DNA from: Zunongwangia pacifica
GTDB taxonomy: Bacteria; Bacteroidota; Bacteroidia; Flavobacteriales; Flavobacteriaceae
Direction of reading: 5' to 3'
Assembly: GCF_023499215.1 (NCBI RefSeq)
Contig: NZ_JAKHSK010000019.1
Location: forward strand, 1-64,000
DNA length: 64,000 nucleotides
The notes below the pieces were generated by a model. It was not told the DNA's origin. It searched no databases and saw nothing but the letters and a program-made list of their open reading frames with translations. Each line of letters opens with the position of its first letter. The stretch's first letter is position 1. The translations under genes were made by a program, and so were the position numbers. Shown one piece after another: positions 1-64,000 of this stretch.

Positions 1-4
1 ACAG

Positions 5-133
5 TTATACCTGAATGAATTTATCTACAAACTCAACAGAAGATATTTCGGAGAAAAACTCTTCGATAGGCTCGTTATAGCAGGAATTACAGGTTATGAC
101 TAATTGCGGATAATCAATTTCGAGTTTAGGCAT
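5..133 (-). CDS. possible small protein, 42 aa
   Basis: A short open frame begins at the ATG complementary to 131-133 and ends at the TAA at 5-7. It is acidic and holds one Cys-x2-Cys pair (ITCNSCYNEP), as in half of a zinc ribbon. It starts only 37 bases past the terminator of the neighbouring outer-membrane gene, so it would need its own promoter. I do not recognise the family; it may be a chance frame. Confidence 0.25.
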   Translation of the reverse strand: MPKLEIDYPQLVITCNSCYNEPIEEFFSEISSVEFVDKFIQV

Positions 134-169
134 AATTAAAAAAAATCACCTTTCTTTCAATATTAAAAA

Positions 170-203
170 AGAAAACGAGAAAATAGATACTTCCTCGTTT
201 TCT
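170..203 (-). terminator. rho-independent terminator of the outer-membrane protein gene
   Basis: AGAAAACGAG (170-179) pairs perfectly with CTCGTTTTCT (194-203). On the minus strand the stem is followed by a run of T (complement of 161-169). It lies 20 bases past the stop of the minus-strand gene at 223-780. Confidence 0.75.
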
Positions 204-222
204 AAATATCATTCTAGATTTT

Positions 223-780
223 TTAGAATTTATACCCTAGTCCTATACTGAAAGCATTAAATTGAGAATCAACTTCGATACCCTCAGAATCAGCGGCATC
301 TTTTACCTCCTTTGAGAACCTGTTAGTTAGCTCAAAACTGTACTTTGCTTCTACGAAAAAATTAGAAGTAATTTTGTAACCAGCCCCAAAAGCTAAATCT
401 AGACCAAAAGTATTTAAAAGATCAATTCCTTCTAATGAGACGTTGTCTAGCAAAAAAGTACCTTGCGGCCCGGCTTGAAGATAAAAGCCAGAATCTTGGA
501 TGTAATACTGCGCAAGAACTGGAACGATTATGAAATTGACATCATCCGCATTTGCATAATTAACAGAAGGTTGTAAATGAAAATTATCTGATAGTGTAAA
601 ATCAACCAATGCACCTAGATAAAATCCAGATGAATTCCCAGAAGAAGAAACATCGTCTAGAGAGTTAGAAGATTTCCCCTCCATATTAATATAGCCTCCT
701 TGAACACCAAAATTAACTTCTTGGCCAAAAGAAACCATAGAAGTCAAAATTGCAACTGCAATAAGTAATTTTTTAAGCAT
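223..780 (-). CDS. outer-membrane beta-barrel protein, 185 aa
   Basis: The protein opens with a clear signal peptide (Lys-Lys then a hydrophobic stretch, ending SFGQ about residue 20). The rest alternates short beta-strand-like segments with glycine-rich turns (FGVQGGYINM, FYLGALVDF, FGAGYKIT) and ends in an aromatic residue (GLGYKF), typical of small porin-like barrels of the OMP_b-brl group in Bacteroidota. Substrate and role cannot be told from sequence. It is monocistronic with its own terminator at 170-203. The family-level call is firm, the function unknown. Confidence 0.75.
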   Translation of the reverse strand: MLKKLLIAVAILTSMVSFGQEVNFGVQGGYINMEGKSSNSLDDVSSSGNSSGFYLGALVDFTLSDNFHLQPSVNYANADDVNFIIVPVLAQYYIQDSGFYLQAGPQGTFLLDNVSLEGIDLLNTFGLDLAFGAGYKITSNFFVEAKYSFELTNRFSKEVKDAADSEGIEVDSQFNAFSIGLGYKF

Positions 781-1300
781 GAATAATTTATTAAAAGATT
801 CTCTATCAAATTTAAATTAAAAAACAATTTGAAAGACAAATTCATAAAATAAAAAAGCAGAGGGATATTAAATATTCATTGCTCACTTCTAAGTAACTAG
901 GGTATCATCACAAAAATTACGATAATCTATCCAATTTTATAGGTTGGATTATTTATTTTCTATTTCTAAACATAGTTTATTTACTTTTTTTATCCAGAGC
1001 ATTTGCCTTTTTAGCTCCATTGAAGTACTACTAAAGATCGAATGAAATAGGCTTTAGGATTATTTCATTTACTTCTTTTAGAGCCGTCACATTACCTTTT
1101 TGATATTGATTTTTCTACAGGATTTAGGATTAGCAAAAGGGCTATAAATAGGAAAGCGGAGCTGACCGGTTTATGCGCCCGCTAATGCTAAATCCTGTTC
1201 TTTTGAGATCAAAAAGGTAAGGCTGTAAGATTCAAAGTAAACTCAAAACTATGTAATGAAGATCGGTCAACTTTACCGGAATGTTGCTAAAACGAACGTG

Positions 1301-1355
1301 AGCCAAAAGCAAATTTTCCGCTTCAATTCATCTGTATTTTTATTTGCTTTTGGCT
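1301..1355. repeat. 13-bp perfect inverted repeat, 29-nt loop
   Basis: AGCCAAAAGCAAA (1301-1313) is the reverse complement of 1343-1355. No gene or T-run sits where a simple terminator would need it. It may be a structured RNA, a protein-binding DNA cruciform or part of an old transfer origin. Confidence 0.6.
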
Positions 1356-1575
1356 TATGTTCAAGACCATTTTGACGAACCTTTTTGACTGAAACATAGT
1401 GAAAGGAAATATGGTGAGGATTGCCCGATTTATACCTTTAATTTCATTTTTTACTAATTTTTGCTGTAAATAATTGCCTGTTTATAAGGCTTCCCAGAGG
1501 TTTTGCTGCAAATTTAGTAAAAAAAGTTTCACGAATAAATCGTAAATAATTGAAAATCAGTAATATAAATAACTA

Positions 1576-1614
1576 TAACATCGCTCTGCGTGTTATCCTC
1601 TTGCTGTACTTTTC
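1576..1614 (+). other. oriT-like conserved hairpin, second copy
   Basis: TAACATCGC-TCT-GCGTGTTA folds as TAACA/TGTTA plus CGC/GCG arms around a 3-nt loop, followed by CCTCTTGCT and TTTTC. The same block, with the difference almost confined to the loop, occurs at 44676-44715 just upstream of the mobilisation genes. No mob gene is nearby here, so this looks like the remnant of another element's transfer origin. The oriT function is inferred. Confidence 0.45.
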
Positions 1615-1855
1615 ACAATCCAATTAATCATACCTCTTACTTGGTATTAATCTTCGGAATTAATTAAAAACCAATGTTATCCAAATACATAAAGTAGCTT
1701 TTTAGGGTGTTTTTCCCCTATTTTAGATCAAGGCGTTAATTTTAACACACCGTATGTGCTCTTACTTTTTAAATATCCGTAGCTTATTGTTAACCAAAGG
1801 TTTATTGCGCATTTCTTGGTTTATTTTTATTTTATTAATCTTTAAAATTTTATTT

Positions 1856-2092
1856 ATGAAAAAGCTATTAATTTTAGCATTATTGGTTTTCGCCAATACA
1901 AGTTTTTTATTTGCTCATTCCCCCGAAAATGTTTTACTCGAAGAAGAATTACCTGTATTTTCAGTATGCCATTCTATGGCTTTGGCAGTTGCAGAAGGTA
2001 AGGAAGGACAGGAGTTTACTGATGCTTACAACGATATGTATAATCGGTGTGAAGATATGGATGAGGAAGAAGAAATTGCTGATGGTTACTAA
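1856..2092 (+). CDS. small secreted acidic protein, 78 aa
   Basis: The frame is open from 1754, but the likely start is the ATG at 1856, which gives a good signal peptide (MKKLLILALLVFANTSFLFA). The mature part is about 57 residues, acidic at the C-terminus (EDMDEEEE) and holds two cysteines (SVCHSM, NRCEDM) that could form a disulfide. A hairpin terminator at 2106-2126 closes the gene, which supports it being expressed. I do not recognise the family. Confidence 0.55.
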   Translation: MKKLLILALLVFANTSFLFAHSPENVLLEEELPVFSVCHSMALAVAEGKEGQEFTDAYNDMYNRCEDMDEEEEIADGY

Positions 2093-2105
2093 TTAAATTA
2101 ATTAG

Positions 2106-2126
2106 CCCCTAAATTTAATTTAGGGG
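2106..2126 (+). terminator. hairpin terminator after the small secreted protein gene
   Basis: CCCCTAAAT (2106-2114) pairs with ATTTAGGGG (2118-2126) around a TTA loop. The T-run after it is weak. It lies 14 bases past the stop at 2092 and before the next start at 2144. Confidence 0.6.
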
Positions 2127-2143
2127 TTATAAATGTATTCCCC

Positions 2144-2875
2144 ATGAATTTTACATTTTCAATAAAGAAAATACTTTTTATAGTTCTATTAATGCCTATT
2201 TTTTCATACTCCCAAATAAATATGAGAGTGGAATATAATATATTCGTGATGAAGGATAGTAATCAATTGGAAAATAAGGCTGCTAGAATTAAAGCACAAC
2301 AAATTGAAAGAGCAATCGAAGCTTTAAATTTTAAGCTTAATATCAAAAATAATGCATCCCTATTCAAATTAGATGAAAAACTACTTAGAGATAATGATTG
2401 GAATTATAGTATGGCGAAATCATTCGTTTCTGGTAAATATCAATATTATACCGATTTAGAACAAAAGCTTATGATTGGAGATATCTTTGGTGAAGAATCC
2501 GCAATCTTGCAAGATAAAGAAAAGTATAGTAATTGGAATATTACAAAAGAAACAAAAACAATATTAGACTTTAAATGCTTTAAAGCAACTACTACTTACG
2601 AAGAAATCGGTAATAGAGGAGAACCAAAACAAATTTATATAGAGGCTTGGTTTACCCCTGATATTCCTATAAATGCTGGGCCTTTAGATATTGATGGACT
2701 GCCGGGTCTTATTTTGGAAGGATATAGAAACCCAAGATATGTTTTTAAAGCCAGCAATATTAATTTTGATACTGAGGAAGAAATAGTAAAACCAAAATTT
2801 AAGATGATGCTCAGTAATCAGGAATATATGGAAAAACTTTCTGAGGTAATTAAAGAAATTAGGAGCAGAGGGTAA
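2144..2875 (+). CDS. GLPGLI family protein, 243 aa
   Basis: A signal peptide (hydrophobic core then FSYSQ, about residue 24) is followed by a secreted domain carrying the family's defining motif, DGLPGLILEG, at about residues 185-194. GLPGLI proteins are restricted to Bacteroidota, are exported, and are of unknown biochemical function; they are often encoded next to an outer-membrane receptor, as here (receptor start at 3003). The upstream part contains DFKCFKATTTY and AWFTPDIP, the usual family pattern. The length is within the family range. Confidence 0.88.
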   Translation: MNFTFSIKKILFIVLLMPIFSYSQINMRVEYNIFVMKDSNQLENKAARIKAQQIERAIEALNFKLNIKNNASLFKLDEKLLRDNDWNYSMAKSFVSGKYQYYTDLEQKLMIGDIFGEESAILQDKEKYSNWNITKETKTILDFKCFKATTTYEEIGNRGEPKQIYIEAWFTPDIPINAGPLDIDGLPGLILEGYRNPRYVFKASNINFDTEEEIVKPKFKMMLSNQEYMEKLSEVIKEIRSRG

Positions 2876-3002
2876 TAAACTTTACAACTTTTTCAAAGAC
2901 AGTATCTTTAAATTTTATTTAAATAATCAATTATTAATATGCTCATTGGCGTTCTTCTTAATAAAAGTTATGAAGGATTAAAAGATTTATTTAATTTCTG
3001 GC

Positions 3003-5699
3003 TTGGATTATAAAACATTCCTATTGAGATTTAAAAAAAATGTGTTCAATATTTTTTTATTGATATCAGGTTTTTGCTTTTCTCAATCTACCTACACCGG
3101 TACCGTTAAAGATTCTACTAATGCGCCGCTTCATGGTGCTAACCTTATTGCGATTCCAAATAGTGACGATCTTAATATGGCCTTTTCTATCTCAGATGAA
3201 AAAGGACGGTATCGTCTTAACTTGGAAAAGGACAGCAGCTATGTGATCGAGATTAGTTATTTGGGCTATCAAAAGATTATCGATTCGATTATTGCCAGCC
3301 GTGATATTCAGAAAGATTATACCATGCAGGCCAGTAACGAAAGCCTGGAAGAAGTCCTTATCAAAAAGAAAATGGCGGTGGTGGTAAAAGAAGATACCAC
3401 AATTTACCGTACCGATGTTTTTAAAACCGGGGAAGAGCGTAAGCTCCGTGAAGTTTTAAATAAATTACCGGGCGTGGAAGTAGACCGTGAAGGTACCATT
3501 ACCGTAAATGGCAAAAAGGTGGATAAATTAATGGTCGATGGTAAAACATTTTTTACCGGAGACTCTAAACTTGCCGTAGAAAACATTCCTGCCGATGCTG
3601 TAGATGAAGTAGAAGTGCTGGATAATTACAGCGAAATCTCATTTTTAAAAGGTCTGGAAGACAGTGATAAAATGGCGATGAACATTAAACTCTCTGAAGG
3701 CAAAAAGAAATTTGCTTTTGGTGATATCGAAGTTGGCGGTGGCGTAGAAGATCGCTATTCATTGCATCCTACCTTGTTTTATTATAGTCCAAAAACTTCA
3801 GTAAATGTTATAGGAGATTTTAATAATACCGGGCAAAAGTCTTTTTCGATGGATGATTATGTCAATTTTGAAGGTGGTTATTTATCGCTTATGGATCGCC
3901 CAAATGCAAGCAATATTTATAATGACGACTTTGCAAAATTTCTGCGGAATATAGATTTTACCTATAACAAAAATGAATTTGGTGCTTTTAATATCGCCCA
4001 GGAAGTTACCAGCGATCTCGATCTAAATGCTTACAGTATTATCTCCAATAATAAACTGGAAACGCTTGAAGAATACAATATTACCTACATCGATGAAGAG
4101 CGCGGGTTGGATGAATTTCGCGAAACCCGGCAAAACAACGATCTGTTTTTTACACTAAATAAATTGCAATTGCGCTATCGCCCAAATCCCGATGAAGATC
4201 TTACTTATGATGCTTATGTAAAAACATCTTCGGCTACAGCCAACGGAATTTTGAATTCATTTACTCCGGTAGATTCTACATTTATCAATACGATGGCAAA
4301 TCCCGATGGAATCGATTTTACACAACATTTAAATTACAGCAAACAGTTTTCCTTCGAACATACCTCTACGCTTAATGTCGATTATAAATATTCAAAGAAC
4401 GAAAATGAAAAAGATTGGTTGTTTAACGAGCCGATTTTTAATACGATTATTCCTTTTGTAGAAGAAGACAGTCTGCATTTATTTCAGCAGGTAAATACCA
4501 CGCTCAACCAGGCCAGTTTAGATCTCAAGCATTATTGGGTGCTCAACAATACCAATCATATTTATCCGGCATTGGGGATTAGTTTTTCAGATCAGCGTTT
4601 TAGCACGCTCGACGAGCAACAATTGGATTCCGGAGAAATCAATAGTTTTACTGAAGCCGATTTTAATAATGATGTGCATTACCGGTTGGTCGATCAATAT
4701 GTAGGTTTTCAATATAAAACCATGTTTGGCGATCTTATTTTAAAACCTGGCTTGTTTTATCATTATTACCTGTGGCAGGTGACCCAGTTTTCTGATGAAA
4801 TTACCAATGAAGCAAAACCGGTTTTGTTACCCGAATTTGAAAGTGAATATAAACTCGGCGGTTCAGAAAAATTACGACTAAATTACAGCATGAACTCCAG
4901 TTTTGCCAATGCATCAAGTTATGCCAATCGCTATCGCTTAAGTAGTTTTAACAGAATTTACCGTGGAAATGAAGATTTAGAGAATCAGTTATATCATAGG
5001 CTTTCGTTGAGCTATTATAAGTTTAGTCTTTTTAAAGGCATCAATTATAATTTCTTTTTTAATTATTCGAATAGGGTACGATCCATTTTAAATACAACCA
5101 TTTTAGAAGGAATTAATCAGATCTCGAGTCCGGTGTATACCGATTTGCCTAATGAAACCTACAGCTTGCGCGGTTCTTTTACCAAGCGAATTAAGGATTT
5201 TCGATTAACGGTAGATGGTGATGCTGCGCTGTCCAGTTATAGCCGAATCGTAAACCAGAATACCATAGCTTATGATTCTGAAAATTATGGTTATGGCCTA
5301 CGAATACGAACTACTTTTGACGACCTCCCAAATTTAGATGTGGGTTACGAACATGATTTTAGTGCTTTTGGATCTGATAATTTTCAGAATAGATTTGTAC
5401 AATTTCAACCTTTTGCCCGATTGGAATACGACTTTTTAAACGGATTTATCCTGAAAGCCGATTACGAATATAATTATTATAAAAATCAGGAAAACGATCA
5501 GGTGAACCGTTTTCAAATAGGAAATGCCTCACTGTTTTATAATAAATTAGATAGTGCCTGGAGTTTTGAGGTTGAAGTCAATAATATGCTAGATGCCAAC
5601 TTCCGCCGGGAAAATTCCTTTTCAGAATTCATCGTTACCGATAGGCGTGTTTATCTACAACCACGAACCGTTCTTTTGAAAATTGCTTATAAGCTGTAA
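3003..5699 (+). CDS. TonB-dependent-receptor-like outer-membrane protein, 898 aa
   Basis: The frame has no ATG at its 5' end; the first plausible start is the TTG at 3003 (an in-frame stop lies at 2979), which gives a signal peptide ending FCFSQ. Residues about 30-115 are a carboxypeptidase-regulatory-like beta sandwich (TYTGTVKDSTNAPLHGA), residues about 130-230 a plug-like domain (GVEVDREGTITVNGKK), and the rest a large beta-barrel ending in YKL. It belongs to the outer-membrane family that accompanies GLPGLI proteins; the pair is probably co-transcribed. The ligand is unknown. Its stop lies 6 bp from the end of the broken integrase gene on the opposite strand. Confidence 0.85.
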   Translation: MDYKTFLLRFKKNVFNIFLLISGFCFSQSTYTGTVKDSTNAPLHGANLIAIPNSDDLNMAFSISDEKGRYRLNLEKDSSYVIEISYLGYQKIIDSIIASRDIQKDYTMQASNESLEEVLIKKKMAVVVKEDTTIYRTDVFKTGEERKLREVLNKLPGVEVDREGTITVNGKKVDKLMVDGKTFFTGDSKLAVENIPADAVDEVEVLDNYSEISFLKGLEDSDKMAMNIKLSEGKKKFAFGDIEVGGGVEDRYSLHPTLFYYSPKTSVNVIGDFNNTGQKSFSMDDYVNFEGGYLSLMDRPNASNIYNDDFAKFLRNIDFTYNKNEFGAFNIAQEVTSDLDLNAYSIISNNKLETLEEYNITYIDEERGLDEFRETRQNNDLFFTLNKLQLRYRPNPDEDLTYDAYVKTSSATANGILNSFTPVDSTFINTMANPDGIDFTQHLNYSKQFSFEHTSTLNVDYKYSKNENEKDWLFNEPIFNTIIPFVEEDSLHLFQQVNTTLNQASLDLKHYWVLNNTNHIYPALGISFSDQRFSTLDEQQLDSGEINSFTEADFNNDVHYRLVDQYVGFQYKTMFGDLILKPGLFYHYYLWQVTQFSDEITNEAKPVLLPEFESEYKLGGSEKLRLNYSMNSSFANASSYANRYRLSSFNRIYRGNEDLENQLYHRLSLSYYKFSLFKGINYNFFFNYSNRVRSILNTTILEGINQISSPVYTDLPNETYSLRGSFTKRIKDFRLTVDGDAALSSYSRIVNQNTIAYDSENYGYGLRIRTTFDDLPNLDVGYEHDFSAFGSDNFQNRFVQFQPFARLEYDFLNGFILKADYEYNYYKNQENDQVNRFQIGNASLFYNKLDSAWSFEVEVNNMLDANFRRENSFSEFIVTDRRVYLQPRTVLLKIAYKL

Positions 5700-5996
5700 A
5701 ACAGCTTACAATTTCTCCCTCAACTTATCCATATCATTAGAAATCTTTGAATCAATCACTCGTGCATAAATCTGGGTAGTGGATAGTTTGGTATGTCCTA
5801 ATAATTTAGAAACTGTTTCTATGGGTACACCATTAGCTAAGGTTACGGTCGTAGCAAAAGTATGTCTTGCCGAATGAAACGTAATATGCTTTCGAACCCG
5901 TGCGGCTTTCATCACTTCTTTGACGTAGCTATTCATCTTTTGATTGGATAAGACCGGAAATAAACATTCATCCAATAGATCATATTGATGATCCTT

Positions 5997-6964
5997 ACCC
6001 GTAGTACATTTATAAAAAGTTGTGCAAACTGCTAAAAGGCAGTAAATTGTAGTTACCACACAAACAATTTCTATGCACAACTTTCAAACAAATTACGACA
6101 AAATTTTAAAGGTTTTAAATACTATTGAACCAAAATCTAATTTTTTACATCAAATCAGAAAACCAAAACTTACGGATAAAGAATTGATTGCTATAAATTT
6201 AACATCGGAATTTATGAGTATCGATAGTGAATATCAACTATTTCGATTACTCCCTGAAAAATTATTAGCAAAAATAGAAAGAAGCGTTTATAATCGCAGA
6301 CGAAGGAGATTATTTGACGCTATTGAACTTATTAGAGAACAATTATCCAACTTCTTTAATGAATTTGAGGATTGCTTTATTGTTGATAGTATGCCTTTAG
6401 AAGTATGTAAATTATCTCGTAGTGGTCGTTCTAGAATTTGTAAAGAACAAACCTATTGTACTCCTGATAAAGGATATTGTGCCACACAATCAACATCTTA
6501 TTATGGCTATAAACTTCATGCGGTGTGCTCTGTAAAAGGTGTTTTTAAAAGTTTAGATATTAGTCCTGCTTCGGTACATGATATTCATTATTTAAAAGAC
6601 ATTAAAACGCAATTGAATGATTGTCTGCTTATTGGGGACAAAGGTTATCTCTCTGCCGATATACAACTGAATTTATTTGATGAATATAACATCAAATTAT
6701 CGACTCCTATGAGAAAGAATCAATATAATTATAAACAACAGCCCTATGTCTTTAGAAAAAGTCGTAAAAGAATTGAAACCTTGTTTTCTCAGCTATGCGA
6801 CCAATTTATGATTCGTAGAAATTATGCCAAATCCTTTGAAGGTTTTAAGACTAGAATCCTTTCTAAAATTACTGCGCTCACAATGATACAATACATAAAT
6901 AAGTTCGTATATCATAGAAACATAAATAACATTAAAATTAAGTTATCCTAAATGCACTACGGGT
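5997..6964 (+). mobile_element. IS982-family insertion sequence, 968 bp
   Basis: The ends are inverted repeats: ACCCGTAGTACATTTA at 5997-6012 and the reverse complement of ACCCGTAGTGCATTTA at 6949-6964. The element is flanked by a 7-bp direct repeat GATCCTT (5990-5996 and 6965-6971). It encodes one transposase on the plus strand, and both the ACCC-type ends and the size fit the IS982 family. It is inserted in the minus-strand integrase gene. Intact ends and an intact transposase suggest a recent insertion. Confidence 0.93.
6073..6951 (+). CDS. IS982-family transposase, 292 aa
   Basis: The protein has the IS982 pattern of a DDE transposase: a first Asp in FIVDSMPLEV (about residue 115), a second in IGDKGYLS (about residue 196), and the Glu in IETLFSQL (about residue 238). 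A basic stretch YNRRRRRLF precedes the catalytic domain. It fills almost the whole IS and appears full length for the family, with no frameshift, so it is probably functional. Confidence 0.92.
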   Translation: MHNFQTNYDKILKVLNTIEPKSNFLHQIRKPKLTDKELIAINLTSEFMSIDSEYQLFRLLPEKLLAKIERSVYNRRRRRLFDAIELIREQLSNFFNEFEDCFIVDSMPLEVCKLSRSGRSRICKEQTYCTPDKGYCATQSTSYYGYKLHAVCSVKGVFKSLDISPASVHDIHYLKDIKTQLNDCLLIGDKGYLSADIQLNLFDEYNIKLSTPMRKNQYNYKQQPYVFRKSRKRIETLFSQLCDQFMIRRNYAKSFEGFKTRILSKITALTMIQYINKFVYHRNINNIKIKLS

Positions 6965-7990
6965 GATCCTTATATTTTTTTAAAATGCTTGCGGCTTTGC
7001 TCAGTAGGGGAGCTTTTACAGGCTCATTGGTTTTTGCCCGTCTGGTATAAATCCAATCTTTACTATCCATGCCTTTTACGATATGTTCTTTGGTGAGTTC
7101 TTTCAGTTCAGCATAGGTGAGCCCGGTATAACAGCAAAAAAGGAACATATCTTTTACGCGCTCCAAAGAACCACTTTTAAAATAGGTGTCTTCTACTAAT
7201 TTTAATTCCCGTTCCGATAAGAATTGACGTTCATTCTTTTCAAACTTCATTTTATAATTCTGAAAAGGATTTTTCTGTATCCATTCCAATTTAATGGCTA
7301 GGTTGATCATCTTTTTAAACCGCTCCAAATGTTTCATAACGCCATTGGTGGAACAGGTTTTTCTTTTTTTGTTCGGGGAATAGGTGCGCAAAAAATGTTC
7401 AAATTCCGTGATAAATCGGTAATTGATATGTTTTAAGTAGATATCATCTACTTTTCTTTTTTGCTTTAAAAATTCGGTCAGGTATTTAGCAGTGGTAAAA
7501 TAGTTTTTTAGCGTACCCCACTTTAACACCGATTGCATCTGTGAATTGTGATAATCTACGATATCACTCAATTTTTTGTGATCTTCATCAAGTCCACTGT
7601 AAGCAGCCTTAACGGCTTTGGCGTTAATAAGGTTGTCTTTCTCCAATAAACGCTTGTGCGTCTCTAATAATTGGTAATAAACCTGATCTAAGTAACGGTT
7701 CATTTGTTTGATGCGTTCGCTTGATCCTCGAAGCCGCCCTTTGGATGAGTCCCATTCATTCACTGAAGTTTTACGTTGGAGGCTCATTTCGGCTGATTTA
7801 CCATTGACGGTAATACGGGCATAAATAGAAAGTTTATCAGCATTTTTGCTGATCTTTCTGATAAAGAATAATACGGAAAAGGTGGTAAACTCTGGCATAA
7901 GCTGGTTTTTTAATGAAACAAACATGACTATAGACGAAAATCAAATCAGCCGTTATGCACTCTTAAGGTAAGAAATAAATGAAGAAAAAG

Positions 7991-8014
7991 CATTCACCGA
8001 ATCATTCACTGAAT
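7991..8014. repeat. 12-bp direct repeats (candidate integrase arm sites of the left element)
   Basis: CATTCACCGAAT (7991-8002) is followed directly by CATTCACTGAAT (8003-8014). They lie between the broken integrase and the att repeat at 8114. Their 12-bp period matches the GGTAAC iterons next to the intact integrase (51742-51771), though the sequence differs. This is the layout expected for arm-type integrase binding sites; function is inferred. Confidence 0.5.
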
Positions 8015-8060
8015 AGAACCATAACCTTTGGTTTTAGATGGTATGCCGTAAAACAAAAAA

Positions 8061-8087
8061 ACACCGAAAATACTTGATTTTCAGTGT
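8061..8087. terminator. hairpin near the att site, element-supplied tRNA terminator candidate
   Basis: ACACCGAAAAT (8061-8071) pairs with ATTTTCAGTGT (8077-8087) with one mismatch, and A- and T-runs flank it on both sides. A counterpart with the same core (GAAAATnCTTGATTTTCA) lies at 51814-51834, next to the intact tRNA-Pro. In both places it sits 27-40 bp past the tRNA 3' end in the direction of tRNA transcription. Confidence 0.55.
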
Positions 8088-8113
8088 TTTTGCTAAAGTT
8101 TGATACTTAGTTC

Positions 8114-8126
8114 GTCGGGGTGGCAG
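8114..8126. other. attachment-site core, left end of the ICE (copy of the tRNA-Pro 3' end)
   Basis: GTCGGGGTGGCAG here is identical to 51874-51886, the last bases of tRNA-Pro on the minus strand. Identity ends at 8127. The two copies are direct repeats about 43.8 kb apart and bracket the whole conjugative element, as expected for attL and attR. Confidence 0.75.
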
Positions 8127-8185
8127 AACTAACTTGCCACTAGACAATATTTTAATAACCAGACACTTATATTAATTCAATAAAA

Positions 8186-8211
8186 TTAGGTAACCGAATA
8201 GGTAACCTTTG
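8186..8211. repeat. 26-bp exact direct repeat, left copy, with GGTAAC iterons
   Basis: The 26 bases are identical to 51751-51776. Each contains two GGTAACC units at a 12-bp period (here starting at 8189 and 8201). The left copy lies 60 bp inside the left att repeat and the right copy about 98 bp inside the right one, in direct orientation. They are probable arm-type binding sites for the integrase at 50394-51692. Confidence 0.65.
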
Positions 8212-8342
8212 CACCAATTTTATTCGTGAAAACAAAGATATATGAATATCTTAAACTAAAAAAACAATAAATAGGATCAAATTCTATTTGGCATCCCCTT
8301 TGTGCAGGATTCCATAAGTATTTAGAACAGTCTCAATGTATT

Positions 8343-8601
8343 ATGAAAAAATTAAAAGTCTGGGCAAAAAAAACTAAAGCAGCAACTGGTGATGTTGCAT
8401 TTGGCCTACAAAGACAGAAGAACTCTTTGGTCCGCCAAAGTTTTAATTTTTTTCGATATTGGGTATACGCTAAGTCCCATTGATCTGATTCCCGACTTTT
8501 TCCCGATAGATACTTATTTCGCCGTAAGTCTAATTCCCAAAGGTGTAAAAACAGAGTGTTTGTTAATAGTAAAGGGGTATAAATGGAACAAAAAAAAATA
8601 A
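8343..8601 (+). pseudogene. DUF1232 (YkvA-type) small membrane protein, frameshifted and truncated
   Basis: The ATG at 8343 begins MKKLKVWAKKTK, and the frame is then lost around 8390-8410. The continuing frame reads YKDRRTLWSAKVLIFFDIGYTLSPIDLIPDF, which is the DUF1232 core. After DFFPIDTYF the conserved LDDLILVP tail is missing and unrelated residues run to the stop at 8601. Function of intact members is unknown. This is decayed cargo at the ICE left end. Confidence 0.75.
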
Positions 8602-8710
8602 CTGGATAATTGGGGGTATGATCATTCTATTACGGGTGTTGATTGGTTTTTTGGATCTTTCATAATTTTTTTCAAATATTGAAATAGTTGAATATGCTTA
8701 ATTTATTTAT

Positions 8711-9037
8711 AGCGGTATCAACGATGCCCCCGTTTTGGCCACGAGTGATGTAGGTATGGCTATGGGCGGTTTGGGCAGCGATGTAGCCATTGAGACCGCC
8801 GATGTCATCATCCAGACCGACCAACCCTCCAAAATCGCAAGGGCAATAAAAATAGGCCGTTCGACCAGACAAATAGTTTGGCAGAATATCGGTTTGGCAT
8901 TCGGGGTTAAAATCGCCGTTATGGTCTTAGGTGCCTTTGGGATGGCAACAATGTGGGAGGCCGTTTTTGCCGATGTTGGCGCAGCCTTTCTTGCCATACT
9001 GAATGCGATACTTTTACAGAAAATGAATTGGAAATAA
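8711..9037 (+). pseudogene. C-terminal remnant of a Zn/Cd-type P1B ATPase
   Basis: The open frame starts inside the hinge motif (SGINDAPVLATSDVGMAMGG) and runs through the last two membrane helices to a normal stop at 9037. The final helix has MWEAVFADVGAAF, with the Asp-x-Gly seen in ZntA/CadA-type pumps. The first four fifths of the gene (metal-binding, phosphorylation and most membrane parts) are absent, so it cannot pump. It sits just before an intact ATPase of a different subtype (10217-12124). Confidence 0.88.
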
Positions 9038-9044
9038 ATAAAAA

Positions 9045-9213
9045 ATGTCTCAAAGCCTCAGAAACGGATGAAAGAAAAAAGTTCAAAAACCAACTAAGGA
9101 CGAAATCACAAATAGTGATAGGGTAAAAGGCATAATTGCCTTAGTCCTTCTGATAATCGTAGCCTTTATTGTTCTACTTTTTTGTGCTGAAAGGTAATAT
9201 TCATAAGCATTGA
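9045..9213 (+). pseudogene. degraded copy of a small basic single-helix protein
   Basis: The DNA is closely similar to the intact small gene at 24446-24613 (same GTTCAAAAACCA, TTTTTTGTGCTGAAAGGTAA and CATAAGCA blocks). After MSQSLRNG the frame hits a TGA and is shifted. The copy directly follows the ATPase remnant, so this corner of the metal island appears to be left over from an older, partly deleted arrangement. Confidence 0.75.
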
Positions 9214-9264
9214 AGCTTTCATCGGAATTGGCTCAATTGATTGTTTTATCTATTGACGCTTTAT

Positions 9265-10122
9265 TTAATCAATGCTTTCCTTGAACTGATATGCTGTTTT
9301 GCCATAAGCCCTTTTGAAAATTTTGTTAAGATGACTACCGTCTGTAAAATTCAGCTCATCAGCAATTTCTGAAATACTTAAATTGCTGTACTTTAACCTT
9401 GTTTTTATAAGCTCGGTTTTATAATCGTTTATATAATTCTTAATTGTTCTGCCGGTCTCTCGTTTAAAATACCTTCCCAAATGATCAGGCGATTTATTGA
9501 AATGAGTTGCTAAGGGTTTTATCTTAATAAGATCTTTTTCATAGATGTTTTGTTGGATATAAGTAATGATTTCATAAACCTTGTTTTTTGGATTCTCTAA
9601 TTGAGAGTGGACGATAATATTTTCTTGAATATTTCTTGCTACAAGATTAAGTAGTAAAAAAACGATATTTTGAACTATAATATGCTTGTATTGTCGGTTA
9701 TTTTGTTCTTCATCAATTAGCTTATTAATGAGTACTTCATAGATCAATTCATCATTTCCCGTAATAATATTTCCATTTGTGTTATGGTGATTATGAAAAA
9801 CATACTCCAGTTTCTTAAAAAACCCGCTTAATTCTGCTTTACCACTTTTCTTCTTTGGGTTCTCGACAAAAAAACTTTCGGTAAAATCTATGAAACAGAA
9901 GGTAGTTGTTTCCTTAACATCGAAATTATGTATATCCTCTGGTGTTAATAAAAACAGATTTCCTTTTGAGAAATCATAGTGATTTTTATTGATTATGTGA
10001 ACACCTTTTCCTTCCAATACATAAATCAATTCAAAATAATTATGCTTATGCGATCTTGACGCATTCGAATGGATTGTCTTAGTGGAAATTTTTATATCTG
10101 TATAAATATGATTGGAATTCAT
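9265..10122 (-). CDS. AraC-family transcriptional regulator, 285 aa
   Basis: Residues about 20-95 form a cupin-like ligand domain (SHKHNYFELIYVLEGKGVHI, LLTPEDIHNF), rich in His as in many AraC sensors. Residues about 190-285 are the double helix-turn-helix (LATHFNKSPDHLGRYFKRETG, ISEIADELNFTDGSHLNKIFKRAYG). The gene diverges from the P1B-4 ATPase, with start codons 94 bp apart, so it most likely controls that metal-export operon. The inducing ligand is not evident. Confidence 0.9.
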   Translation of the reverse strand: MNSNHIYTDIKISTKTIHSNASRSHKHNYFELIYVLEGKGVHIINKNHYDFSKGNLFLLTPEDIHNFDVKETTTFCFIDFTESFFVENPKKKSGKAELSGFFKKLEYVFHNHHNTNGNIITGNDELIYEVLINKLIDEEQNNRQYKHIIVQNIVFLLLNLVARNIQENIIVHSQLENPKNKVYEIITYIQQNIYEKDLIKIKPLATHFNKSPDHLGRYFKRETGRTIKNYINDYKTELIKTRLKYSNLSISEIADELNFTDGSHLNKIFKRAYGKTAYQFKESID

Positions 10123-10180
10123 TGCGCTAAGGTACTTAAAAAAGTCGTTTTTTTACCTAATAATTTCGGGATTAATAAAA

Positions 10181-10188
10181 TATTTTTG
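10181..10188 (+). promoter_or_regulatory. candidate -7 box of the P-type ATPase gene
   Basis: TATTTTTG fits the Bacteroidota -7 consensus TAnnTTTG and lies 28 bp upstream of the chosen ATG (10217). No good TTTG -33 box is seen 19 bp upstream, so it may depend on the divergently encoded AraC activator. Confidence 0.35.
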
Positions 10189-10216
10189 TGGAATCAATTC
10201 ATTTATATCAAAATCG

Positions 10217-12124
10217 ATGATCACGAAAAGTAATCATAAGCCCAATAAGGGTTTTTCATTTGGTTTATGGGAAAGTCACGGGGCGGCAATCGTTACTTCA
10301 TTTTGTCTTCTATTTATTGTCCTGGCATACTTGGCGCGAATAAATGATTATACATTTGTTGAAATTATCCTCTTCCTGTTTGCATATATTGTTGGTGGTT
10401 ACCAAAAAGCGGTTGAAGGCATCAGTACTCTATTCAAAGAAAAAGACCTTGATGTTGACTTGCTAATGGTAATTGCTGCAATAGGAGCTGCTGCAATTGG
10501 GTATTGGATGGATGGGGCTATTTTAATTTTTATTTTTTCCTTGAGTGGCACGCTTGAAGGATATACAATGGAACGGACGAACAAAGATATTCGGTCCATT
10601 CTGGACCTTCGTCCGGAAAAGGCGGTTCTATTAAGGAATGGGAAACAAGTAGAGGTCAAAGCAGAAGAGTTAAAGAAAGGGGATACCATTCTAATTAAAC
10701 CCGGGGAGCGTATTGCTGCCGACGGTATTATTACCCAAGGATATTCCGCAATTTATCAAGCTACCATAACCGGGGAATCCGTTCCCGTGGATAAAACGGT
10801 TAATGATGAAGTTTTCTCTGGGACTGTGAACGGTTACGGTGGCATAGAGGTTAAAGTGACCAAGCAAGCAGAAGAAACGATGCTTTCAAAAATAATCCAC
10901 TTGGTGCAGGAAGCTAAAAACGAAAAACCACCCAACCAGCTTTTCGTTGAAAAATTTGAAAGTATCTATGCAAAAATCGTTGTCATTACGGCAATAATCC
11001 TAATGATCGCCCCTCCTTTTATAATACATTGGTCGTGGAAGGAAACAATTTATAGGGCAATGATCTTTTTGGTGGTGGCTTCGCCCTGTGCATTGGTATC
11101 CTCTATTATGCCGGCCATATTGTCTGCAATTTCCAATGCATCCAGGAAAAGGGTTTTGTTCAAAGGTGGTGCGCACCTTGAAAATATTGCAGGGGTCAAG
11201 GCGGTAATATTCGACAAAACGGGAACCCTCACCTATGGAGAACCCGTTGTGCAGGACATAATTTCATTCGAAAATTATTCTGAAATGGAATTGTTGAAAA
11301 CAACGGCTTCCATAGAAGCTTTATCCGAACATCCCATTGCAAAGTCCATCGTGCAACACGCCCTAAATAAGAATATTGAACTGGAGCATTCCATAAACTT
11401 ACGGTCTTTTAAGGGTATGGGGGTGCAGGGCACTTTAAATGGAATCAGTTATAAGGTTGGTAAAAGGGATATGTTAAACAATATAGTCCTTACCAAAGAA
11501 CAGGAAGATTTGGCCCTTAAGCTTGAACAACAAGGAAGAACAATCATATTTGTATCTAACGGTCATAATCTTATTGGAATGGTTTCAATTTTCGACCAAG
11601 TACGGCTTGAAGCGAGAAGGGTAATCGAGGAATTAAAAAATATGAATATCCGTGTAGCGCTCTTAACGGGCGATAATGAGAGAACTGCAAAGAACATTGG
11701 GGAAAGCACTGGAATAGAAGAAATTTATTCAGGTCTTTTACCCGAAGACAAGGTTGATTTTATCAAAAAAATGACCGCCAAATATGGCAAGGTCGCAATG
11801 GTCGGGGATGGGGTCAATGATGCACCCGCCTTGGCGGCCGCATCCGTAGGTATCGCTATGGGGGCCGCGGGCACAGATATAGCAATAGAAACTGCCGATG
11901 TTATTTTAATGGCCGATGATATTGAGAGAATTCCATTTGCCATTTCTTTAGGCAAAAGAACAAACAGGATTATCAAACAGAATGTGATTTTTGCCATTGG
12001 CGTGGCACTTACCCTTATTACTTTAAATTTTATTGGTGGTATTATAAATTTGCCGGAAGGTGTAATCGGGCACGAGGGAAGTACGGTATTGGTGATACTT
12101 AGCGGTTTGAGGTTATTAAGGTAA
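10217..12124 (+). CDS. P1B-4-type heavy-metal translocating ATPase, 635 aa
   Basis: Start chosen at the ATG at 10217; the frame extends upstream to 10112 but would overlap the divergent AraC start. Actuator motif TGES at about residue 185, SPC metal-site motif in the sixth helix (about 289-291), phosphorylation site DKTGT at about 333, hinge GDGVNDAPALAA, and HEGST in the last helix (about 618). SPC plus HEG-x-T is the P1B-4 signature (CtpD/CzcP/CoaT-like), linked to Co, Zn, Cd or Fe efflux. No N-terminal metal-binding domain is present. It exports metal across the inner membrane at the cost of ATP. All key motifs are intact. Confidence 0.93.
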   Translation: MITKSNHKPNKGFSFGLWESHGAAIVTSFCLLFIVLAYLARINDYTFVEIILFLFAYIVGGYQKAVEGISTLFKEKDLDVDLLMVIAAIGAAAIGYWMDGAILIFIFSLSGTLEGYTMERTNKDIRSILDLRPEKAVLLRNGKQVEVKAEELKKGDTILIKPGERIAADGIITQGYSAIYQATITGESVPVDKTVNDEVFSGTVNGYGGIEVKVTKQAEETMLSKIIHLVQEAKNEKPPNQLFVEKFESIYAKIVVITAIILMIAPPFIIHWSWKETIYRAMIFLVVASPCALVSSIMPAILSAISNASRKRVLFKGGAHLENIAGVKAVIFDKTGTLTYGEPVVQDIISFENYSEMELLKTTASIEALSEHPIAKSIVQHALNKNIELEHSINLRSFKGMGVQGTLNGISYKVGKRDMLNNIVLTKEQEDLALKLEQQGRTIIFVSNGHNLIGMVSIFDQVRLEARRVIEELKNMNIRVALLTGDNERTAKNIGESTGIEEIYSGLLPEDKVDFIKKMTAKYGKVAMVGDGVNDAPALAAASVGIAMGAAGTDIAIETADVILMADDIERIPFAISLGKRTNRIIKQNVIFAIGVALTLITLNFIGGIINLPEGVIGHEGSTVLVILSGLRLLR

Positions 12125-12256
12125 AAAGAAAAACTTTATAGGGTTTTGTAAATGTTGATTTTTAAAAAAAAAAATTACATAAAGTTTAGTTGTTTTCAAA
12201 ATACGACGCTTTTGTTTATATTTAGTCTAAATAATAATTGTTTTTAAAATTTCTTA

Positions 12257-14203
12257 ATGAAATTGTATTTGTATTCCATACCATCATACGTCCTATATAT
12301 TTTTATATTCTTTTCTTCTCTTCAAATTTCTGCAAAGGAAAAGGATAGTAATATCCAAAGTGTAATCCATCTTTTGGATTATCTTTCAAAAGATTATCCA
12401 ATGGCCGTGAGGGAAGGAAAAGTAATCGACAAGGCAGAATATGCCGAAATGCAGGAGTTTAGCGCAAAGATTTTTAACTTAACACAAAAAATAAAATTAC
12501 CATCCAGATCAGGGCAATCTATCCTTTCTGATTTAAATGATTTAAAAATCCTTGTTCGGGATAAAGCTTCCAGTAAAAAAATTAAGGACTTAGCAGAAAA
12601 AGTAAAATGGGCGATCATTAAAACGACCGGCTATGAAGTTGCCCCCTTAAATTGGCCGGACGCGGCAAATGGTCAAAAACTATATACGCAGAACTGTGTT
12701 CAATGCCACGGACCAAAAGGCGGTGGAAACGGAACTTTGGCCAATGGGTTAAAACCAGCCCCCGCAAATTTTTTGAATGATTCCCTTATGGCAGGCCTGT
12801 CCCCATTTGAAGCCTATAATACGGTCAAACTGGGCGTGGAAGGAACAGCGATGCAGGCGTTTACGGAACTATCCGATAAAGAAGCCTGGGATTTGGCCTT
12901 TTATGTCAAATCATTACGGTTTCAAAAACAAGAAATAGATTCTGTATCCCTGAAAAAAATATTCAATCAGCAATATGGGAAAACTTCACTAAAGGATGTT
13001 GCCACGCTATCGGATAATCAATTAATCAAAAAACTCGGTTCGAATATACAGGGACAAAAAAAGCTAAAGGCATTGAGGTTTTTTTCCCCTTCAGGAGAAC
13101 TATCGCAATCCAGTTTGACTGTTGCGAGGGATTATCTTCATCAAGCATTTTCCAATTATAAAAATGGCAATAAAGATGAGGCCCGTCAAAAAGCGTTGGC
13201 AGCCTATTTAGAAGGGATTGAACCCGTCGAGATACGCCTAAAAGCCAATGATCCTAAATTTACTTCCCAATTGGAGCAAAAAATGATGGATGTTAGGCAG
13301 GTCATTGAACAAGGCAAAAATTCAAGTGAGGTCGAATATAAAATAAATAGTGCCCTCTCAACTATTGACCGCGCCGAAAAAATGATGAAAGATGAAAAGC
13401 TCAACTATTGGCTTTCTTTCTTTTTGGCGGCATCCATAATGCTGCGTGAGGGACTGGAAGCTTTTTTGATCATTGCACTTATCTTGGCACTGATACGTAG
13501 AACACCAAAGGCTAAAAAAGCCCTGCCCTATATTCACCGTGGATGGATTACCGCTATTTTAATGGGTGTAGCAGGATGGTTCCTTTCAGATTGGATTATT
13601 GGCATAAGTGGTCAGAATAGGGAAATAATGGAGGGAATGATTTCATTGGTAGCGGTTATTGTCCTCGCCTTTGTCGGTTTTTGGCTTCACAACTATTCCC
13701 ATTCCAAAAAATGGAAAGAGTTTATTGAAAAAAAGGTCGGGGCACAATTGAAGGGTGAAAAAATGATCGGGCTGGCATTCTTTTCATTTATGGTCGTTTT
13801 CCGGGAAGCTTTTGAATCGATCCTTTTTTTACAGGCCATTGGTTTGGAAACCCAATCTGGCGATCAATCATCCATCGGGTTTGGGGTGCTGGCGGCTTTT
13901 GCCTTGATAGGCCTGCTCGCGTTTCTTTTTCTAAAATATTCAAAAAAAATACCGGTCCGGCAACTTTTTAGATATTCCTCGTGGGTAATTACCCTATTGG
14001 CGGTAATTCTAATAGGTAAAGGTATTCACGCCATTCAAGAAGCTGGCTGGCTTTCTGTAACAGGTCTCCCTGTTTCCCCTAAAATAGATTGGTTGGGTGT
14101 CTATCCTACATTGGAAAGTTTAATATCTCAATTGGTCTTACTTGGGATTCTTATGATGCTATATTATTTGAGCAATTATAGAAATAAAATTCAGATAAAC
14201 TAA
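12257..14203 (+). CDS. cytochrome c / FTR1-family iron permease fusion, 648 aa
   Basis: A signal peptide (ending QISAK, about residue 27) leads to a periplasmic region with a c-type heme site CVQCH (about 147-151) and a distal Met candidate (GTAMQAF). The C-terminal half (about 390-648) is an FTR1 permease with seven helices and both REXXE motifs, REGLE (about 397) and REAFE (about 515). FTR1 proteins import iron coupled to ferrous oxidation; the fused cytochrome suggests electrons are passed to the respiratory chain. It lies directly after the P1B-4 ATPase and is read in the same direction, so iron or divalent-metal balance is the likely theme. Such fusions are known in Bacteroidota. Confidence 0.9.
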   Translation: MKLYLYSIPSYVLYIFIFFSSLQISAKEKDSNIQSVIHLLDYLSKDYPMAVREGKVIDKAEYAEMQEFSAKIFNLTQKIKLPSRSGQSILSDLNDLKILVRDKASSKKIKDLAEKVKWAIIKTTGYEVAPLNWPDAANGQKLYTQNCVQCHGPKGGGNGTLANGLKPAPANFLNDSLMAGLSPFEAYNTVKLGVEGTAMQAFTELSDKEAWDLAFYVKSLRFQKQEIDSVSLKKIFNQQYGKTSLKDVATLSDNQLIKKLGSNIQGQKKLKALRFFSPSGELSQSSLTVARDYLHQAFSNYKNGNKDEARQKALAAYLEGIEPVEIRLKANDPKFTSQLEQKMMDVRQVIEQGKNSSEVEYKINSALSTIDRAEKMMKDEKLNYWLSFFLAASIMLREGLEAFLIIALILALIRRTPKAKKALPYIHRGWITAILMGVAGWFLSDWIIGISGQNREIMEGMISLVAVIVLAFVGFWLHNYSHSKKWKEFIEKKVGAQLKGEKMIGLAFFSFMVVFREAFESILFLQAIGLETQSGDQSSIGFGVLAAFALIGLLAFLFLKYSKKIPVRQLFRYSSWVITLLAVILIGKGIHAIQEAGWLSVTGLPVSPKIDWLGVYPTLESLISQLVLLGILMMLYYLSNYRNKIQIN

Positions 14204-14301
14204 AAAGCGATGTTTATGCTAATATTTCTCACTTATGGTTTTTTATATTTTTTTAAGAAAAAACTTATCGCTATTTTCGCAAAATAATTTAGAAGCAATT
14301 T

Positions 14302-14707
14302 TTGAAATTATTTAGAAATATACTGTTCTTTACCGCAGCCTTCATTATGATAGGTCATGATATCGTGCCTCATACCGACATATCACCGGATGGCGAACAG
14401 ATTTCTTTTTCTATTGCTCCGGACAGAAGTTTCTCAGCAAATAGCCATAGAACATTCAGAGTTAAACCATATATTTGAGCACTTTCAGCATTCTTCAAAT
14501 GAAAGGACTCTAAAATATGTGACAAGTGCGACCAAGCACCTTGATTTTAAAACAAAGATCCTTCAAAATAGCGCTTTGATAGTTGATATAGACCATCAAT
14601 TTATTTGGCACGCAAATTTTGAAAAACAACGCTTTCGGTATTATCCTTTAATTCCATACTTTTCAACATTATCCTCCTATACCTTTCGGGGACCTCCTTC
14701 TTGTTAA
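14302..14707 (+). pseudogene. frameshifted first copy of the duplicated small periplasmic protein
   Basis: From the TTG at 14302 the frame reads LFRNILFFTAAFIMIGHDIVP, nearly identical to the intact copy at 15090. One extra base near 14417-14432 shifts the frame, and the rest continues in another frame (HSELNHIFEHFQHSS to RGPPSC at 14707). The rest is conserved, so the break is recent, or this could be a sequencing error. Its promoter-like sequence (TTTT-N19-TATTTTCG, 14249-14279) is a poorer version of the one upstream of the second copy. Confidence 0.8.
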
Positions 14708-14849
14708 TTCCTTAAGGTGATAACTGTCATTCAAGCTTTAATCGAGTTTGACATTGATGCTTGCTATACCTTAGCTATGCAACAATCTTTTGCCATAGCA
14801 TTTTCCCTTTTTCATCTTTACGTTAGAAATTACTTATATATCAATATTT

Positions 14850-15032
14850 ATGTCAGAAAACCGCAAAAATAGGCGCAAACAAGAAAGAAATAAAAAATAT
14901 TCAGAAACAGAAATCAGAAAAAAGTATAAAGCTTTAAAAACTTTCTTTATTGTGGCAATTGTTATTTTCGTGCTACTATTATTTTTATTACTGTTATATA
15001 GCCATATGTTCATTACTAATCATACCCATTAA
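14850..15032 (+). CDS. small basic single-helix membrane protein, 60 aa
   Basis: The first 30 residues are strongly basic (ENRKNRRKQERNKK), the next about 22 form one membrane helix (FFIVAIVIFVLLLFLLLLY), and the tail ends with histidines (TNHTH). This build is shared with the 55-aa protein at 24446-24613 and its broken copy at 9045. The gene sits between the two copies of the duplicated periplasmic protein and upstream of the RND pump. Function is unknown; metal handling is suggested by position and the His tail only. Confidence 0.6.
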   Translation: MSENRKNRRKQERNKKYSETEIRKKYKALKTFFIVAIVIFVLLLFLLLLYSHMFITNHTH

Positions 15033-15035
15033 AAA

Positions 15036-15066
15036 TTTGTCACACGAAACAAAATAACTATATTTG
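15036..15066 (+). promoter_or_regulatory. Bacteroidota-type promoter
   Basis: TTTG at 15036-15039, a 19-nt spacer, then TATATTTG at 15059-15066 match the Bacteroidota consensus TTTG-N19-TAnnTTTG exactly. The box ends 23 bp before the TTG start at 15090 and may also serve the RND pump downstream. Confidence 0.75.
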
Positions 15067-15089
15067 TCCCTAATTTTTATTATTATTTT

Positions 15090-15494
15090 TTGAAGCTATT
15101 TAGAAATATACTGTTCTTTACCGCAGCCTTCATTATGATAGGTCACGATATCGTACCTCATACTGACGTATCACCAGATGGCGAACAGATTTCTTTTTCT
15201 ATTGCTTTAACAGCAGATTCTCAACAAATAGCTCAAGAACATTCAGAGCTAAGCCATATATTTGAACACTTTCAGCATTCTTCAAATGAAAGGACTTTAA
15301 AATATGTAACAGGTGCTACCAAGCACCTTAATTTTAAAACAAAGATTCTCCAAAATGCCGCTTTGATAATTGATATCGACAATCAATTTATCTGGCACGC
15401 AAATTTTGAAAAACAACGCTTTCGGGATTATCCTTTAATTCCATATTTTTCAACATTATCCTCCCACACCCTTCGGGGACCTCCTTCTTGTTAA
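15090..15494 (+). CDS. small exported protein of the metal island, 134 aa (second copy)
   Basis: Start is a TTG at 15090; no ATG fits before the signal-like stretch (LFRNILFFTAAFIMIG). The mature part has several histidines (QEHSELSHIFEHFQHSS, TKHLNF) and a conserved FEKQRFRDYPLIPYFSTLSS tail ending in RGPPSC. I do not recognise a named family. A frameshifted twin lies at 14302-14707. Its own promoter and its place just upstream of a CzcA-type pump suggest it is made with the efflux system, perhaps as a periplasmic metal-binding or sensing factor. Confidence 0.7.
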   Translation: MKLFRNILFFTAAFIMIGHDIVPHTDVSPDGEQISFSIALTADSQQIAQEHSELSHIFEHFQHSSNERTLKYVTGATKHLNFKTKILQNAALIIDIDNQFIWHANFEKQRFRDYPLIPYFSTLSSHTLRGPPSC

Positions 15495-15701
15495 TTCCTT
15501 AAGGTCGCAACTGTTATTCAGGCTTTTAATCGAGTTTGATATTAACGCTTGTTACACCATAGCTATGCAATAATCTTTTGTTGTAGCATTTCTCGTATTC
15601 ATCTTAAGTTCTAAATATTACACTTCCTCCTAACAAGTGTATAAAATTGGTGCTTAGTGAATCCCATTTTCTTTTTTTCATTTTTAACTTGTTCAATTAT
15701 A

Positions 15702-18700
15702 ATGTTAGATAAAATCATTCGATTTTCCATTAACAATAAACTTGTTATTGGAATATTAACCCTATTCCTAATAGGCTGGGGAACCTATTCTCTTACAAAA
15801 CTCCCCATAGATGCTGTACCTGATATTACTGATAACCAGGTAATGGTAATAACCGTTTCCCCAACACTAGCTGCTCAAGAAGTGGAACAACTTGTGACAT
15901 TTCCTGTCGAGCAAACTATGGTAAGTATTCCTGACATAAAGGATATGCGCTCCTTTTCCCGTTTTGGACTTTCCATTGTAACCATTGTATTTGAGGAAAA
16001 AACCGATCTCTATTGGGCACGACAACAAGTTCAAGAGCGTTTATCATCTGCAGCAGATGAAATTCCTGAAGGTGTTGGAAAACCTGAAATGGCTCCGGTC
16101 ACAACGGGACTAGGTGAAATTTACCAATATGTGGTTCATCCAGAAAAAGGCTACGAAGATCAATATGATGCAACCGAACTCCGAACAATACAAGACTGGA
16201 TTATTAAACGTCAGTTATTAGGAACACCAGGAGTTGCGGAAGTTAGTGGTTTTGGAGGATTTGTGAAACAATATGAAATAGCCATTGATCCCAACAAACT
16301 TCAAAGTATGGATATAACCATTCAAGATATATTTGCCGCACTTGAAAAAAACAACCAAAATACAGGTGGTGCATACATAGATAAAGGTCCCAATGCTTAT
16401 TTTATACGTAGTGAAGGACTCGTAAACAATCTTCAAGAGCTCGAAAAAATTGTAGTTAAAGAAAATAATGGGACTCCTATACTTATACGTGATGTTGCTA
16501 AAGTACAGTTTGGACACGGTATTCGCTATGGTGCTGCAACACGTAATGGAGAAGGTGAAGTAGTTACAGGAATCGTGATGATGTTAAAGGGCGCAAACTC
16601 TTCAGCGGTCATCAATAGAGTTAAAGATAAAATTGAGCAAATAAAGGAAACCCTACCTGAGGGGGTAACTATCGAGCCATATTTAGATAGAAAAAATCTT
16701 GTAGATAGAGCCATAGGAACAGTAACTAAAAACCTTACAGAGGGTGCTCTTATAGTAATTTTCGTTTTAATTCTCTTTTTAGGAAATCTGAGAGGTGGAC
16801 TAATCGTAGCATCGGTAATACCACTTTCAATGCTCTTTGCAATCGTAATGATGAATTTATTTGGAGTTTCGGGCAATCTTATGAGTTTGGGAGCCATTGA
16901 CTTTGGGTTAATAGTAGATGGGGCAGTAATTATAGTAGAATCCGTAATGTTTGGAATACATTCGAGCAAAAAGAAATATAAAGGAGTAACCAAGTTATCA
17001 TCAAACCAGATGGATATAGAAGTTAAAGAATCTGCTGGTAAAATGATGAATTCTGCCGCATTTGGACAGATTATAATCCTTATTGTTTATTTACCCATTT
17101 TAGCATTGACTGGTGTTTCGGGAAAAATGTTCCACCCAATGGCACAAACGGTAATGTTTGCAATTTTGGGGGCTTTAATATTATCACTCACATATGTACC
17201 TATGATGTCTGCTCTTGCTTTAGGGAGGAAAACGGAACATAAAAGAAATTTTTCTGACAAATTAATGGATTTCTTTCAACGTGTATATAAACCTATAATA
17301 GAAGCAGCTCTTCGTACAAAACTCCTAGTAATCGGATTGGCCATAGGGTTATTTATTGTGACAATAATTGTTTTTTCTAATATGGGCAGTGAGTTTATTC
17401 CTCAACTTGATGAAGGGGATTTCGCAGTTGAAACTAGAGTGCCCGTTGGGAGTTCTATTAATCAGATGTTGGATGTTTCTCAAAAAGCGCAGACAATTTT
17501 GCTTAATGAATATCCAGACGAGGTCACACAAGTAGTCAATAAGATCGGTTCAGGTGAAATACCAACTGATCCTATGCCCATCGAAGCTGGAGATATGATG
17601 GTAATTCTTACTCCAAAAGACCAATGGACCGCTGCTGAAGACCGAGAAGGACTAATAGCCGAAATGCAAGAATCCCTATCAGTAATTCCGAACGCTACTT
17701 TTAGTTTTCAGCAACCTATACAAATGCGTTTTAATGAATTATTGACTGGTGCAAAACAAGATGTGGTGTTAAAGATATATGGGGAAGATTTGTCAACATT
17801 ATCAGACTTAGCAAATGAAGTTGGACAGAAAATAAGACCTGTTGAAGGGGTTAATGATTTATATGTTGAAGAGATTACAGGATTACCTCAAATCAACATT
17901 CAACTGAACAGAGATAAAATCGCCCAATATGGACTGAACGTAGAAACTATAAACAACGCGATAGAAACCGGGTTTGCAGGAAAAGCAGCGGGAATGGTGT
18001 TTGAGGGAGAAAGGCGCTTTGATCTTGTCGTGCGCTTGCAGGAAGAAAGTCGCAGCGACATAACTGATGTTGAGAATCTGTACATAGGTACTCCTGAAGG
18101 CCAACAGATTCCTCTTAGTGAAGTAGCCAAAATATCTTTTGAACCCGGCCCAGTTCAAATACAACGCGACAATGCTAAGCGACGCGTTACTATTGGTTTT
18201 AATGTACGTGAAAGGGATGTGCAAAGTATTATAGACGACATAAAACAGATTATGTCTAAAAATGTAAATATGCCTTCTGGCTATTATGTTACTTATGGAG
18301 GTCAATTTCAAAACTTAAAAGAAGCAAATCAAAGATTAATGATTGCGTTGCCTGTAGCTTTATTACTAATCTTAATTCTATTGTATTTTGCTTTTGGTTC
18401 ACTAAAACAAAGCTTACTCATCTTTACAGCCATTCCGCTATCTGCTATTGGAGGTGTTTTTGCACTACTTATTCGTGGAATGCCATTTAGTATTTCTGCT
18501 GGTGTTGGTTTTATCGCTTTGTTCGGAATTGCAGTTTTGAACGGAATAGTTCTTATCGCAGAATTTAATAGGCTCAAAAGTCAGGGGATAACAGATACTT
18601 ATGAACGTGTCCTTAAAGGGACTAGTGTTAGACTAAGACCAGTATTGATGACAGCAACAGTTGCTGCCCTAGGTTTCTTACCTATGGCATTGGCTACATC

Positions 18701-20102
18701 TTCAGGTGCGGAAGTTCAACGACCGCTTGCTACAGTTGTTATAGGTGGATTGATAACTGCTACTGCACTGACCCTTATCGTACTCCCTGTACTGTACATA
18801 TATTTTACTGAAGGTAAGGTTAAATTCAGTTTTAAAAGAAAAAAAGTAGCCACTACTTTAATATTAATTGGCGGGCTTTTCTTTCCGGCGACGCAGCTTC
18901 AGGCGCAAGAAATAAATCGAGCTCAAGAACGCACACTTACCTTGGAGCAGGCCATTGAAATTGCACTTCAAAACAACAATCGTATCAAAATTGCACAATA
19001 TGAGATAGATGTTGAGAAAACCGGAAAGTATGGTGCAATTACCATTCCCAAAACAGAATTCACCTATTCAAATGGAGAGTTTAATACACCTAATATAAAG
19101 GATAACCTATATGGAGTTTCACAGCGGATTAATTTCCCTACGGTTTATAGCAGTCAATTCAAATTAGCTAAGGCCAAGGTAAAAAGTAGTGAACAACTTA
19201 AGGCTATAGAAAAAAATGATCTGATTGCCGATGTAAAATCGGCTTATTTGAGGTACGTATTCTTAGTGGAGAACGAACGCTTGTTGCAACGCCAAGACAG
19301 TTTGTTTAGCAATCTTGAAAGATCCAGTTCGAGACGTTATGAAACGGGCGAATCCACAAAACTGGAAAGCGTTACCTCTGCGACAAAATCAATGCAGATA
19401 AAAAACAAGCTTCAACAAAACGAGGCCGATTTGAAAATCGCCAAAAAGCGATTACAAGTGATTTTAAATACTGAAGATAACATTAGTGTCTCCGATGAGG
19501 AACTGTTACCCCGTGACATAGAATTGGATATTGAAAGTCAATCTATTAAGAAAAGTCCATTATATGTCTACTTAAAACAACAGTTAGAAGTAAGGAAACG
19601 GGAGACCAATGTGGAAAGGAATAAAATGCTACCGGATTTAATGTTCGGTTATAATAGCCAAACCTTTAACGGAATTCAAACTATGAGTGGAACAAACGAA
19701 AGTTTGAATTCAGATGACCGGTTCTCCTTCTTTCAAGTTGGACTCGCCATCCCTATATTTCCAAGTGGGCACCGTTCAAAAATAAAAGCCGCCAAAATTG
19801 AAGAGGATATTGCTCAGTCCAAAATTGAACTCAACCAGACTCAATTGGAAGGGGAATTGCAAAATTTACTACAGGAATACTATAAACTTCAGGGCACTTT
19901 AAATTATTATCAAAATGAAGCATTGCCACAAGCCGAACTTATTATTGATAATTCGGAAAAGAGCTTTAAAAGTGGAAATGTTTCCTATGCACAATACTTG
20001 CAAAACCTCACTTTGGCCAATGATATTCGCACAGACTATCTAAACACCCTTTATCAATATAATCAGTCCATCATAGTAATAGAAGCTTTACTGGGCCTTT
20101 AA
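15702..20102 (+). CDS. CzcA-type heavy-metal RND pump fused to a TolC-like outer-membrane channel, 1466 aa
   Basis: ATG at 15702 (MLDKIIRFSINN) is preferred over the longer frame from 15657. Residues 1 to about 1040 are the RND proton antiporter, with PDITDNQV near the N-terminus and DFGLIVDGA in the fourth helix (about 402), a pattern of divalent-metal pumps (CzcA/CnrA) rather than Cu/Ag pumps. About 1050-1069 looks like an internal signal peptide (LIGGLFFPATQLQAQ). About 1078-1466 is an outer-membrane efflux domain (TLTLEQAIEIALQNN) with long coiled coils. The fusion encodes two of the three parts of a tripartite exporter; the adaptor follows 29 bp later. This fusion is known in Bacteroidota. 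Confidence 0.93.
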   Translation: MLDKIIRFSINNKLVIGILTLFLIGWGTYSLTKLPIDAVPDITDNQVMVITVSPTLAAQEVEQLVTFPVEQTMVSIPDIKDMRSFSRFGLSIVTIVFEEKTDLYWARQQVQERLSSAADEIPEGVGKPEMAPVTTGLGEIYQYVVHPEKGYEDQYDATELRTIQDWIIKRQLLGTPGVAEVSGFGGFVKQYEIAIDPNKLQSMDITIQDIFAALEKNNQNTGGAYIDKGPNAYFIRSEGLVNNLQELEKIVVKENNGTPILIRDVAKVQFGHGIRYGAATRNGEGEVVTGIVMMLKGANSSAVINRVKDKIEQIKETLPEGVTIEPYLDRKNLVDRAIGTVTKNLTEGALIVIFVLILFLGNLRGGLIVASVIPLSMLFAIVMMNLFGVSGNLMSLGAIDFGLIVDGAVIIVESVMFGIHSSKKKYKGVTKLSSNQMDIEVKESAGKMMNSAAFGQIIILIVYLPILALTGVSGKMFHPMAQTVMFAILGALILSLTYVPMMSALALGRKTEHKRNFSDKLMDFFQRVYKPIIEAALRTKLLVIGLAIGLFIVTIIVFSNMGSEFIPQLDEGDFAVETRVPVGSSINQMLDVSQKAQTILLNEYPDEVTQVVNKIGSGEIPTDPMPIEAGDMMVILTPKDQWTAAEDREGLIAEMQESLSVIPNATFSFQQPIQMRFNELLTGAKQDVVLKIYGEDLSTLSDLANEVGQKIRPVEGVNDLYVEEITGLPQINIQLNRDKIAQYGLNVETINNAIETGFAGKAAGMVFEGERRFDLVVRLQEESRSDITDVENLYIGTPEGQQIPLSEVAKISFEPGPVQIQRDNAKRRVTIGFNVRERDVQSIIDDIKQIMSKNVNMPSGYYVTYGGQFQNLKEANQRLMIALPVALLLILILLYFAFGSLKQSLLIFTAIPLSAIGGVFALLIRGMPFSISAGVGFIALFGIAVLNGIVLIAEFNRLKSQGITDTYERVLKGTSVRLRPVLMTATVAALGFLPMALATSSGAEVQRPLATVVIGGLITATALTLIVLPVLYIYFTEGKVKFSFKRKKVATTLILIGGLFFPATQLQAQEINRAQERTLTLEQAIEIALQNNNRIKIAQYEIDVEKTGKYGAITIPKTEFTYSNGEFNTPNIKDNLYGVSQRINFPTVYSSQFKLAKAKVKSSEQLKAIEKNDLIADVKSAYLRYVFLVENERLLQRQDSLFSNLERSSSRRYETGESTKLESVTSATKSMQIKNKLQQNEADLKIAKKRLQVILNTEDNISVSDEELLPRDIELDIESQSIKKSPLYVYLKQQLEVRKRETNVERNKMLPDLMFGYNSQTFNGIQTMSGTNESLNSDDRFSFFQVGLAIPIFPSGHRSKIKAAKIEEDIAQSKIELNQTQLEGELQNLLQEYYKLQGTLNYYQNEALPQAELIIDNSEKSFKSGNVSYAQYLQNLTLANDIRTDYLNTLYQYNQSIIVIEALLGL

Positions 20103-20131
20103 ATAAATGTCATCATACTAAATATAAAAAA

Positions 20132-21325
20132 ATGAAAATTCAATTCAATACAAAAAATGCGCTACTCATTTTAAGTACCCTAATTATGGTGGCGTGCGGA
20201 AACAACGATTCTGAAAAGATGGATTCTTCCTCAGCTTCTACTAAAGAAGAGCAATCAATTCCCAACGGTTCGAAGCAAATCACTTTTACCAAAGACCAAT
20301 ACAATTTAGCAGGGATAGAGACCGGGGAGATTGAGATGAGAAATCTTAGCAACATTGTTAAACTTAATGGTGTTGTTGATGTGGAGCCAAAAAGTATGGC
20401 TTCTGTATCTGCACCTTTAGGAGGGTATTTAAAAACCGCAGGAAGATTACCCGGGGAAGAGATTAAAAAAGGACAGGTGTTGGCCACCATTGAAAATCCT
20501 GAATTTATCCAAATCCAACAGGACTACTTGGAAAGTTTGGGCAAACTCGAATTTCTTGAAGAAGAATTCAACCGTCAAAAGCAATTAAGGGAAGAAGATA
20601 TCAATTCAGCAAAAACCTTTCAGGAAGTTTCCTCTGATTATAAAGTGATGCAAGGCCGTGTCAATGCTTACGAACAACAGCTCGCCTTGATAGGAATCAG
20701 TAAAAATTCAGTACAAAACGGGAATATAACACGAACTGCCAACCTGTATGCACCCATTAGCGGCTATGTAAAAGAGAGCTATGTAAATATTGGCGATTAT
20801 GTTTCACCGCAAGATGTACTTTTTGAACTGGTTAATTTGGACGACATCCATTTAGCCTTGAATGCCTTTGAAAAAGATTTGGAAAAAATAGAAATGGGGC
20901 AAACCGTTAAATTTTCACTTGCCAATGAAAATGAGTTCGATCGTACCGCAGAGGTCTTTTTAATTGGAAAGGCTACAGGCAACGACCGGATAACACCGGT
21001 ACACTGTCATATCATAAAGGGGGACGAAAATGGGATTTTACCGGGTATGTATGTAAAAGCCTGGGTTGAAAGCGGCACCAATAAACAAAATGCCGTTCCT
21101 TCAGAAGCAATAGTCCAGTATGAAGGAAAGGATTATGTAATCTTCCAGACCGAAACCTCTGATAGCGGTTATACATTTAGACTGGAACAGGTTAAAAAAG
21201 GAATCGAGCAGGAAGGCTACACGGCCATAACGTTTGCCGAAAGTGCTGATGTCGATAATTTAAAGCCTGTAACAAAGAACGCTTATTCCATCTTGTCGGC
21301 ATTGCGCAATTCTGAGGAAGAATAA
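20132..21325 (+). CDS. RND efflux adaptor (CzcB/CusB-like lipoprotein), 397 aa
   Basis: A lipobox (LIMVAC, Cys about residue 23) anchors it to a membrane. It then has a beta-barrel/lipoyl split by a coiled-coil hairpin (APLGGYLKTAGRLPGEEIKKGQVLATIENPE; IQQDYLESLGKLEFLEEEF; YAPISGYVKESYVNIGDYV), the standard HlyD/CzcB layout. It bridges the inner-membrane pump and outer channel encoded just upstream. No extra C-terminal His-rich metal domain is seen. Confidence 0.93.
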   Translation: MKIQFNTKNALLILSTLIMVACGNNDSEKMDSSSASTKEEQSIPNGSKQITFTKDQYNLAGIETGEIEMRNLSNIVKLNGVVDVEPKSMASVSAPLGGYLKTAGRLPGEEIKKGQVLATIENPEFIQIQQDYLESLGKLEFLEEEFNRQKQLREEDINSAKTFQEVSSDYKVMQGRVNAYEQQLALIGISKNSVQNGNITRTANLYAPISGYVKESYVNIGDYVSPQDVLFELVNLDDIHLALNAFEKDLEKIEMGQTVKFSLANENEFDRTAEVFLIGKATGNDRITPVHCHIIKGDENGILPGMYVKAWVESGTNKQNAVPSEAIVQYEGKDYVIFQTETSDSGYTFRLEQVKKGIEQEGYTAITFAESADVDNLKPVTKNAYSILSALRNSEEE

Positions 21326-21365
21326 TTTCATTTTAAAAGGCAATTCAAAAATTTTAAAAATAAAA

Positions 21366-22622
21366 ATGAACAAGGCTTTATCCAACTTAACAGAACCTTT
21401 TCAGGCCCTGCACAATAAATTATTCGCCAAGTTATACTTGGCACAAACCATTAGCTTATTGGGGGACGCCATTACCTGGGTAGGTTTGGCCTTGTTGGCA
21501 TATCAATTTGGGGAAGAAAGGGCTGCGGTAATTTTAGCCACGGCCCTCACCTTGCGGGTAACAGCCTTTATCATATTCTCTCCTTTTGCAGGTGTTCTTG
21601 CAGACCGGATTGACCGAAAAAAGATTTTGTACGTTACCCACTTTATTAGAATGGGTCTTGTGGCCTTACTGCCATTCGTTACCGCAGAATGGCAAATTTA
21701 TGCCTTGGTATTTTTGATGAATGTGTTCAATGCTTTTTTCAGTCCTACTTACCGCTCGGTAATACCGCAAGTTGTAGACAAAAAGTTATATCGGGAAGCA
21801 ATTGGATTGTCGGCTGCCACTTATCAGATTTTGGGTATTTTGGGGCCTGGATTAGCAGGGATACTGGCCGTATGGCTGGGTGCCAGGGAAATATTTCTGG
21901 TCGATGCGGCTACATTTATAATAGCAGGTATTTTGCTCTTGACCCTCCCAAAAGAGTTTCTAAATGCTCCAGAAGAACATATTTCAAAAAAACACCCGAC
22001 AACCTGGCAGGAGGTTACCAAAGGCATTAAACTTTTATTTGGTAACAGATACATTCGATTTGCTCTTTTCATAGAACTAGTTTCGGCAATGGCTGGTGCC
22101 TTTATACTGGTCAATACCATTGTTTTAATAAAGGGTGAGTTGAACCTAACTGATAAGGAATACGGTTGGACTATGGCCGCATTCGGGATTGGTGCTGCGG
22201 TGGCTGCATTTGTTTCAGGAGCTGTGGATAAGACCAAATCCAGACAGGTTTCCCTAATAGTTGGAGCTTTGGTACTAGGCCTCGCCATCAGTGCTGCCAA
22301 TTACTTGAATTTTTCCCTACTTCTTGTGTTTTGGGTCCTTGCCGGATTGGGTCAAAGTTTGGCAGAGATACCTTCGGAAACCCTTATTGGCGAAAACATT
22401 TCTGGAGAGGAACAGGGAAAAGTCTATGGTTCCCATTTTGCCTTTTCACATTTGTGGTGGGCGATTTCTTATCCTATTGCAGGATTTCTCGGGACCAAAG
22501 TGCCTGAAAAGGATTTTCTCTATGGTGGGATGCTTACACTTTCACTGTTACTGATTGTGTTCCTGTTTCTTAGACCAAGAAAGAAGCCTAAAATTTCAAA
22601 TCAATACAAATTAAAAGCATAG
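21366..22622 (+). CDS. MFS transporter, 418 aa
   Basis: Twelve hydrophobic segments are visible, with the MFS loop motif ADRIDRKKILYV after the second helix (about residue 80) and a repeat-like GLGQSLAEIPSETL in the second half. It resembles the enterobactin/macrolide-exporter type of MFS proteins (PGLAGILAVWLGAREIFLVDA). It lies 40 bp after the adaptor gene, so it is likely part of the metal-efflux operon. The substrate is unknown. Confidence 0.85.
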   Translation: MNKALSNLTEPFQALHNKLFAKLYLAQTISLLGDAITWVGLALLAYQFGEERAAVILATALTLRVTAFIIFSPFAGVLADRIDRKKILYVTHFIRMGLVALLPFVTAEWQIYALVFLMNVFNAFFSPTYRSVIPQVVDKKLYREAIGLSAATYQILGILGPGLAGILAVWLGAREIFLVDAATFIIAGILLLTLPKEFLNAPEEHISKKHPTTWQEVTKGIKLLFGNRYIRFALFIELVSAMAGAFILVNTIVLIKGELNLTDKEYGWTMAAFGIGAAVAAFVSGAVDKTKSRQVSLIVGALVLGLAISAANYLNFSLLLVFWVLAGLGQSLAEIPSETLIGENISGEEQGKVYGSHFAFSHLWWAISYPIAGFLGTKVPEKDFLYGGMLTLSLLLIVFLFLRPRKKPKISNQYKLKA

Positions 22623-22662
22623 AATAATAATTCATAAACACTAATATCTAAATCAATACATT

Positions 22663-22875
22663 ATGAAAAGAGTACTTTTTATCACAGCAGTTGCAATGAC
22701 ACTTTTAGTATCCTGCAAGGAAACAAAAAAGGAAGAGACTTCTCCAGCGGTCCAAAAAAACACTCCGAAGGACAACAATGCAGAAATGATAAGAATTCAG
22801 GACAGCATTCAATTGGCAAGAAAAAAAACAATGGATAGCTTAGAACAGGTTAAATCCCACGGGCACGCACATTAA
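22663..22875 (+). CDS. small lipoprotein with His-rich tail, 70 aa
   Basis: A lipoprotein signal (MTLLVSC, Cys about 18) is followed by a short charged region with a likely helix (MIRIQDSIQLARKKTMDSLEQV) and the tail SHGHAH. The tail could bind metal. It lies between the MFS gene and the HupE gene on the same strand. I do not know a named family. Confidence 0.65.
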   Translation: MKRVLFITAVAMTLLVSCKETKKEETSPAVQKNTPKDNNAEMIRIQDSIQLARKKTMDSLEQVKSHGHAH

Positions 22876-22927
22876 TATTCACATCTCATTACATCATAAT
22901 TTGTATTGAGATTTAATCGAGTTTACT

Positions 22928-23617
22928 ATGAAAATAAAAAAGATAATATCCTTCTTGGTATTGACTCTCGTTTGCACACTTTGTACAAGTGCATTTGCCC
23001 ACGGAGTAGATGAAAACACCCAAACATTTTTGTTGGGAAATAATGGTGTTGCCTTTGGGCCATTCTTATATATAGGGGCGAAACATATGATTACTGGCTA
23101 TGACCATCTACTATTTTTGGTAGGTGTCATCTTCTTCCTCTACAAGCCTAAGGAGGTATTGTTATATGTTAGTTTTTTTACTATCGGGCACAGTACCACC
23201 TTACTGTTTGGTGTTTTAAGTGACATCACAATTAACGCCTACCTTATCGATGCCATAATTGCCCTTTCTATCGTGTATAAAGGATTCGATAATTTAGGTG
23301 GTTTCAAAAGATTCTTCGGCAAACAACCCAATACCAAAGCCGCAGTTTTGATATTCGGATTGTTTCACGGTTTTGGCCTTGCAAGTAAACTACAAGAATT
23401 CAAGTTTGACCGGGAAGGCCTTTTTACCAATCTAATTGGTTTTAATATCGGTGTAGAAATAGGTCAGTTTATAGCATTGGCAATTGTATTGATTCTTATA
23501 ACCGTTTGGCGAAGGCAACGCAGTTTTATGAAATTTTCAACAATTACAAATACAGCTCTTATGGCTGCTGGGTTTTTACTTCTCGGCTTCCAGTTAACCG
23601 GCTACTTTACATCATAA
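22928..23617 (+). CDS. HupE/UreJ family membrane protein, 229 aa
   Basis: After a signal-like first helix, the mature N-terminus begins with AHGVDENTQ. The conserved block GAKHMITGYDHLLFLVGVIF (about 55-74) and the later GLFHGFGLASKL (about 145-156) are HupE/UreJ hallmarks; their His and Asp residues are thought to carry nickel or cobalt. Six or seven helices are predicted. In metal islands of Bacteroidota this protein is followed, as here, by a transmembrane anchor protein. Direction of transport is not known for this subgroup. Confidence 0.87.
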   Translation: MKIKKIISFLVLTLVCTLCTSAFAHGVDENTQTFLLGNNGVAFGPFLYIGAKHMITGYDHLLFLVGVIFFLYKPKEVLLYVSFFTIGHSTTLLFGVLSDITINAYLIDAIIALSIVYKGFDNLGGFKRFFGKQPNTKAAVLIFGLFHGFGLASKLQEFKFDREGLFTNLIGFNIGVEIGQFIALAIVLILITVWRRQRSFMKFSTITNTALMAAGFLLLGFQLTGYFTS

Positions 23618-23627
23618 ACAAATAACT

Positions 23628-24260
23628 ATGTCAGAAATGAATCATCCAATATTGGAAAAAAATAAAATCATAAAAGCAACCATTATATCACTTCTTATAG
23701 GTGCAGCATTATTGGTAATAGCAGTATTACCGGCAGAATATGGGATTGACCCGACTGGAGCAGGAAAATTAATTGGCTTTAGCAAACTTTACGTCCCTGA
23801 GGACCCCCAAGCAAACAATTTGGCGGCTATTGCATCAAACACTTCAGCCCAAACAATCAAACTTGAAAAAGCAGGTTCAGGCCCTAATGTAGAAAGGCCT
23901 TTAGAGGCTGATAATCCACCTCCAACCACTCAATTAAATCTGCGTGAAGATGAAACCAAAGTGATTGTTCCTGCTGGGAAAGGTATCGAGTTCAAACTAA
24001 ATATGCTCAAGTATGGAAAAATGAAATACGAATGGACAACCTCTAATAATGAAATTCTCTATTTCGATTTTCACGGTGAGGTAAAACAAGAAGGGGAAGT
24101 CAAAGAAGTTTACTTTGAAAGCTACACCATTGCCAATTCCAATAATATGGTGGGTACTTTTTATGCCCCTTATGAAGGAAAACACGGTTGGTTTTTTAGG
24201 AATAACAGCAATGAGGACGTGACCGTGTATTTTAGGCTTAAAGGTCAATACACTTTATAA
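23628..24260 (+). CDS. transmembrane anchor protein of metal-efflux loci, 210 aa
   Basis: One N-terminal membrane helix (about 17-37, ATIISLLIGAALLVIAVLPAE) is followed by AEYGIDPTGAGKLIGF, a motif I associate with a family annotated as transmembrane anchor proteins beside HupE and RND genes. The rest is a periplasmic beta-rich domain (GIEFKLNMLKYGKMKYEW, HGEVKQEGEVKEVYF, WFFRNNSNEDVTVYFRLKG). It is 10 bp from the HupE gene and surely co-transcribed. The biochemical role is unknown; binding metal outside the inner membrane is a guess. Confidence 0.8.
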   Translation: MSEMNHPILEKNKIIKATIISLLIGAALLVIAVLPAEYGIDPTGAGKLIGFSKLYVPEDPQANNLAAIASNTSAQTIKLEKAGSGPNVERPLEADNPPPTTQLNLREDETKVIVPAGKGIEFKLNMLKYGKMKYEWTTSNNEILYFDFHGEVKQEGEVKEVYFESYTIANSNNMVGTFYAPYEGKHGWFFRNNSNEDVTVYFRLKGQYTL

Positions 24261-24445
24261 TATTAAGTCCTGCAATGGAAGGTGAATTTCTGAGCCCAAT
24301 GGGAATAGCCTTCCATTTGGCAGGCACAAATTTGTTATGCGTAAATTTTGTATAGCCACAATTTAGATGAGAGTATGTACTATGTTGAATCTTTCCATTC
24401 TCAATACGAGACAGTTAGAAAATAAGTTGAAAACACTATAATACC

Positions 24446-24613
24446 GTGTCTCAAAGTAGAAGAAATAGACGAAAGAAAAAAGTTCAAAAACCAATTAAGG
24501 ACAAAATCACGAAAAAAGATAAGATAAAAGGTATTATTGCTCTTTTTCTCCTAGTCATATCTGCTTTTCTGCTTTACTTTTTTGTGCTGAAAGGTAACAT
24601 TCATAAGCACTGA
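24446..24613 (+). CDS. small basic single-helix membrane protein, 55 aa
   Basis: The frame opens with GTG at 24446 (an in-frame TGA lies five codons upstream) and reads SQSRRNRRKKKVQKP, a basic head, then one helix (GIIALFLLVISAFLLYFFVL) and a His-containing tail (KGNIHKH). A broken copy is at 9045-9213, and the protein at 14850-15032 shares the build. Its repeated presence at metal genes argues that it is real. Function is unknown. Confidence 0.6.
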   Translation: MSQSRRNRRKKKVQKPIKDKITKKDKIKGIIALFLLVISAFLLYFFVLKGNIHKH

Positions 24614-24649
24614 GTTGAATAGGGAATTGACAAACCGAAAAAATTAAAA

Positions 24650-25141
24650 ATGATACACATTCTTACAACAGGAGGCACAATTGAGGACTTGGATTATGAA
24701 AATCCAGAAAATAACAATACACAAAGCAAAATAACGATTAAAGAATTTCTTGATTATGCTAATGTGTCTACCCCATACCTTATTGAAAAGGCATTTGCAA
24801 AGGATAGCCGTTCAATTACCGCTGAAGACAGAAATATTTTACTTCAAAAAATAAATGGTTCCAGTGTGGAAAAGATTTTAATAACACACGGCACTTTCAC
24901 TATGGAAGATACTGCAGTTTACCTGGGAAAACAAGAAATCAAGAAAACCATTGTTCTTGTAGGCTCATTTATAATGGGGTCTTCTAAAAATACAGATGCG
25001 ACCTTTAATTTGGGTTTTGCAATTTGTGCTTTGCAATTCTTAAAACAGGGTGTTTATATCGCTATGAACGGGAGAATTTTTCTATGGGATAATGTTACTA
25101 AAAATAAGGAAACTAATAAATATGTTTTAAAAAATGGATAA
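24650..25141 (+). CDS. lone asparaginase-like N-terminal domain protein, 163 aa
   Basis: It starts with the asparaginase active-site motif TTGGTIED (Thr about residue 7) and has the second-site region LITHGTFTMEDTA (about 76-88), where the family reads HGTDTM; here the catalytic Asp position is Phe. It stops at 163 aa, lacking the C-terminal domain of about 330-aa type I/II asparaginases. The short form is a known domain group. The missing Asp makes hydrolase activity doubtful. It ends 5 bp before the membrane regulator gene and is probably in one operon with it. Confidence 0.75.
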   Translation: MIHILTTGGTIEDLDYENPENNNTQSKITIKEFLDYANVSTPYLIEKAFAKDSRSITAEDRNILLQKINGSSVEKILITHGTFTMEDTAVYLGKQEIKKTIVLVGSFIMGSSKNTDATFNLGFAICALQFLKQGVYIAMNGRIFLWDNVTKNKETNKYVLKNG

Positions 25142-25146
25142 CCTGA

Positions 25147-26061
25147 ATGTTTGGCACATCAATACATTGGACAACTTTCTTCTATCTTTTAATAGATATG
25201 GTCATTGTATTGCTCACTTTTTACTTTTCAAGACGAAATACACGAAGTAGCCTTCGACGGTTTTTATATCTCGGCATCCTTTTCATTGCGTACAATGCCA
25301 CGGGCGGATTTTTACCCGTAGACAACTTTCCAGGACCATTGATCCTTCAATATATCATTACGTATGGCGTGGCCATTGCGTTATGCGTATATATCGTTTA
25401 CTACCTATATAAAGAGTACGACATTGTTGTGCTGAAATTCAACTCATCCATTAAAAATCTCGCATTTTTAGCAAGTGGCAGCTATGTTGTTCTTTTTTTG
25501 ATGCCCTATTTTTTGACAGACTCTTTGGATGCGGCTCGCTTTCTTTTTACTATTCCAATTTCCTTAATAGCATTTATATTTCTCATCATCTTTTACAGGC
25601 GTATTTCGAATCCGAGCAATCCGAATGCCTTTATTTTAAGGAGAAACAAATTGTCTATGGTCAGCGTAGCGAGTATAGCCCTGTTGCCCATTTGCACCGT
25701 CATAGGCGATTATCAATGGATAACCTTTACCGTAATGAACTTGGCCTTTTTTGCCATTACAGCCATCGAAGTAGATAGGTATCTGTACTTTTTGGAAAAC
25801 AATACTCGAATGTATGAAGTATTTGCCCTTAAGAAAAAACAGCGCGAGGAATCCGTAGAGCGAAAAATTATATATGAGGATTTGACACGGCGGGAAATTG
25901 AAGTTGCGCTATCCATTCTTAGCAATCTTAGTTATAAGAAAATTGCCGTGGAACTTTTCATTGCCGAAAGCACCGTATCAAAACACGCCTCAAATATCTT
26001 TAAAAAAACCGGTGTAAAGAACCGTCGTGAATTCTTAAAGCGATTTCGCAAAAAAAGATAA
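25147..26061 (+). CDS. membrane-bound LuxR-type transcriptional regulator, 304 aa
   Basis: Residues about 5-215 contain six or seven membrane helices (FFYLLIDMVIVLLTFYF, YIITYGVAIALCVYIVYYLY, NLAFLASGSYVVLFLMPYFL). The C-terminus (about 243-304) is a LuxR-type helix-turn-helix: LTRREIEVALSILSNLSYKK, IAESTVSKHASNIFKKTG. The build implies sensing in the membrane with DNA binding on the inner face. No phosphorelay domain is present. It is the last gene of the metal island, followed by tandem CCGTA dyads that could be its own operators. Confidence 0.82.
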   Translation: MFGTSIHWTTFFYLLIDMVIVLLTFYFSRRNTRSSLRRFLYLGILFIAYNATGGFLPVDNFPGPLILQYIITYGVAIALCVYIVYYLYKEYDIVVLKFNSSIKNLAFLASGSYVVLFLMPYFLTDSLDAARFLFTIPISLIAFIFLIIFYRRISNPSNPNAFILRRNKLSMVSVASIALLPICTVIGDYQWITFTVMNLAFFAITAIEVDRYLYFLENNTRMYEVFALKKKQREESVERKIIYEDLTRREIEVALSILSNLSYKKIAVELFIAESTVSKHASNIFKKTGVKNRREFLKRFRKKR

Positions 26062-26111
26062 ATAAATTACCTCTGAAATAACCTAAGTAAATTCAGTGTC
26101 TCACAGAGTTT

Positions 26112-26149
26112 CCGTAGAAAAATACGGCTCGTTCCGTAATTAAATACGG
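26112..26149. promoter_or_regulatory. two tandem CCGTA-N6-TACGG dyads
   Basis: CCGTAgaaaaaTACGG (26112-26127) and CCGTAattaaaTACGG (26134-26149) repeat with a 22-bp period, two helical turns apart, which suggests side-by-side protein dimers. They lie 50 bp after the LuxR-type gene and about 190 bp before rteC. A further overlapping inverted repeat (GCCACA...TGTGGC and ATGAAC...GTTCAT) lies at 26217-26246. Confidence 0.55.
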
Positions 26150-26336
26150 CAAGTTTTCCTTGTACGTTTACGAAGTAAAATTATTTTAGTGAGAGTTCCT
26201 TAAAATACACCTATGAGCCACAAATTAAATGAACTGTGGCGTTCATTTATTTCATTTTGCAGGACTATAATATCATCTAACCAACCGCATCAACTAAATC
26301 CCATTTCTATGGTTTCATATCAAAATACACCTGCTT

Positions 26337-27173
26337 ATGGACTTTCAATTATTAACACAGCGACTAAAAAATGATCTCGATGATATAAAACTTCAAAATA
26401 AGAGCATCCTTAAAAGGGCACAGCATTCCATTGGGCTCTGCCGTGATTCATTAAGCACGCTGAAAAAAGAGGTTCAGTCGGAAGGCTTCAAATCCATCCA
26501 AGACGAAATATACTTTTTTAAAGTAACTAAACAAGCCCCTCTCGTTGAGTTAATCTATTATTCCGAAATCCATTCGTTTGAAATCCAGTTCCCGAAAATC
26601 GACCTAAAAAGCCAGCTCAAGTCCATCAAAAAGAAAAGCAACAAACTCAATCGATTTTTTCTCTACAATCTCGATTTTGGCAGGTATATCGAATCAGGAC
26701 AGACACATTTTGATAAAGAATATTATACTCGTGATTACCTAAACGGGTATCACATTACGCTTTCCAAATTCTATTTTCAAGACCCGGAATTTTGCACAGC
26801 ACGAGATATGTTGCTCGGCAAGTACAATGCCTACAAGTCCCTGACCAAATACTTAGTGGATAAGCAAAATAAATTGAAGAACGGGTTGACTGGAAATGAT
26901 ATTTCCTTATCTAAAATCGAAAAAATGCACTGGCCGTTCAGTAATACAGACTATGTGGAACTCATTTATGCGCTTTACGCTAAAGGGCTTGGCGCTAAAA
27001 ACAATCTGAGTATCGTTAAAATTTCAGATTATTTAAGCCAGATTTTCGATGTTGAGCCGAAAGACATCTATAAAACCTATCAAGACATCAAATACAGGAA
27101 AAAAAGCCGAACCCTTTTCCTCGATGAGCTGTCCGCATCCCTTATTTCTGAAATGGATAAAAGCGAGAAATAG
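26337..27173 (+). CDS. rteC: RteC-family regulator of ICE excision, 278 aa
   Basis: Family features are the N-terminal coiled region, the block ELIYYSEIHSFEIQFPKIDL (about 72-92), the central NRFFLYNLDFGRYIESGQTHFD (about 105-127) and the C-terminal MHWPFSNTDYVELIYALYAKG, a winged-helix-like domain. In Bacteroides CTnDOT, RteC binds inverted half-sites upstream of the excision operon and activates it. Here the next gene is excisionase-like, and matching dyads lie between them (27221-27371). No RteA/RteB two-component pair is nearby. Confidence 0.88.
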   Translation: MDFQLLTQRLKNDLDDIKLQNKSILKRAQHSIGLCRDSLSTLKKEVQSEGFKSIQDEIYFFKVTKQAPLVELIYYSEIHSFEIQFPKIDLKSQLKSIKKKSNKLNRFFLYNLDFGRYIESGQTHFDKEYYTRDYLNGYHITLSKFYFQDPEFCTARDMLLGKYNAYKSLTKYLVDKQNKLKNGLTGNDISLSKIEKMHWPFSNTDYVELIYALYAKGLGAKNNLSIVKISDYLSQIFDVEPKDIYKTYQDIKYRKKSRTLFLDELSASLISEMDKSEK

Positions 27174-27220
27174 TGTTATCTGCGAGCCGTTTATCCATCA
27201 AATCAAAATGTTAAAAAAAG

Positions 27221-27371
27221 ACCGTAGTACGGTTGACCTACGGTGTTTTGGTTTTCAGCCTATTGCTCATATAATATGAATCATTTTATAGATAGAATTT
27301 CGCAGTTGCACTTTCAAATACTGTCAAAACACCCCAAATTTCAAGATGTTAAATTTTGACCGTACTACGGT
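27221..27371 (+). promoter_or_regulatory. candidate RteC operators: paired 13-bp dyads
   Basis: ACCGTAGTACGGT at 27221-27233 recurs in the opposite orientation as ACCGTACTACGGT at 27359-27371. A lone half-site CCTACGGT follows the first copy at 27237-27244. They sit in the 322-bp gap between rteC and the excisionase-like gene. By analogy with CTnDOT, where RteC binds inverted half-sites before the excision promoter, these are RteC site candidates. Confidence 0.5.
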
Positions 27372-27436
27372 CGTACTGGGGAAGAAAATCGATTAATCCG
27401 TATCAAATTTGTAGAACGAAAGTCAAATCGGGTTAA

Positions 27437-27481
27437 GGGCTATCATCAAAAATTTAAAACCTATGATAGTCCTTTTCTTTT
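27437..27481 (+). terminator. terminator or attenuator just before the excisionase-like gene
   Basis: GGGCTATCAT (27437-27446) pairs with ATGATAGTCC (27463-27472) with one G-T pair and is followed by TTTTCTTTT. It lies 260 bp past the rteC stop and only 15 bp before the next ATG (27496). That position fits a leader attenuator at least as well as an rteC terminator. Confidence 0.6.
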
Positions 27482-27495
27482 AAAATCGTTCTATT

Positions 27496-27780
27496 ATGCC
27501 GACAAGTATCATCACCACAGACGACCTTCGGGAATTCAAGATGGAATTGCTCGATGACATCAAAAGTCTTTTAGCCAAACAGGCTTCTGGAAAAATCAAG
27601 AAGTATCTAAAATCTGCCGAAGTAATGGATTTGCTTCAAGTAAGTCCTGGCACACTGCAAAATCTTCGCATCAATGGCACCTTGCCATACACTAAGGTAG
27701 GCGGAATCATCTATTATGATGCTGAGGAAATTCAAAAGGTAATGGATGCCAACCGTGTGCATCACGGAATAAATTCCTGA
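27496..27780 (+). CDS. excisionase-like helix-turn-helix protein, 94 aa
   Basis: Residues about 35-90 hold a MerR/HTH_17-type winged helix: YLKSAEVMDLLQVSPGTLQNLRINGTLPYTKVGGIIYYDAEEI. The N-terminal third is a short helical region (LREFKMELLDDIKSLL). Proteins of this build act as directionality factors (Xis) or small regulators in Bacteroidota ICEs, such as Xis2c in CTnDOT. It lies after candidate RteC sites and 4 bp before the next gene, so it heads an operon. Confidence 0.8.
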   Translation: MPTSIITTDDLREFKMELLDDIKSLLAKQASGKIKKYLKSAEVMDLLQVSPGTLQNLRINGTLPYTKVGGIIYYDAEEIQKVMDANRVHHGINS

Positions 27781-27784
27781 GAAT

Positions 27785-28537
27785 ATGAACTACATAAAGC
27801 TACTCAACGCGGCTTTTGAAACGTTCTATTTTGATGACCGCCTAAATCCTACCCATATCAGTCTGTATATGGCGCTGTTCCAGGAATGGAACAGCTGTCG
27901 CTTTATGGACGAGTTCTATGTAAACCGAAGGGAATTGATGCGCGTGGCCAAGATTGGGTCAAAATCAACTTACCACAGGTGTATAACAGAGCTTCATTCT
28001 TGGGAATACCTATCCTACTTTCCTTCCAACAATCCATACAAGGGCAGTAAAATCAAGATGTCCATTTTAGGGACAAGTGATGAACCAGCTACGGGACAGT
28101 ACAATCCCATATTGGAACAGCTTGCGGAACAGTACTACCCCAGAGGTGTACCGCTTGAGGGACACCACCATCCCAAAAATGGACAGGCCGTGTACCAACA
28201 CCGTCCCACCAATGGACAAGCACTGGTATCTAATACAAACAATATCAAACAAGAAAACTATATAAAACAGCCAAAGGGCAGGCAGGCCGCTATTTTATTT
28301 TTTGAAGAAAAAGGTTTTGATGCTGATGAAGGAAAAAAATTCTACGAGCATTATGCAGACCGAGAATGGAAAACGAGCGACGGAAAACCGATACGGGATT
28401 GGCGCTCATTGGCTACAAACTGGATGGATAGAACCGAGCTTTTCGAAGAAGAAAACAAACCAAACAAAAAAGAAGTGTCCCAAATCAAGGACAACTTGCG
28501 AACCACTAAAAACAAAGACTATGGACAACCCCTCTAA
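27785..28537 (+). CDS. replication-initiator-like winged-helix protein, 250 aa
   Basis: The N-terminal about 100 residues resemble a DnaD/initiator-type winged helix (LNPTHISLYMALFQEWN, RRELMRVAKIGSKSTYHRCITELHSWEYL). A low-complexity linker rich in Gln, Pro and His follows, then a C-terminal helical domain (AILFFEEKGFDADEGKKFYEHYADREW, IRDWRSLATNWMDR) like the helicase-loader contact domain of phage and plasmid proteins. It overlaps the DnaC-like ATPase gene by 17 bp. The pair probably loads a helicase for ICE replication; this role is inferred. Confidence 0.6.
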   Translation: MNYIKLLNAAFETFYFDDRLNPTHISLYMALFQEWNSCRFMDEFYVNRRELMRVAKIGSKSTYHRCITELHSWEYLSYFPSNNPYKGSKIKMSILGTSDEPATGQYNPILEQLAEQYYPRGVPLEGHHHPKNGQAVYQHRPTNGQALVSNTNNIKQENYIKQPKGRQAAILFFEEKGFDADEGKKFYEHYADREWKTSDGKPIRDWRSLATNWMDRTELFEEENKPNKKEVSQIKDNLRTTKNKDYGQPL

Positions 28538-29183
28538 AATTACTGAAGGTGGCGTGGAATATTCGCTGGGAAAATTCGATGGTAAAAGCGTTCTCTACGA
28601 TTTCCCTAAAATTCTGATTTACCTGAATGCCAAGGGCAAACTGTTGTTCGGAAAGAAATTCAGGATTTATGATGAGGACAAAGATATTTTACTGAAGCTT
28701 TGTTCCTACTTTATCAAGGATAAAGAAAACTGTACAACCTACGGCATAGATATAGACAAAGGCATTTTACTTTCTGGACCGGTAGGTTGTGGGAAAACCA
28801 GTTTGATGAAATTATTACGCCATTTGGTTCCCTTGCAACGCCCTTATGAAATGATTCCCTGCCGTAACGTAACATTTAGCTTTAACCATTTAGGATTTAA
28901 AACAGTTGAGGAATATGGTAACACCAAATTCTATTGTTTTGATGATTTAGGGGTAGAACCTTCCGGTAGGTTCTACGGAAAGGATCTGAATGTGATGGGC
29001 GAGGTACTGCTATCCCGATATGAACTCTATCTTGACACGAAACGCAAAATTAAAACCCACGCCACTACCAACCTCAATGCCGAAGAATTGGAAGTGCGTT
29101 ATGGTAACCGTGTCCGAAGTAGAATGCGAGAGTTCTTTAATCTGATTGCTTTTGACACAAAGGCTGTGGACAAAAGGAAGTAG
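28521..29183 (+). CDS. DnaC-like AAA+ ATPase, 220 aa
   Basis: The start is the ATG at 28521, overlapping the preceding gene. Walker A is GPVGCGKTSL (about residues 86-95), Walker B FYCFDDLGVEP (about 134-144), and arginine-finger-like RSRMREFFNLI lies near the C-terminus. The size and pattern match DnaC/IstB-like helicase loaders found in Bacteroidota conjugative elements. Confidence 0.8.
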   Translation: MDNPSKITEGGVEYSLGKFDGKSVLYDFPKILIYLNAKGKLLFGKKFRIYDEDKDILLKLCSYFIKDKENCTTYGIDIDKGILLSGPVGCGKTSLMKLLRHLVPLQRPYEMIPCRNVTFSFNHLGFKTVEEYGNTKFYCFDDLGVEPSGRFYGKDLNVMGEVLLSRYELYLDTKRKIKTHATTNLNAEELEVRYGNRVRSRMREFFNLIAFDTKAVDKRK

Positions 29184-29287
29184 CTCAATTTATGAAGGAC
29201 TTATATAGCAGAATAACTTCTGAGATGAATTGTAATACAATATCCTTTAAGCTCTTTGTTAACTCTAAAAATAGTTCTTTCATAATT

Positions 29288-29920
29288 CTAATGTTTTTGA
29301 AGGGATTGTAATATGGTCAATGCAATAGGTTGGATGTTATTGGAATCAGAAATAAACTTGCCTTCATCCTCATTACTCAAAAATCCCAATTCCAAAAGAA
29401 GCGAGGGACAATGATTAATAGTTTCCCGAAGCACTTGGAAGTCGGCAAACTTTACACCTCTACTTTCATATCCTAATTGTTTATTGAGTACAGCTTGTAG
29501 CTGAAATGCAAGCCAAGTGACATCATCAGAATATTTGGATGTTGCACCTGCCACATAAATTTCAATGCCTCTTGCACTCGAATTATCCGAATGATTACAA
29601 TGCAAGGACACAAACAAATCAGCTTTAAGGGCTTTAGCCAACTTCGTTCTATCAAATAAAGAAATGAGTGTATCGGTGTACCTGGTCAAATAAATATCCA
29701 ATGGGGTATCCGATTTATCATTCAATTTCAGAATGGTATTCGCAATATTGAGCGCAACATCCTTTTCTTGGATGCCATTTATACCAATTGCACCCGAATC
29801 TTTTCCACCGTGTCCAACATCAATTACAATTCGTTTTTGAGTACTCGTTTCCTGTCCGAAAACGATGCACATTTTCAAAAGCAAAAAGACAAAACTGACG
29901 TTTTTGAGCACTTTTTTCAT
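29288..29920 (-). CDS. N-acetylmuramoyl-L-alanine amidase, 210 aa
   Basis: The start at 29920 gives a signal peptide (KKVLKNVSFVFLLLKMCIVFGQ); an earlier ATG at 29950 is less likely. The mature protein is an Amidase_3 zinc hydrolase: VIDVGHGGKDSGA (first His), QEKDVALNIA (Glu ligand), FVSLHCNHSDN (second His), and LLLELGFLSNEDE (catalytic Glu). It cuts the stem peptide from murein. Encoded divergently before the tra operon, it may open the wall for the transfer apparatus, a role usually given to lytic enzymes in type IV systems. Confidence 0.9.
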   Translation of the reverse strand: MKKVLKNVSFVFLLLKMCIVFGQETSTQKRIVIDVGHGGKDSGAIGINGIQEKDVALNIANTILKLNDKSDTPLDIYLTRYTDTLISLFDRTKLAKALKADLFVSLHCNHSDNSSARGIEIYVAGATSKYSDDVTWLAFQLQAVLNKQLGYESRGVKFADFQVLRETINHCPSLLLELGFLSNEDEGKFISDSNNIQPIALTILQSLQKH

Positions 29921-30109
29921 TTTCAATTTTCGGGTTATCAACAACTTCACTTCAAAAATTCATAGCATTTGATGCCAAATAATAGCAACGGAATTCAAAC
30001 AAAACCAAATAATATTTTATTCACAAATATTTGATTTTCAGTTATTTATATTCAAATATATTTAAATTTCCCATAACGAAAACAACACAAAAATTTAAAC
30101 TGTTACGTT

Positions 30110-30397
30110 ATGAAAAAATCACCCTATTTAGCATCCTTTCTTTCGCTCTTATCCACTTCGCTATTTGCTCAAATTGGTGGCATTGAAGATTCAGTTAACG
30201 ATGTGGGCGATACCATCAGGACCGTATTTCCCATTTTACTCGGTGTCATTTTCCTTGTTGGTTTCCTCTTTAATGCAGGCCATTTCTTTGGCGAAAATGC
30301 TGACCTTAAAAAGGGGATTACCCGAGTTCTCGTCTTTGTTTTGATTGCCGGTGCGGTAGTCGGCATATTCACGTATCTCATAGGAATCGTGGTATAA
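30110..30397 (+). CDS. traE: conjugal transfer protein TraE-like (DUF4134), 95 aa
   Basis: A cleavable signal peptide ends at SLFAQ (about 21). Two membrane helices follow (VFPILLGVIFLVGFLFNAGHF, RVLVFVLIAGAVVGIFTYLIG). This is the DUF4134 family, called TraE in Bacteroides conjugative transposons and comparable to VirB2/VirB3-type subunits. It heads an operon of eight tra-like genes; its stop codon overlaps the next ATG (ATAATGA). Confidence 0.87.
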   Translation: MKKSPYLASFLSLLSTSLFAQIGGIEDSVNDVGDTIRTVFPILLGVIFLVGFLFNAGHFFGENADLKKGITRVLVFVLIAGAVVGIFTYLIGIVV

Positions 30398-30675
30398 TGA
30401 AGCAGTTCGAACCGTATAAAAACATAAGGAAAAGGGCAGTCATTTTTGGCTTGCCCATTTCCCTTTTTGCATTGATGATGGTTTCCATTCTTGCTTCCCT
30501 TTTGGTCATTATTTTCTCTTTCAGATTTGGGATAATTATAGGCGTACTGGTTTTTAACGCTGCGCTCTATGTAGCATTGACAAGAATTACCCACAACCCT
30601 CAGCTATTTCAAACTGCCAACGCATTCCCGAAAATTATAAGCAACAAAAGAAATTCAGGCTTCAACTATGAATAA
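30397..30675 (+). CDS. traF: conjugal transfer protein TraF-like (DUF4133), 92 aa
   Basis: It has two adjacent membrane helices (VIFGLPISLFALMMVSILASLLVII and GIIIGVLVFNAALYVALT) and the tail NKRNSGFNYE, typical of DUF4133, a VirB3-like membrane subunit. It overlaps traE by one base and the ATPase gene by eight, so translation is coupled. Confidence 0.85.
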   Translation: MKQFEPYKNIRKRAVIFGLPISLFALMMVSILASLLVIIFSFRFGIIIGVLVFNAALYVALTRITHNPQLFQTANAFPKIISNKRNSGFNYE

Positions 30676-33070
30676 GATTAACCTTTCTAAATATCAACCG
30701 ATTGCAGATATTCAGGACAATATCGTGTTTGTCAATAATGGCAATGTGGTTTTGTGCTATAAAGGGAATCTACCCGAAATTTATTCGTTGTCCGAAAAGG
30801 ATTTTGAGGATATGCACGGTGCTTGGTTTCAGGCTCTGAAATCATTGCCTGTTGGGACTGTGGTTCATAAACAGGATATCTACCTCAAAAAATCCTATTC
30901 TTCAGAACAGCTTCCGAATAAAACTTTTTTAGAGAAAGTAACACACGAGCATTTTAAAGGTCGTGGATACATAAAACATAAGTGTTATCTGTTCTTCATT
31001 TTGACCAAGAACAAGGCACTTAATAATTCAAAATATGTTAATCCTTTCAGAAAAGTTTCAAAGGGAATCGTGCAAGAACTGGATGACAACGTTAAGAGCT
31101 TTGTCAACTCGGTAAGTGATTCTGTATCCTTTATCAATAATAGCCGAAAGATGGAATTCATTTCGCTTAAAGCGAAAGAGATTCAGCAACTCACAAATGA
31201 CTATTTCAATGGTTTCAATGAAGGCTTTGATACCGACATCATATTAGAAAAGAAAAGCGTCAATATTGGCAAAAACCATTTTGATGCCCTGGCCATCAAT
31301 AGCGAACTGTGCTTTGGCGAAAGTGTACAGAGTAGCAAGACCAATGAGAAATTCACTTCTGACGATTTTGTGTTTCATCAAGGGTTTATTGATGGTTTAG
31401 GGCTTACGCTAAACGAGAACCACATCGTCAACCAAATCCTGTATCTGGATGACAAACAGAAATGGCGAAAACTGCTGGATAAGAAAATCGAGGAACTGAA
31501 CAAAAGTTCAAATTTCGGTTCGCAGAACAAAGTGGTGCTTGGGAAGATTCAACGTATCCTTGACCAAATAAATGCAGATGACAATGCACGAATCATTCGT
31601 GGTCATTTGAACATCGTGTATTGGTCTAAAGATGCCAAAGAACTCGATAAGATAACCTCAAAAATCAAGACCGAGTTTAAGGAACTGGATATCATCCCAT
31701 ACTATCCACGAGGCGAAGAACGGAAGAATTATATTCTGAACAGCTACTGCTGTTTTTCATCCAATTTCTCGAATAATGATTTATATGTAACAGATTTAAA
31801 ACACGCACTCTGCCTGTTTATCAATAACACCAATTACAAGTCCGATCCAACCGGAATCATCTTTAACGACCGTGAGCATAACATTCCTGTTTTAAAAGAT
31901 GTCTGGGACGAGCGCAAGAAACGCATCAAGGCACGGAACTTTGCCATTTTTGCACCAACGGGCGAAGGCAAATCGTTTTTGGCCAATAATATTTTACGCC
32001 AATATTTTGAGAGTGGTGTCCGCCTTGTCATTATCGATTTGGGTGGTTCTTACACCAAGTTTGCCAAACTCTATCCTGAAAAATATACCGTGCTTCGCTA
32101 TGAAAGTGGAAAGAACTTGGGCATAAATCCATTTTACATCAGCAATGCAAATGACCTCACACCGGAACGGTTAGAGGATTTGTCGGTGTTCCTTTTTGAA
32201 CTGTTTGCTTCGGATCTGAAAGTGACAAAAGCGCAATCGGTTTCCGTCAAAAAGATACTGCGCCATTATTATGACAGCACTTCAGAAAACCACTCTTTGG
32301 ATGGTTTTTACAGCTTTATAGAAAGGAATCAGAAAGACCTTTTGAGCACCCTTAAAATCCATCCCGACTATTTCAATGTTACGAGCTTCTTGCACGTGAT
32401 GTCCGAATATGTCGGCGATGGTCTATATAGTTTTCTATTTGAAGTAAGCGAAGACCAGACCTATAAAATCGAGGACAAGCGATTGATCGTTTTTGAACTG
32501 GACGAAGTCAAGGATAATAAGGAAATTTTGTCCGTGATGTTGAAACTGATTAAGTCCGCTATTCAAAGAACGATTTGGAAAAACAGGGCAGAAAAAGGTA
32601 TCATCCTCTTTGATGAGTTTGCCAAGCAACTGAAGTTTGATAACGTACTGGAAAGTGTCGAGTTCTACTATCAAGCCATCCGAAAACAGAATGGTGCGAT
32701 TGGGATTATTCTTCAGTCTATCAATCAGCTTCCAAATAATTCCACCTCGGCAAGTATTCTTGAAAACACACAGGTCATTTATAGCCTAAACAATGAGAAG
32801 GGTTATGACGAATTGGTCAAAAGGCTCAATCTGTCCAGCCACGACCTAAACCAATTAAAATCCATCAAGAATAATCTTACCGGACCACGGAAATACACCG
32901 AAATGTTCATCAAAATAGGTAGGGAAAGCAACATTTTCCGTCTCGAAGTTCCGAAGGAAGTATATGCCGCTTACCTAACAGACGGTAAGGAAAATGAGGA
33001 AATAATGAATCTCTACAACGAGCATCGGGATATGCAAAAAGCAATCATTCAATTCACATCTAAAACATAA
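30668..33070 (+). CDS. traG: conjugation ATPase TraG-like (VirB4 family), 800 aa
   Basis: The N-terminal half is the VirB4-specific domain (KISKYQP-like start, LHHGWFQALKSLP-like block). The C-terminal half carries Walker A PTGEGKSFL (about 429-437) and Walker B GIILFDEFAK (about 644-653), then QSINQLPNNSTSASILENTQ. VirB4/TraG proteins power pilus and channel assembly at the inner membrane. The length is normal for the Bacteroidota family. Confidence 0.93.
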   Translation: MNKINLSKYQPIADIQDNIVFVNNGNVVLCYKGNLPEIYSLSEKDFEDMHGAWFQALKSLPVGTVVHKQDIYLKKSYSSEQLPNKTFLEKVTHEHFKGRGYIKHKCYLFFILTKNKALNNSKYVNPFRKVSKGIVQELDDNVKSFVNSVSDSVSFINNSRKMEFISLKAKEIQQLTNDYFNGFNEGFDTDIILEKKSVNIGKNHFDALAINSELCFGESVQSSKTNEKFTSDDFVFHQGFIDGLGLTLNENHIVNQILYLDDKQKWRKLLDKKIEELNKSSNFGSQNKVVLGKIQRILDQINADDNARIIRGHLNIVYWSKDAKELDKITSKIKTEFKELDIIPYYPRGEERKNYILNSYCCFSSNFSNNDLYVTDLKHALCLFINNTNYKSDPTGIIFNDREHNIPVLKDVWDERKKRIKARNFAIFAPTGEGKSFLANNILRQYFESGVRLVIIDLGGSYTKFAKLYPEKYTVLRYESGKNLGINPFYISNANDLTPERLEDLSVFLFELFASDLKVTKAQSVSVKKILRHYYDSTSENHSLDGFYSFIERNQKDLLSTLKIHPDYFNVTSFLHVMSEYVGDGLYSFLFEVSEDQTYKIEDKRLIVFELDEVKDNKEILSVMLKLIKSAIQRTIWKNRAEKGIILFDEFAKQLKFDNVLESVEFYYQAIRKQNGAIGIILQSINQLPNNSTSASILENTQVIYSLNNEKGYDELVKRLNLSSHDLNQLKSIKNNLTGPRKYTEMFIKIGRESNIFRLEVPKEVYAAYLTDGKENEEIMNLYNEHRDMQKAIIQFTSKT

Positions 33071-33074
33071 TATT

Positions 33075-33650
33075 ATGAAGACAAAAATCTTAATTATCGC
33101 AACGGCATTCATCTTTTTACTGCCTGCACGCGCTGCGTGCCAAGGAATGCCTGTTTATGACAATACCAACTTTATCAGTTTGGTAAAGCAACTTTTGGAA
33201 TCGGGAAAACAGACGGCAGAAATGATAAAGTCCGTCAAATTTTTAAAGGATGCTAAAGAAGCTATTGAGAAAGTATCAAGCGTTGTGCAACAGCTTAGGG
33301 CGGTTGAGGAAATCGCACAAAACAATCAGCGCCTTATCAATGTAATGCAAAATGACCTTCAGGATATTCTGAATTCGCCATACATCAAACCCGAGGAAAT
33401 TGATAGGGTGGTGGCCTCGTTCGAAACCATTGTCCAAAATTCATTGGATACGGTGGATTTTATAGACGAAGTCCTTTCCAGCGATTACCTGAAAATGAGC
33501 GATGCCGAACGTGCTGAAATATTGAAAGCAAAAGAACTGGAATCCAAACAAATGGTTTCCAACATCACTACAAAAACGAAACGCTATCGTGACATTATTT
33601 CTTTCAGAAAAATGCAGGATAAAGTCAATAACCGAGAAACAGAATATTAA
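33075..33650 (+). CDS. traI: conjugal transfer protein TraI-like (DUF4141), 191 aa
   Basis: A signal peptide (ending ARAACQG, about 24) is followed by an almost fully helical mature protein with coiled-coil pattern (VKFLKDAKEAIEKVSSVVQQLRAVEEIAQNN). This matches the DUF4141/TraI family of Bacteroidota transfer systems, a periplasmic VirB5-like subunit. It lies 4 bp after traG and 2 bp before traJ. Confidence 0.8.
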   Translation: MKTKILIIATAFIFLLPARAACQGMPVYDNTNFISLVKQLLESGKQTAEMIKSVKFLKDAKEAIEKVSSVVQQLRAVEEIAQNNQRLINVMQNDLQDILNSPYIKPEEIDRVVASFETIVQNSLDTVDFIDEVLSSDYLKMSDAERAEILKAKELESKQMVSNITTKTKRYRDIISFRKMQDKVNNRETEY

Positions 33651-33652
33651 AA

Positions 33653-34495
33653 ATGACCGCGACCATCATTTTAGGGATTGGGTTGGAATACATCGATACG
33701 GTGTTTCAGACCATACAGGCCAGCGACTTTTCGCAATATACTATTGCTGGAATGAAAACGCTTGCTGTCCTATTTTTCTTGGTCAATATTCTTAAAAAAT
33801 ACAACGAAGGTATTGCAGACAAAGATGGTTACACTTGGGGATTGAGTCCGGGCGAACTGGCCAAGAACTTCGCAATCGTCCTATTGGTCATATTTTCAAC
33901 GCAGGTGCTAGGATTCTTTGATGGTATATTGGTAGCCATCGAGGGACAATATAGGGGCACGGCACCTGCGTTGCTTCCATTGCAAATGCAGGATATTCCT
34001 ATTGAAGAAGACGTTAGCATCATTGAAGTTGCGCAAGCAGCTATGACGCTCTTATACGAAGCCTTGGTAACACCCCTTTACGGCTTCAAAATATTTGCTT
34101 TTATTATTAGTCTTTTCCTCTGGATTTTGGATTTGTTTATCTATCCGCTGTTTTTGGCAGAGCGTTTTTTCCTTTTGGGAATAATGCAGGCATTTTTTCC
34201 TTTGGTCATTAGTTTGGCAGTATTTGAAAAGTTCCGTTCGCTTGCCTATACATTTTTCAAATTGTATGCTGCGGTTTATATGCTTGTACCAGCTTTTTTT
34301 CTTGTCAATGTATTCATAAATACGCTATATACTGAAATCAACACGAACTTTTGGACAAATTTATTCGGTACTGATGTTGGAAGTGGATTCTTTGCACCAG
34401 TCGTTCAATTGGGTTCTGTTGGCTTTATCGTCTTCCTGAAATTTAAATTGTACAGACGGGCAACCTCTTTCACATTGAGATTATTTACCAACTAA
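33653..34495 (+). CDS. traJ: conjugal transfer protein TraJ-like (VirB6/TrbL type), 280 aa
   Basis: It is a polytopic membrane protein with about six hydrophobic segments (IAGMKTLAVLFFLVNILKKY, NFAIVLLVIFSTQVLGFFDG, FKIFAFIISLFLWILDLFIYPLF). The pattern and gene order match TraJ of Bacteroides elements, the inner-membrane channel subunit. It is shorter than most Bacteroides TraJ proteins I know, but this looks like a family variation since both ends are clean. Confidence 0.82.
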   Translation: MTATIILGIGLEYIDTVFQTIQASDFSQYTIAGMKTLAVLFFLVNILKKYNEGIADKDGYTWGLSPGELAKNFAIVLLVIFSTQVLGFFDGILVAIEGQYRGTAPALLPLQMQDIPIEEDVSIIEVAQAAMTLLYEALVTPLYGFKIFAFIISLFLWILDLFIYPLFLAERFFLLGIMQAFFPLVISLAVFEKFRSLAYTFFKLYAAVYMLVPAFFLVNVFINTLYTEINTNFWTNLFGTDVGSGFFAPVVQLGSVGFIVFLKFKLYRRATSFTLRLFTN

Positions 34496-34506
34496 TTCAA
34501 TTCAAA

Positions 34507-35121
34507 ATGAAAACACCATATAAGAATATTTACAACGTCCTAAAACTGAATCGGTTTATCGTTTTAGCAGTCGTTTTATGTTCGTTATTATCAAGCACTT
34601 TTTCGGTTTGGATGGTATTCAACACCAATCAAAAGGCGCTCAATAGTGCATTTGCGATTAATACTGATGGCAGTATTATTCCGCTGAAACTCGTTACACA
34701 AAAAGAAAATTTCAGGGTGGAAGCTTTGGCGCATCTGGAATTGTTTCACAACTACTTCTATAACATAGATGCGAGCAATTATGAACGTAACTTGGAAAAG
34801 GCGCTGTGGTTGGGCAATAGTTCTGTCGATAACTTATATCGCCAGAAAAAAGCGGATGGTGTCTATAATCGGTTACTACAATATTCGCTCGTTCAAAAAG
34901 TATTGAGTATTGATTCAAAAATTTCAGAAAGCAACGGTGCGTACAGTTTCACTACGACTACCATTTTTGAAATCAATAGAGGATCTATCATCGATACCTA
35001 CGAATTGGTTTCCACCGGAAACCTAATTATGGTGGACCGGAACTTTCCCAATAATCCGCACGGACTTTTGATTACGAATTACTTCGAAAACACTTTAAAA
35101 AAACTGAATGATGAAAGTTGA
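34507..35121 (+). CDS. traK: conjugal transfer protein TraK-like (VirB8 type), 204 aa
   Basis: A single N-terminal membrane helix (about 18-40) precedes a periplasmic NTF2-like domain (VEALAHLELFHNYFYNIDASNYERNLEKALWLG). The order after traJ and the HDFHxxFF-like block identify TraK. VirB8-type proteins nucleate the channel. The end overlaps the traM start by 14 bp. Confidence 0.85.
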   Translation: MKTPYKNIYNVLKLNRFIVLAVVLCSLLSSTFSVWMVFNTNQKALNSAFAINTDGSIIPLKLVTQKENFRVEALAHLELFHNYFYNIDASNYERNLEKALWLGNSSVDNLYRQKKADGVYNRLLQYSLVQKVLSIDSKISESNGAYSFTTTTIFEINRGSIIDTYELVSTGNLIMVDRNFPNNPHGLLITNYFENTLKKLNDES

Positions 35122-36040
35122 GAAAAACAAAATAGTATTTGCAGCGGTATTGGCCGTGATTTTCATATTCCTCATTTCCTATTCCGTAATGGTAATGGGC
35201 GATGATGACAGCGAGAACGAAAGCCTACAACAGACTTTAGTGCCTGATTTGGAAGAAGACCAGAAAGAATACGAGTCCAAGCTCGATGCGATTAACGACC
35301 TGAAGGAAGTGCGCGAAACCAATGCACCCAGCATCTATGATGAAAAGTTGATTGATTCCTTGGGCTTTTACGACCCAGATTTAATAGAACGTGAAAAAGA
35401 ACGCATTGTTGACAGTATCTATGATGCAGGCAAGATTAAGTATTCCGAAAAGCGATATCAAAATTTGGGGCAAAGGCGAGCACCCCAAAAAACTATACCA
35501 AAAGTGGATTCAGCTGAAGTTAAAAGAACTCAAAAAATTGAAGCTAAGGAACTGGGCTTGGAACATCAACTGTTCTTTGCCGCTGCGCCAAAACCCAATG
35601 AAGTTTCAATTATCGGCAACACGGACGAAACGATTTATGTAGTAGTGGATGGCGACCAAGTTGTTCAAGCAAATACCCGATTACGGATGCGCCTTACCAA
35701 ATCTGCTACTATCAATGGTAAACTGATGCCAAAGAACACACCCATTTTCGGGTTTATCAGTTTTCAGCCTAATCGTGCATTGATTGAGATTGAGAATATA
35801 AAACACCATCCCACCAAACTTAAAGCCTTCGATTTGCAAGACGGTAGCGAGGGTATCTATGTTGAGAACAACTTTAGAGAAGAAGCTACAAGAGAGGTAC
35901 TCGATGATGTTATTGGTGATATTAATATCCCGAGTGTACCACAAGTTGGCGAACTTACACAAGTTTTCAGGCGTTCTAACCGAAGGGTAAAAGTAACCGT
36001 ACTGAACAATTACAGATTAATTCTAAAACCTAAATTATGA
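35108..36040 (+). CDS. traM: conjugal transfer protein TraM-like (VirB10 type), 310 aa
   Basis: One N-terminal helix (VFAAVLAVIFIFLISYSVMVMG), a charged and helical periplasmic linker (about 40-150), and a C-terminal beta domain (VVDGDQVVQANTRLRMRLTKSATINGKLMPKNTPIFGFI) as in VirB10/TraM. VirB10 proteins span the envelope and gate the outer pore. The start overlaps traK, and the stop overlaps the traN start. Confidence 0.87.
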   Translation: MMKVEKNKIVFAAVLAVIFIFLISYSVMVMGDDDSENESLQQTLVPDLEEDQKEYESKLDAINDLKEVRETNAPSIYDEKLIDSLGFYDPDLIEREKERIVDSIYDAGKIKYSEKRYQNLGQRRAPQKTIPKVDSAEVKRTQKIEAKELGLEHQLFFAAAPKPNEVSIIGNTDETIYVVVDGDQVVQANTRLRMRLTKSATINGKLMPKNTPIFGFISFQPNRALIEIENIKHHPTKLKAFDLQDGSEGIYVENNFREEATREVLDDVIGDINIPSVPQVGELTQVFRRSNRRVKVTVLNNYRLILKPKL

Positions 36041-36897
36041 GAGCAAAAATTATAATATTAGCAATAATGATTTCCACTTTCGTACCTCGACCTTGCTCGG
36101 CGCAGGCTACAGCGAATGCACAAAAGACGTACCTACTTGATACCATTTATGCGAACGACACCAAAAACGTTGCACTATTCTTTCCAGAACCTATTCGGCA
36201 AGGCATAACCGGTTCAGATAATTTCGTCTTTACCTACAATCGTGAGAAAGAACAGTATTTTGGCCTGTTACAAGCCAAGCCTGGAAAGGAAAGTAATTTA
36301 CTGGTAGTCAACCGAAATGGCTCGATTTTTTCGTATATTGTAAGGTATAAAAAACAGCTTTCTAAGCTCAATTATTTCATTCCAGCATCCAATAGTATCG
36401 GGAATGAAAGGCCGATTGTAACCGATTCAATTCTTGCTGAATCCTCTGAAGAGCGTGTAGATAACAGAACCTATTATTACCAAAAATTCTGCTCGTATTT
36501 GCTCAACAGAAAACAGCGCATAGGTAGAATCAAAAAGCGAAGTGAAGGTATAGTTTTGAATGTTGAGAATATCGTTTTTGATAAAGAAGAACTGTACTTC
36601 GTTATCCGGATTGAGAATAATTCTACTTTGGATTATGATTTGAATTTCTTGAACCTTTCGATTGAGACACGACAGAAAGGAAAAAGAAAATCGCTACAAC
36701 GTTTGTATCAAGAGCCAATTTATAAACATAATCTGGCTTCAAAAATTGTAGAAGGTCAAACGGTACGGTTCGTTTATGTGTTGCCCAAATTTTCATTATC
36801 CAATGACCGTAGGGCAATTTTAGAACTGAATGAAAAGGATGGCGAACGGAATATTGAAATGAAACTATCACACAGATATATTAATAACCCAAATTAA
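36037..36897 (+). CDS. traN: conjugal transfer protein TraN-like (VirB9 type, DUF4138), 286 aa
   Basis: The signal peptide ends at CSAQA (about 23). The mature protein starts with a beta domain (YANDTKNVALFFPEPIRQGITGSDNFVFTYN) and ends with a second one (VENIVFDKEELYFVIRIENNSTLDYDLNFL), the DUF4138 pattern of TraN. It pairs with TraM to form the outer-membrane core. It overlaps traM by four bases. TraO/P/Q-type genes do not follow, so the operon is shorter than in CTnDOT. Confidence 0.87.
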   Translation: MRAKIIILAIMISTFVPRPCSAQATANAQKTYLLDTIYANDTKNVALFFPEPIRQGITGSDNFVFTYNREKEQYFGLLQAKPGKESNLLVVNRNGSIFSYIVRYKKQLSKLNYFIPASNSIGNERPIVTDSILAESSEERVDNRTYYYQKFCSYLLNRKQRIGRIKKRSEGIVLNVENIVFDKEELYFVIRIENNSTLDYDLNFLNLSIETRQKGKRKSLQRLYQEPIYKHNLASKIVEGQTVRFVYVLPKFSLSNDRRAILELNEKDGERNIEMKLSHRYINNPN

Positions 36898-36904
36898 TAC
36901 TGTT

Positions 36905-37267
36905 ATGAAAAAAAACGTCATTTGCTCACTCGTACTTCTATTCATTTCCTGTTCAGAAAACAAGAATGTGTCGCCTTCAGAAACTGCCAAGATTGTTGCA
37001 GAAAGCTTTTTCTCAAAAGATGAATCAGTTCTAAAAAAACATACCACATCAGAAGGGTATGCCAGTTTGATTACGGTTCAAAATATGATGCCTGATTCTG
37101 ATAAAGACATTGAGGTAGAAATTTTAGATGAAGTTGTAGATGGGGAAACTGGTTGGGTAAAATATACCACCTCTTATGATGGAAAGTCTGGTGTTTTCAA
37201 ATTGATAAAGGAAAATAGTCAATGGAAAGTCACTAATAAAGGACCAAGAGAAAAAGGGCCTTTTTAA
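36905..37267 (+). CDS. small lipoprotein, NTF2-like (DUF4878 type), 120 aa
   Basis: The lipobox LLFISCSENK puts the lipidated Cys at about residue 16. The rest is a short cystatin/NTF2-like fold (PSETAKIVAESFFSKDESVLKKHTTSEGY, GETGWVKYTTSYDGKSGVFKLIKENSQWKV), as in DUF4878 lipoproteins. It lies 7 bp after traN, so it is the last gene of the tra operon. A role in surface exclusion is possible but not shown. Its end overlaps by 35 bp the remnant on the opposite strand. Confidence 0.75.
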   Translation: MKKNVICSLVLLFISCSENKNVSPSETAKIVAESFFSKDESVLKKHTTSEGYASLITVQNMMPDSDKDIEVEILDEVVDGETGWVKYTTSYDGKSGVFKLIKENSQWKVTNKGPREKGPF

Positions 37268-37664
37268 TAGACTGTATTATTTTTTTTGCGAGATTAACTT
37301 CCCAATAACCCCTTGTTCCCCCTTGACGCTCTATATATCCAGCATCCTTTAAGTTGTTTAGATGCTTCTGAATTGCGGATTCATTTACATTTAGGACTTC
37401 TGCTATTCCTGAACGGCTTATGCGGTTATCTGCGGCAATCAATTTTAGTACTTGCTTTTGCCAAAGGGTCAATTCTGAAATAGCATCTATGATTTTTTCG
37501 ATTTGACCACCTTTTAGACCACCCCTTACACCACCTATTTGGCCACTTTCTTCAACAGCAGTTTCTCTGGCCATAAATGTCATTCTAAGAAAGTTATCTG
37601 AAAAACTAAAGCTCTCTTTTCCATAGTGTTTCAAAATACGCGGGATACCAGAGTCCTTTAGGCG
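37233..37664 (-). pseudogene. C-terminal remnant of an AlbA_2-type ATP-binding regulator
   Basis: In frame, the fragment reads RLKDSGIPRILKHYGKE, which matches the conserved GIPRI region of AlbA_2/divergent-AAA proteins. Next come the hinge (GGVRGGLKGGQI) and winged helix (ISRSGIAEVLNVNESAIQKHLNNLKDAGYIERQGGTRGYWEV) of the same family. The N-terminal nucleotide-binding part is missing; a stop occurs at 37665-37667. The C-terminal tail also runs on past the usual end. It abuts the restriction-module gene, suggesting that a deletion or insertion of that module removed the rest. A short stand-alone repressor starting at 37634 cannot be excluded. Confidence 0.6.
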
Positions 37665-38278
37665 CTACTCAAAGAAGTGAAATCAAACATAAAATGTTTT
37701 ATTAACATATCGTCAGGATGCTCTGATTCGTAATACTTGTCGTGAAAATGATAGGGTTTGAGTTTCAAAAATTCAAGTTCCCTTTCGTCTTTTTTCAAAA
37801 GTTTATTAACCCCATTTACGGTTTTGTCTAAATCTCCTTCGAGTACATACCCAAGTAGGCATCCGTTCTCATATTTATTAGTAACAAAACTGTTAATTCC
37901 GGTATCAATATATCGTCGTTTTAAACCAGAATCTTTTTCCTTAAGGTTTTTGGCTTCCATATGGTATTCGAATTCTAGGGATGAATTTATAGTTACCAAT
38001 CTAAGATCTATTCTAGGAAATTTCGCTGCAAAACCTTTTTCCTTTTCTATATCGTCTTTCGGCAAATGCTGCTCAACATTTGTAACGATTCGCCACTTTA
38101 ATCTTAGTGGATTTTCCTTAATGCATTTGTGCAATTCCCAAGTAATGTCATTTTCATCCCAGTTGAGTTTGATGACTTTTGTTTCCATAGCTGAAACATA
38201 AGATTCTGTTATCAGCTGAAAGCATTTTTCTTCAAAGCCTCTTTTAAAGCTGGCAACTATGACTTTGTTTAATCCCAT
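37658..38278 (-). CDS. candidate PD-(D/E)xK restriction endonuclease, 206 aa
   Basis: The pattern FPRIDLRL (Asp91) ... FEYHMEAKNL (Glu108-x-Lys110) fits the active site of a PD-(D/E)xK nuclease, followed by a conserved-looking block YIDTGINSFVTNKYENGCLLGYVLEGD. It starts 3 bp after the stop of the DNA methylase gene, so the two are translated together. The rest shows no known domain. Together they look like a restriction-modification pair carried by the ICE. The nuclease call is inferred from motif and context. Confidence 0.6.
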   Translation of the reverse strand: MGLNKVIVASFKRGFEEKCFQLITESYVSAMETKVIKLNWDENDITWELHKCIKENPLRLKWRIVTNVEQHLPKDDIEKEKGFAAKFPRIDLRLVTINSSLEFEYHMEAKNLKEKDSGLKRRYIDTGINSFVTNKYENGCLLGYVLEGDLDKTVNGVNKLLKKDERELEFLKLKPYHFHDKYYESEHPDDMLIKHFMFDFTSLSSA

Positions 38279-38281
38279 TTA

Positions 38282-41200
38282 CTATACCTCATTAAGAATT
38301 TCCAGTATTAATTCCGAAGCGTCTTCAATCGCCATAGATTGAGTCCAGAATCGTCTCTGATTGGGACGAACAATAAAAATCTCGTTGCCTGTTTTATAAT
38401 TTAATTTTTTTCTGAAATAGATGTTAGTTGCCTTCTTTTGCCATAGTACCTTGTCGAGTTGTCTTAGTTCATTATCTAAATTTTCCTTAGATTTTATTAA
38501 ACCTCCCTTTTTAGTTCCAAAAGACAATTTAATCATCATCAATGGTGAATAGTATGGCATTCTAAAAGTTGTAGCACCACAAATGATTTCTTGATTATTA
38601 AGAAATTCGTTTATTTCCGAAGAGATTCGTTTTGCATAGTTTGTTACATCTGCTATCGGTAATAGAGCTTTGGATTTTTGCTTATTTTCGAATAGGTCAA
38701 GACTATATTCCAGACTATCATTTATTATGACCATTTCTCTATCAGTCATTCCCAAAACATCTTTCAAAATTACCTTGTCAATCTTTTCTTCTAACTGGGA
38801 ATAATCCTTTTTCAGAAAATCTGATTTAATCCCACTCATAATTTTATCAAAATGACCTACAATTTTCGATAAGTTTTCTTGATTGAGCAAATTTATAATT
38901 GCTGGCGTATCCATCACTTCATCCATAAAAATTTGCTCTCTTTCTATTCCCCAGGAAGAACTAACCATAAATAAAATATAGGTAGTAATTTTTGAGTTGA
39001 AAATAGCTGTCAGCGCTTTCTTTTCATCACTCTCTACATTTCCGTTAAATATGTAACAGGCTGTTGTACAATATGCGAAGTAATCAATATATGATGCGGT
39101 TAACTTTCTATTCTTCTGTCCTTTTTTAAATAATACATATGGCGGTTTAAACAGATTTTGGTCTATATTCCTAAAATACTTATCATTCTTTTGCAAGGCA
39201 TCAGTAGGTGTATAAAATCTTTGGATGTACCTTGAATTAATTACTTGCTCTGGAATAAAATCTTGATGCTCTCTGTCTCCATTTAGTCCTGCCCTAGGCA
39301 AGCTCCAACCATTTTTGTTGTTTTTCAAAAAAGCCTCCATTGAGACTGTTTTCTTTGATATTCTCTTGATAATATCGAAGTCGCTCATTCCGCCCCACAT
39401 AGCAACCTTCCAAATTTTAGTGGATGGTTTTTGACATTCCTCTCTAGGAAGATATTTTAAATCAGTACTATCAATACTTACACCTTCAATAACATTTGAT
39501 TTTATATATGTTTTTGGGGCGTAATAAATAATTGTGTTAGATTTCTTTTTAGGGGCATTTTTTCTGTAAAATATTACGCTAATCGGTCCAGTTGCTGAAC
39601 CAAATAATTGACCCCCAAAATCCTCAGGCACTTTCCTTAGAATTGAAAAATTATATATCTTTTCTACATAGCATTCATTAAAAAGCCATTGTCGAAATGA
39701 TTGATATTTACCATTAGTGTTTGTCAATACCTTAGTATTAAATATTAAGGCAATTTCGCCATTCTCTGCAATTTTGGTTGCCTTGTGTAAAAACGGTAGA
39801 ACCATTTCCTTCGCGAATCCATATTTATCGCTATAATCTCGAATAGATTGAGATAGATTCTTAGTGCCGAAAGGCGGGTTTCCAACCACCAAATCAAACT
39901 CGATTTGTTCTACTTCAGGATTTTGTTGAATAGTATCACTTCGGAATAGATTATTACCTTGTTCAACTAGAGTCTCATCCAAAGGGTCATTTATCAAATA
40001 TGGTAAGCGATAATCTTTGTTTTGCCAAATCGTCTTAGGATTCAAGTTGTCAACTAAAGCCAGATAAAGACTAAAAGCTGCTACCTTGATGGATTGGGGA
40101 TGTATTTCTATACCAAATATATTATCCGTTAGTAGCTTCTTCAGCTTATTAAAATCCGTAAGTTTTTCCGAATTGGCATTTTCGTAACGCTTTACCAAAC
40201 GTTTGAAACTTTCAACCAAAAAAATCCCCGAACCACACGTTGGGTCTAAGACCTTAATGTTAAATTCTTTTTCTGTCCTAGAGATTGGTAATTTCTCATT
40301 TAATATGAGTTCAACTAGTGACGGTGGTGTATAATAAGTGCCAGTATCTTGTTTTAAAGTAGGGTTTATTTCAGCCAAGAAATTTTCATAGATTTCACTT
40401 AATAATTCTATTTGAATAATGCTAAAATCGAATAGGCGTAGATCTTCAAAAAGATTCTGCTGTAAGGTATTATCATTACCGTTGATAAAACACTTTCGGA
40501 TAATTTTTAGATGTTCTCTAGAAATTGACTCATTGCTATCTATGGTAAACACATTACCATTAAAATATTCTTCCAGTTTCTTAAATAGTGAGTATGTTTT
40601 ATCTGCATCGTCTAGAATGTCAAAATAAGACTTCGCTCCTTTTTTGATTTCTGAATAGAACTTTTCATCGGTTGCGCCTCTATCCTCTAAATACAATAGG
40701 AATAGAGAACGCATTATTATTTTATGAATTAGGTCTATTTCTAAGCCTTCCGCTTGTAATTGCTTAGCGGTATAGGTAAGGCTCTCTACAAGGTATTTAT
40801 CAACCCTTCGCTGAAGGCTTATCTTCTTTCTAATCTCATAAGCTTCTTCTAATGTCCATATGATACCTGTATCAATAGCAATAGTGGAAAAAAGATTTTG
40901 AAGCTGTGTGAGTTTGGTTTTATCTTTGAGCTTATAAGACTCAATTTCGAGCGTTTTAAGTTCCTTCTTATAGTCAAAATCATCTGATTTGATTATAAGA
41001 GGTTTCTCGGCACAATTGTATATACGGATTTCAGTTTCCGAATAAACGTAAAGAAAAATTACCTTTTTGAAGTTCCAGATTTTTTTTTGAGTCTTTGCAA
41101 TTTGATGAAGAGCACGGTCATCAAATTTTTCAACCTTTTTTAAAAAAACCGCAGGATAACTATTATGATTTTCGTCGGTACTGAAATAAATTTCATCAAT

Positions 41201-41320
41201 ACCGAAGTCTTTCACTTGATTAATTACAACTAGCTGACTTTCAGAAATTTGATTAGATTCCGAAGTAACAGAGACGGCCTTGTCCAAGCCTAAATTTTCT
41301 ATTATATCAAAATCAATCAT
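38282..41320 (-). CDS. N6-adenine DNA methylase, Eco57I/type IIG-like, 1012 aa
   Basis: SAM-binding motif VLDPTCGSGIFLVE lies at about 357-370 and the catalytic NPPF of an N6-adenine methylase (VVGNPPFGTK) at about 476-485. The N-terminal about 150 residues (KIWNFKKVIFLYVYSETEIRIYN) resemble the leading domain of Eco57I-type enzymes; I see no clear nuclease triad there. The C-terminal about 350 residues would be the target-recognition part (IYFRKKLNYKTGNEIFIVRPNQRRFW). It forms an operon with the candidate nuclease and has its own promoter candidate (41372-41379). Confidence 0.85.
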   Translation of the reverse strand: MIDFDIIENLGLDKAVSVTSESNQISESQLVVINQVKDFGIDEIYFSTDENHNSYPAVFLKKVEKFDDRALHQIAKTQKKIWNFKKVIFLYVYSETEIRIYNCAEKPLIIKSDDFDYKKELKTLEIESYKLKDKTKLTQLQNLFSTIAIDTGIIWTLEEAYEIRKKISLQRRVDKYLVESLTYTAKQLQAEGLEIDLIHKIIMRSLFLLYLEDRGATDEKFYSEIKKGAKSYFDILDDADKTYSLFKKLEEYFNGNVFTIDSNESISREHLKIIRKCFINGNDNTLQQNLFEDLRLFDFSIIQIELLSEIYENFLAEINPTLKQDTGTYYTPPSLVELILNEKLPISRTEKEFNIKVLDPTCGSGIFLVESFKRLVKRYENANSEKLTDFNKLKKLLTDNIFGIEIHPQSIKVAAFSLYLALVDNLNPKTIWQNKDYRLPYLINDPLDETLVEQGNNLFRSDTIQQNPEVEQIEFDLVVGNPPFGTKNLSQSIRDYSDKYGFAKEMVLPFLHKATKIAENGEIALIFNTKVLTNTNGKYQSFRQWLFNECYVEKIYNFSILRKVPEDFGGQLFGSATGPISVIFYRKNAPKKKSNTIIYYAPKTYIKSNVIEGVSIDSTDLKYLPREECQKPSTKIWKVAMWGGMSDFDIIKRISKKTVSMEAFLKNNKNGWSLPRAGLNGDREHQDFIPEQVINSRYIQRFYTPTDALQKNDKYFRNIDQNLFKPPYVLFKKGQKNRKLTASYIDYFAYCTTACYIFNGNVESDEKKALTAIFNSKITTYILFMVSSSWGIEREQIFMDEVMDTPAIINLLNQENLSKIVGHFDKIMSGIKSDFLKKDYSQLEEKIDKVILKDVLGMTDREMVIINDSLEYSLDLFENKQKSKALLPIADVTNYAKRISSEINEFLNNQEIICGATTFRMPYYSPLMMIKLSFGTKKGGLIKSKENLDNELRQLDKVLWQKKATNIYFRKKLNYKTGNEIFIVRPNQRRFWTQSMAIEDASELILEILNEV

Positions 41321-41371
41321 ATCGAAAGTTGTCCAAAATATCTGATAGTTAGTTACATACTAAATTAACTC

Positions 41372-41379
41372 CAAAGGTA
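41372..41379 (-). promoter_or_regulatory. candidate -7 box of the restriction-modification operon
   Basis: On the minus strand the sequence is TACCTTTG, fitting TAnnTTTG, with the methylase ATG 52 bp downstream. The -33 position has no clear TTTG. The gap 41321-41525 holds nothing else that I can identify. Confidence 0.4.
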
Positions 41380-41525
41380 CAAATGATTTTGCGATTTTGA
41401 TAATCGAAGTTTTACTATTATTTGGATATATTCCATAAAATCGGATAGGTAATTGATTATCCAATTAAATGAACTGTAATTAATAAAAGTGTTAATGATT
41501 TCAATAAAAATGAAAGCACAGCATA

Positions 41526-43109
41526 TTATTTAAATATCGACCGCACTTCTTCATAAACACGCTCAAAATTAGCATTCATATCAGCAATTGAATATTGCTT
41601 GGCTTCTTCTGGTAGTTTCCTGTTTATTTTAGATAGTTTGAACTGCACTTTCTTATCCTTCCCATCAGCATAGGTAATGAATTCGCCTTGTTTCAACCTA
41701 AAGAAAACATCAGCCCGTATTTTCGGTATTTCCTTTTCGCCTGTAGTAATTCGGGTGTCAAAATCAAGGTTATGACCACGACTTATACTTTTGGTTGGAT
41801 CCTTGATGATTTCAAAAAAGCGTTCGTAATATTTAGCGGTGTCCGGGTCGTTGACCTTTCCGAAAAACTGATAGGATAAATTACTGAGAATCGCTTTGCT
41901 TGCCTTGTCGCCATACATCATATCGTTCTGAATTTTGTCCTGCATCACGTAGATGGTCGCTATATCATAGCTACGCAACGTTGCAGGAATGCGATGCATA
42001 TTCAATAGTCGAATGGTCGGTGCTTCTTCCATCAATAAGAATGATGGTCGAGAATTGCGCACACTCATTTGCTTGGTAATGGTGTGGATAATGGTGGCGA
42101 TTACTGGCGAATAAGACGTTTCAAATTTGGGATTATTTACGATAGAAATTACTGCTGGATTTTCCTCATTATTGATATTGAGCGGTACTTCATCTGCTGA
42201 CAAAGCCATAAAAATCCGTTGTGTACTAATTCGTTTCAGCGCATTGGCCAGCGTGCTTTTAACGCCTGCGGTCTGCCTATCGGAATCCTTTCCACTAATA
42301 AAAGCATCTGCCATCGCCTTCGATGTGGTGTTGGTTTCTAAAAATTGGATAAGGCTGTCCGTGTCCAGATATTGGTAAATGGCAATCAAATGGGGAAGTG
42401 TACAGAACTGTGGATAGGTGGTTTTCAGTTTCCAAATCAACCCACCAATCAAACCTTCCGCAGCATCATTAAAGAATTTTGTTGTTCCGGTAGCGCCACT
42501 TTCTCTTTGTTCTAAAAGGTTTTCGATTAATACCCTTGACACTTCGTTTACGCTTTCCTCGTTCTCTAAATAGCGTGGCGCAATAGGATTTACCCTGTGG
42601 ATGATTTTATCAAAAGAAATAACCTTAAATGGGATATCGCTATCCTTAAAAAGTGGGTGCGCCATTTCGGTCAGTTCAAAATCCTTATAGTCGTGGATAA
42701 TTCCGCAAAATCCTTCTTTACGGAAATGTTTTAAAAAACCATAAACCACGCTTTCGGTCTTGCCACTTCCGGCAGAGCCGATAACAGATGCCCCACGTTT
42801 TACGTTTTCCAGTTTAAAACTTCCGTTATCTGTGGCAAAATTAACGCGGTATTTACTATCGTCATTTTTTGGCTTGTCCGTTTTGTGCAAAAAAACGTAC
42901 AGTCCTGTATTAATTAGCATCATCGGACAACCTAAATAAAGCAGGGTCAATATCAACCGATTTTCTTCGGAAAGATAAAAAATCAGACCTGCGATTAGCA
43001 GTATATTCAGTGCGAACGCATACCGACTGATCCTGAAAAACGAATAAAATAGTAAACTGGTCAAGCCAATAACCGAGAGTACTGTAAAAAGATTATCTAT
43101 TTCCATCAT
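41526..43109 (-). CDS. mobC: VirD4-type coupling protein (MobC/TraD-like), 527 aa
   Basis: Three N-terminal hydrophobic segments (about 8-75) anchor it in the inner membrane. Walker A GSAGSGKTES is at about 111-120 and Walker B SFLLMEEAPT at about 355; IYVMQDKIQNDMMYG follows. This is the type IV coupling ATPase that delivers the relaxosome to the channel, called MobC in Bacteroides elements. It is encoded 6 bp after the relaxase gene. Confidence 0.9.
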   Translation of the reverse strand: MMEIDNLFTVLSVIGLTSLLFYSFFRISRYAFALNILLIAGLIFYLSEENRLILTLLYLGCPMMLINTGLYVFLHKTDKPKNDDSKYRVNFATDNGSFKLENVKRGASVIGSAGSGKTESVVYGFLKHFRKEGFCGIIHDYKDFELTEMAHPLFKDSDIPFKVISFDKIIHRVNPIAPRYLENEESVNEVSRVLIENLLEQRESGATGTTKFFNDAAEGLIGGLIWKLKTTYPQFCTLPHLIAIYQYLDTDSLIQFLETNTTSKAMADAFISGKDSDRQTAGVKSTLANALKRISTQRIFMALSADEVPLNINNEENPAVISIVNNPKFETSYSPVIATIIHTITKQMSVRNSRPSFLLMEEAPTIRLLNMHRIPATLRSYDIATIYVMQDKIQNDMMYGDKASKAILSNLSYQFFGKVNDPDTAKYYERFFEIIKDPTKSISRGHNLDFDTRITTGEKEIPKIRADVFFRLKQGEFITYADGKDKKVQFKLSKINRKLPEEAKQYSIADMNANFERVYEEVRSIFK

Positions 43110-43115
43110 CCTAAT

Positions 43116-44147
43116 TTAAATACCGATTGAACTTGATTTAATTGCCACATCCAAACCCTTGCGCAGCTTGTTGAAAGCTTTTAGGGCAAACTGTGCCTGA
43201 TTGGTCGGGATGCTTGGCATTATCGGGAGGCCCGTTTCCCGCATCAGCTTGAAAGCGATCACCTTTTCATTGGTGGGCAATTTCATTAGGGAAGCAAAAT
43301 AGATTTTGGGATTTTTGATAAAATCCTTTCGGGCCTTATAGGTTTCCGCAAAGTTCCGCTGATAGCCAAAAGTTTTGTCAAAGGTTTTTTCCGCTTGCTC
43401 AAAAAATCTGTCCCTGTCAAAGCCCCGTTTGACCTTTTTTCCTCTCATCTCAACATTGGAAGCTTTGTATTTGCTCCCGGGCGAAAGGCTGAACGAGTTG
43501 CTGGCATCCTTGCGGCTTACGATAATGTGGATATGGCTTTGGCTTCCGGCTTTGGACATTCCCTGCACAATCCGTTTCCCGTCCTGTTGGTGCGGGGCCT
43601 GCTTTTCTAATTTTGCGATTTGCCTTTCCCGCTTTCTGACACTTCCTTCCATCGAGCCATTTTCAATATTTCGGATTTCATTCTTTAGCTGAAGTATTTT
43701 GGTGGCAAAGGGTTGATTTTCCCTGATCTGTTTGTCTGTCCCCTTAAACATTCGTTGATGCTCTATTTTAGCGTAATACTTCACATCATTTATGTTTACA
43801 GGTCGCCCATTGATTTCCCGGTTGAAGAATGCCACATAATCCTTCATCAGTTCACGGGTATACTTTTTGAGATCTTCGCTGCTGTTCTGTAACCTGTTCA
43901 ATTCGCATTTGGAAGGACTGACGGTAATCGAATAAAATTTCGGTTCTTTCTTTTTCAGTTTGGCACCGTTTCCATCAATTTCCTTTACCACTTCCTCGGC
44001 TGAAATTTCATCGTAATATTGATTGAAAAAATGTTCCATATCCTCCTGCTCCAGACCTTGGTTTTCCTTTTCCAGATAGCCCACAAAATCGACGGAACTT
44101 TGGGAGTAGTTCCCGCCCAATTTTTGAGGTGTGATCGTGATGTACAT
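43116..44147 (-). CDS. mobB: relaxase, MobB-type (DUF5712), 343 aa
   Basis: Start MYITITPQKLGG is the family signature. A histidine pair SHIHIIVSRKD (about 204-214) forms the metal site, and a Tyr-rich N-terminal region (VDFVGYLEKEN, FNQYYDEIS) could supply the nicking Tyr. A long basic helical insert lies at about 150-195. Relaxases nick oriT and lead the strand into the recipient. It lies between the accessory gene (44159-44539) and the coupling-protein gene, the normal mob order. Confidence 0.88.
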   Translation of the reverse strand: MYITITPQKLGGNYSQSSVDFVGYLEKENQGLEQEDMEHFFNQYYDEISAEEVVKEIDGNGAKLKKKEPKFYSITVSPSKCELNRLQNSSEDLKKYTRELMKDYVAFFNREINGRPVNINDVKYYAKIEHQRMFKGTDKQIRENQPFATKILQLKNEIRNIENGSMEGSVRKRERQIAKLEKQAPHQQDGKRIVQGMSKAGSQSHIHIIVSRKDASNSFSLSPGSKYKASNVEMRGKKVKRGFDRDRFFEQAEKTFDKTFGYQRNFAETYKARKDFIKNPKIYFASLMKLPTNEKVIAFKLMRETGLPIMPSIPTNQAQFALKAFNKLRKGLDVAIKSSSIGI

Positions 44148-44158
44148 AGCTCAAAATT

Positions 44159-44539
44159 TTACAGTTCGTTATTAGGATTTCGTTTTTCGCGAAAGCGTAC
44201 CTTCTTCTTTTCTTCCGCAAATCTTTTCTCCAGGATCAACGGTTTTTTCACAGGTTCTTCGGTCTGAAAAAGAGATTCGATCATCGCCACGGTGGGTTTG
44301 GTCTGGGTCTTTTCCATATCCCGCATAATGGCGATTACCGCATTGATCCGTTTCTTTAAATTGGCCTCGATCGTCCTTCCGGTCGGGCCCAGTTTTTCCC
44401 GTGGCGAGATTTCGTTGTAGAAGAAAAAATCGAGCATCGTGGCCATTGCCTCGGTGTGCGATTTGAAGTGTATTCTTGAAAATTGCTGGAAACGTTTCGC
44501 CGTTTCCTTTTTGAATCTGATGCCGATAAATGAATCCAT
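44159..44539 (-). CDS. mobA: mobilisation accessory protein, BfmA/BtgA family, 126 aa
   Basis: It begins with a ribbon-helix-helix-like region (FIGIRFKKETAKRFQQFSRIHFKSHTEAMATMLDFFFYN), then a short helical stretch and a basic C-terminus (EKKKVRFREKRNPNNEL). BfmA/BtgA proteins bind oriT and help the relaxase. It is first in the mob operon and directly downstream of the oriT candidate. Confidence 0.85.
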   Translation of the reverse strand: MDSFIGIRFKKETAKRFQQFSRIHFKSHTEAMATMLDFFFYNEISPREKLGPTGRTIEANLKKRINAVIAIMRDMEKTQTKPTVAMIESLFQTEEPVKKPLILEKRFAEEKKKVRFREKRNPNNEL

Positions 44540-44675
44540 ATTTCGCCGATTTGTCGCAAATTCCTATCTAAAAATGGGCGTTCACGTGGCATTTGTCGCA
44601 AATTGTAGAAATCTAAATAATCGGATAATTTTTAAGTGTCTAAAAATCAGATGATTAATAAGGAATAGGAATGCT

Positions 44676-44800
44676 TAACATCGCATCGCGTGTTACCCTC
44701 TTGCTACTCCTTTTCGTCCCGCCCGGCGGGACAAAAATTTCGTACAATTTGGCTAAATGCCAATTGCCAATTTCAGGGAAAAGATTTCCCGTTATGTAAT
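44676..44800 (+). other. oriT: candidate origin of transfer (oriT)
   Basis: The non-coding gap 44540-44970 upstream of the mob operon holds a chain of hairpins: TAACATCGC-ATC-GCGTGTTA (44676-44695), a perfect 8-bp stem GTCCCGCC-C-GGCGGGAC (44716-44732), TTGGC/GCCAA (about 44748-44762), and GGGAAA-AGA-TTTCCC (about 44777-44791). The first block with its CCTCTTGCT tail recurs at 1576-1614. The place upstream of mobA is where Bacteroidota oriT sites lie. The nic site is not identified. Confidence 0.5.
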
Positions 44801-44922
44801 TTTTCGATGGGCAGGGTTATCGGCGAAAGTCAAAAATGGGATACCCCTGCGTAAAATTGAATGCTGAATTTCAGCGAAATAAAGATAAGGCTTTTTATTG
44901 AATTGATGTCAACAGAATGAAA

Positions 44923-44950
44923 AAAGACCCTTGAAATTTCAAAGGTCTTT
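44923..44950. terminator. bidirectional-looking terminator
   Basis: AAAGACCCTTGAAA (44923-44936) pairs with TTTCAAAGGTCTTT (44937-44950) with one mismatch, directly after the end of the small minus-strand gene at 44971. Confidence 0.7.
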
Positions 44951-44970
44951 CCGTTCATATTTGGATAATT

Positions 44971-45168
44971 TCAGATATTAAACACATAGGTATAACTGTA
45001 TAGATTCCGAAGTGCCTCCTCTTCGATCATCACCTCAAAATTGGTGCAATGCTCCTTTGCATAGTTTCGAATATCATCGCCAAATTTATGCTCAACGTCC
45101 TTTTTTGAACTTTCCAAAAGACGTTCTTGGGCTTCCCCGTTCAGGTCTGAAAAATTTAAGTAGATCAT
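44971..45168 (-). CDS. small conserved-type protein of unknown function, 65 aa
   Basis: A mixed helical/strand protein (MIYLNFSDLNGEAQERLLESSKKDVEHKFG, FEVMIEEEALRNLY) with its own terminator downstream. It belongs to the plasmid-type gene block with DUF6876 and ssb, and is probably co-transcribed with DUF6876 (22 bp gap). I recognise no functional domain. Confidence 0.55.
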   Translation of the reverse strand: MIYLNFSDLNGEAQERLLESSKKDVEHKFGDDIRNYAKEHCTNFEVMIEEEALRNLYSYTYVFNI

Positions 45169-45190
45169 AATTTTTAGGTTTTTGAATGGG

Positions 45191-45571
45191 TTAATATTCG
45201 TTCGGTAACATCAACGTATTATCCACAAAAAATAACCGCAGTTCATCAAGTGGAAAATCCGTTATTCGATAGCCGTGTTTTCCAAAAATGTTCCCGTTTC
45301 CATCGCTGTACGTTATCTCGGCTTCGTACCCAGAATAATCCTGTCTTTCCTTGGGCAACCTTTGAAAGTCGATGGTTATAAAATAGCTTTTATCCATCAA
45401 GGTTTTCGCAAATGCAGAGGTATCGGTTATCAACCAAAAACATTCCGCAGCTTCCGCCAAATATTTCAGTCCGTTGGTGTAACGGGTTCTTAATAATGGG
45501 ATTTGAAACACGGTTTCCGATCCGTGAAAATGTTGTAATCCGTCTTTGATTTCTTTAACTTGTGCTTTCAT
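45191..45571 (-). CDS. DUF6876 family protein, 126 aa
   Basis: The pattern GLQHFHGSETVFQIPLLRTRYTNGLKYLAEAAECFWLITD (about 11-50) followed by YFITIDFQRLP and DFPLDELRLFFVDNTLMLP is that of DUF6876, found on plasmids and ICEs of several phyla. Function is unknown. It sits between ssb and the 65-aa gene. Confidence 0.75.
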   Translation of the reverse strand: MKAQVKEIKDGLQHFHGSETVFQIPLLRTRYTNGLKYLAEAAECFWLITDTSAFAKTLMDKSYFITIDFQRLPKERQDYSGYEAEITYSDGNGNIFGKHGYRITDFPLDELRLFFVDNTLMLPNEY

Positions 45572-45601
45572 TTTAAATTTATTTAAAGTGTTAATAATGA
45601 A

Positions 45602-45637
45602 AAAGAGGGCGCAACTTTCGAGAGGAACGCCCTCTTT
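45602..45637 (-). terminator. terminator after ssb
   Basis: AAAGAGGGCG (45602-45611) pairs perfectly with CGCCCTCTTT (45628-45637), 10 bases past the ssb stop, and is followed on the minus strand by TTTTTC. It separates ssb from the DUF6876 gene. Confidence 0.8.
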
Positions 45638-45646
45638 AATTTTAGA

Positions 45647-46003
45647 TTACTCGGCAGAATTAGTACCGTTTTTAGCTCCCAACAAAAGGATTTCGTTGGC
45701 TTCCACTTCGGTAACGTATCTTTTGATACCGTCCTTGTCCTCGTAGCTTCGGGATTTTAGTTTTCCCGTTACCCCGATTTCCTTGCCCTTTCCGGCATAT
45801 TTCTCGATGATTTCGGCAGTTTTGCCCCAGGCCACAATCGTGTGCCATTCGGTACTTTGGACTTTCTCGCCTTTGGCATCTTTGTAATACTCGTTCGTGG
45901 CGAGTGAAAGACGGGCTACCTTTTTACCGCTTTCAAGGTTCGTGATCTGTGGCTCTTGGCCAACGTTTCCGATCAACTGTACGTGATTTTTTAAAGTGCT
46001 CAT
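45647..46003 (-). CDS. ssb: single-stranded DNA-binding protein, 118 aa
   Basis: The OB-fold of SSB is complete: LKNHVQLIGNVGQEPQI, KVARLSLATNEYY, STEWHTIVAWGKTAEIIEKYAGKGKEIGVTGKLKSRSY and RYVTEVEANEILLLG. The C-terminus is short and lacks the acidic DDDxPF-type tail of chromosomal SSB, as usual for ICE versions. It coats the transferred strand in the recipient. Confidence 0.93.
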   Translation of the reverse strand: MSTLKNHVQLIGNVGQEPQITNLESGKKVARLSLATNEYYKDAKGEKVQSTEWHTIVAWGKTAEIIEKYAGKGKEIGVTGKLKSRSYEDKDGIKRYVTEVEANEILLLGAKNGTNSAE

Positions 46004-46013
46004 AATAAAAAAT

Positions 46014-46232
46014 TTAAAGATTAATTAAAATGCTACCCGAACCCTTCGGATAGTTTGCGTTTATGTTTTTTTGAAGTGATTTACTTATTATATCCAGAGC
46101 GTTTTCCTTTTTTTGTTTTTTTAGTCCCGCTTCCTTTTTGATGTTTTTGTAAGATTTCATAATTTTCGATTTAGATTTACTTCCCATAGAGCCGTCCGCT
46201 GTTACCTTTTTTTGTTGCTGATACATTTTCAA
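46014..46232 (-). CDS. small basic protein of unknown function, 72 aa
   Basis: A lysine- and serine-rich N-terminal part (GSMGSKSKSKIMKSYKNIKKEAGLKKQKK) is followed by a short helix (ALDIISKSLQKNI). It lies 10 bp before ssb on the same strand and is preceded by a leader motif (46261-46290) shared with other minus-strand genes of the element. I do not recognise it. Confidence 0.5.
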   Translation of the reverse strand: MKMYQQQKKVTADGSMGSKSKSKIMKSYKNIKKEAGLKKQKKENALDIISKSLQKNINANYPKGSGSILINL

Positions 46233-46423
46233 TATTTGGAATTAATAAGGAGTTATAAAAGGGAGGCACGACCGGTTATGCACTCCGTTTAACTTCCAAA
46301 TGTTGGTATTTTGCTTACAAAAAAACGGTAGGGACAGCGGTGGCTCGGGAGTATTTCTAAATGACTTTTGTGAAGTACCAAAACATAGGAAGTGGGACTA
46401 AATGATAAATGGAATTCCTATCA

Positions 46424-46597
46424 GGCGGACTTAACTTTAAAGATGTAGATTGGGAATGAAGTGTCCCTGCCATTTTTCAGGCAGGGTTAACGCAATGGAA
46501 ATCGGAATCTTTAGAGTTGTGTCCAAGACCATTGTAGGAAAGCGCTTTGCCCGGAATGCAGCTTTTTGCGGAATGAAGAGGCAATGTGCTGACCGTC
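46424..46597 (+). repeat. structured non-coding repeat, copy A
   Basis: It shares with copies B and C the blocks GCGGACTT, GTAGAT-GGGAATG, GTGTCCAAGA and CGCTTTGCCCGGAATG. It holds the stem CCCTGCC (46465-46471)/GGCAGGG (46480-46486), whose bases differ from the other copies although pairing is kept. The preceding bases 46233-46423 hold only the leader motif at 46261. Confidence 0.7.
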
Positions 46598-46599
46598 CT

Positions 46600-46830
46600 A
46601 TGAAAACGGATTATCCCCTTGAAGTAGGATGTAAAGCGGACTTGACTTCAAAAGTGTAGATAGGAATGGAGTTTGACCGCTTCCCGAATTTTCTTGGGAA
46701 CAAGCGGGCAAGGGAAATGGGAACCGGAGGCTTTGGAGTTGGGTCCAAGACCTTTGTAATGAAGCGCTTTTCCCGGAAGGGAGCATTTCGCAAAATGCAG
46801 GGGAATGGGCTGAGTGGGATGAAACTGCCA
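46600..46830 (+). repeat. structured non-coding repeat, copy B
   Basis: It begins TGAAAACGGATTATCC and lies directly after copy A. Stem 1 is TTCCCGA (46681-46687)/TTGGGAA (46694-46700) with one G-T pair; stem 2 is GCATTT-cgca-AAATGC (46783-46798). Open frames across it exist on both strands, but the copies do not keep them, so I do not call a gene. The stretch 46831-46988 beyond it shows nothing. Confidence 0.72.
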
Positions 46831-46988
46831 TTTAATGGTGCCAATAACCTCGGATTAAAAGGGAAGTTGACTCATAACTTTTTTTGGAATTTGGGCTTAT
46901 AAATTTGTATCTTGTAGGGATTCAAACGACTTGAAGGGAATATGAAAACAGTAAGACAAGATGGTCCCAAGCCATTAAATTTCAATGA

Positions 46989-47200
46989 ATGAAAACCAAA
47001 GTAATTCTAAATTTTTCCTTTTTGTTCCTTCTCTTGTTTAATGGATGTAAGGCACAGGATCAAAGCAATTCACTTAAATTAATTGCAACAGTTACTTTAT
47101 CTGAAGTGAGAGGTCGAATAAGTTATACAACAATCAACAAATAATTTATATCGCTGCATTGGGGAACAATACCGCAGTAATTTTTACCGGCCATTTCGGG
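46989..47200 (+). pseudogene. N-terminal remnant of a YVTN-type beta-propeller lipoprotein
   Basis: ATG at 46989 gives a lipoprotein signal (FLLLFNGC, Cys20). It continues KLIATVTLSEVRGRISYTTINK and stops at 47142. Shifting the frame by one restores QQIIYIAALGNNTAVIF, which is how YVTN beta-propeller proteins continue (typically VAALGNNTVEV). All later repeats are missing. It is thus a frameshifted, truncated relic that ends next to the DUF1259 gene. Confidence 0.6.
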
Positions 47201-47210
47201 TTTTTCCGAA

Positions 47211-48158
47211 TTATTGCACGGAAGAAGTCTGATCTAATGCAGCCTTAAATCCTTTTGCAAGTTCTTCCGGGTTTCCCTTGGCCCAAAAATGCATATAAAA
47301 CAATCGGGGCTTCTCAAAAAGCATATGGTTATGGAGTGCTGCAACTTCAATATTGTTTTTTGCCAATTCTGTAATGACCGCATTTACTTCTTCAGCCTTC
47401 ATTACAAAATCGCCCGTGATAACAGCCTCGTTTTTATTGATGGCCTGAAAGCCAATTGCGGTGGCAATCCCAAATGTTGAAGGCATAGTGTTGCCGTTCA
47501 TAGTAATAGCCCCTTTCCTGGGGAAACCATATTTCAATAAATTTCCACCTTCTTTGCCATTCTCCCCCAGGATCTTCTTAACCGGAGCCCAATCCATTCC
47601 CTTGTTTTCGTTTTTATTTGATGTTTCGGTCAATGGCGTGGCGGTAAGCGCGTAGGCACCTTTCATAATTTTAGATAGCTCCAAAGCATCACCATTTCCC
47701 GCGATGTGCATATAAATCAGCCGTGGTTGTTCCCGTAACAAATGGTTATGAACGGCGGTTATTAAAATGCCGTTTTCTTTTAAATAAGGTATGACCTTGG
47801 GAATTTCGTTGTCCAACAAAACCATATCCCCCATAATTTGCGTATTCTTCCCCATTGGGCGGTAGGCTATCCAGGAAGTATAAGCCAAGCCCGCCTCCAC
47901 AGACACCCCATCAATTTTTAGGTGAATATCGGTACGGGGAAAGGTAACTTTGTAAAATTCTTTATTGTCCGCAAGTTTTTTGTTCCAGAAACCGTCTATT
48001 TCATTAACATTAAATGAATTTTGCTGAACCAAATTCATTGAATCCCGAGAAACAGATTTTTCAATTTTTGGGTTTTTATCTTCTTTGGGTTTTTCATTGC
48101 GATTATTGCAGGCAACTAATAATCCCAAAATACTTAATACAATCAGTAGCTTTTTCAT
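47211..48158 (-). CDS. DUF1259 lipoprotein (LppY/LpqO-like), 315 aa
   Basis: A lipobox (LGLLVACNN, Cys about 17) is followed by a Lys/Glu-rich linker and two similar domains. Each has the pair of motifs GITAVHNHLLREQPRLIYMHIAG-like: first at about 135-155 (ITAVHNHLLREQPRLIYMHI) and again at about 275-295 (VAALHNHMLFEKPRLFYMHF). The repeated HNH and MH residues could bind metal. DUF1259 has no proven function. It lies between two copies of the structured repeat and is read alone, so it looks like late-acquired cargo. Confidence 0.85.
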   Translation of the reverse strand: MKKLLIVLSILGLLVACNNRNEKPKEDKNPKIEKSVSRDSMNLVQQNSFNVNEIDGFWNKKLADNKEFYKVTFPRTDIHLKIDGVSVEAGLAYTSWIAYRPMGKNTQIMGDMVLLDNEIPKVIPYLKENGILITAVHNHLLREQPRLIYMHIAGNGDALELSKIMKGAYALTATPLTETSNKNENKGMDWAPVKKILGENGKEGGNLLKYGFPRKGAITMNGNTMPSTFGIATAIGFQAINKNEAVITGDFVMKAEEVNAVITELAKNNIEVAALHNHMLFEKPRLFYMHFWAKGNPEELAKGFKAALDQTSSVQ

Positions 48159-48243
48159 CTTGAAAATGATTTTTTTAAAGTTAAGAAAAGTTATGATTAA
48201 ATCATAAAAACAGTTCTGCCAATGCAGAAATTCCGCTCTGAAA

Positions 48244-48465
48244 TATGAAAACGCATTATCCTCTTGAAGTAGGGTTTAAAGCGGACTTGACTTCAAAGGT
48301 GTAGATGGGAATGGAGTTTGGCCGCTTCCCGACTTTTCTCGGGAACAAGCGGGCAAGTGGAATGGGAATCGGAAGCTTTGGGGTTGTGTCCAAGATCTTG
48401 TTAGGAAAGTTCTTTGCCCGGAATGTAGCATTTCGCGAAATGCAGGGGAATATGCTGAATGGGAT
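48244..48465 (+). repeat. structured non-coding repeat, copy C
   Basis: It is about 80 percent like copy B by eye over 220 bp. Stem 1 is now perfect, TTCCCGA (48326-48332)/TCGGGAA (48339-48345), and stem 2 is a full palindrome GCATTTCGCGAAATGC (48428-48443). The gap 48159-48548 holds nothing else except the terminator at 48505-48533. Confidence 0.72.
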
Positions 48466-48504
48466 TGCAAAACCAACTTTCCAAATAAACTCTTTCGCTC
48501 AGAA

Positions 48505-48533
48505 TAAAAAAAATCCAGTTTAAGGTACTGGAT
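48505..48533 (-). terminator. terminator of the DUF932 gene
   Basis: ATCCAGT (48513-48519) pairs with ACTGGAT (48527-48533), and on the minus strand eight T follow (complement of 48505-48512). It lies 16 bases past the stop at 48549. Confidence 0.85.
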
Positions 48534-48548
48534 AAACCTTTATCGGCA

Positions 48549-49385
48549 TTAAGCCATTTCATAAACGGCATCGAACAGTTTTTTGTCCAAGCGTTCCTGT
48601 TGTGAAAAGCTTTTCTTCAATGTATTGTGAAGCATTTGATTAAAAGCATTATAGCCTATCCACAAATTTGGAGCTTCATTGAGCAACAACGCTTCATTAT
48701 CCAAAATTTCAAGGACTTCACGGGATTTCTTTGAAGGATCGTTGTTCTTATCGCTACATTCATACCGGAACAATTTAGTGCTTTCCAGAATTTTCCTTAC
48801 AAATTCTTTGGTGTCGATGATTTGAAATTCCCTCATTCTGTCGAACTTCTCAGTAATCGTGTAGAATTCATTATCTACGAACTTATCGAACAGATTATTC
48901 AACCTTGGCATTATCAGGTCGGTATTGTTCTTACTATGCTTGATGGCGAACTCGATTTCGGCCTGTGAAACGTGCAGGCCATTGGAGCAAACCTCCCTAT
49001 AAAAGCCAAAATGTCCCGATGTCTTTTCGCTACCATCATAGGAATTCTTGAACCGCAGCATTGGCAATATCAGGTCTTTTTCATTCTTGACCGAGAATTG
49101 GCTGTTGTCATCGATGATAAAATCGGTTATAAATGACCTGTCATCCCTGTTGATCGTTCGTTTCTGATAATTCAGCTTGGCATCGGTCAACATTTCTTCG
49201 GCTTTCTTGAAGAAGAGCTCATTGGGTACGTGGCCGTAGCTGTTTGATATTACGTTGACAATTTTACCATTGGAAATTATGGCATTTTCAAGTCCCCGTC
49301 GGGATTCCATCTGGGTCAGGCTTTTCAAGGATTTCATTTCTGATGGAACGAAGATGTCATCCTGCTGTAAATTTGATAAATACAT
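48549..49385 (-). CDS. DUF932 (phage/plasmid-like) protein, 278 aa
   Basis: The pattern MESRRGLENAIISNGKIVNVISNSYGHVPNELFF at the N-terminus, LPMLRFKNSYDGSEKTSGHFGFYREVCSNGLHV in the middle (about 105-138) and the C-terminal WIGYNAFNQMLHN are typical of DUF932 proteins of plasmids and ICEs. Their function is not known; a link with DNA transfer or anti-restriction has been proposed for similar ICE genes but is unproven. Confidence 0.85.
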   Translation of the reverse strand: MYLSNLQQDDIFVPSEMKSLKSLTQMESRRGLENAIISNGKIVNVISNSYGHVPNELFFKKAEEMLTDAKLNYQKRTINRDDRSFITDFIIDDNSQFSVKNEKDLILPMLRFKNSYDGSEKTSGHFGFYREVCSNGLHVSQAEIEFAIKHSKNNTDLIMPRLNNLFDKFVDNEFYTITEKFDRMREFQIIDTKEFVRKILESTKLFRYECSDKNNDPSKKSREVLEILDNEALLLNEAPNLWIGYNAFNQMLHNTLKKSFSQQERLDKKLFDAVYEMA

Positions 49386-49580
49386 AACATTTGATTTTAG
49401 TTAAACAATAAATATTTAAGCTAGAACCAAACGGAAGATAAAATCTCGGCTCAAAAGGAAACGGATATAAAAGGAGCGAGAAACGAGCCCGATTATGCCG
49501 TAGTCTTTTGATGGGAGTATTTTACGGGTTTACCTTTGCGCATATATTGATTGAATACTCTCTCTCTCTCTCTTTTAAGA

Positions 49581-49607
49581 AAAAAAAACCTACTCTTGTG
49601 AAGTAGG
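49581..49607 (-). terminator. terminator of the 135-aa protein gene
   Basis: CCTACT (49589-49594) pairs with AGTAGG (49602-49607), and eight or nine T follow on the minus strand (complement of 49580-49588). A CT-dinucleotide run lies just beyond at 49558-49572. Confidence 0.75.
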
Positions 49608-49636
49608 CTTTCCTCTTTTAAGGATTTGAAAGTAGC

Positions 49637-50044
49637 TTAGAGCTCAAATTGTAAAATCTGTTCCTCAATTTCAGACTTTCTTTCCTCCAAAGTGGATTGC
49701 AAGTGTGTTGTGACCAATTTGATAAGGTTCGTATTGGTCGTTTTAAACTCCAAATTGTGGGAATCCCTGATGTAAAATGAAGCTGAATCCCCTTGGTTGT
49801 AGTTGAATTTCGTCAATTCGTTCAAGGTCTGGGTTAACCGTTCCCGTTGGGTGGCCAATCCTCTCAGTTTTTCAAAATTTTGGATCCTGTCATCCAAACT
49901 GATGGTAGCTTTTTTGGATGCTACCGTTTTTTCTGTCGAAGCAGCTTTTCCGATAGCTTCATCTGTCAGCTTTTTCTGTACTTCCTTTTTAACGGATGCA
50001 GTATCCTTTTTTGAAGTTCCGTTTTGTTTTACTGTTGTTGCCAT
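49637..50044 (-). CDS. coiled-coil protein of unknown function, 135 aa
   Basis: Start chosen at the ATG at 50044 (MATTVKQNGTSKKDT); the frame is open to 50101. A Lys/Thr/Ala-rich N-terminal third is followed by helical, likely coiled-coil segments (LDDRIQNFEKLRGLATQRERLTQTLNELTKF; LQSTLEERKSEIEEQILQFEL). Such proteins are frequent near the integrase in flavobacterial ICEs. It has its own terminator. No function is known to me. Confidence 0.65.
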   Translation of the reverse strand: MATTVKQNGTSKKDTASVKKEVQKKLTDEAIGKAASTEKTVASKKATISLDDRIQNFEKLRGLATQRERLTQTLNELTKFNYNQGDSASFYIRDSHNLEFKTTNTNLIKLVTTHLQSTLEERKSEIEEQILQFEL

Positions 50045-50393
50045 AATTAAAAATTTTAAGTTAAACATTATTTTAAATCGTTTTGGCAGCTTGTTAGGCA
50101 ACTAGCAATACCAAAACAGGGCATCAACAGCCACGGGGAGGAAGGGGCAAGGTATGAGCGGTTATTTTTCGCAGAAAAATGTTCGGCATCCCGAAGGGCT
50201 TGACCTTGAACAAGCGGTGGATGTGGCTACATTTGCCCACGGTTTGGTTTTGGTGGCCTCAGCTGACCGAAAAATAAAATGACTTAACGCAGAAATTTAT
50301 GGCTCAATAAAAACTGAAATCTGCAAGGGATCAGGCAAGAAAAAATAAGAGTGCCGACTGGATTAGAACCTAAAAGGAATTTTACAAACCGAA
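50045..50393. other. 349-bp gap between the coiled-coil gene and the integrase
   Basis: No gene is seen. It contains at 50135-50170 the leader-like motif GAGGAAGGGGCAAGG...GAGCGGTTAT related to those at 46261 and 49471. Confidence 0.4.
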
Positions 50394-51692
50394 TTATTGA
50401 TAATGCACCCTTGTTTCGGCCTTGTCCGTGGTGTTTAATTTACTGCGCAACGAACGCATATCCGATGACACTTTTTGTTCGATGACCCTCGCGTAGATTT
50501 GCGTTGTGGAAAGCTTTGTATGCCCCAACAATTTTGAAACGGTCTCAATGGGCACCCCGTTGGAAAGCGTGACGGTGGTTGCAAACGTATGCCTTGCCGC
50601 GTGGAACGTAAGCTTTTTATTAATTTTTAGAATTGCCGCAATTTCCTTCAAATACTTGTTGATTTTCTGATTGGAAAACACCGGCAACAGTTCTTCTTGC
50701 TTGCCTTTAGGTTCTTGGTCATACTTTTTCAGGATGTCAAGGGCTTTATCCAACAGGGGGATTTTAACCGCCTCACCGTTCTTTTCCCTCTTAGTAAATA
50801 TCCAGTAATCCCCATCAATGCCACGTACAATATGGTCATCACAGAGCAATTTCACATCAATATAGGACAAGCCCGTATAACAGGCAAAAACAAAAACGTC
50901 CCTTGTTTTCTGGTGCATCCCTTTGGAAAGCTTACCGGATTCCAAAACTTCAAGTTCCGACTGGGATAAAAATGCCCGTTGGTGTTTTGTGAACTTTAGC
51001 GAGAATCTCACAAAAGGGTCTTTCTCGATCCATTCCAATCGAAGTGCAAGGTTCATCATCTTTTTCAAACGTTCCAGATGTTTCATAACCCCGTTGTTCT
51101 TTAGGGGCTGGGAACGGTTTATGGATTTTCCGTTGCGCAGGAACTGTTCAAAGTCAATGATGAATTTATAGGAAAGATGTTTCAGGAAAACGTCATTGGT
51201 TTTCAATTTGTGCTTCAAATACCTTTTAATGTAGCGTTCCGTAGTGAAATAATTTTTCAGCGTTCCCGGCTTGAGTACCGAAACCATATTCTTGTTGTGG
51301 TAGGTAACCAGTTGAAGCAGCGATTTGTGCTGTTCATCTTCCCCAAGGTAACGGGCCTTGATTGCTTGGGCGGTAACATATTTGGATTCGCCCAGAAGCT
51401 GTTTGTGGCAAGCCAACAAATCGGAATACACTTGGTCAAGGTAAACATTTAGTGCCTTGCCATCGGAAGTCCTAAGTGTTGACCTTTTGGAACGGGTATC
51501 CCAATAGGTAACCGATGTAAATCGTTTTAAACTGATTTCTGCACGTTTTCCATCGACCGTGATTCGGGCATAAATGGGGGCGAAATCATCTTTTTTCTTG
51601 GCCATACTCAGCCAAAAATGAATGGTAAAAGTCTTTGAAGTCTGCATAAACTCTCGCTTTAAGTGAATAATCGATTTGTTTACGAAAGTCAA
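50394..51692 (-). CDS. int: tyrosine recombinase (ICE integrase), 432 aa
   Basis: An N-terminal arm-binding domain (FAPIYARITVDGKRAEISLKR), core-binding domain (LKNNGVMKHLERLKKMMNLALR) and catalytic domain are complete. Visible catalytic residues are FHAARHTFATT (about 361-371), LGHTKLSTTQIYARV (nucleophile Tyr about 398). The Arg I position reads TGLSY, as in IntDOT, which also has Ser there. The ATG 15 codons in (51647) is an alternative start. It lies 183 bp from the tRNA-Pro 3' end, its target. It is homologous over its whole length to the IS-broken integrase at the left. Confidence 0.93.
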   Translation of the reverse strand: MTFVNKSIIHLKREFMQTSKTFTIHFWLSMAKKKDDFAPIYARITVDGKRAEISLKRFTSVTYWDTRSKRSTLRTSDGKALNVYLDQVYSDLLACHKQLLGESKYVTAQAIKARYLGEDEQHKSLLQLVTYHNKNMVSVLKPGTLKNYFTTERYIKRYLKHKLKTNDVFLKHLSYKFIIDFEQFLRNGKSINRSQPLKNNGVMKHLERLKKMMNLALRLEWIEKDPFVRFSLKFTKHQRAFLSQSELEVLESGKLSKGMHQKTRDVFVFACYTGLSYIDVKLLCDDHIVRGIDGDYWIFTKREKNGEAVKIPLLDKALDILKKYDQEPKGKQEELLPVFSNQKINKYLKEIAAILKINKKLTFHAARHTFATTVTLSNGVPIETVSKLLGHTKLSTTQIYARVIEQKVSSDMRSLRSKLNTTDKAETRVHYQ

Positions 51693-51741
51693 ATCGCTGC
51701 GAAAGTCAAGTATATTGAATTACCAATGTAGTAAAAATTCT

Positions 51742-51776
51742 GGTAACAATTTAGGTAACCGAATAGGTAACCTTTG
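51742..51776. repeat. three GGTAAC iterons at 12-bp period; right copy of the 26-bp repeat
   Basis: GGTAAC starts at 51742, 51754 and 51766. The stretch 51751-51776 is identical to 8186-8211. It lies between the integrase start and the tRNA-Pro att core, where arm-type sites are expected. Confidence 0.65.
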
Positions 51777-51813
51777 AATTGATATTAAAGCCAATCTTAG
51801 GATTTCAAGAAAA

Positions 51814-51834
51814 ATGAAAATCCTTGATTTTCAT
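51814..51834. terminator. hairpin downstream of tRNA-Pro, element-supplied
   Basis: ATGAAAAT (51814-51821) pairs with ATTTTCAT (51827-51834). It lies 40 bp past the tRNA 3' end in the direction of tRNA transcription and has a counterpart at 8061-8087. No long T-run follows, so termination strength is doubtful. Confidence 0.4.
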
Positions 51835-51873
51835 AAGATTAGCTATAATTTGGTGTCCATTGACACCGTAATT

Positions 51874-51886
51874 GTCGGGGTGGCAG
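51874..51886. other. attachment-site core, right end of the ICE (within tRNA-Pro)
   Basis: GTCGGGGTGGCAG is shared with 8114-8126. The sequence covers the 3' acceptor strand and part of the T stem of tRNA-Pro, a usual target of tyrosine recombinases; integration rebuilds the complete tRNA. Confidence 0.75.
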
Positions 51887-51949
51887 GATTCGAACCTGCG
51901 ACCTCCTGCTCCCAAAGCAGGCGCGATGACCGGGCTACGCTACACCCCG
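51875..51949 (-). tRNA. tRNA-Pro (anticodon TGG)
   Basis: All arms fold: acceptor CGGGGTG/CACCCCG, anticodon stem CCTGC/GCAGG with loop TTTGGGA (anticodon TGG), T arm GCAGGTTCGAATCCTGC, discriminator A, no encoded CCA. It is the integration target of the ICE and reads away from the pigment cluster, toward the integrase. Confidence 0.95.
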
Positions 51950-51984
51950 AGTTATTTATGAATCGCGACTTGGACGCGATGAAG

Positions 51985-52067
51985 CGGAGAGACTGGGATT
52001 CGAACCCAGGCATCCAAAAAGGATGACAGCTTAGCAGGCTGCTGCATTACCACTCTGCCACCTCTCC
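51985..52067 (-). tRNA. tRNA-Ser (anticodon GCT)
   Basis: Acceptor GGAGAGG/TCTCTCC, long variable arm CATCC...GGATG, T arm CTGGGTTCGAATCCCAG, and anticodon loop CTGCTAA (GCT). It lies 35 bp upstream of tRNA-Pro on the same strand, so both are likely one transcript, marking the chromosomal side of the junction. Confidence 0.95.
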
Positions 52068-52238
52068 GTTTAGTCTTAAAAAGAACGTTTCGCAAGCATT
52101 TTTGCGGTTGCAAATGTATATCAAACTTACGAAGCCTGCAAACCTTTTGTCGCTTTTTTCTCTTTATTTTTCGGTACTTCCGTTCATTTTGGCCTTAAGA
52201 TTCTTTTTATCAGTAAGTTAAAATTCAATAAAAATTTA

Positions 52239-53471
52239 TCAATTTTCCAGTTGTATAAATTTTGCCACCGCACCGATAATGCGCTCGTGTTTTTTGACAA
52301 ATGGATTGTCCGTATTCCAAACATAACCCGCTAAAACCGCACAAATTTGTCGCTTAAACTCGGGATTAGGAGACTTATGAAAGAAAATATCCTGTAAATC
52401 ACCATTATACCAGTCTCTTACATAACTGGAAAAAACGGCAATACCTTGCTTCATATACTCGGCATAATCAGCTTGCCAGTCTGGTTGCTCGCCATTTAGC
52501 TCTTTTAAGGCAAGTTTAGCGGCTCTAAGCCCGGATTCGGTCGCAAAACTAACGCCAGAGGAAAATACAGGATCTAAAAATTCGGCACTATTACCCGTCA
52601 AAGCAAATTTATCTCCGTAAAGACATTTAACGCTTTTAGCGATGTGTTTGATGTTCTTCGGAATAAACTCCAATGGATAATTATCAAATCTGCCTTTATA
52701 ATAGTTTAATTTTGAGATCATTTGTGTAAGGCTAACTTCGGGATCTTTATCAAATTGATCAAACCATTCAGTTGGCGCCACAAAACCTAAACTTGTTTTT
52801 CCGTTAGAGAAGGGGATATACCAAAACCAAACTTGGGTCTCTAAAACCTCAAAAGTGATCAATTCACCTTCTTTCCCTTGGGGCCGATTCGTTTCTTGGA
52901 TATGAGTGAACACAGACGAGTGAGATTCTAGCGTAGAAGCCTGTTCTAAATCCAATAACTTTGGCAATACGCGGCCAAAACCACTACTATCGATCACAAA
53001 TTTTGCTTCGATTTCAGATTGTTTTCCGTCTTTATGCTGGATCGTGATTACGGGATTTTCGTTACTAAAATCTGCGGCAGTAACTTCGGTTTCAAAAGCT
53101 ATATCCACGCCACGAAACTGTATTTCTTTTGCTAAGACATGATCAAAATCGGCTCTGGGCACCTGCCAGGTCCAATCCCAACCTTCACCGAATTTCTGAC
53201 TAAAATCAAATTCTCCCACTTTATCATCTTTGATAAAACGAGCCCCAAATTTTTTCTGAAATCCATGTTTTTCGATAATTTCCAGTAAGCCGGCTTCAGC
53301 AAAATTATCCATACAACGCGGAATCAAACTTTCGCCAATGCTAAACCTTGGGAATTGTTGTTTTTCGACCACTTTGAGTTGAACATTATGTTGCTGAAGA
53401 TAACCGGCAGAAACCATTCCCGATGGCCCGGCACCAATGATTAGGATATCAGTAAATTCTCTTTTCATCAT
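52239..53471 (-). CDS. FAD-dependent oxidoreductase, halogenase-like, 410 aa
   Basis: The N-terminal FAD site is ILIIGAGPSGMVSAGYL (about 9-25), with FPRFSIGESLIPRCMDNF (about 40-57) and a second FAD motif FALTGNSAEFLDPVFSSGV (about 284-302). WFWYIPF (about 216-222) matches the WxWxIP motif of flavin-dependent halogenases and WTWQVPRADFD lies near residue 100. In flexirubin loci this family could chlorinate or hydroxylate the aryl ring; which one is not decided here. It diverges from the pigment operon, with the shared control region at 53472-53650. Confidence 0.82.
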   Translation of the reverse strand: MMKREFTDILIIGAGPSGMVSAGYLQQHNVQLKVVEKQQFPRFSIGESLIPRCMDNFAEAGLLEIIEKHGFQKKFGARFIKDDKVGEFDFSQKFGEGWDWTWQVPRADFDHVLAKEIQFRGVDIAFETEVTAADFSNENPVITIQHKDGKQSEIEAKFVIDSSGFGRVLPKLLDLEQASTLESHSSVFTHIQETNRPQGKEGELITFEVLETQVWFWYIPFSNGKTSLGFVAPTEWFDQFDKDPEVSLTQMISKLNYYKGRFDNYPLEFIPKNIKHIAKSVKCLYGDKFALTGNSAEFLDPVFSSGVSFATESGLRAAKLALKELNGEQPDWQADYAEYMKQGIAVFSSYVRDWYNGDLQDIFFHKSPNPEFKRQICAVLAGYVWNTDNPFVKKHERIIGAVAKFIQLEN

Positions 53472-53583
53472 TTTCGAAATAGACGGAATTTATTAGCGTT
53501 CGTAATAAACTGCTCAGCATAAATTCATGAAGCATTTATTATAAAATTGTTTTTAATTCGAGGCAAGCCGCAGCGCATTTCAT

Positions 53584-53596
53584 CTCGATTATCGAG
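53584..53596. promoter_or_regulatory. 13-bp palindrome, operator candidate of the pigment operon
   Basis: CTCGAT-T-ATCGAG is a perfect dyad. It ends 9 bp upstream of the -7 box candidate at 53606-53613, so a protein bound here would cover the promoter of the ammonia-lyase gene. Confidence 0.5.
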
Positions 53597-53605
53597 TAAA
53601 TATAG

Positions 53606-53613
53606 TACATTTG
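53606..53613 (+). promoter_or_regulatory. candidate -7 box of the aryl-polyene operon
   Basis: TACATTTG fits TAnnTTTG and is 37 bp upstream of the chosen start at 53651. No TTTG lies at the ideal -33 distance. Confidence 0.5.
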
Positions 53614-53650
53614 CGGATTAACCAATACGGTGACATCTATTCTAAATACT

Positions 53651-55189
53651 ATGCTTAGCATCAAAGCTCCATTAAAATTAGTTGATTTTCAAAAGGTTTT
53701 GTTTGAAAACCAAAAACTTGAAATTTCGAACGAAATTCGGCAAAAAGCGGAAAATTCATTTCATTTTCTTCAGGAATTCGCGAAAGATAAAGTGATTTAC
53801 GGAGTAAATACCGGTTTTGGCCCGATGGCCCAGTATCGAATAAAAGACGAAGATCGCCTGCAATTACAGTATAATTTAATTAGAAGTCATGCTTCAGGGA
53901 CCGGAAAACCTATAGCCCCATTATATGTTAAAGCCTCGATGTTGGCGCGTTTACATACGCTTTCACTAGGATATTCCGGGGTTCATACCTCGGTTTTAGA
54001 AACCATGCAGCAGCTTATCAATCAGGATATTACCCCACTTATATTCGAACATGGTGGAGTAGGGGCTTCGGGAGATTTAGTGCAACTGGCACACCTGGCC
54101 CTGGTACTTATCGGTGAAGGCGAGGTTTTTTATAAAGGTGAGCGAAAATCAACAATATCGGTTTTTGAAAAGTTACATATTAAACCTATCCAAATTAAAT
54201 TACGTGAAGGCCTGGCCTTGATCAACGGCACTTCTGTAATGACGGGGATTGGAATTGTAAATATAATTCACGCCAGACGATTACTGGAATGGTCGGTTTG
54301 TTGTTCTTCAATGCTTAATGAATTAGTGGCGGCCTATTCAGATCATTTTTCGGCAGAATTAAATGCTTCGAAAGTACATGAAAGTCAGCATAGCATTGCT
54401 GAAATGATGCGGAAGCACTTAAAGGATAGTAAACGCATTAAAAATCGACAGGATCATCTCTATCGAGATTCGTCGAATACGGAAGCTATTTTTTCAGAGA
54501 AAGTTCAGGAATATTATAGTTTACGTTGTATCCCACAGATACTGGGACCGGTTTTAAACACGATTAATGCTGCGGAAAAGATTTTGATGGACGAAGTAAA
54601 TTCAGCTAACGATAACCCCATTGTTTCCGTAGAAAAGCAAATGGTCTATCACGGCGGAAATTTTCACGGCGATTTTATCTCGCTGGAAATGGATAAATTA
54701 AAACTGGTCATTACACGATTATCGATGTTGGCCGAGCGGCAGTTAAATTACCTGCTAAATAGCAAACTCAACGAAATATTCCCGCCATTTGTCAATTTGG
54801 GTACCTTGGGACTTAATTTTGGTCTGCAAGGCGCACAATTTACCGCAGTCTCCACCACAGCAGAAAATCAAACGCTTTCTAATAGCATGTATGTGCATAG
54901 CATCCCGAATAATAATGACAATCAGGATATCGTAAGTATGGGCACCAATGCTGCAACGATGACTAAAACGGTGATCGATAATGCTTATCAGGTACTGGCG
55001 ATAGAAATGATGGCGATTATACAGGGTATAAAATATATTGATGATTTAGAGGGCTTTAGTGAACGATCGAAGGCTGTTTTTAAGCAATTTCAGGATAAAA
55101 TAGTTTTGAAAAAACAACATGATTTTCCGTTATATGCAACGATAAAGGAGGTTACAAAGTCTTTAAAAGAAAACGACGTTTATAAATGA
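53651..55189 (+). CDS. tyrosine ammonia-lyase (HAL/PAL/TAL family), 512 aa
   Basis: ATG at 53651 is preferred to the longer frame from 53630. The MIO cofactor triad Ala139-Ser140-Gly141 is in GGVGASGDLVQ. Catalytic YGVNTGFGPMA (about 52-62), SANDNPIV and the QDIVSMGTNAA region are present. The block LQYNLIRSHASGTGKP closely matches, from memory, the F. johnsoniae tyrosine ammonia-lyase, which shares the Ser-His selectivity pair. It turns tyrosine into 4-coumarate, the aryl starter of flexirubin-type polyenes. First gene of the operon; the next starts within its stop region. Confidence 0.9.
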   Translation: MLSIKAPLKLVDFQKVLFENQKLEISNEIRQKAENSFHFLQEFAKDKVIYGVNTGFGPMAQYRIKDEDRLQLQYNLIRSHASGTGKPIAPLYVKASMLARLHTLSLGYSGVHTSVLETMQQLINQDITPLIFEHGGVGASGDLVQLAHLALVLIGEGEVFYKGERKSTISVFEKLHIKPIQIKLREGLALINGTSVMTGIGIVNIIHARRLLEWSVCCSSMLNELVAAYSDHFSAELNASKVHESQHSIAEMMRKHLKDSKRIKNRQDHLYRDSSNTEAIFSEKVQEYYSLRCIPQILGPVLNTINAAEKILMDEVNSANDNPIVSVEKQMVYHGGNFHGDFISLEMDKLKLVITRLSMLAERQLNYLLNSKLNEIFPPFVNLGTLGLNFGLQGAQFTAVSTTAENQTLSNSMYVHSIPNNNDNQDIVSMGTNAATMTKTVIDNAYQVLAIEMMAIIQGIKYIDDLEGFSERSKAVFKQFQDKIVLKKQHDFPLYATIKEVTKSLKENDVYK

Positions 55190-55917
55190 AATACGCTTTA
55201 GTTACAGGAGGTTCCCGCGGCATAGGAAAAGCAATCGCCATAAAGCTGGCGCAGGATTTAGGCTATCATATTTTACTGAATTATCATTCCAATACCCAGG
55301 CGGCTAAAGTTACCGCTAAAATTATTGAAGAAAACCATGTAAAATGCGAACTTTTAGCTTTTGATGTTGCGGATGCCAAAGCGACTAAGAATGTCCTTGG
55401 AAACTGGCAAAAATCGAATCCTGAAGCAGTCGTTGAAGTTATTGTAAATAATGCCGGAATCACTAAAGACGGACTGTTTATGTGGATGGGAGAAGACGAT
55501 TGGCATTCGGTGATCAACACCTCTTTAAACGGATTTTACAATGTTACCCAGCAGTTTGTAAAAAGTATGCTGCAAAAACGATACGGCAGGATTATCAATA
55601 TCGTGTCTTTATCGGGAGTAAAAGGAAATCCGGGACAGGTAAACTATTCGGCAGCAAAAGGCGCGATAATCGCTGCAACAAAAGCTTTAGCGCAGGAAAT
55701 CGGCAAACGTAAAGTTACGGTAAATGCCGTGGCACCGGGATTTATAACTTCAGATATGACGGCCGATTTCGATGAAAAAGAATTAAAGAAAATGATTCCG
55801 TTACAACGTTTCGGAGAAGCTGAAGAAGTTGCGGAGCTGGTAAGTTTTCTGGCCTCAAAAAAAGCATCGTATATTACGGGCGAAGTCATTAATATCAACG
55901 GTGGATTATATTCATAA
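55186..55917 (+). CDS. 3-oxoacyl-ACP reductase (FabG-like SDR), 243 aa
   Basis: NADPH-binding TGGSRGIGKA (about 7-16), NNAGITKDG (about 90-98), catalytic Ser in IVSLSGVKGNPG and Tyr-x3-Lys in NYSAAKGA (about 155-162) are intact. It reduces the 3-keto group in each round of polyene extension. It overlaps the lyase gene by 4 bp. Confidence 0.92.
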   Translation: MKYALVTGGSRGIGKAIAIKLAQDLGYHILLNYHSNTQAAKVTAKIIEENHVKCELLAFDVADAKATKNVLGNWQKSNPEAVVEVIVNNAGITKDGLFMWMGEDDWHSVINTSLNGFYNVTQQFVKSMLQKRYGRIINIVSLSGVKGNPGQVNYSAAKGAIIAATKALAQEIGKRKVTVNAVAPGFITSDMTADFDEKELKKMIPLQRFGEAEEVAELVSFLASKKASYITGEVININGGLYS

Positions 55918-55920
55918 CCC

Positions 55921-56799
55921 ATGGCAGGTTGGAGTGGAAAATCACGCGGAACGCTTTTAAGCATTCGAATATATGTATTTATTATTCGGACGTTTGGGGT
56001 ATATCCGGCCTATTTTTTATTGATTTTTATCACGTTGTATTTCTTCATCTTTGCACCAAGCTCTACCCGAAGCATCTATTACTATTTCCGCAGAAGATTA
56101 GGATTCTCCGGGTTCAGTGCTTTTATAAATGTATACAAAAGTTATTTCAAATACGGGAAAGTTCAATTAGATAGGGTATTGATTACGGCCGGAATGAAAG
56201 AACGCTATAGCTTCGATTTTGATGGGATAGAACATATTGAAAATCTTCGAAAATTAAATAGCGGTGGTATCCTGCTTACTGCACATATCGGTAATTTTAA
56301 TTTGGCAAAGCATTTTTTTGACGAGCAGCATACCAGCGCTGTGATCAATCTGGTGATTAGCGATTTTGAACATGAAAACATCAAAAATTATATGGAGTCG
56401 GTTACCGGCAAATCGGCGGTGAAAATTATCGTGCTTCAAAAAGATTTATCCCATATTTTTAAAATGAACCAGGCGCTAAAAAATAATGAGCTCTTGGTAT
56501 TTGCGGCAGATCGGTATATGGAGGAAGCCAAAACCTGGGAAGCTGATTTTCTGGGGGCTAAAGCTAAATTTCCACAAGGCCCCTTTAAATTAGGTGTAAG
56601 AAATGATATTCCGGTATTGTTTGTACATATCATGCGCGAACGAAATTTTCATTATCATTTTTATGCCAGGCCTTATATTCCCGAAAAAAATACCCCAAAA
56701 GAAGTTTTAAAAGCGTATCTTGAAAATCTTGAAAAAATGGTCAAAACCTATCCACATCAATGGTATAATTTTTACGATTATTGGAACGATTTTAGCTAA
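55921..56799 (+). CDS. lysophospholipid-acyltransferase-like (LpxL/HtrB family) enzyme, 292 aa
   Basis: One N-terminal membrane helix (YPAYFLLIFITLYFFIFAPS) is followed by the LPLAT core GGILLTAHIGNFNLAKHFF (about 117-135), here H-x4-N rather than the usual HxxxxD/E, and FAADRYMEEAK, FPQGPFKLGVRNDIPVLFVH further on. In aryl-polyene loci this enzyme is thought to transfer the polyene to a lipid or, in flexirubins, the ester partner. The start is 4 bp after the reductase stop. Confidence 0.85.
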   Translation: MAGWSGKSRGTLLSIRIYVFIIRTFGVYPAYFLLIFITLYFFIFAPSSTRSIYYYFRRRLGFSGFSAFINVYKSYFKYGKVQLDRVLITAGMKERYSFDFDGIEHIENLRKLNSGGILLTAHIGNFNLAKHFFDEQHTSAVINLVISDFEHENIKNYMESVTGKSAVKIIVLQKDLSHIFKMNQALKNNELLVFAADRYMEEAKTWEADFLGAKAKFPQGPFKLGVRNDIPVLFVHIMRERNFHYHFYARPYIPEKNTPKEVLKAYLENLEKMVKTYPHQWYNFYDYWNDFS

Positions 56800-56808
56800 T
56801 CAATTTTT

Positions 56809-57258
56809 ATGGCAGAAAAATTACTTCAGGCTCCTATTTTAGATCCACAGGAAATTATAAAATTAATTCCGCAGAAACCACCATTTGTTATGGTGGATAA
56901 GTTGCATGATTATACGAAACTTACCGGAATCACGGGCTTCCTCGTGCCGGATGATAATATCCTGGTGGATAATGGTATTTTTTCTGAACCAGGCCTTATA
57001 GAGCACATGGCACAAAGTATGTCGCTGCACCGCGGCTATCAGGGCTATATCAGCGGACTGGAAAAACCACAAACCGGGTTTATAGGCGCGATCAAATCGG
57101 TTGAAATCTTTAGATTACCAAAAGCAGGGGAAGAACTGACCACGCATGTCGAAATTTTGCATGAAGTAATGAAGGTGACCCTGGTAACGGCAAAAACCTT
57201 AGATAAAAACGAGCAGGTGATCGCTACTTCAGAAATGAAAACCGTAACGGTAGATTAA
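56809..57258 (+). CDS. 3-hydroxyacyl-ACP dehydratase-like hotdog protein, 149 aa
   Basis: The pattern LIPQKPPFVMVDKLHDY (about 19-35), FSEPGLIEHMAQSMSLHRGYQ (about 64-84) and EMKTVTVD is that of the FabZ-like dehydratases of aryl-polyene loci (ApeP type). The Glu in GLIEHMAQ is the expected catalytic acid. It dehydrates 3-hydroxyacyl-ACP to the enoyl form, keeping the polyene double bonds. Confidence 0.85.
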   Translation: MAEKLLQAPILDPQEIIKLIPQKPPFVMVDKLHDYTKLTGITGFLVPDDNILVDNGIFSEPGLIEHMAQSMSLHRGYQGYISGLEKPQTGFIGAIKSVEIFRLPKAGEELTTHVEILHEVMKVTLVTAKTLDKNEQVIATSEMKTVTVD

Positions 57259-57398
57259 AGCTTTAAGGGGGTAATCAGATGATCCCGTTGTTATCATTAC
57301 CCGTTGCTTTCATTACCGCGAGGCTTCGAAGCTATAAAATTCTTTTCAAAATCCTCCTTTTTAGACTTGCCCGGAAGTTTATGATCAATGTTACTTAA

Positions 57399-57815
57399 AT
57401 GAATAAAGAATTAAACATACAAACTCAATTAAAGGTGCGTTTTAGCGAGTGTGATTCTTTACAAATTGTCTGGCATGGCAACTATCTGAAATATTTTGAA
57501 GAAGGTCGCGAAGATTTTGCCCGCAGACACCATATTTCGTATTTAGACGCGAAAGCCAATGGCTTTGCAACGCCTATCGTAAAATCTTCCTGTGAGCATA
57601 AGCTACCTTTAAAATACGGTGACGAATTTATGGTCGAAACGACATTTGTTCCTACTGCATCAGCTAAAATCATTTATCAATACCGGATTTTTAAAGACAG
57701 TCAATTGATCTGTACCGGGGAAACGGTTCAGGTTTTTGTAGATGAAAATGGAGCGTTAGTATGGAATAATCCTTCATTTTTTCTAGATTGGAAAAAGAAA
57801 ATGGGGCTGATTTGA
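57399..57815 (+). CDS. acyl-CoA/ACP thioesterase (4HBT hotdog), 138 aa
   Basis: The signature VRFSECDSLQIVWHGNYLKYFEEGREDF (about 13-40) is that of YbgC/4-hydroxybenzoyl-CoA thioesterases; normally DxxxxVxH reads here as CDSLQIVWHGN with the catalytic Asp kept. It probably releases finished or stalled acyl chains. The 140-bp gap before it shows no gene. Its stop TGA overlaps the next ATG (TGATG). Confidence 0.87.
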   Translation: MNKELNIQTQLKVRFSECDSLQIVWHGNYLKYFEEGREDFARRHHISYLDAKANGFATPIVKSSCEHKLPLKYGDEFMVETTFVPTASAKIIYQYRIFKDSQLICTGETVQVFVDENGALVWNNPSFFLDWKKKMGLI

Positions 57816-58969
57816 TGAAGAACCTTTACTTACATGAAGATTGCATAATTTCGCCGCTTGGTTGTACCACTTCAGAAAATCTGAAACATCTAAGAAGCGG
57901 CACTACCGGTTTACAGAAATTTGATAAAAGTGAGTTTCTGGATACTCCAATTTGTGCCGGAGTGGTAAATTCAGAAGTACTGGCGGAAGCTTTTTCTGCC
58001 ATTGGTGATCCCAAAGCCTTTACAAAACTGGAGCAAATGATGCTGTTGGCGGTTCACCAAATTCTGATTAAAAATCCGGATTTGAACCGGATGGAAACCG
58101 GACTTATCGTGTCAACCACCAAAGGAAATGTTCATCTTTTAGAAGACTTGGGTGTTTTTAAAAAAGAGCGCTTGTTATTATCCAATTTGGGCGAAATTAT
58201 TAAAGACTTTTTTGGGTTTGGCCTAAAACCTATTGTGGTGTCTAATGCCTGTATTTCTGGAGGTTTGGCCCTTGCAGTTGCCAAGAAAATGATCAATGCC
58301 GGGAAATTTAATAAGGCTGTTGTGGTTGGGGGTGATATGCTATCAAAGTTTATCGTTACCGGTTTTAATTCTTTTCAGGCGCTTAGTGAAACCGCCTGTA
58401 AACCTTTTTCCAAAGATCGAAACGGCATTAACCTTGGTGAAGCTGCCGCTGCCATGCTGGTGAGTGACACCCCAAAAAAAGATTCGGTTACTATCAGTTT
58501 AGCAGGTGATGCTTCGGCCAATGATGCCAATCATATCTCTGGCCCGTCAAGAACCGGTGAAGGTTTGTTTAAAAGTATTCAGAATTCGCTTAAAGAAGCC
58601 GGGATTTCTTCTGAAGCAATTAAAGCGGTCGCTACGCATGGTACCGCAACGCTATATAATGATGAGATGGAAGCGATTGCCATTACTCGAAGCGATTTGG
58701 GAGCCACTCCGCTACATAGCGTAAAAGCTTATTATGGACATACCTTAGGAGCATCGGCTTTAATCGAATCTATTTTATGTAAACACATGATGCTGAATAA
58801 CGAAATTTACCCTAGTCTTCATTTTAATAAACTAGGTGTTTCAAAACAAATAAATGTGGTTACCGCTTATCAAAATTCGATAAACCTGGATTATGTTTTA
58901 AAAACAGCTTCAGGGTTTGGTGGCTGTAATTTGGCGATGGTCTTTAAAAAAGGAGGAGAAAATGAATAA
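57815..58969 (+). CDS. beta-ketoacyl-ACP synthase, 384 aa
   Basis: ATG at 57815 overlaps the thioesterase stop. All catalytic residues are seen: Cys in VVSNACISGGLAL, His in ATHGTATLYND and His in YGHTLGASALIE. GEAAAAMLV and SGFGGCNLAMVF complete the KAS I/II type. It condenses malonyl-ACP with the growing aryl polyene. Confidence 0.9.
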   Translation: MKNLYLHEDCIISPLGCTTSENLKHLRSGTTGLQKFDKSEFLDTPICAGVVNSEVLAEAFSAIGDPKAFTKLEQMMLLAVHQILIKNPDLNRMETGLIVSTTKGNVHLLEDLGVFKKERLLLSNLGEIIKDFFGFGLKPIVVSNACISGGLALAVAKKMINAGKFNKAVVVGGDMLSKFIVTGFNSFQALSETACKPFSKDRNGINLGEAAAAMLVSDTPKKDSVTISLAGDASANDANHISGPSRTGEGLFKSIQNSLKEAGISSEAIKAVATHGTATLYNDEMEAIAITRSDLGATPLHSVKAYYGHTLGASALIESILCKHMMLNNEIYPSLHFNKLGVSKQINVVTAYQNSINLDYVLKTASGFGGCNLAMVFKKGGENE

Positions 58970-59561
58970 TCTAAGTGTAGATCACTGGGTGCGAATTAAA
59001 GATGGAAAAATCATTGTTGATGGCGAAGTGGTATTTGCTTCGGAAGCAGATATTGCGAGCTTTTTAAAAGCTGCTTTTAAGTTTTTAAATATAAAATATC
59101 CCAAATTCCATAAAATGGACCGACTTTCGAAGTTGGGGTTTATCGCTTCAGAAATCGTAATGAAAGAAGAGGCTGAAATTTCAGAAGATACCGCTCTTGT
59201 TTTTAGTAATAACAGCTCTAGTTTAGCCAGTGACCAAAATTACCAGGAATCTATAAAAAATTTTCCTTCCCCTTCACTTTTTGTTTATACCCTGCCCAAT
59301 ATTGTTTTGGGAGAAATTAGTATCCGGTTTGGATTAAAAAGCGAAAATGTCTTTTTTATTGAAGATGAGTTTAATGCAAAATTATTGATCGATTATTCTG
59401 CGCAGTTAATCGAATCTGCAAAAGCAAATAAAGTGCTTTGTGCCTGGTTAAACTTGCACAATGTTGAATATGATGTATTTTTGTGGCTAAGTTCAGAATC
59501 TCACAAAAAAGAAATTACTGAAGAACAAATACGCAAAATATACGATGCCGATTATGACTGA
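58962..59561 (+). CDS. truncated ketosynthase-like protein without active site, 199 aa
   Basis: The start at 58962 has a strong GGAGG just before it, unusual in Bacteroidota, and overlaps the previous gene by 8 bp. Residues about 90-165 (SPSLFVYTLPNIVLGEISIRFGLKSENVFFIED) resemble the N-terminal half of a ketosynthase, but the nucleophilic Cys segment and both His motifs are absent. Such proteins occur in aryl-polyene loci; they may be structural partners of the true synthases. Confidence 0.7.
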   Translation: MNNLSVDHWVRIKDGKIIVDGEVVFASEADIASFLKAAFKFLNIKYPKFHKMDRLSKLGFIASEIVMKEEAEISEDTALVFSNNSSSLASDQNYQESIKNFPSPSLFVYTLPNIVLGEISIRFGLKSENVFFIEDEFNAKLLIDYSAQLIESAKANKVLCAWLNLHNVEYDVFLWLSSESHKKEITEEQIRKIYDADYD

Positions 59562-59811
59562 TTTGCATACCGAGTTAAAAGCCAGTATCATAGAACAGCT
59601 AAACCTGGAAGACATGGAGGTGAGCGATATAGAAAATGACGAACCGCTATTTGGTGACGGGCTTGGCTTAGATTCCATCGATGCTTTAGAACTTATCGTT
59701 TTACTGGAAAAAGATTACGGTATCAAACTTACCGATCCTAAAAAAGGCCGGGAAATTTTTGAAAGTATCAATAAAATGGCAGATTTTATTGAAGCGAACC
59801 GTACAAAATAA
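59554..59811 (+). CDS. acyl carrier protein, 85 aa
   Basis: The phosphopantetheine site is GLGLDSIDALELIVLLEKDYGI (Ser about residue 38). Start chosen at 59554 (MTDLHTEL), overlapping the previous stop; the ATG at 59545 would add three residues. It carries the polyene intermediates among the enzymes of this operon. Confidence 0.92.
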   Translation: MTDLHTELKASIIEQLNLEDMEVSDIENDEPLFGDGLGLDSIDALELIVLLEKDYGIKLTDPKKGREIFESINKMADFIEANRTK

Positions 59812-59814
59812 AAT

Positions 59815-60996
59815 ATGAGTAGGAGCGTTGCCGTAACCGGAATGGGTATTTTTTCTGCTATAGGAAAAAATCTGGAGGAAAATCACCGCTCGCTAATTCA
59901 TGGAAAACACGGACTTTCACATCCTGAAATCCTGGAAACAGTTCATCAAAATTTACCTATTGGGGAGATTAAATCTACTAATAGTGATCTTGCTGATGCA
60001 TTGAATTTGGATAAAAATCATGCGTTTACCCGTGCGGCATTATTAGGAACTATAGCTTTAAAAGAAGCGCTTCAAAATGCTAAAATAGAAGATTTTACAA
60101 ATATTGGATTTGTAAACGGGAACAGTGTTGGTGGTATGGATATGACCGAGCGGTTTTATCGGGAATATGAAAGCAATCCGGCCAATCGAAGGTTTATACA
60201 GGCACAGCATCCGGGATTTACCACTGAACAGATCGCCGGTTATTTTGGGATTGATAATTATGTTACCACGATTAGCACGGCATGCTCATCTGCTGCAAAT
60301 GCCGTTATGTTGGGTGCCAGGCTTATACAATCTGGTCGCCTGGATCAGGTTATTGTGGGGGGAACCGATTGTCTTTCAAGATTTACACTAAATGGTTTTA
60401 ATTCCTTAATGATTTATTCGGAAGATTTTCCGAAACCTTTTGATAGCGAACGAAAAGGACTAAACCTGGGAGAAGCCGCAGCATATCTGGTATTGGAATC
60501 GGCAGACTTTGCTAAGAATAAAGAAGTTTTAGGCTATGTTTCCGGTTATGGAAATGCCAATGATGCTTTTCATCAAACCGCCTCTTCAGAAAATGGGGAA
60601 GGTGCTTATCTTGCCATGCAAAAAGCTCTGGAAACAGCCAACTTAAACCCGCACCATATCGATTATATCAATGCACATGGTACGGCTACACAAAATAACG
60701 ATCTCTCAGAAAGCCGGGCTTTAATCCGTATTTTTAAAGAAATGCCGGCTTTTAGCAGTACAAAATCTTTTACCGGCCATACGCTGGCAGCAGCCGGTGC
60801 GATCGAGGCTGTGTTTAGTTTGCTGGCGATAAAACATCAGCAAATTTATCCCAATCTTAATTTTAACTCGGCTATTAGTGATACCAGATTACGACCGGTA
60901 ACCGAGTTACAATCGACTAAAATTCAGCATGTGTTATCTAATTCTTTTGGTTTTGGCGGCAACTGTACATCTTTAATATTCAGTAAAGATGAGTAG
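59815..60996 (+). CDS. beta-ketoacyl-ACP synthase, 393 aa
   Basis: Catalytic motifs are complete: Cys in ISTACSSAANAVM (about 160-172), His in NAHGTATQNND (about 300-310) and His in FTGHTLAAAGAIE (about 335-347). GEAAAYLVLE and SNSFGFGGNCTSLIF fit the FabF type. It probably forms a heterodimer with the inactive homologue encoded next, as ketosynthase and chain-length factor do. Confidence 0.92.
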   Translation: MSRSVAVTGMGIFSAIGKNLEENHRSLIHGKHGLSHPEILETVHQNLPIGEIKSTNSDLADALNLDKNHAFTRAALLGTIALKEALQNAKIEDFTNIGFVNGNSVGGMDMTERFYREYESNPANRRFIQAQHPGFTTEQIAGYFGIDNYVTTISTACSSAANAVMLGARLIQSGRLDQVIVGGTDCLSRFTLNGFNSLMIYSEDFPKPFDSERKGLNLGEAAAYLVLESADFAKNKEVLGYVSGYGNANDAFHQTASSENGEGAYLAMQKALETANLNPHHIDYINAHGTATQNNDLSESRALIRIFKEMPAFSSTKSFTGHTLAAAGAIEAVFSLLAIKHQQIYPNLNFNSAISDTRLRPVTELQSTKIQHVLSNSFGFGGNCTSLIFSKDE

Positions 60997-62053
60997 AAAA
61001 ATGTACATTAACGGAATGGCTAGCATCGCAGCCCAAACGGAAGAGGATCTGTTTACTGAAAACCTGCAATCGTTCAGCGAAAATATATTTCCGGCAACTT
61101 CAGTAAATTATAAAGAATATATTAAACCCATGATGCTTCGCCGAATGTCGAAGGCCATAAAAATGGGGCTGGTAACCGCTAAGCGAGCTTTAAATGAAGC
61201 AGGAGTAGATGTTCCCGACAGCATTATTGTAGGAACCGGAGAAGGCTGCAAACAGGATACCGAAAAGTTTTTGGAGAATATTTTAGATGAAAATGAAAGT
61301 TTTTTAACGCCAACAGCTTTTATCCAGAGTACGCACAACACCGTGGGCGGGCAAATTGCACTCGATTTAAAATGTACCGGTTATAATATGACGTATACGC
61401 AGAATAGCGCATCTTTCGAATCAGCCTTAATCGACGCGAAACTTCAATTTACGGAAGAGATGGGTACACGTTGTGTTTTGGTAGGTGGTGTAGATGAAAT
61501 TGCAAGAATAAGTACCCCTTTTTATAATTTAGACGGACAGTTAAAAGCTGGCGAAATAAATACAGCTAAAATTCTACAATCTTCGTCGGAAGGGACCATA
61601 ACTTCTGAAGGCGCTGCATTTTTTTTACTTTCAGAAATAAGAACACAGGATTCTTTTGCTGAAATTTCTGATTGTATGATTTACAGAAATATTTCAGAAG
61701 AAAAGCTTCAGGAAGAAATTAGCTGGTTTTTAAAGAAAAATGATTTGAAAATCGATGAGCTTGATGTAGTGATTTTAGGCAATAATGGGGATACAAGGTA
61801 CGATCATTATTATCAACAACTTCAGGAAGATCTATTTAAAAATACGCTTCAGCTAGGCTATAAAAATTGGGTAGGTGATTATAATACCGTTACCGCTTAT
61901 GCCTGCTGGCTTGGTGCTGAAATCCTAAAAAGAAAAGAAATTCCGCAGCAATTAAAATTGAATAATCTACCCTTAAAACAACCAACCTCGATTTTAGTTT
62001 ATAATCAGTATCTTGGGAAAAATCATAGTCTAACCTTGCTCCGAAGTCTTTGA
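60989..62053 (+). CDS. ketosynthase homologue lacking the catalytic triad (chain-length-factor-like), 354 aa
   Basis: The fold pattern of KAS enzymes is kept (MMLRRMSKAIKMGLVTAKRALNEAG; SIIVGTGEGC; STHNTVGGQIALDL), but the Cys region reads YTQNSASFESAL, the HGT motif is LGNNGDTRYD, and the last His motif is GDYNTVTAYACWLG. With all three residues lost it cannot condense; a chain-length-factor role beside the active synthase is likely. It overlaps the previous gene by 8 bp. Confidence 0.85.
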   Translation: MSRKMYINGMASIAAQTEEDLFTENLQSFSENIFPATSVNYKEYIKPMMLRRMSKAIKMGLVTAKRALNEAGVDVPDSIIVGTGEGCKQDTEKFLENILDENESFLTPTAFIQSTHNTVGGQIALDLKCTGYNMTYTQNSASFESALIDAKLQFTEEMGTRCVLVGGVDEIARISTPFYNLDGQLKAGEINTAKILQSSSEGTITSEGAAFFLLSEIRTQDSFAEISDCMIYRNISEEKLQEEISWFLKKNDLKIDELDVVILGNNGDTRYDHYYQQLQEDLFKNTLQLGYKNWVGDYNTVTAYACWLGAEILKRKEIPQQLKLNNLPLKQPTSILVYNQYLGKNHSLTLLRSL

Positions 62054-62820
62054 AATTCTGTATTATAAATTTCTTGATCTGGATCTTATTGATCGCTGTG
62101 GCGATGTATACCGGTATTAACGGCTTACCACTTTGGCCCATAGCGGTATTGGCAATCTTGTATCCTGTGTTTTTAATCACTATTTCTACCAATATTCGAT
62201 GGAATGTGTTTGTAAAAGGATACCATCATCAAAAAAAACATCCGAAAAAAGAAGTGTGCTTAACTTTTGATGATGGTCCAACCCAAGTTACCCCGCACAT
62301 CCTGGAACTACTGGATAAATATGATGCGAAAGCCTGCTTTTTTTGTATTGGTAAGCAAATGGAAAAGCATCCTGAAATTGTTCAGGAAATTATAAAAAGA
62401 GGTCATACCATAGGAAATCATACCTATTCACATACCCGAAAAATGGGGTTTATTTCTTCCAAGAGTATAGCGAGAGAAATTGATGCCTGTAATATTGTGG
62501 CAAACGATATCACCGGTTTAAACCTTCATTTTTTCAGACCGCCTTTTGGGATCATCAATCCAAAAACCAAACGGGCTATACAAAAAACAGGGCACCGGGT
62601 AATTGGTTGGAACCTTCGTACTTATGATGCGATTTTAAATAATGAAACCAAAATTGTACATCGCGTAAAGCGTAAACTACAACCGGGAGATGTAATTTTA
62701 TTGCATGATAATAAGGAACAAACCGTAACTATCTTGGAACAATTGTTGATACACTTTGAATCGAATGAATATCAGGCAATACGGCCCGATCAATTATTTA
62801 AAATCCATGCGTATATTTAG
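62050..62820 (+). CDS. polysaccharide-deacetylase family protein, 256 aa
   Basis: Two N-terminal hydrophobic helices (FLIWILLIAVAMYTGI, LPLWPIAVLAILYPVFLITI) precede a NodB-type domain: LTFDDGPTQVTPHI (catalytic Asp, metal Asp), HTIGNHTYSHTRK (metal His pair) and FRPPFGIINPKT. The start is TTG at 62050, overlapping the previous stop. The domain removes acetyl or similar groups from sugars; why it lies within a pigment operon is unclear, though homologues occur in other flavobacterial aryl-polyene loci. Confidence 0.82.
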   Translation: MKFCIINFLIWILLIAVAMYTGINGLPLWPIAVLAILYPVFLITISTNIRWNVFVKGYHHQKKHPKKEVCLTFDDGPTQVTPHILELLDKYDAKACFFCIGKQMEKHPEIVQEIIKRGHTIGNHTYSHTRKMGFISSKSIAREIDACNIVANDITGLNLHFFRPPFGIINPKTKRAIQKTGHRVIGWNLRTYDAILNNETKIVHRVKRKLQPGDVILLHDNKEQTVTILEQLLIHFESNEYQAIRPDQLFKIHAYI

Positions 62821-63430
62821 TTTTATCCTGTTTTTCTGGAGTTTTGGAGTTTTTGCTCAGCAGCAAAATTTTACCAGTGTGAACTTAAAATCATCACCAT
62901 CAAAGCTTACTGAAAAAATGGAATCGGCCAAAAGCCTTTATGGAGAGTTTGAGCAGACCAAAGTGATGAAAATGATGGATGCAGAAGCCTCTTCTCATGG
63001 CAAAATCTATTATAAGTCGCCTGATATCATAAAATGGCAGTATACCAAACCTTTCCCATACTCCTTACTTTTTAAAAATGATTTTTTGTATATCGATGAT
63101 GATGGTCAAAAAAGCAGACAGGATATGAGTGCCAACAAACTCTTTGCGAAACTTGGTGATCTTATCACGGGAAGCCTTAACGGAAAACTATTACAGGACG
63201 ATGCCAATTTTGATGTGGAATATCGTAAAAAAAAGAACGTGGTTGAAGCTGTAATTACGCCTAAAAATAAAAGTATGGCTGATATGTTCGAGAAAGTGAT
63301 TATGAGTTTTTCTGAAGATCAAATGCTGCAATCTGTGAAACTTCAGGAAGATACCGGAGATTATACCTTAATCATATTTAAGAACTGGCATATCAACAAA
63401 CCTATAAAAGCCGCTGTTTTTCAGCCATAA
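62807..63430 (+). CDS. LolA-like outer-membrane lipoprotein carrier, 207 aa
   Basis: ATG at 62807 gives a signal peptide (FSFILFFWSFGVFAQ). The mature part shows the LolA beta-half-barrel pattern (LYGEFEQTKVMKMMDAEASSHGKIYYKSPDIIKWQYTKPFPYSLLFKNDFLYI). It overlaps the deacetylase gene by 14 bp. In aryl-polyene loci LolA-like proteins are thought to carry the lipid-linked pigment to the outer membrane. Confidence 0.87.
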   Translation: MRIFSFILFFWSFGVFAQQQNFTSVNLKSSPSKLTEKMESAKSLYGEFEQTKVMKMMDAEASSHGKIYYKSPDIIKWQYTKPFPYSLLFKNDFLYIDDDGQKSRQDMSANKLFAKLGDLITGSLNGKLLQDDANFDVEYRKKKNVVEAVITPKNKSMADMFEKVIMSFSEDQMLQSVKLQEDTGDYTLIIFKNWHINKPIKAAVFQP

Positions 63431-63606
63431 GGTGTTGATGTGGGGTTTAGACCTTAGCATTCCTTTCAAATTACACTTTTTATACCGAATTTCTTAGCAA
63501 GGTTTTTTGGAATCATTTAAAATAAGCTTCGATTCTTCGTATATCAAGTAATTCCTGACACTTTATTAAAGTATTTCAGTATTTTAGTCGGCATTAAATT
63601 CCCTTT

Positions 63607-63972
63607 ATGCTGCTTAAAGATTTTTATACAGTCTTAGAATCTTCACAACAAGAAGATACATTTATTACTAAACTTTCCATTGAGAAAACACATCCCTTAT
63701 ACGCAGGACATTTTCCCGAACGGCCGGTTACTCCCGGTGTAATTTTAATGCAGCTTTTTAAGGAGGAAGCTGAACGGCGTACCGGTAAATCATTAGCATT
63801 ACAACATGCGAATAATGTGAAATTTATGGCGGTGGTCGACCCCAATACCTGTGATCATCTGATATTGGAATCTCATATCACTGAGGAAGATGGAATCATA
63901 AAAGTGCGCGGAATTGCACGGCAGAATGAAGCTTTAGCCTTAAAATTCAGCGCCTTTTATAAGGCTGTTTAA
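63607..63972 (+). CDS. FabA/FabZ-like 3-hydroxyacyl-ACP dehydratase, 121 aa
   Basis: The block HPLYAGHFPERPVTPGVILMQLFKEEAERR (about 30-59) has the FabZ catalytic His (GHFP) and the position of the acid residue (here in QLFKEE). It is the second dehydratase of the locus. The 176-bp gap before it shows no gene. The cluster continues past the window edge; dialkylresorcinol genes expected for a flexirubin are not seen within the window. Confidence 0.87.
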   Translation: MLLKDFYTVLESSQQEDTFITKLSIEKTHPLYAGHFPERPVTPGVILMQLFKEEAERRTGKSLALQHANNVKFMAVVDPNTCDHLILESHITEEDGIIKVRGIARQNEALALKFSAFYKAV

Positions 63973-64000
63973 GAGTTTAATAACCAGATAAGCAACCTAA

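What the first reader, a model, noticed from the sequence alone, without database searches (positions are those of the whole stretch)
37658..41320. Candidate two-gene restriction-modification (defence) module inside the transfer region
A 1012-aa Eco57I-like adenine methylase is followed 3 bp later by a 206-aa protein with a D-x16-ExK pattern. The pair has its own promoter candidate and sits between the tra operon and the mob genes, where sister ICEs should have no break. The small partner shows no known restriction-enzyme family to me. It could be an under-described nuclease family that travels with Eco57I-type methylases, and it may also stabilise the ICE as a selfish pair.
Basis: inference. 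Interest (0 to 1): 0.75.

Follow-up and report, generated by a model that had tools for sequence, protein, structure and literature searches.

The report
Split restriction system with separate nuclease
A mobile DNA element carries a two-gene defence system in which one protein reads and marks DNA and a separate small protein, so far unnamed in the databases searched here, is most likely the scissors that cut unmarked foreign DNA.

Summary
In detail: a 1012-aa gamma-class adenine methylase (38282-41320, -) is followed 3 bp later by a 206-aa protein (37658-38278, -). The small protein's family has no name in Pfam, NCBIfam, PADLOC or PHROGs. E42, D91, E108 and K110 are invariant in 29 of 29 aligned members, and profile comparison places the family near the HsdR N-terminal nuclease domain (HSDR_N_2). 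The partner follows the methylase in 13 of 13 close loci, 15 of 16 Bacteroidota places (the 16th is cut by a contig end) and 27 of 28 plasmid loci. The methylase shows no conserved nuclease motif of its own; Type IIG controls show PD-x13/14-ExK in 13 of 13 readable N-termini and no partner in 11 of 11 readable 3' flanks. Relatives exchange the methylase's recognition region (24-38% identity between flanks of 84-99%) while the nuclease stays up to 97% identical, so it is probably guided by the methylase. I read it as a split Type IIG-like system: an M~S protein plus a motorless nuclease in trans. Methylation, cleavage and defence are untested; AlphaFold models failed.

The parts
38282..41320 (-). 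M~S protein, 1012 aa: N-terminal domain without conserved nuclease residues (about 1-135), further N-terminal region, gamma-class adenine methyltransferase core (motif I at 359, NPPF at 481), exchangeable recognition region (about 641-950), conserved C-terminal tail (951-1012)
37658..38278 (-). Nuclease subunit, 206 aa, stand-alone PD-(D/E)xK-like protein; E42, D91, E108, K110, Y123, H195 invariant in the 29-member alignment
38432..39400 (-). Recognition region of the methylase gene (residues about 641-963), exchanged between relatives; 44-56% DNA identity to L001 over 38501-39400, 96-100% on the 3' side from 38400 on through the nuclease gene
41321..41445 (-). Conserved upstream region: inverted repeat TGGA-N5-TCCA in 14 of 14 and TACCTTTG exact in 11 of 14 upstream sequences (Bacteroidota -7-like; label recalled), three of the 14 outside the ICE site
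37233..37634 (-). Remnant: C-terminal about 117 aa of a resident SLFN_AlbA_2/HATPase_c_4/HTH gene whose N-terminal part is missing here; neighbour, probably not part of the system
36905..37267 (+). Last gene of the transfer operon, one border of the variable site (context)
41526..43109 (-). Type IV coupling protein, other border of the variable site (context)

Best explanation
A two-gene restriction-modification system of split Type IIG-like build. The large protein binds a DNA site through its C-terminal recognition region and methylates adenine there with its gamma-class core. The small PD-(D/E)xK protein has no helicase motor and does not choose the site; it docks on the methylase, perhaps on the conserved C-terminal tail, and cuts near sites that lack the mark. 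Because one recognition region serves both activities, exchanging that cassette changes methylation and cleavage together and the nuclease need not change. The module travels with its own upstream region and sits in a defence cargo site of a Bacteroidota ICE. Shown here by sequence: the gene pair, linkage in two phyla, invariant catalytic-type residues, profile similarity to HsdR N-terminal nucleases, absence of a conserved nuclease motif in the methylase, cassette exchange with a constant nuclease. Inferred: complex formation, methylation, cleavage, defence, docking site.
For: Linkage: 13 of 13 close loci; 16 of 18 Bacteroidota places of the nuclease family have a related methylase beside them (two of these by weak matches, L048 4e-5 and L049 6e-7; the 18 include the window), the other two show a transposase-like ORF there; 15 of 16 Bacteroidota methylase places (window included) have the partner, the 16th ends at a contig end; an HMM built only from Bacteroidota nucleases gives one hit, downstream on the same strand, in 26 of 28 plasmid loci and no other among 2151 ORFs, and one of the two misses has a partner with D, EAK, Y, F. 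Nuclease: E42, D91, E108, K110 in 29 of 29, in register with HSDR_N_2; hhalign 73% to HSDR_N_2 and 37% to Mrr_cat, where these two known families give 64-81% to each other; at most 7.7% in 400 column shuffles, at most 0.3% for five unrelated alignments. No conserved cis nuclease. Guidance: methylase residues 641-950 are 24-38% identical to 12 of 13 relatives with flanks 84-99%, the nuclease is 97% identical to that of L001 across this exchange, and no nuclease residue is fixed differently between versions A and B.
Against: No biochemistry. Both AlphaFold models are useless (pLDDT 31.5 and 35.2). The HSDR_N_2 match is moderate. The small family shows no profile similarity to the N-terminal domain of the Type IIG controls (0.2%; that alignment was mixed with non-N-terminal pieces), so it is not simply a cut-out IIG R domain. 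A loose D...(D/E/Q)xK string occurs somewhere in the first 170 residues of 19 of 31 paired methylases, at differing places. Three nuclease positions (134, 173, 192) are disjoint between versions A and B and one (168) is fixed differently between A and C; version A has only two sequences. The nuclease could cut without sequence preference. Whether the methylase is active is unknown.
Confidence: 0.8

Rival explanations
1. Orthodox Type II pair: the 206-aa protein is an independent, sequence-specific endonuclease that matches the methylase's site.
For: Size and gene order are usual for Type II R-M; nuclease and methylase are separate proteins.
Against: The recognition region of the methylase is exchanged while the nuclease stays 97% identical, with no fixed difference between versions A and B. 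The nuclease would lose its protecting partner at each exchange.
Confidence: 0.08
2. A self-sufficient Type IIG enzyme (R-M-S in one chain), as the PADLOC model name says, with the small protein as an accessory.
For: PADLOC REase_MTase_IIG PDLC03603 covers residues 111-1004 at 1.1e-50. Loose D...(D/E/Q)xK strings occur in some N-termini.
Against: No D...ExK is conserved in the aligned N-terminal domains and their profile has no similarity to HSDR_N_2 or Mrr_cat (0.3% and 0.2%), while the Type IIG control profile gave 31% and 9% and has PD-x13/14-ExK in 13 of 13 readable N-termini. The one PDLC03603 hit at 1e-60 in 138 genomes (G064) also has the partner.
Confidence: 0.05
3. The nuclease acts mainly against cells that lose the ICE, with the methylase as antidote (selfish maintenance), defence being secondary.
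For: Plasmid location of 28 of 28 fetched distant copies, by choice of collection, and the ICE site of 10 of 13 close ones.
Against: Not tested; the chemistry would be the same split R-M, so this is a rival about benefit only.
Confidence: 0.05

Closest known systems
Type IIG R-M enzymes (Eco57I, MmeI, BcgI kind)
   Same: Gamma-class adenine methylase joined to a C-terminal recognition region; PADLOC labels the large protein so; specificity changes by exchange of the recognition part
   Different: In Type IIG the R domain is permanently at the N-terminus of the same chain (PMC3874165, passages seen); here the nuclease is a separate 206-aa protein and the N-terminal domain has no conserved catalytic residues
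Type I R-M (HsdR, HsdM, HsdS)
   Same: Separate nuclease subunit whose profile resembles the HsdR N-terminal domain, guided by an M+S unit
   Different: No translocase/helicase in the 206-aa nuclease or in another gene of the module; M and S are one chain
Type IIH, AhdI
   Same: Small separate nuclease and a gamma-class methylase
   Different: AhdI has a Type IIP-like REase and separate M and S subunits (PMC4081073, passages seen)
HVO_A0006/HVO_A0237 of Haloferax, a proposed split Type IIG
   Same: Idea of a PD-(D/E)xK protein supplying in trans the missing R domain (PMC4389544, passages seen)
   Different: There a fragment of a IIG N-terminus at another locus; here a distinct family in a conserved two-gene unit
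Engineered M-half-S fusions plus HsdR
   Same: An M~S chain active with a separate R subunit (PMC6158711, passages seen)
   Different: Engineered, and HsdR keeps its motor

Membership tests
PD-(D/E)xK nuclease superfamily (small protein) | Conserved E (helix), D and (D/E)xK | tested here: met
   29 of 29 for E42, D91, E108, K110; E42 nearly invariant in another alignment
PD-(D/E)xK nuclease superfamily (small protein) | Profile similarity to known members with catalytic residues in register | tested here: met
   hhalign 73% HSDR_N_2, 37% Mrr_cat, controls far lower; none to the Type IIG control N-termini, 0.2%
[quoted passage not shown]
   pLDDT 31.5
Gamma-class N6-adenine methyltransferase (large protein) | Motif I before NPPF/Y/W motif IV, then recognition region | tested here: met
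   DPTCGSG 359, NPPF 481, variable region 641-950; Pfam N6_Mtase, Eco57I
Type IIG | R domain in the same chain, at the N-terminus | tested here: not met
   positive control 13 of 13 readable N-termini. Loose strings in single sequences, not conserved
Type IIG | One specificity module serves cleavage and methylation | tested here: inconclusive
   Inferred from cassette exchange with a constant nuclease; not assayed
Type I R-M | Helicase/translocase in the R subunit | tested here: not met
   The nuclease is 206 aa with no Pfam hit; no helicase gene between the borders of the module
Type IIH (AhdI) | Separate M and S subunits | tested here: not met
   M and S are one chain
Type IIH (AhdI) | Sequence-specific R acting on its own | not testable with these tools
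   Cassette exchange speaks against it; not assayed
BREX (PglX) or MADS | NCBIfam curated cut-off | tested here: not met
   BREX_1_MTaseX 61.8 bits against 500, MAD2 55.9 against 720

The most novel reading that the evidence does not exclude
A separate, widespread architecture of restriction-modification: an M~S chain with a motorless HsdR-N-like nuclease in trans, found in Bacteroidota and on alphaproteobacterial plasmids, hidden because the methylase is filed as self-sufficient Type IIG and its nuclease as hypothetical protein. It would be the natural counterpart of the engineered M~S plus R intermediates proposed between Type I and Type IIG.
Probability: 0.6. Interest if true: 0.68.

Novelty: new variant of a known kind. 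Interest (0 to 1): 0.6.

Why it matters
If true, a group of enzymes labelled single-chain Type IIG are in fact two-component, with a nuclease family that the defence library searched here does not hold. The pair gives a testable intermediate for how Type I, IIG and IIP systems interconvert, and a natural tool in which new specificities come from exchanging one cassette while the same small nuclease does the cutting. It also shows one ICE site between mobilisation and transfer genes holding many different defence modules.

Tried and rejected
AlphaFold models of both proteins were too poor to use (pLDDT 31.5 and 35.2; alignments of 14 close relatives), so no fold search was run. Family scans of the small protein gave nothing; 14 diverse members gave only scattered single weak hits to unrelated families. 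Viral contigs: no relative for three queries. Phages: no match at E 0.01 for the window's small protein. PDLC03623 as a Type IIG control was rejected because both its hits are members of this group; PDLC03610 served instead. The idea that the small protein is a copy of the methylase's N-terminal domain found no support (hhalign 0.1%). The HTH ORF 37233-37634 as a third gene of the system was rejected: it is the C-terminal end of a resident gene present at 451-459 aa in 12 and at 379 aa in one of the sister sites, some of them near-duplicates, and it follows the pair in only 3 of 14 modules. A promoter call from TACCTTTG alone was rejected.

Rows dropped: L042 from the 29-member alignment (my extraction returned nothing) and 12 close orthologues left out of it; L141, L144, L155, L162 from the Mrr set; 8 of 36 plasmid records not fetched, which have nearly the same scores as fetched ones; of 120 site ORFs of at least 100 aa, 83 were scanned, after leaving out seven loci (five near-duplicates and the two with the orthologous pair) and 15 ORFs of 100-191 aa. 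Six of 40 sites did not close within the stretch fetched, one of them with only 1379 bases on view. L121 is counted among the 34 closed ones although its T4CP match lies far from the fetched edge. The family tallies show only the first 25 families (of 280 and 33).
Full report
What is there. On the minus strand, 38282-41320 encodes 1012 aa and 37658-38278 encodes 206 aa, with three bases between. The large protein is a gamma-class adenine methylase: Pfam N6_Mtase 3e-24 and Eco57I 1.7e-20, PADLOC REase_MTase_IIG PDLC03603 over residues 111-1004, motifs DPTCGSG and NPPF. The small protein matches nothing in Pfam, PADLOC, NCBIfam, PHROGs or the PDB sequences.

A real, linked family. In genome contigs 13 loci encode close relatives of the small protein, Flavobacteriaceae by their record titles (family assignment partly recalled), and all 13 have the methylase directly upstream. 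A profile of 14 diverse members finds 16 of 395 Bacteroidota genomes, 18 places, the window among them; 16 of the 18 have a related methylase beside them, two by weak matches, and the other two, L045 and L050, show a transposase-like ORF there (my reading). In the opposite direction the methylase finds 14 of 395 genomes, 16 places, the window among them; 15 have one search place just downstream. The sixteenth, L128, has 198 bases after the methylase and its locus is shorter than match plus flanks, so the contig ends there. The plasmid collection holds 36 records with a relative of the methylase, 35 in genera that I recall as Alphaproteobacteria and one from an uncultured bacterium. I fetched 28 of them. 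An HMM made only from Bacteroidota small proteins hits 26 of the 28 once each, downstream on the same strand, and nothing else among 2151 ORFs. In most the hit directly follows the methylase; in L030, L194 and L201 another annotated ORF lies between. Of the two misses, L199 has a 237-aa partner with the same D, EAK, Y and F pattern; L200 has a methylase annotated at only 426 aa and no partner. Where the records annotate the partner they say hypothetical protein, once Fis family transcriptional regulator.

What the small protein is. In a 29-member alignment E42, D91, E108, K110, Y123 and H195 are invariant; G127, F131 and H187 hold in 27. In an earlier 14-member alignment E42 was nearly invariant, and in a five-member one D91 was misplaced for L102. 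The pattern E, D, ExK is that of PD-(D/E)xK nucleases. Profile comparison supports it: hhalign gives 73% to HSDR_N_2 (N-terminal nuclease domain of Type I R subunits) and 37% to Mrr_cat, with E, D and ExK in register in the HSDR_N_2 alignment. The two known families give 64-81% to each other; the best of 200 column shuffles was 7.7% for HSDR_N_2 and 0.6% for Mrr_cat; five unrelated alignments (four parts of the methylase and one site gene) gave at most 0.3%. The AlphaFold model of the small protein was not usable.

The methylase lacks a conserved nuclease of its own. In the N-terminal domain of 20 aligned methylases no D...(D/E)xK is conserved. A loose D...(D/E/Q)xK string does occur in the first 170 residues of 19 of 31 paired methylases, mostly the close orthologues, at differing places, and in 12 of 31 there is none. 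A profile of 23 such domains shows no similarity to HSDR_N_2 or Mrr_cat (0.3% and 0.2%). As a control I took Type IIG proteins found with another PADLOC model, PDLC03610, in 15 of 138 genomes. Their N-terminal profile gives 31% to HSDR_N_2 and 9% to Mrr_cat. They carry PD-x13-ExK or PD-x14-ExK in 13 of 13 genes whose N-terminus is on view; 11 genes have at least 1.4 kb after their stop on view, and no hit to the small family occurs in any of the 20 loci (410 ORFs). So the nuclease is in cis in one group and in trans in the other. Against a simple cut-out origin, the small family shows no similarity to that control profile (0.2%), although the control alignment was mixed with other pieces. The model PDLC03603, which calls the window methylase Type IIG, has one hit at 1e-60 among 138 genomes, in G064, and that methylase also has the partner. 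A C-terminal tail of the type KP..R.W..S.A..DA is present by a simple pattern in 35 of 45 paired methylases (14 of the 45 are near-identical orthologues) and in 0 of 14 ORFs from Type IIG loci, some of which are not the enzyme. It is a candidate docking site; that is inference.

Who chooses the site. Against 13 relatives, residues 1-640 of the methylase are 87-99% identical and 951-1012 are 84-95%, but 641-950 are 24-38% identical to 12 of them and 84-93% to L007 only. There are three versions: A (window, L007), B (L001-L006, L008) and C (L009-L012, with L013 more distant). Between the window and L001, DNA identity is 97-100% over the first kilobase of the gene, declines, is 44-56% over 38501-39400 and returns to 96-100% from 38400 through the nuclease gene. 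The nuclease is 97% identical to that of L001 (other version) but 85% to that of L007 (same version). No nuclease residue is fixed differently between A and B; positions 134, 173 and 192 are disjoint between A and B, and 168 is fixed differently between A and C. Nuclease identity follows the methylase backbone (r 0.63) more than the recognition region (r 0.33) over 91 pairs, which are not independent. An enzyme that reads its own site could hardly stay so constant while its protecting methylase changed specificity; the simplest account is that the nuclease is guided by the methylase. That the exchanged region sets specificity is itself inferred from its position and variability.

Where it sits. 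The flanks are conjugation genes of a Bacteroidota ICE, with an integrase at 50394-51692. In 10 of the 13 close loci the pair lies next to the same T4CP gene, and in nine of these the transfer operon follows; L007, L009 and L011 are elsewhere. The T4CP is found in 96 of 349 genomes of the family. I fetched 40 of its places; 34 close within the stretch and hold 0.4-9.5 kb of differing content. Among 83 of 120 site ORFs scanned there are Type III R-M genes, TrlF, Ppl, IteA and IteS, BPTD_3080, a caspase-like protein and others. The module's left border is an upstream stretch of about 120 bp shared by all 14, with an inverted repeat; its right border is the nuclease stop, followed in the window, L001 and L012 by the end of a resident SLFN_AlbA_2/HATPase_c_4 gene that is longer (379-459 aa) in 13 other sites.

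How it most likely works. The large protein recognises and methylates; the small one docks and cuts unmodified DNA near the site, without ATP-driven translocation since no motor gene is present. The gene order and three-base gap suggest coupled expression. Methylation, cleavage, complex formation and phage defence are inferred.

Comparison with what is known (author names partly recalled). Loenen and colleagues state that in Type IIG the R domain is permanently at the N-terminus (PMC3874165, passages). A Type II review describes Type IIG as one chain and Type IIH as a IIP-like nuclease with M plus S (PMC4081073, passages). Bower and colleagues made M~S fusions that restrict with HsdR (PMC6158711, passages). 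Ouellette and colleagues suggested a split Type IIG pair in Haloferax (PMC4389544, passages). I saw no paper on the present family in the listings of eight searches; beyond the four papers above nothing was opened. REBASE could not be searched, so it may list such partners.

Verdict. Real, well linked, and in my view a split Type IIG-like R-M with a new nuclease family: a new variant of a known kind. Not a new principle, since R-M with separate R is old, but an architecture that current annotation appears to miss.

Noticed in passing
G000 contig C7, about 82826-86500 (loci L052, L138): The same genome carries a second, distant copy of the two-gene system (methylase about 30% identical).
   Followed up: partly
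window site 37268-41525 and sister sites L084-L123: Cargo site between T4CP and the end of the transfer operon, 0.4-9.5 kb in 34 closed cases, with many defence genes: Type III R-M, TrlF, Ppl, IteA/IteS and others.
   Followed up: partly
window 37233-37634: C-terminal remnant of a resident SLFN_AlbA_2/HATPase_c_4/HTH gene, 451-459 aa in 12 and 379 aa in one of 13 sister sites that match it.
   Followed up: yes
window 41422-41436 and same place in L001-L013: Inverted repeat TGGA-N5-TCCA about 100 bp before the methylase start in 14 of 14 upstream regions; possible operator, kept across all three recognition versions.
   Followed up: partly
plasmid loci such as L024-L026, L029, L031, L035, L190-L192, L202: A 61-70 aa ORF lies just upstream of the methylase in many alphaproteobacterial copies; genes annotated XRE (L033, L198) or MerR (L193, L196) in others. 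Possible controller gene.
   Followed up: no
L201, 3638-7332: Here the methylase core and the C-terminal part with the tail are separate ORFs followed by the nuclease: natural M and S split or a broken gene; left as it stands.
   Followed up: no
G385 contig C1, about 69192-76122 (L208, L222, L131, L047): A single-chain Type IIG gene and a two-gene split system lie next to each other in one genome.
   Followed up: no
window methylase residues about 781-806: A short conserved stretch (S.GIERE.I) lies in the middle of the exchanged region, as if there were two variable halves.
   Followed up: no
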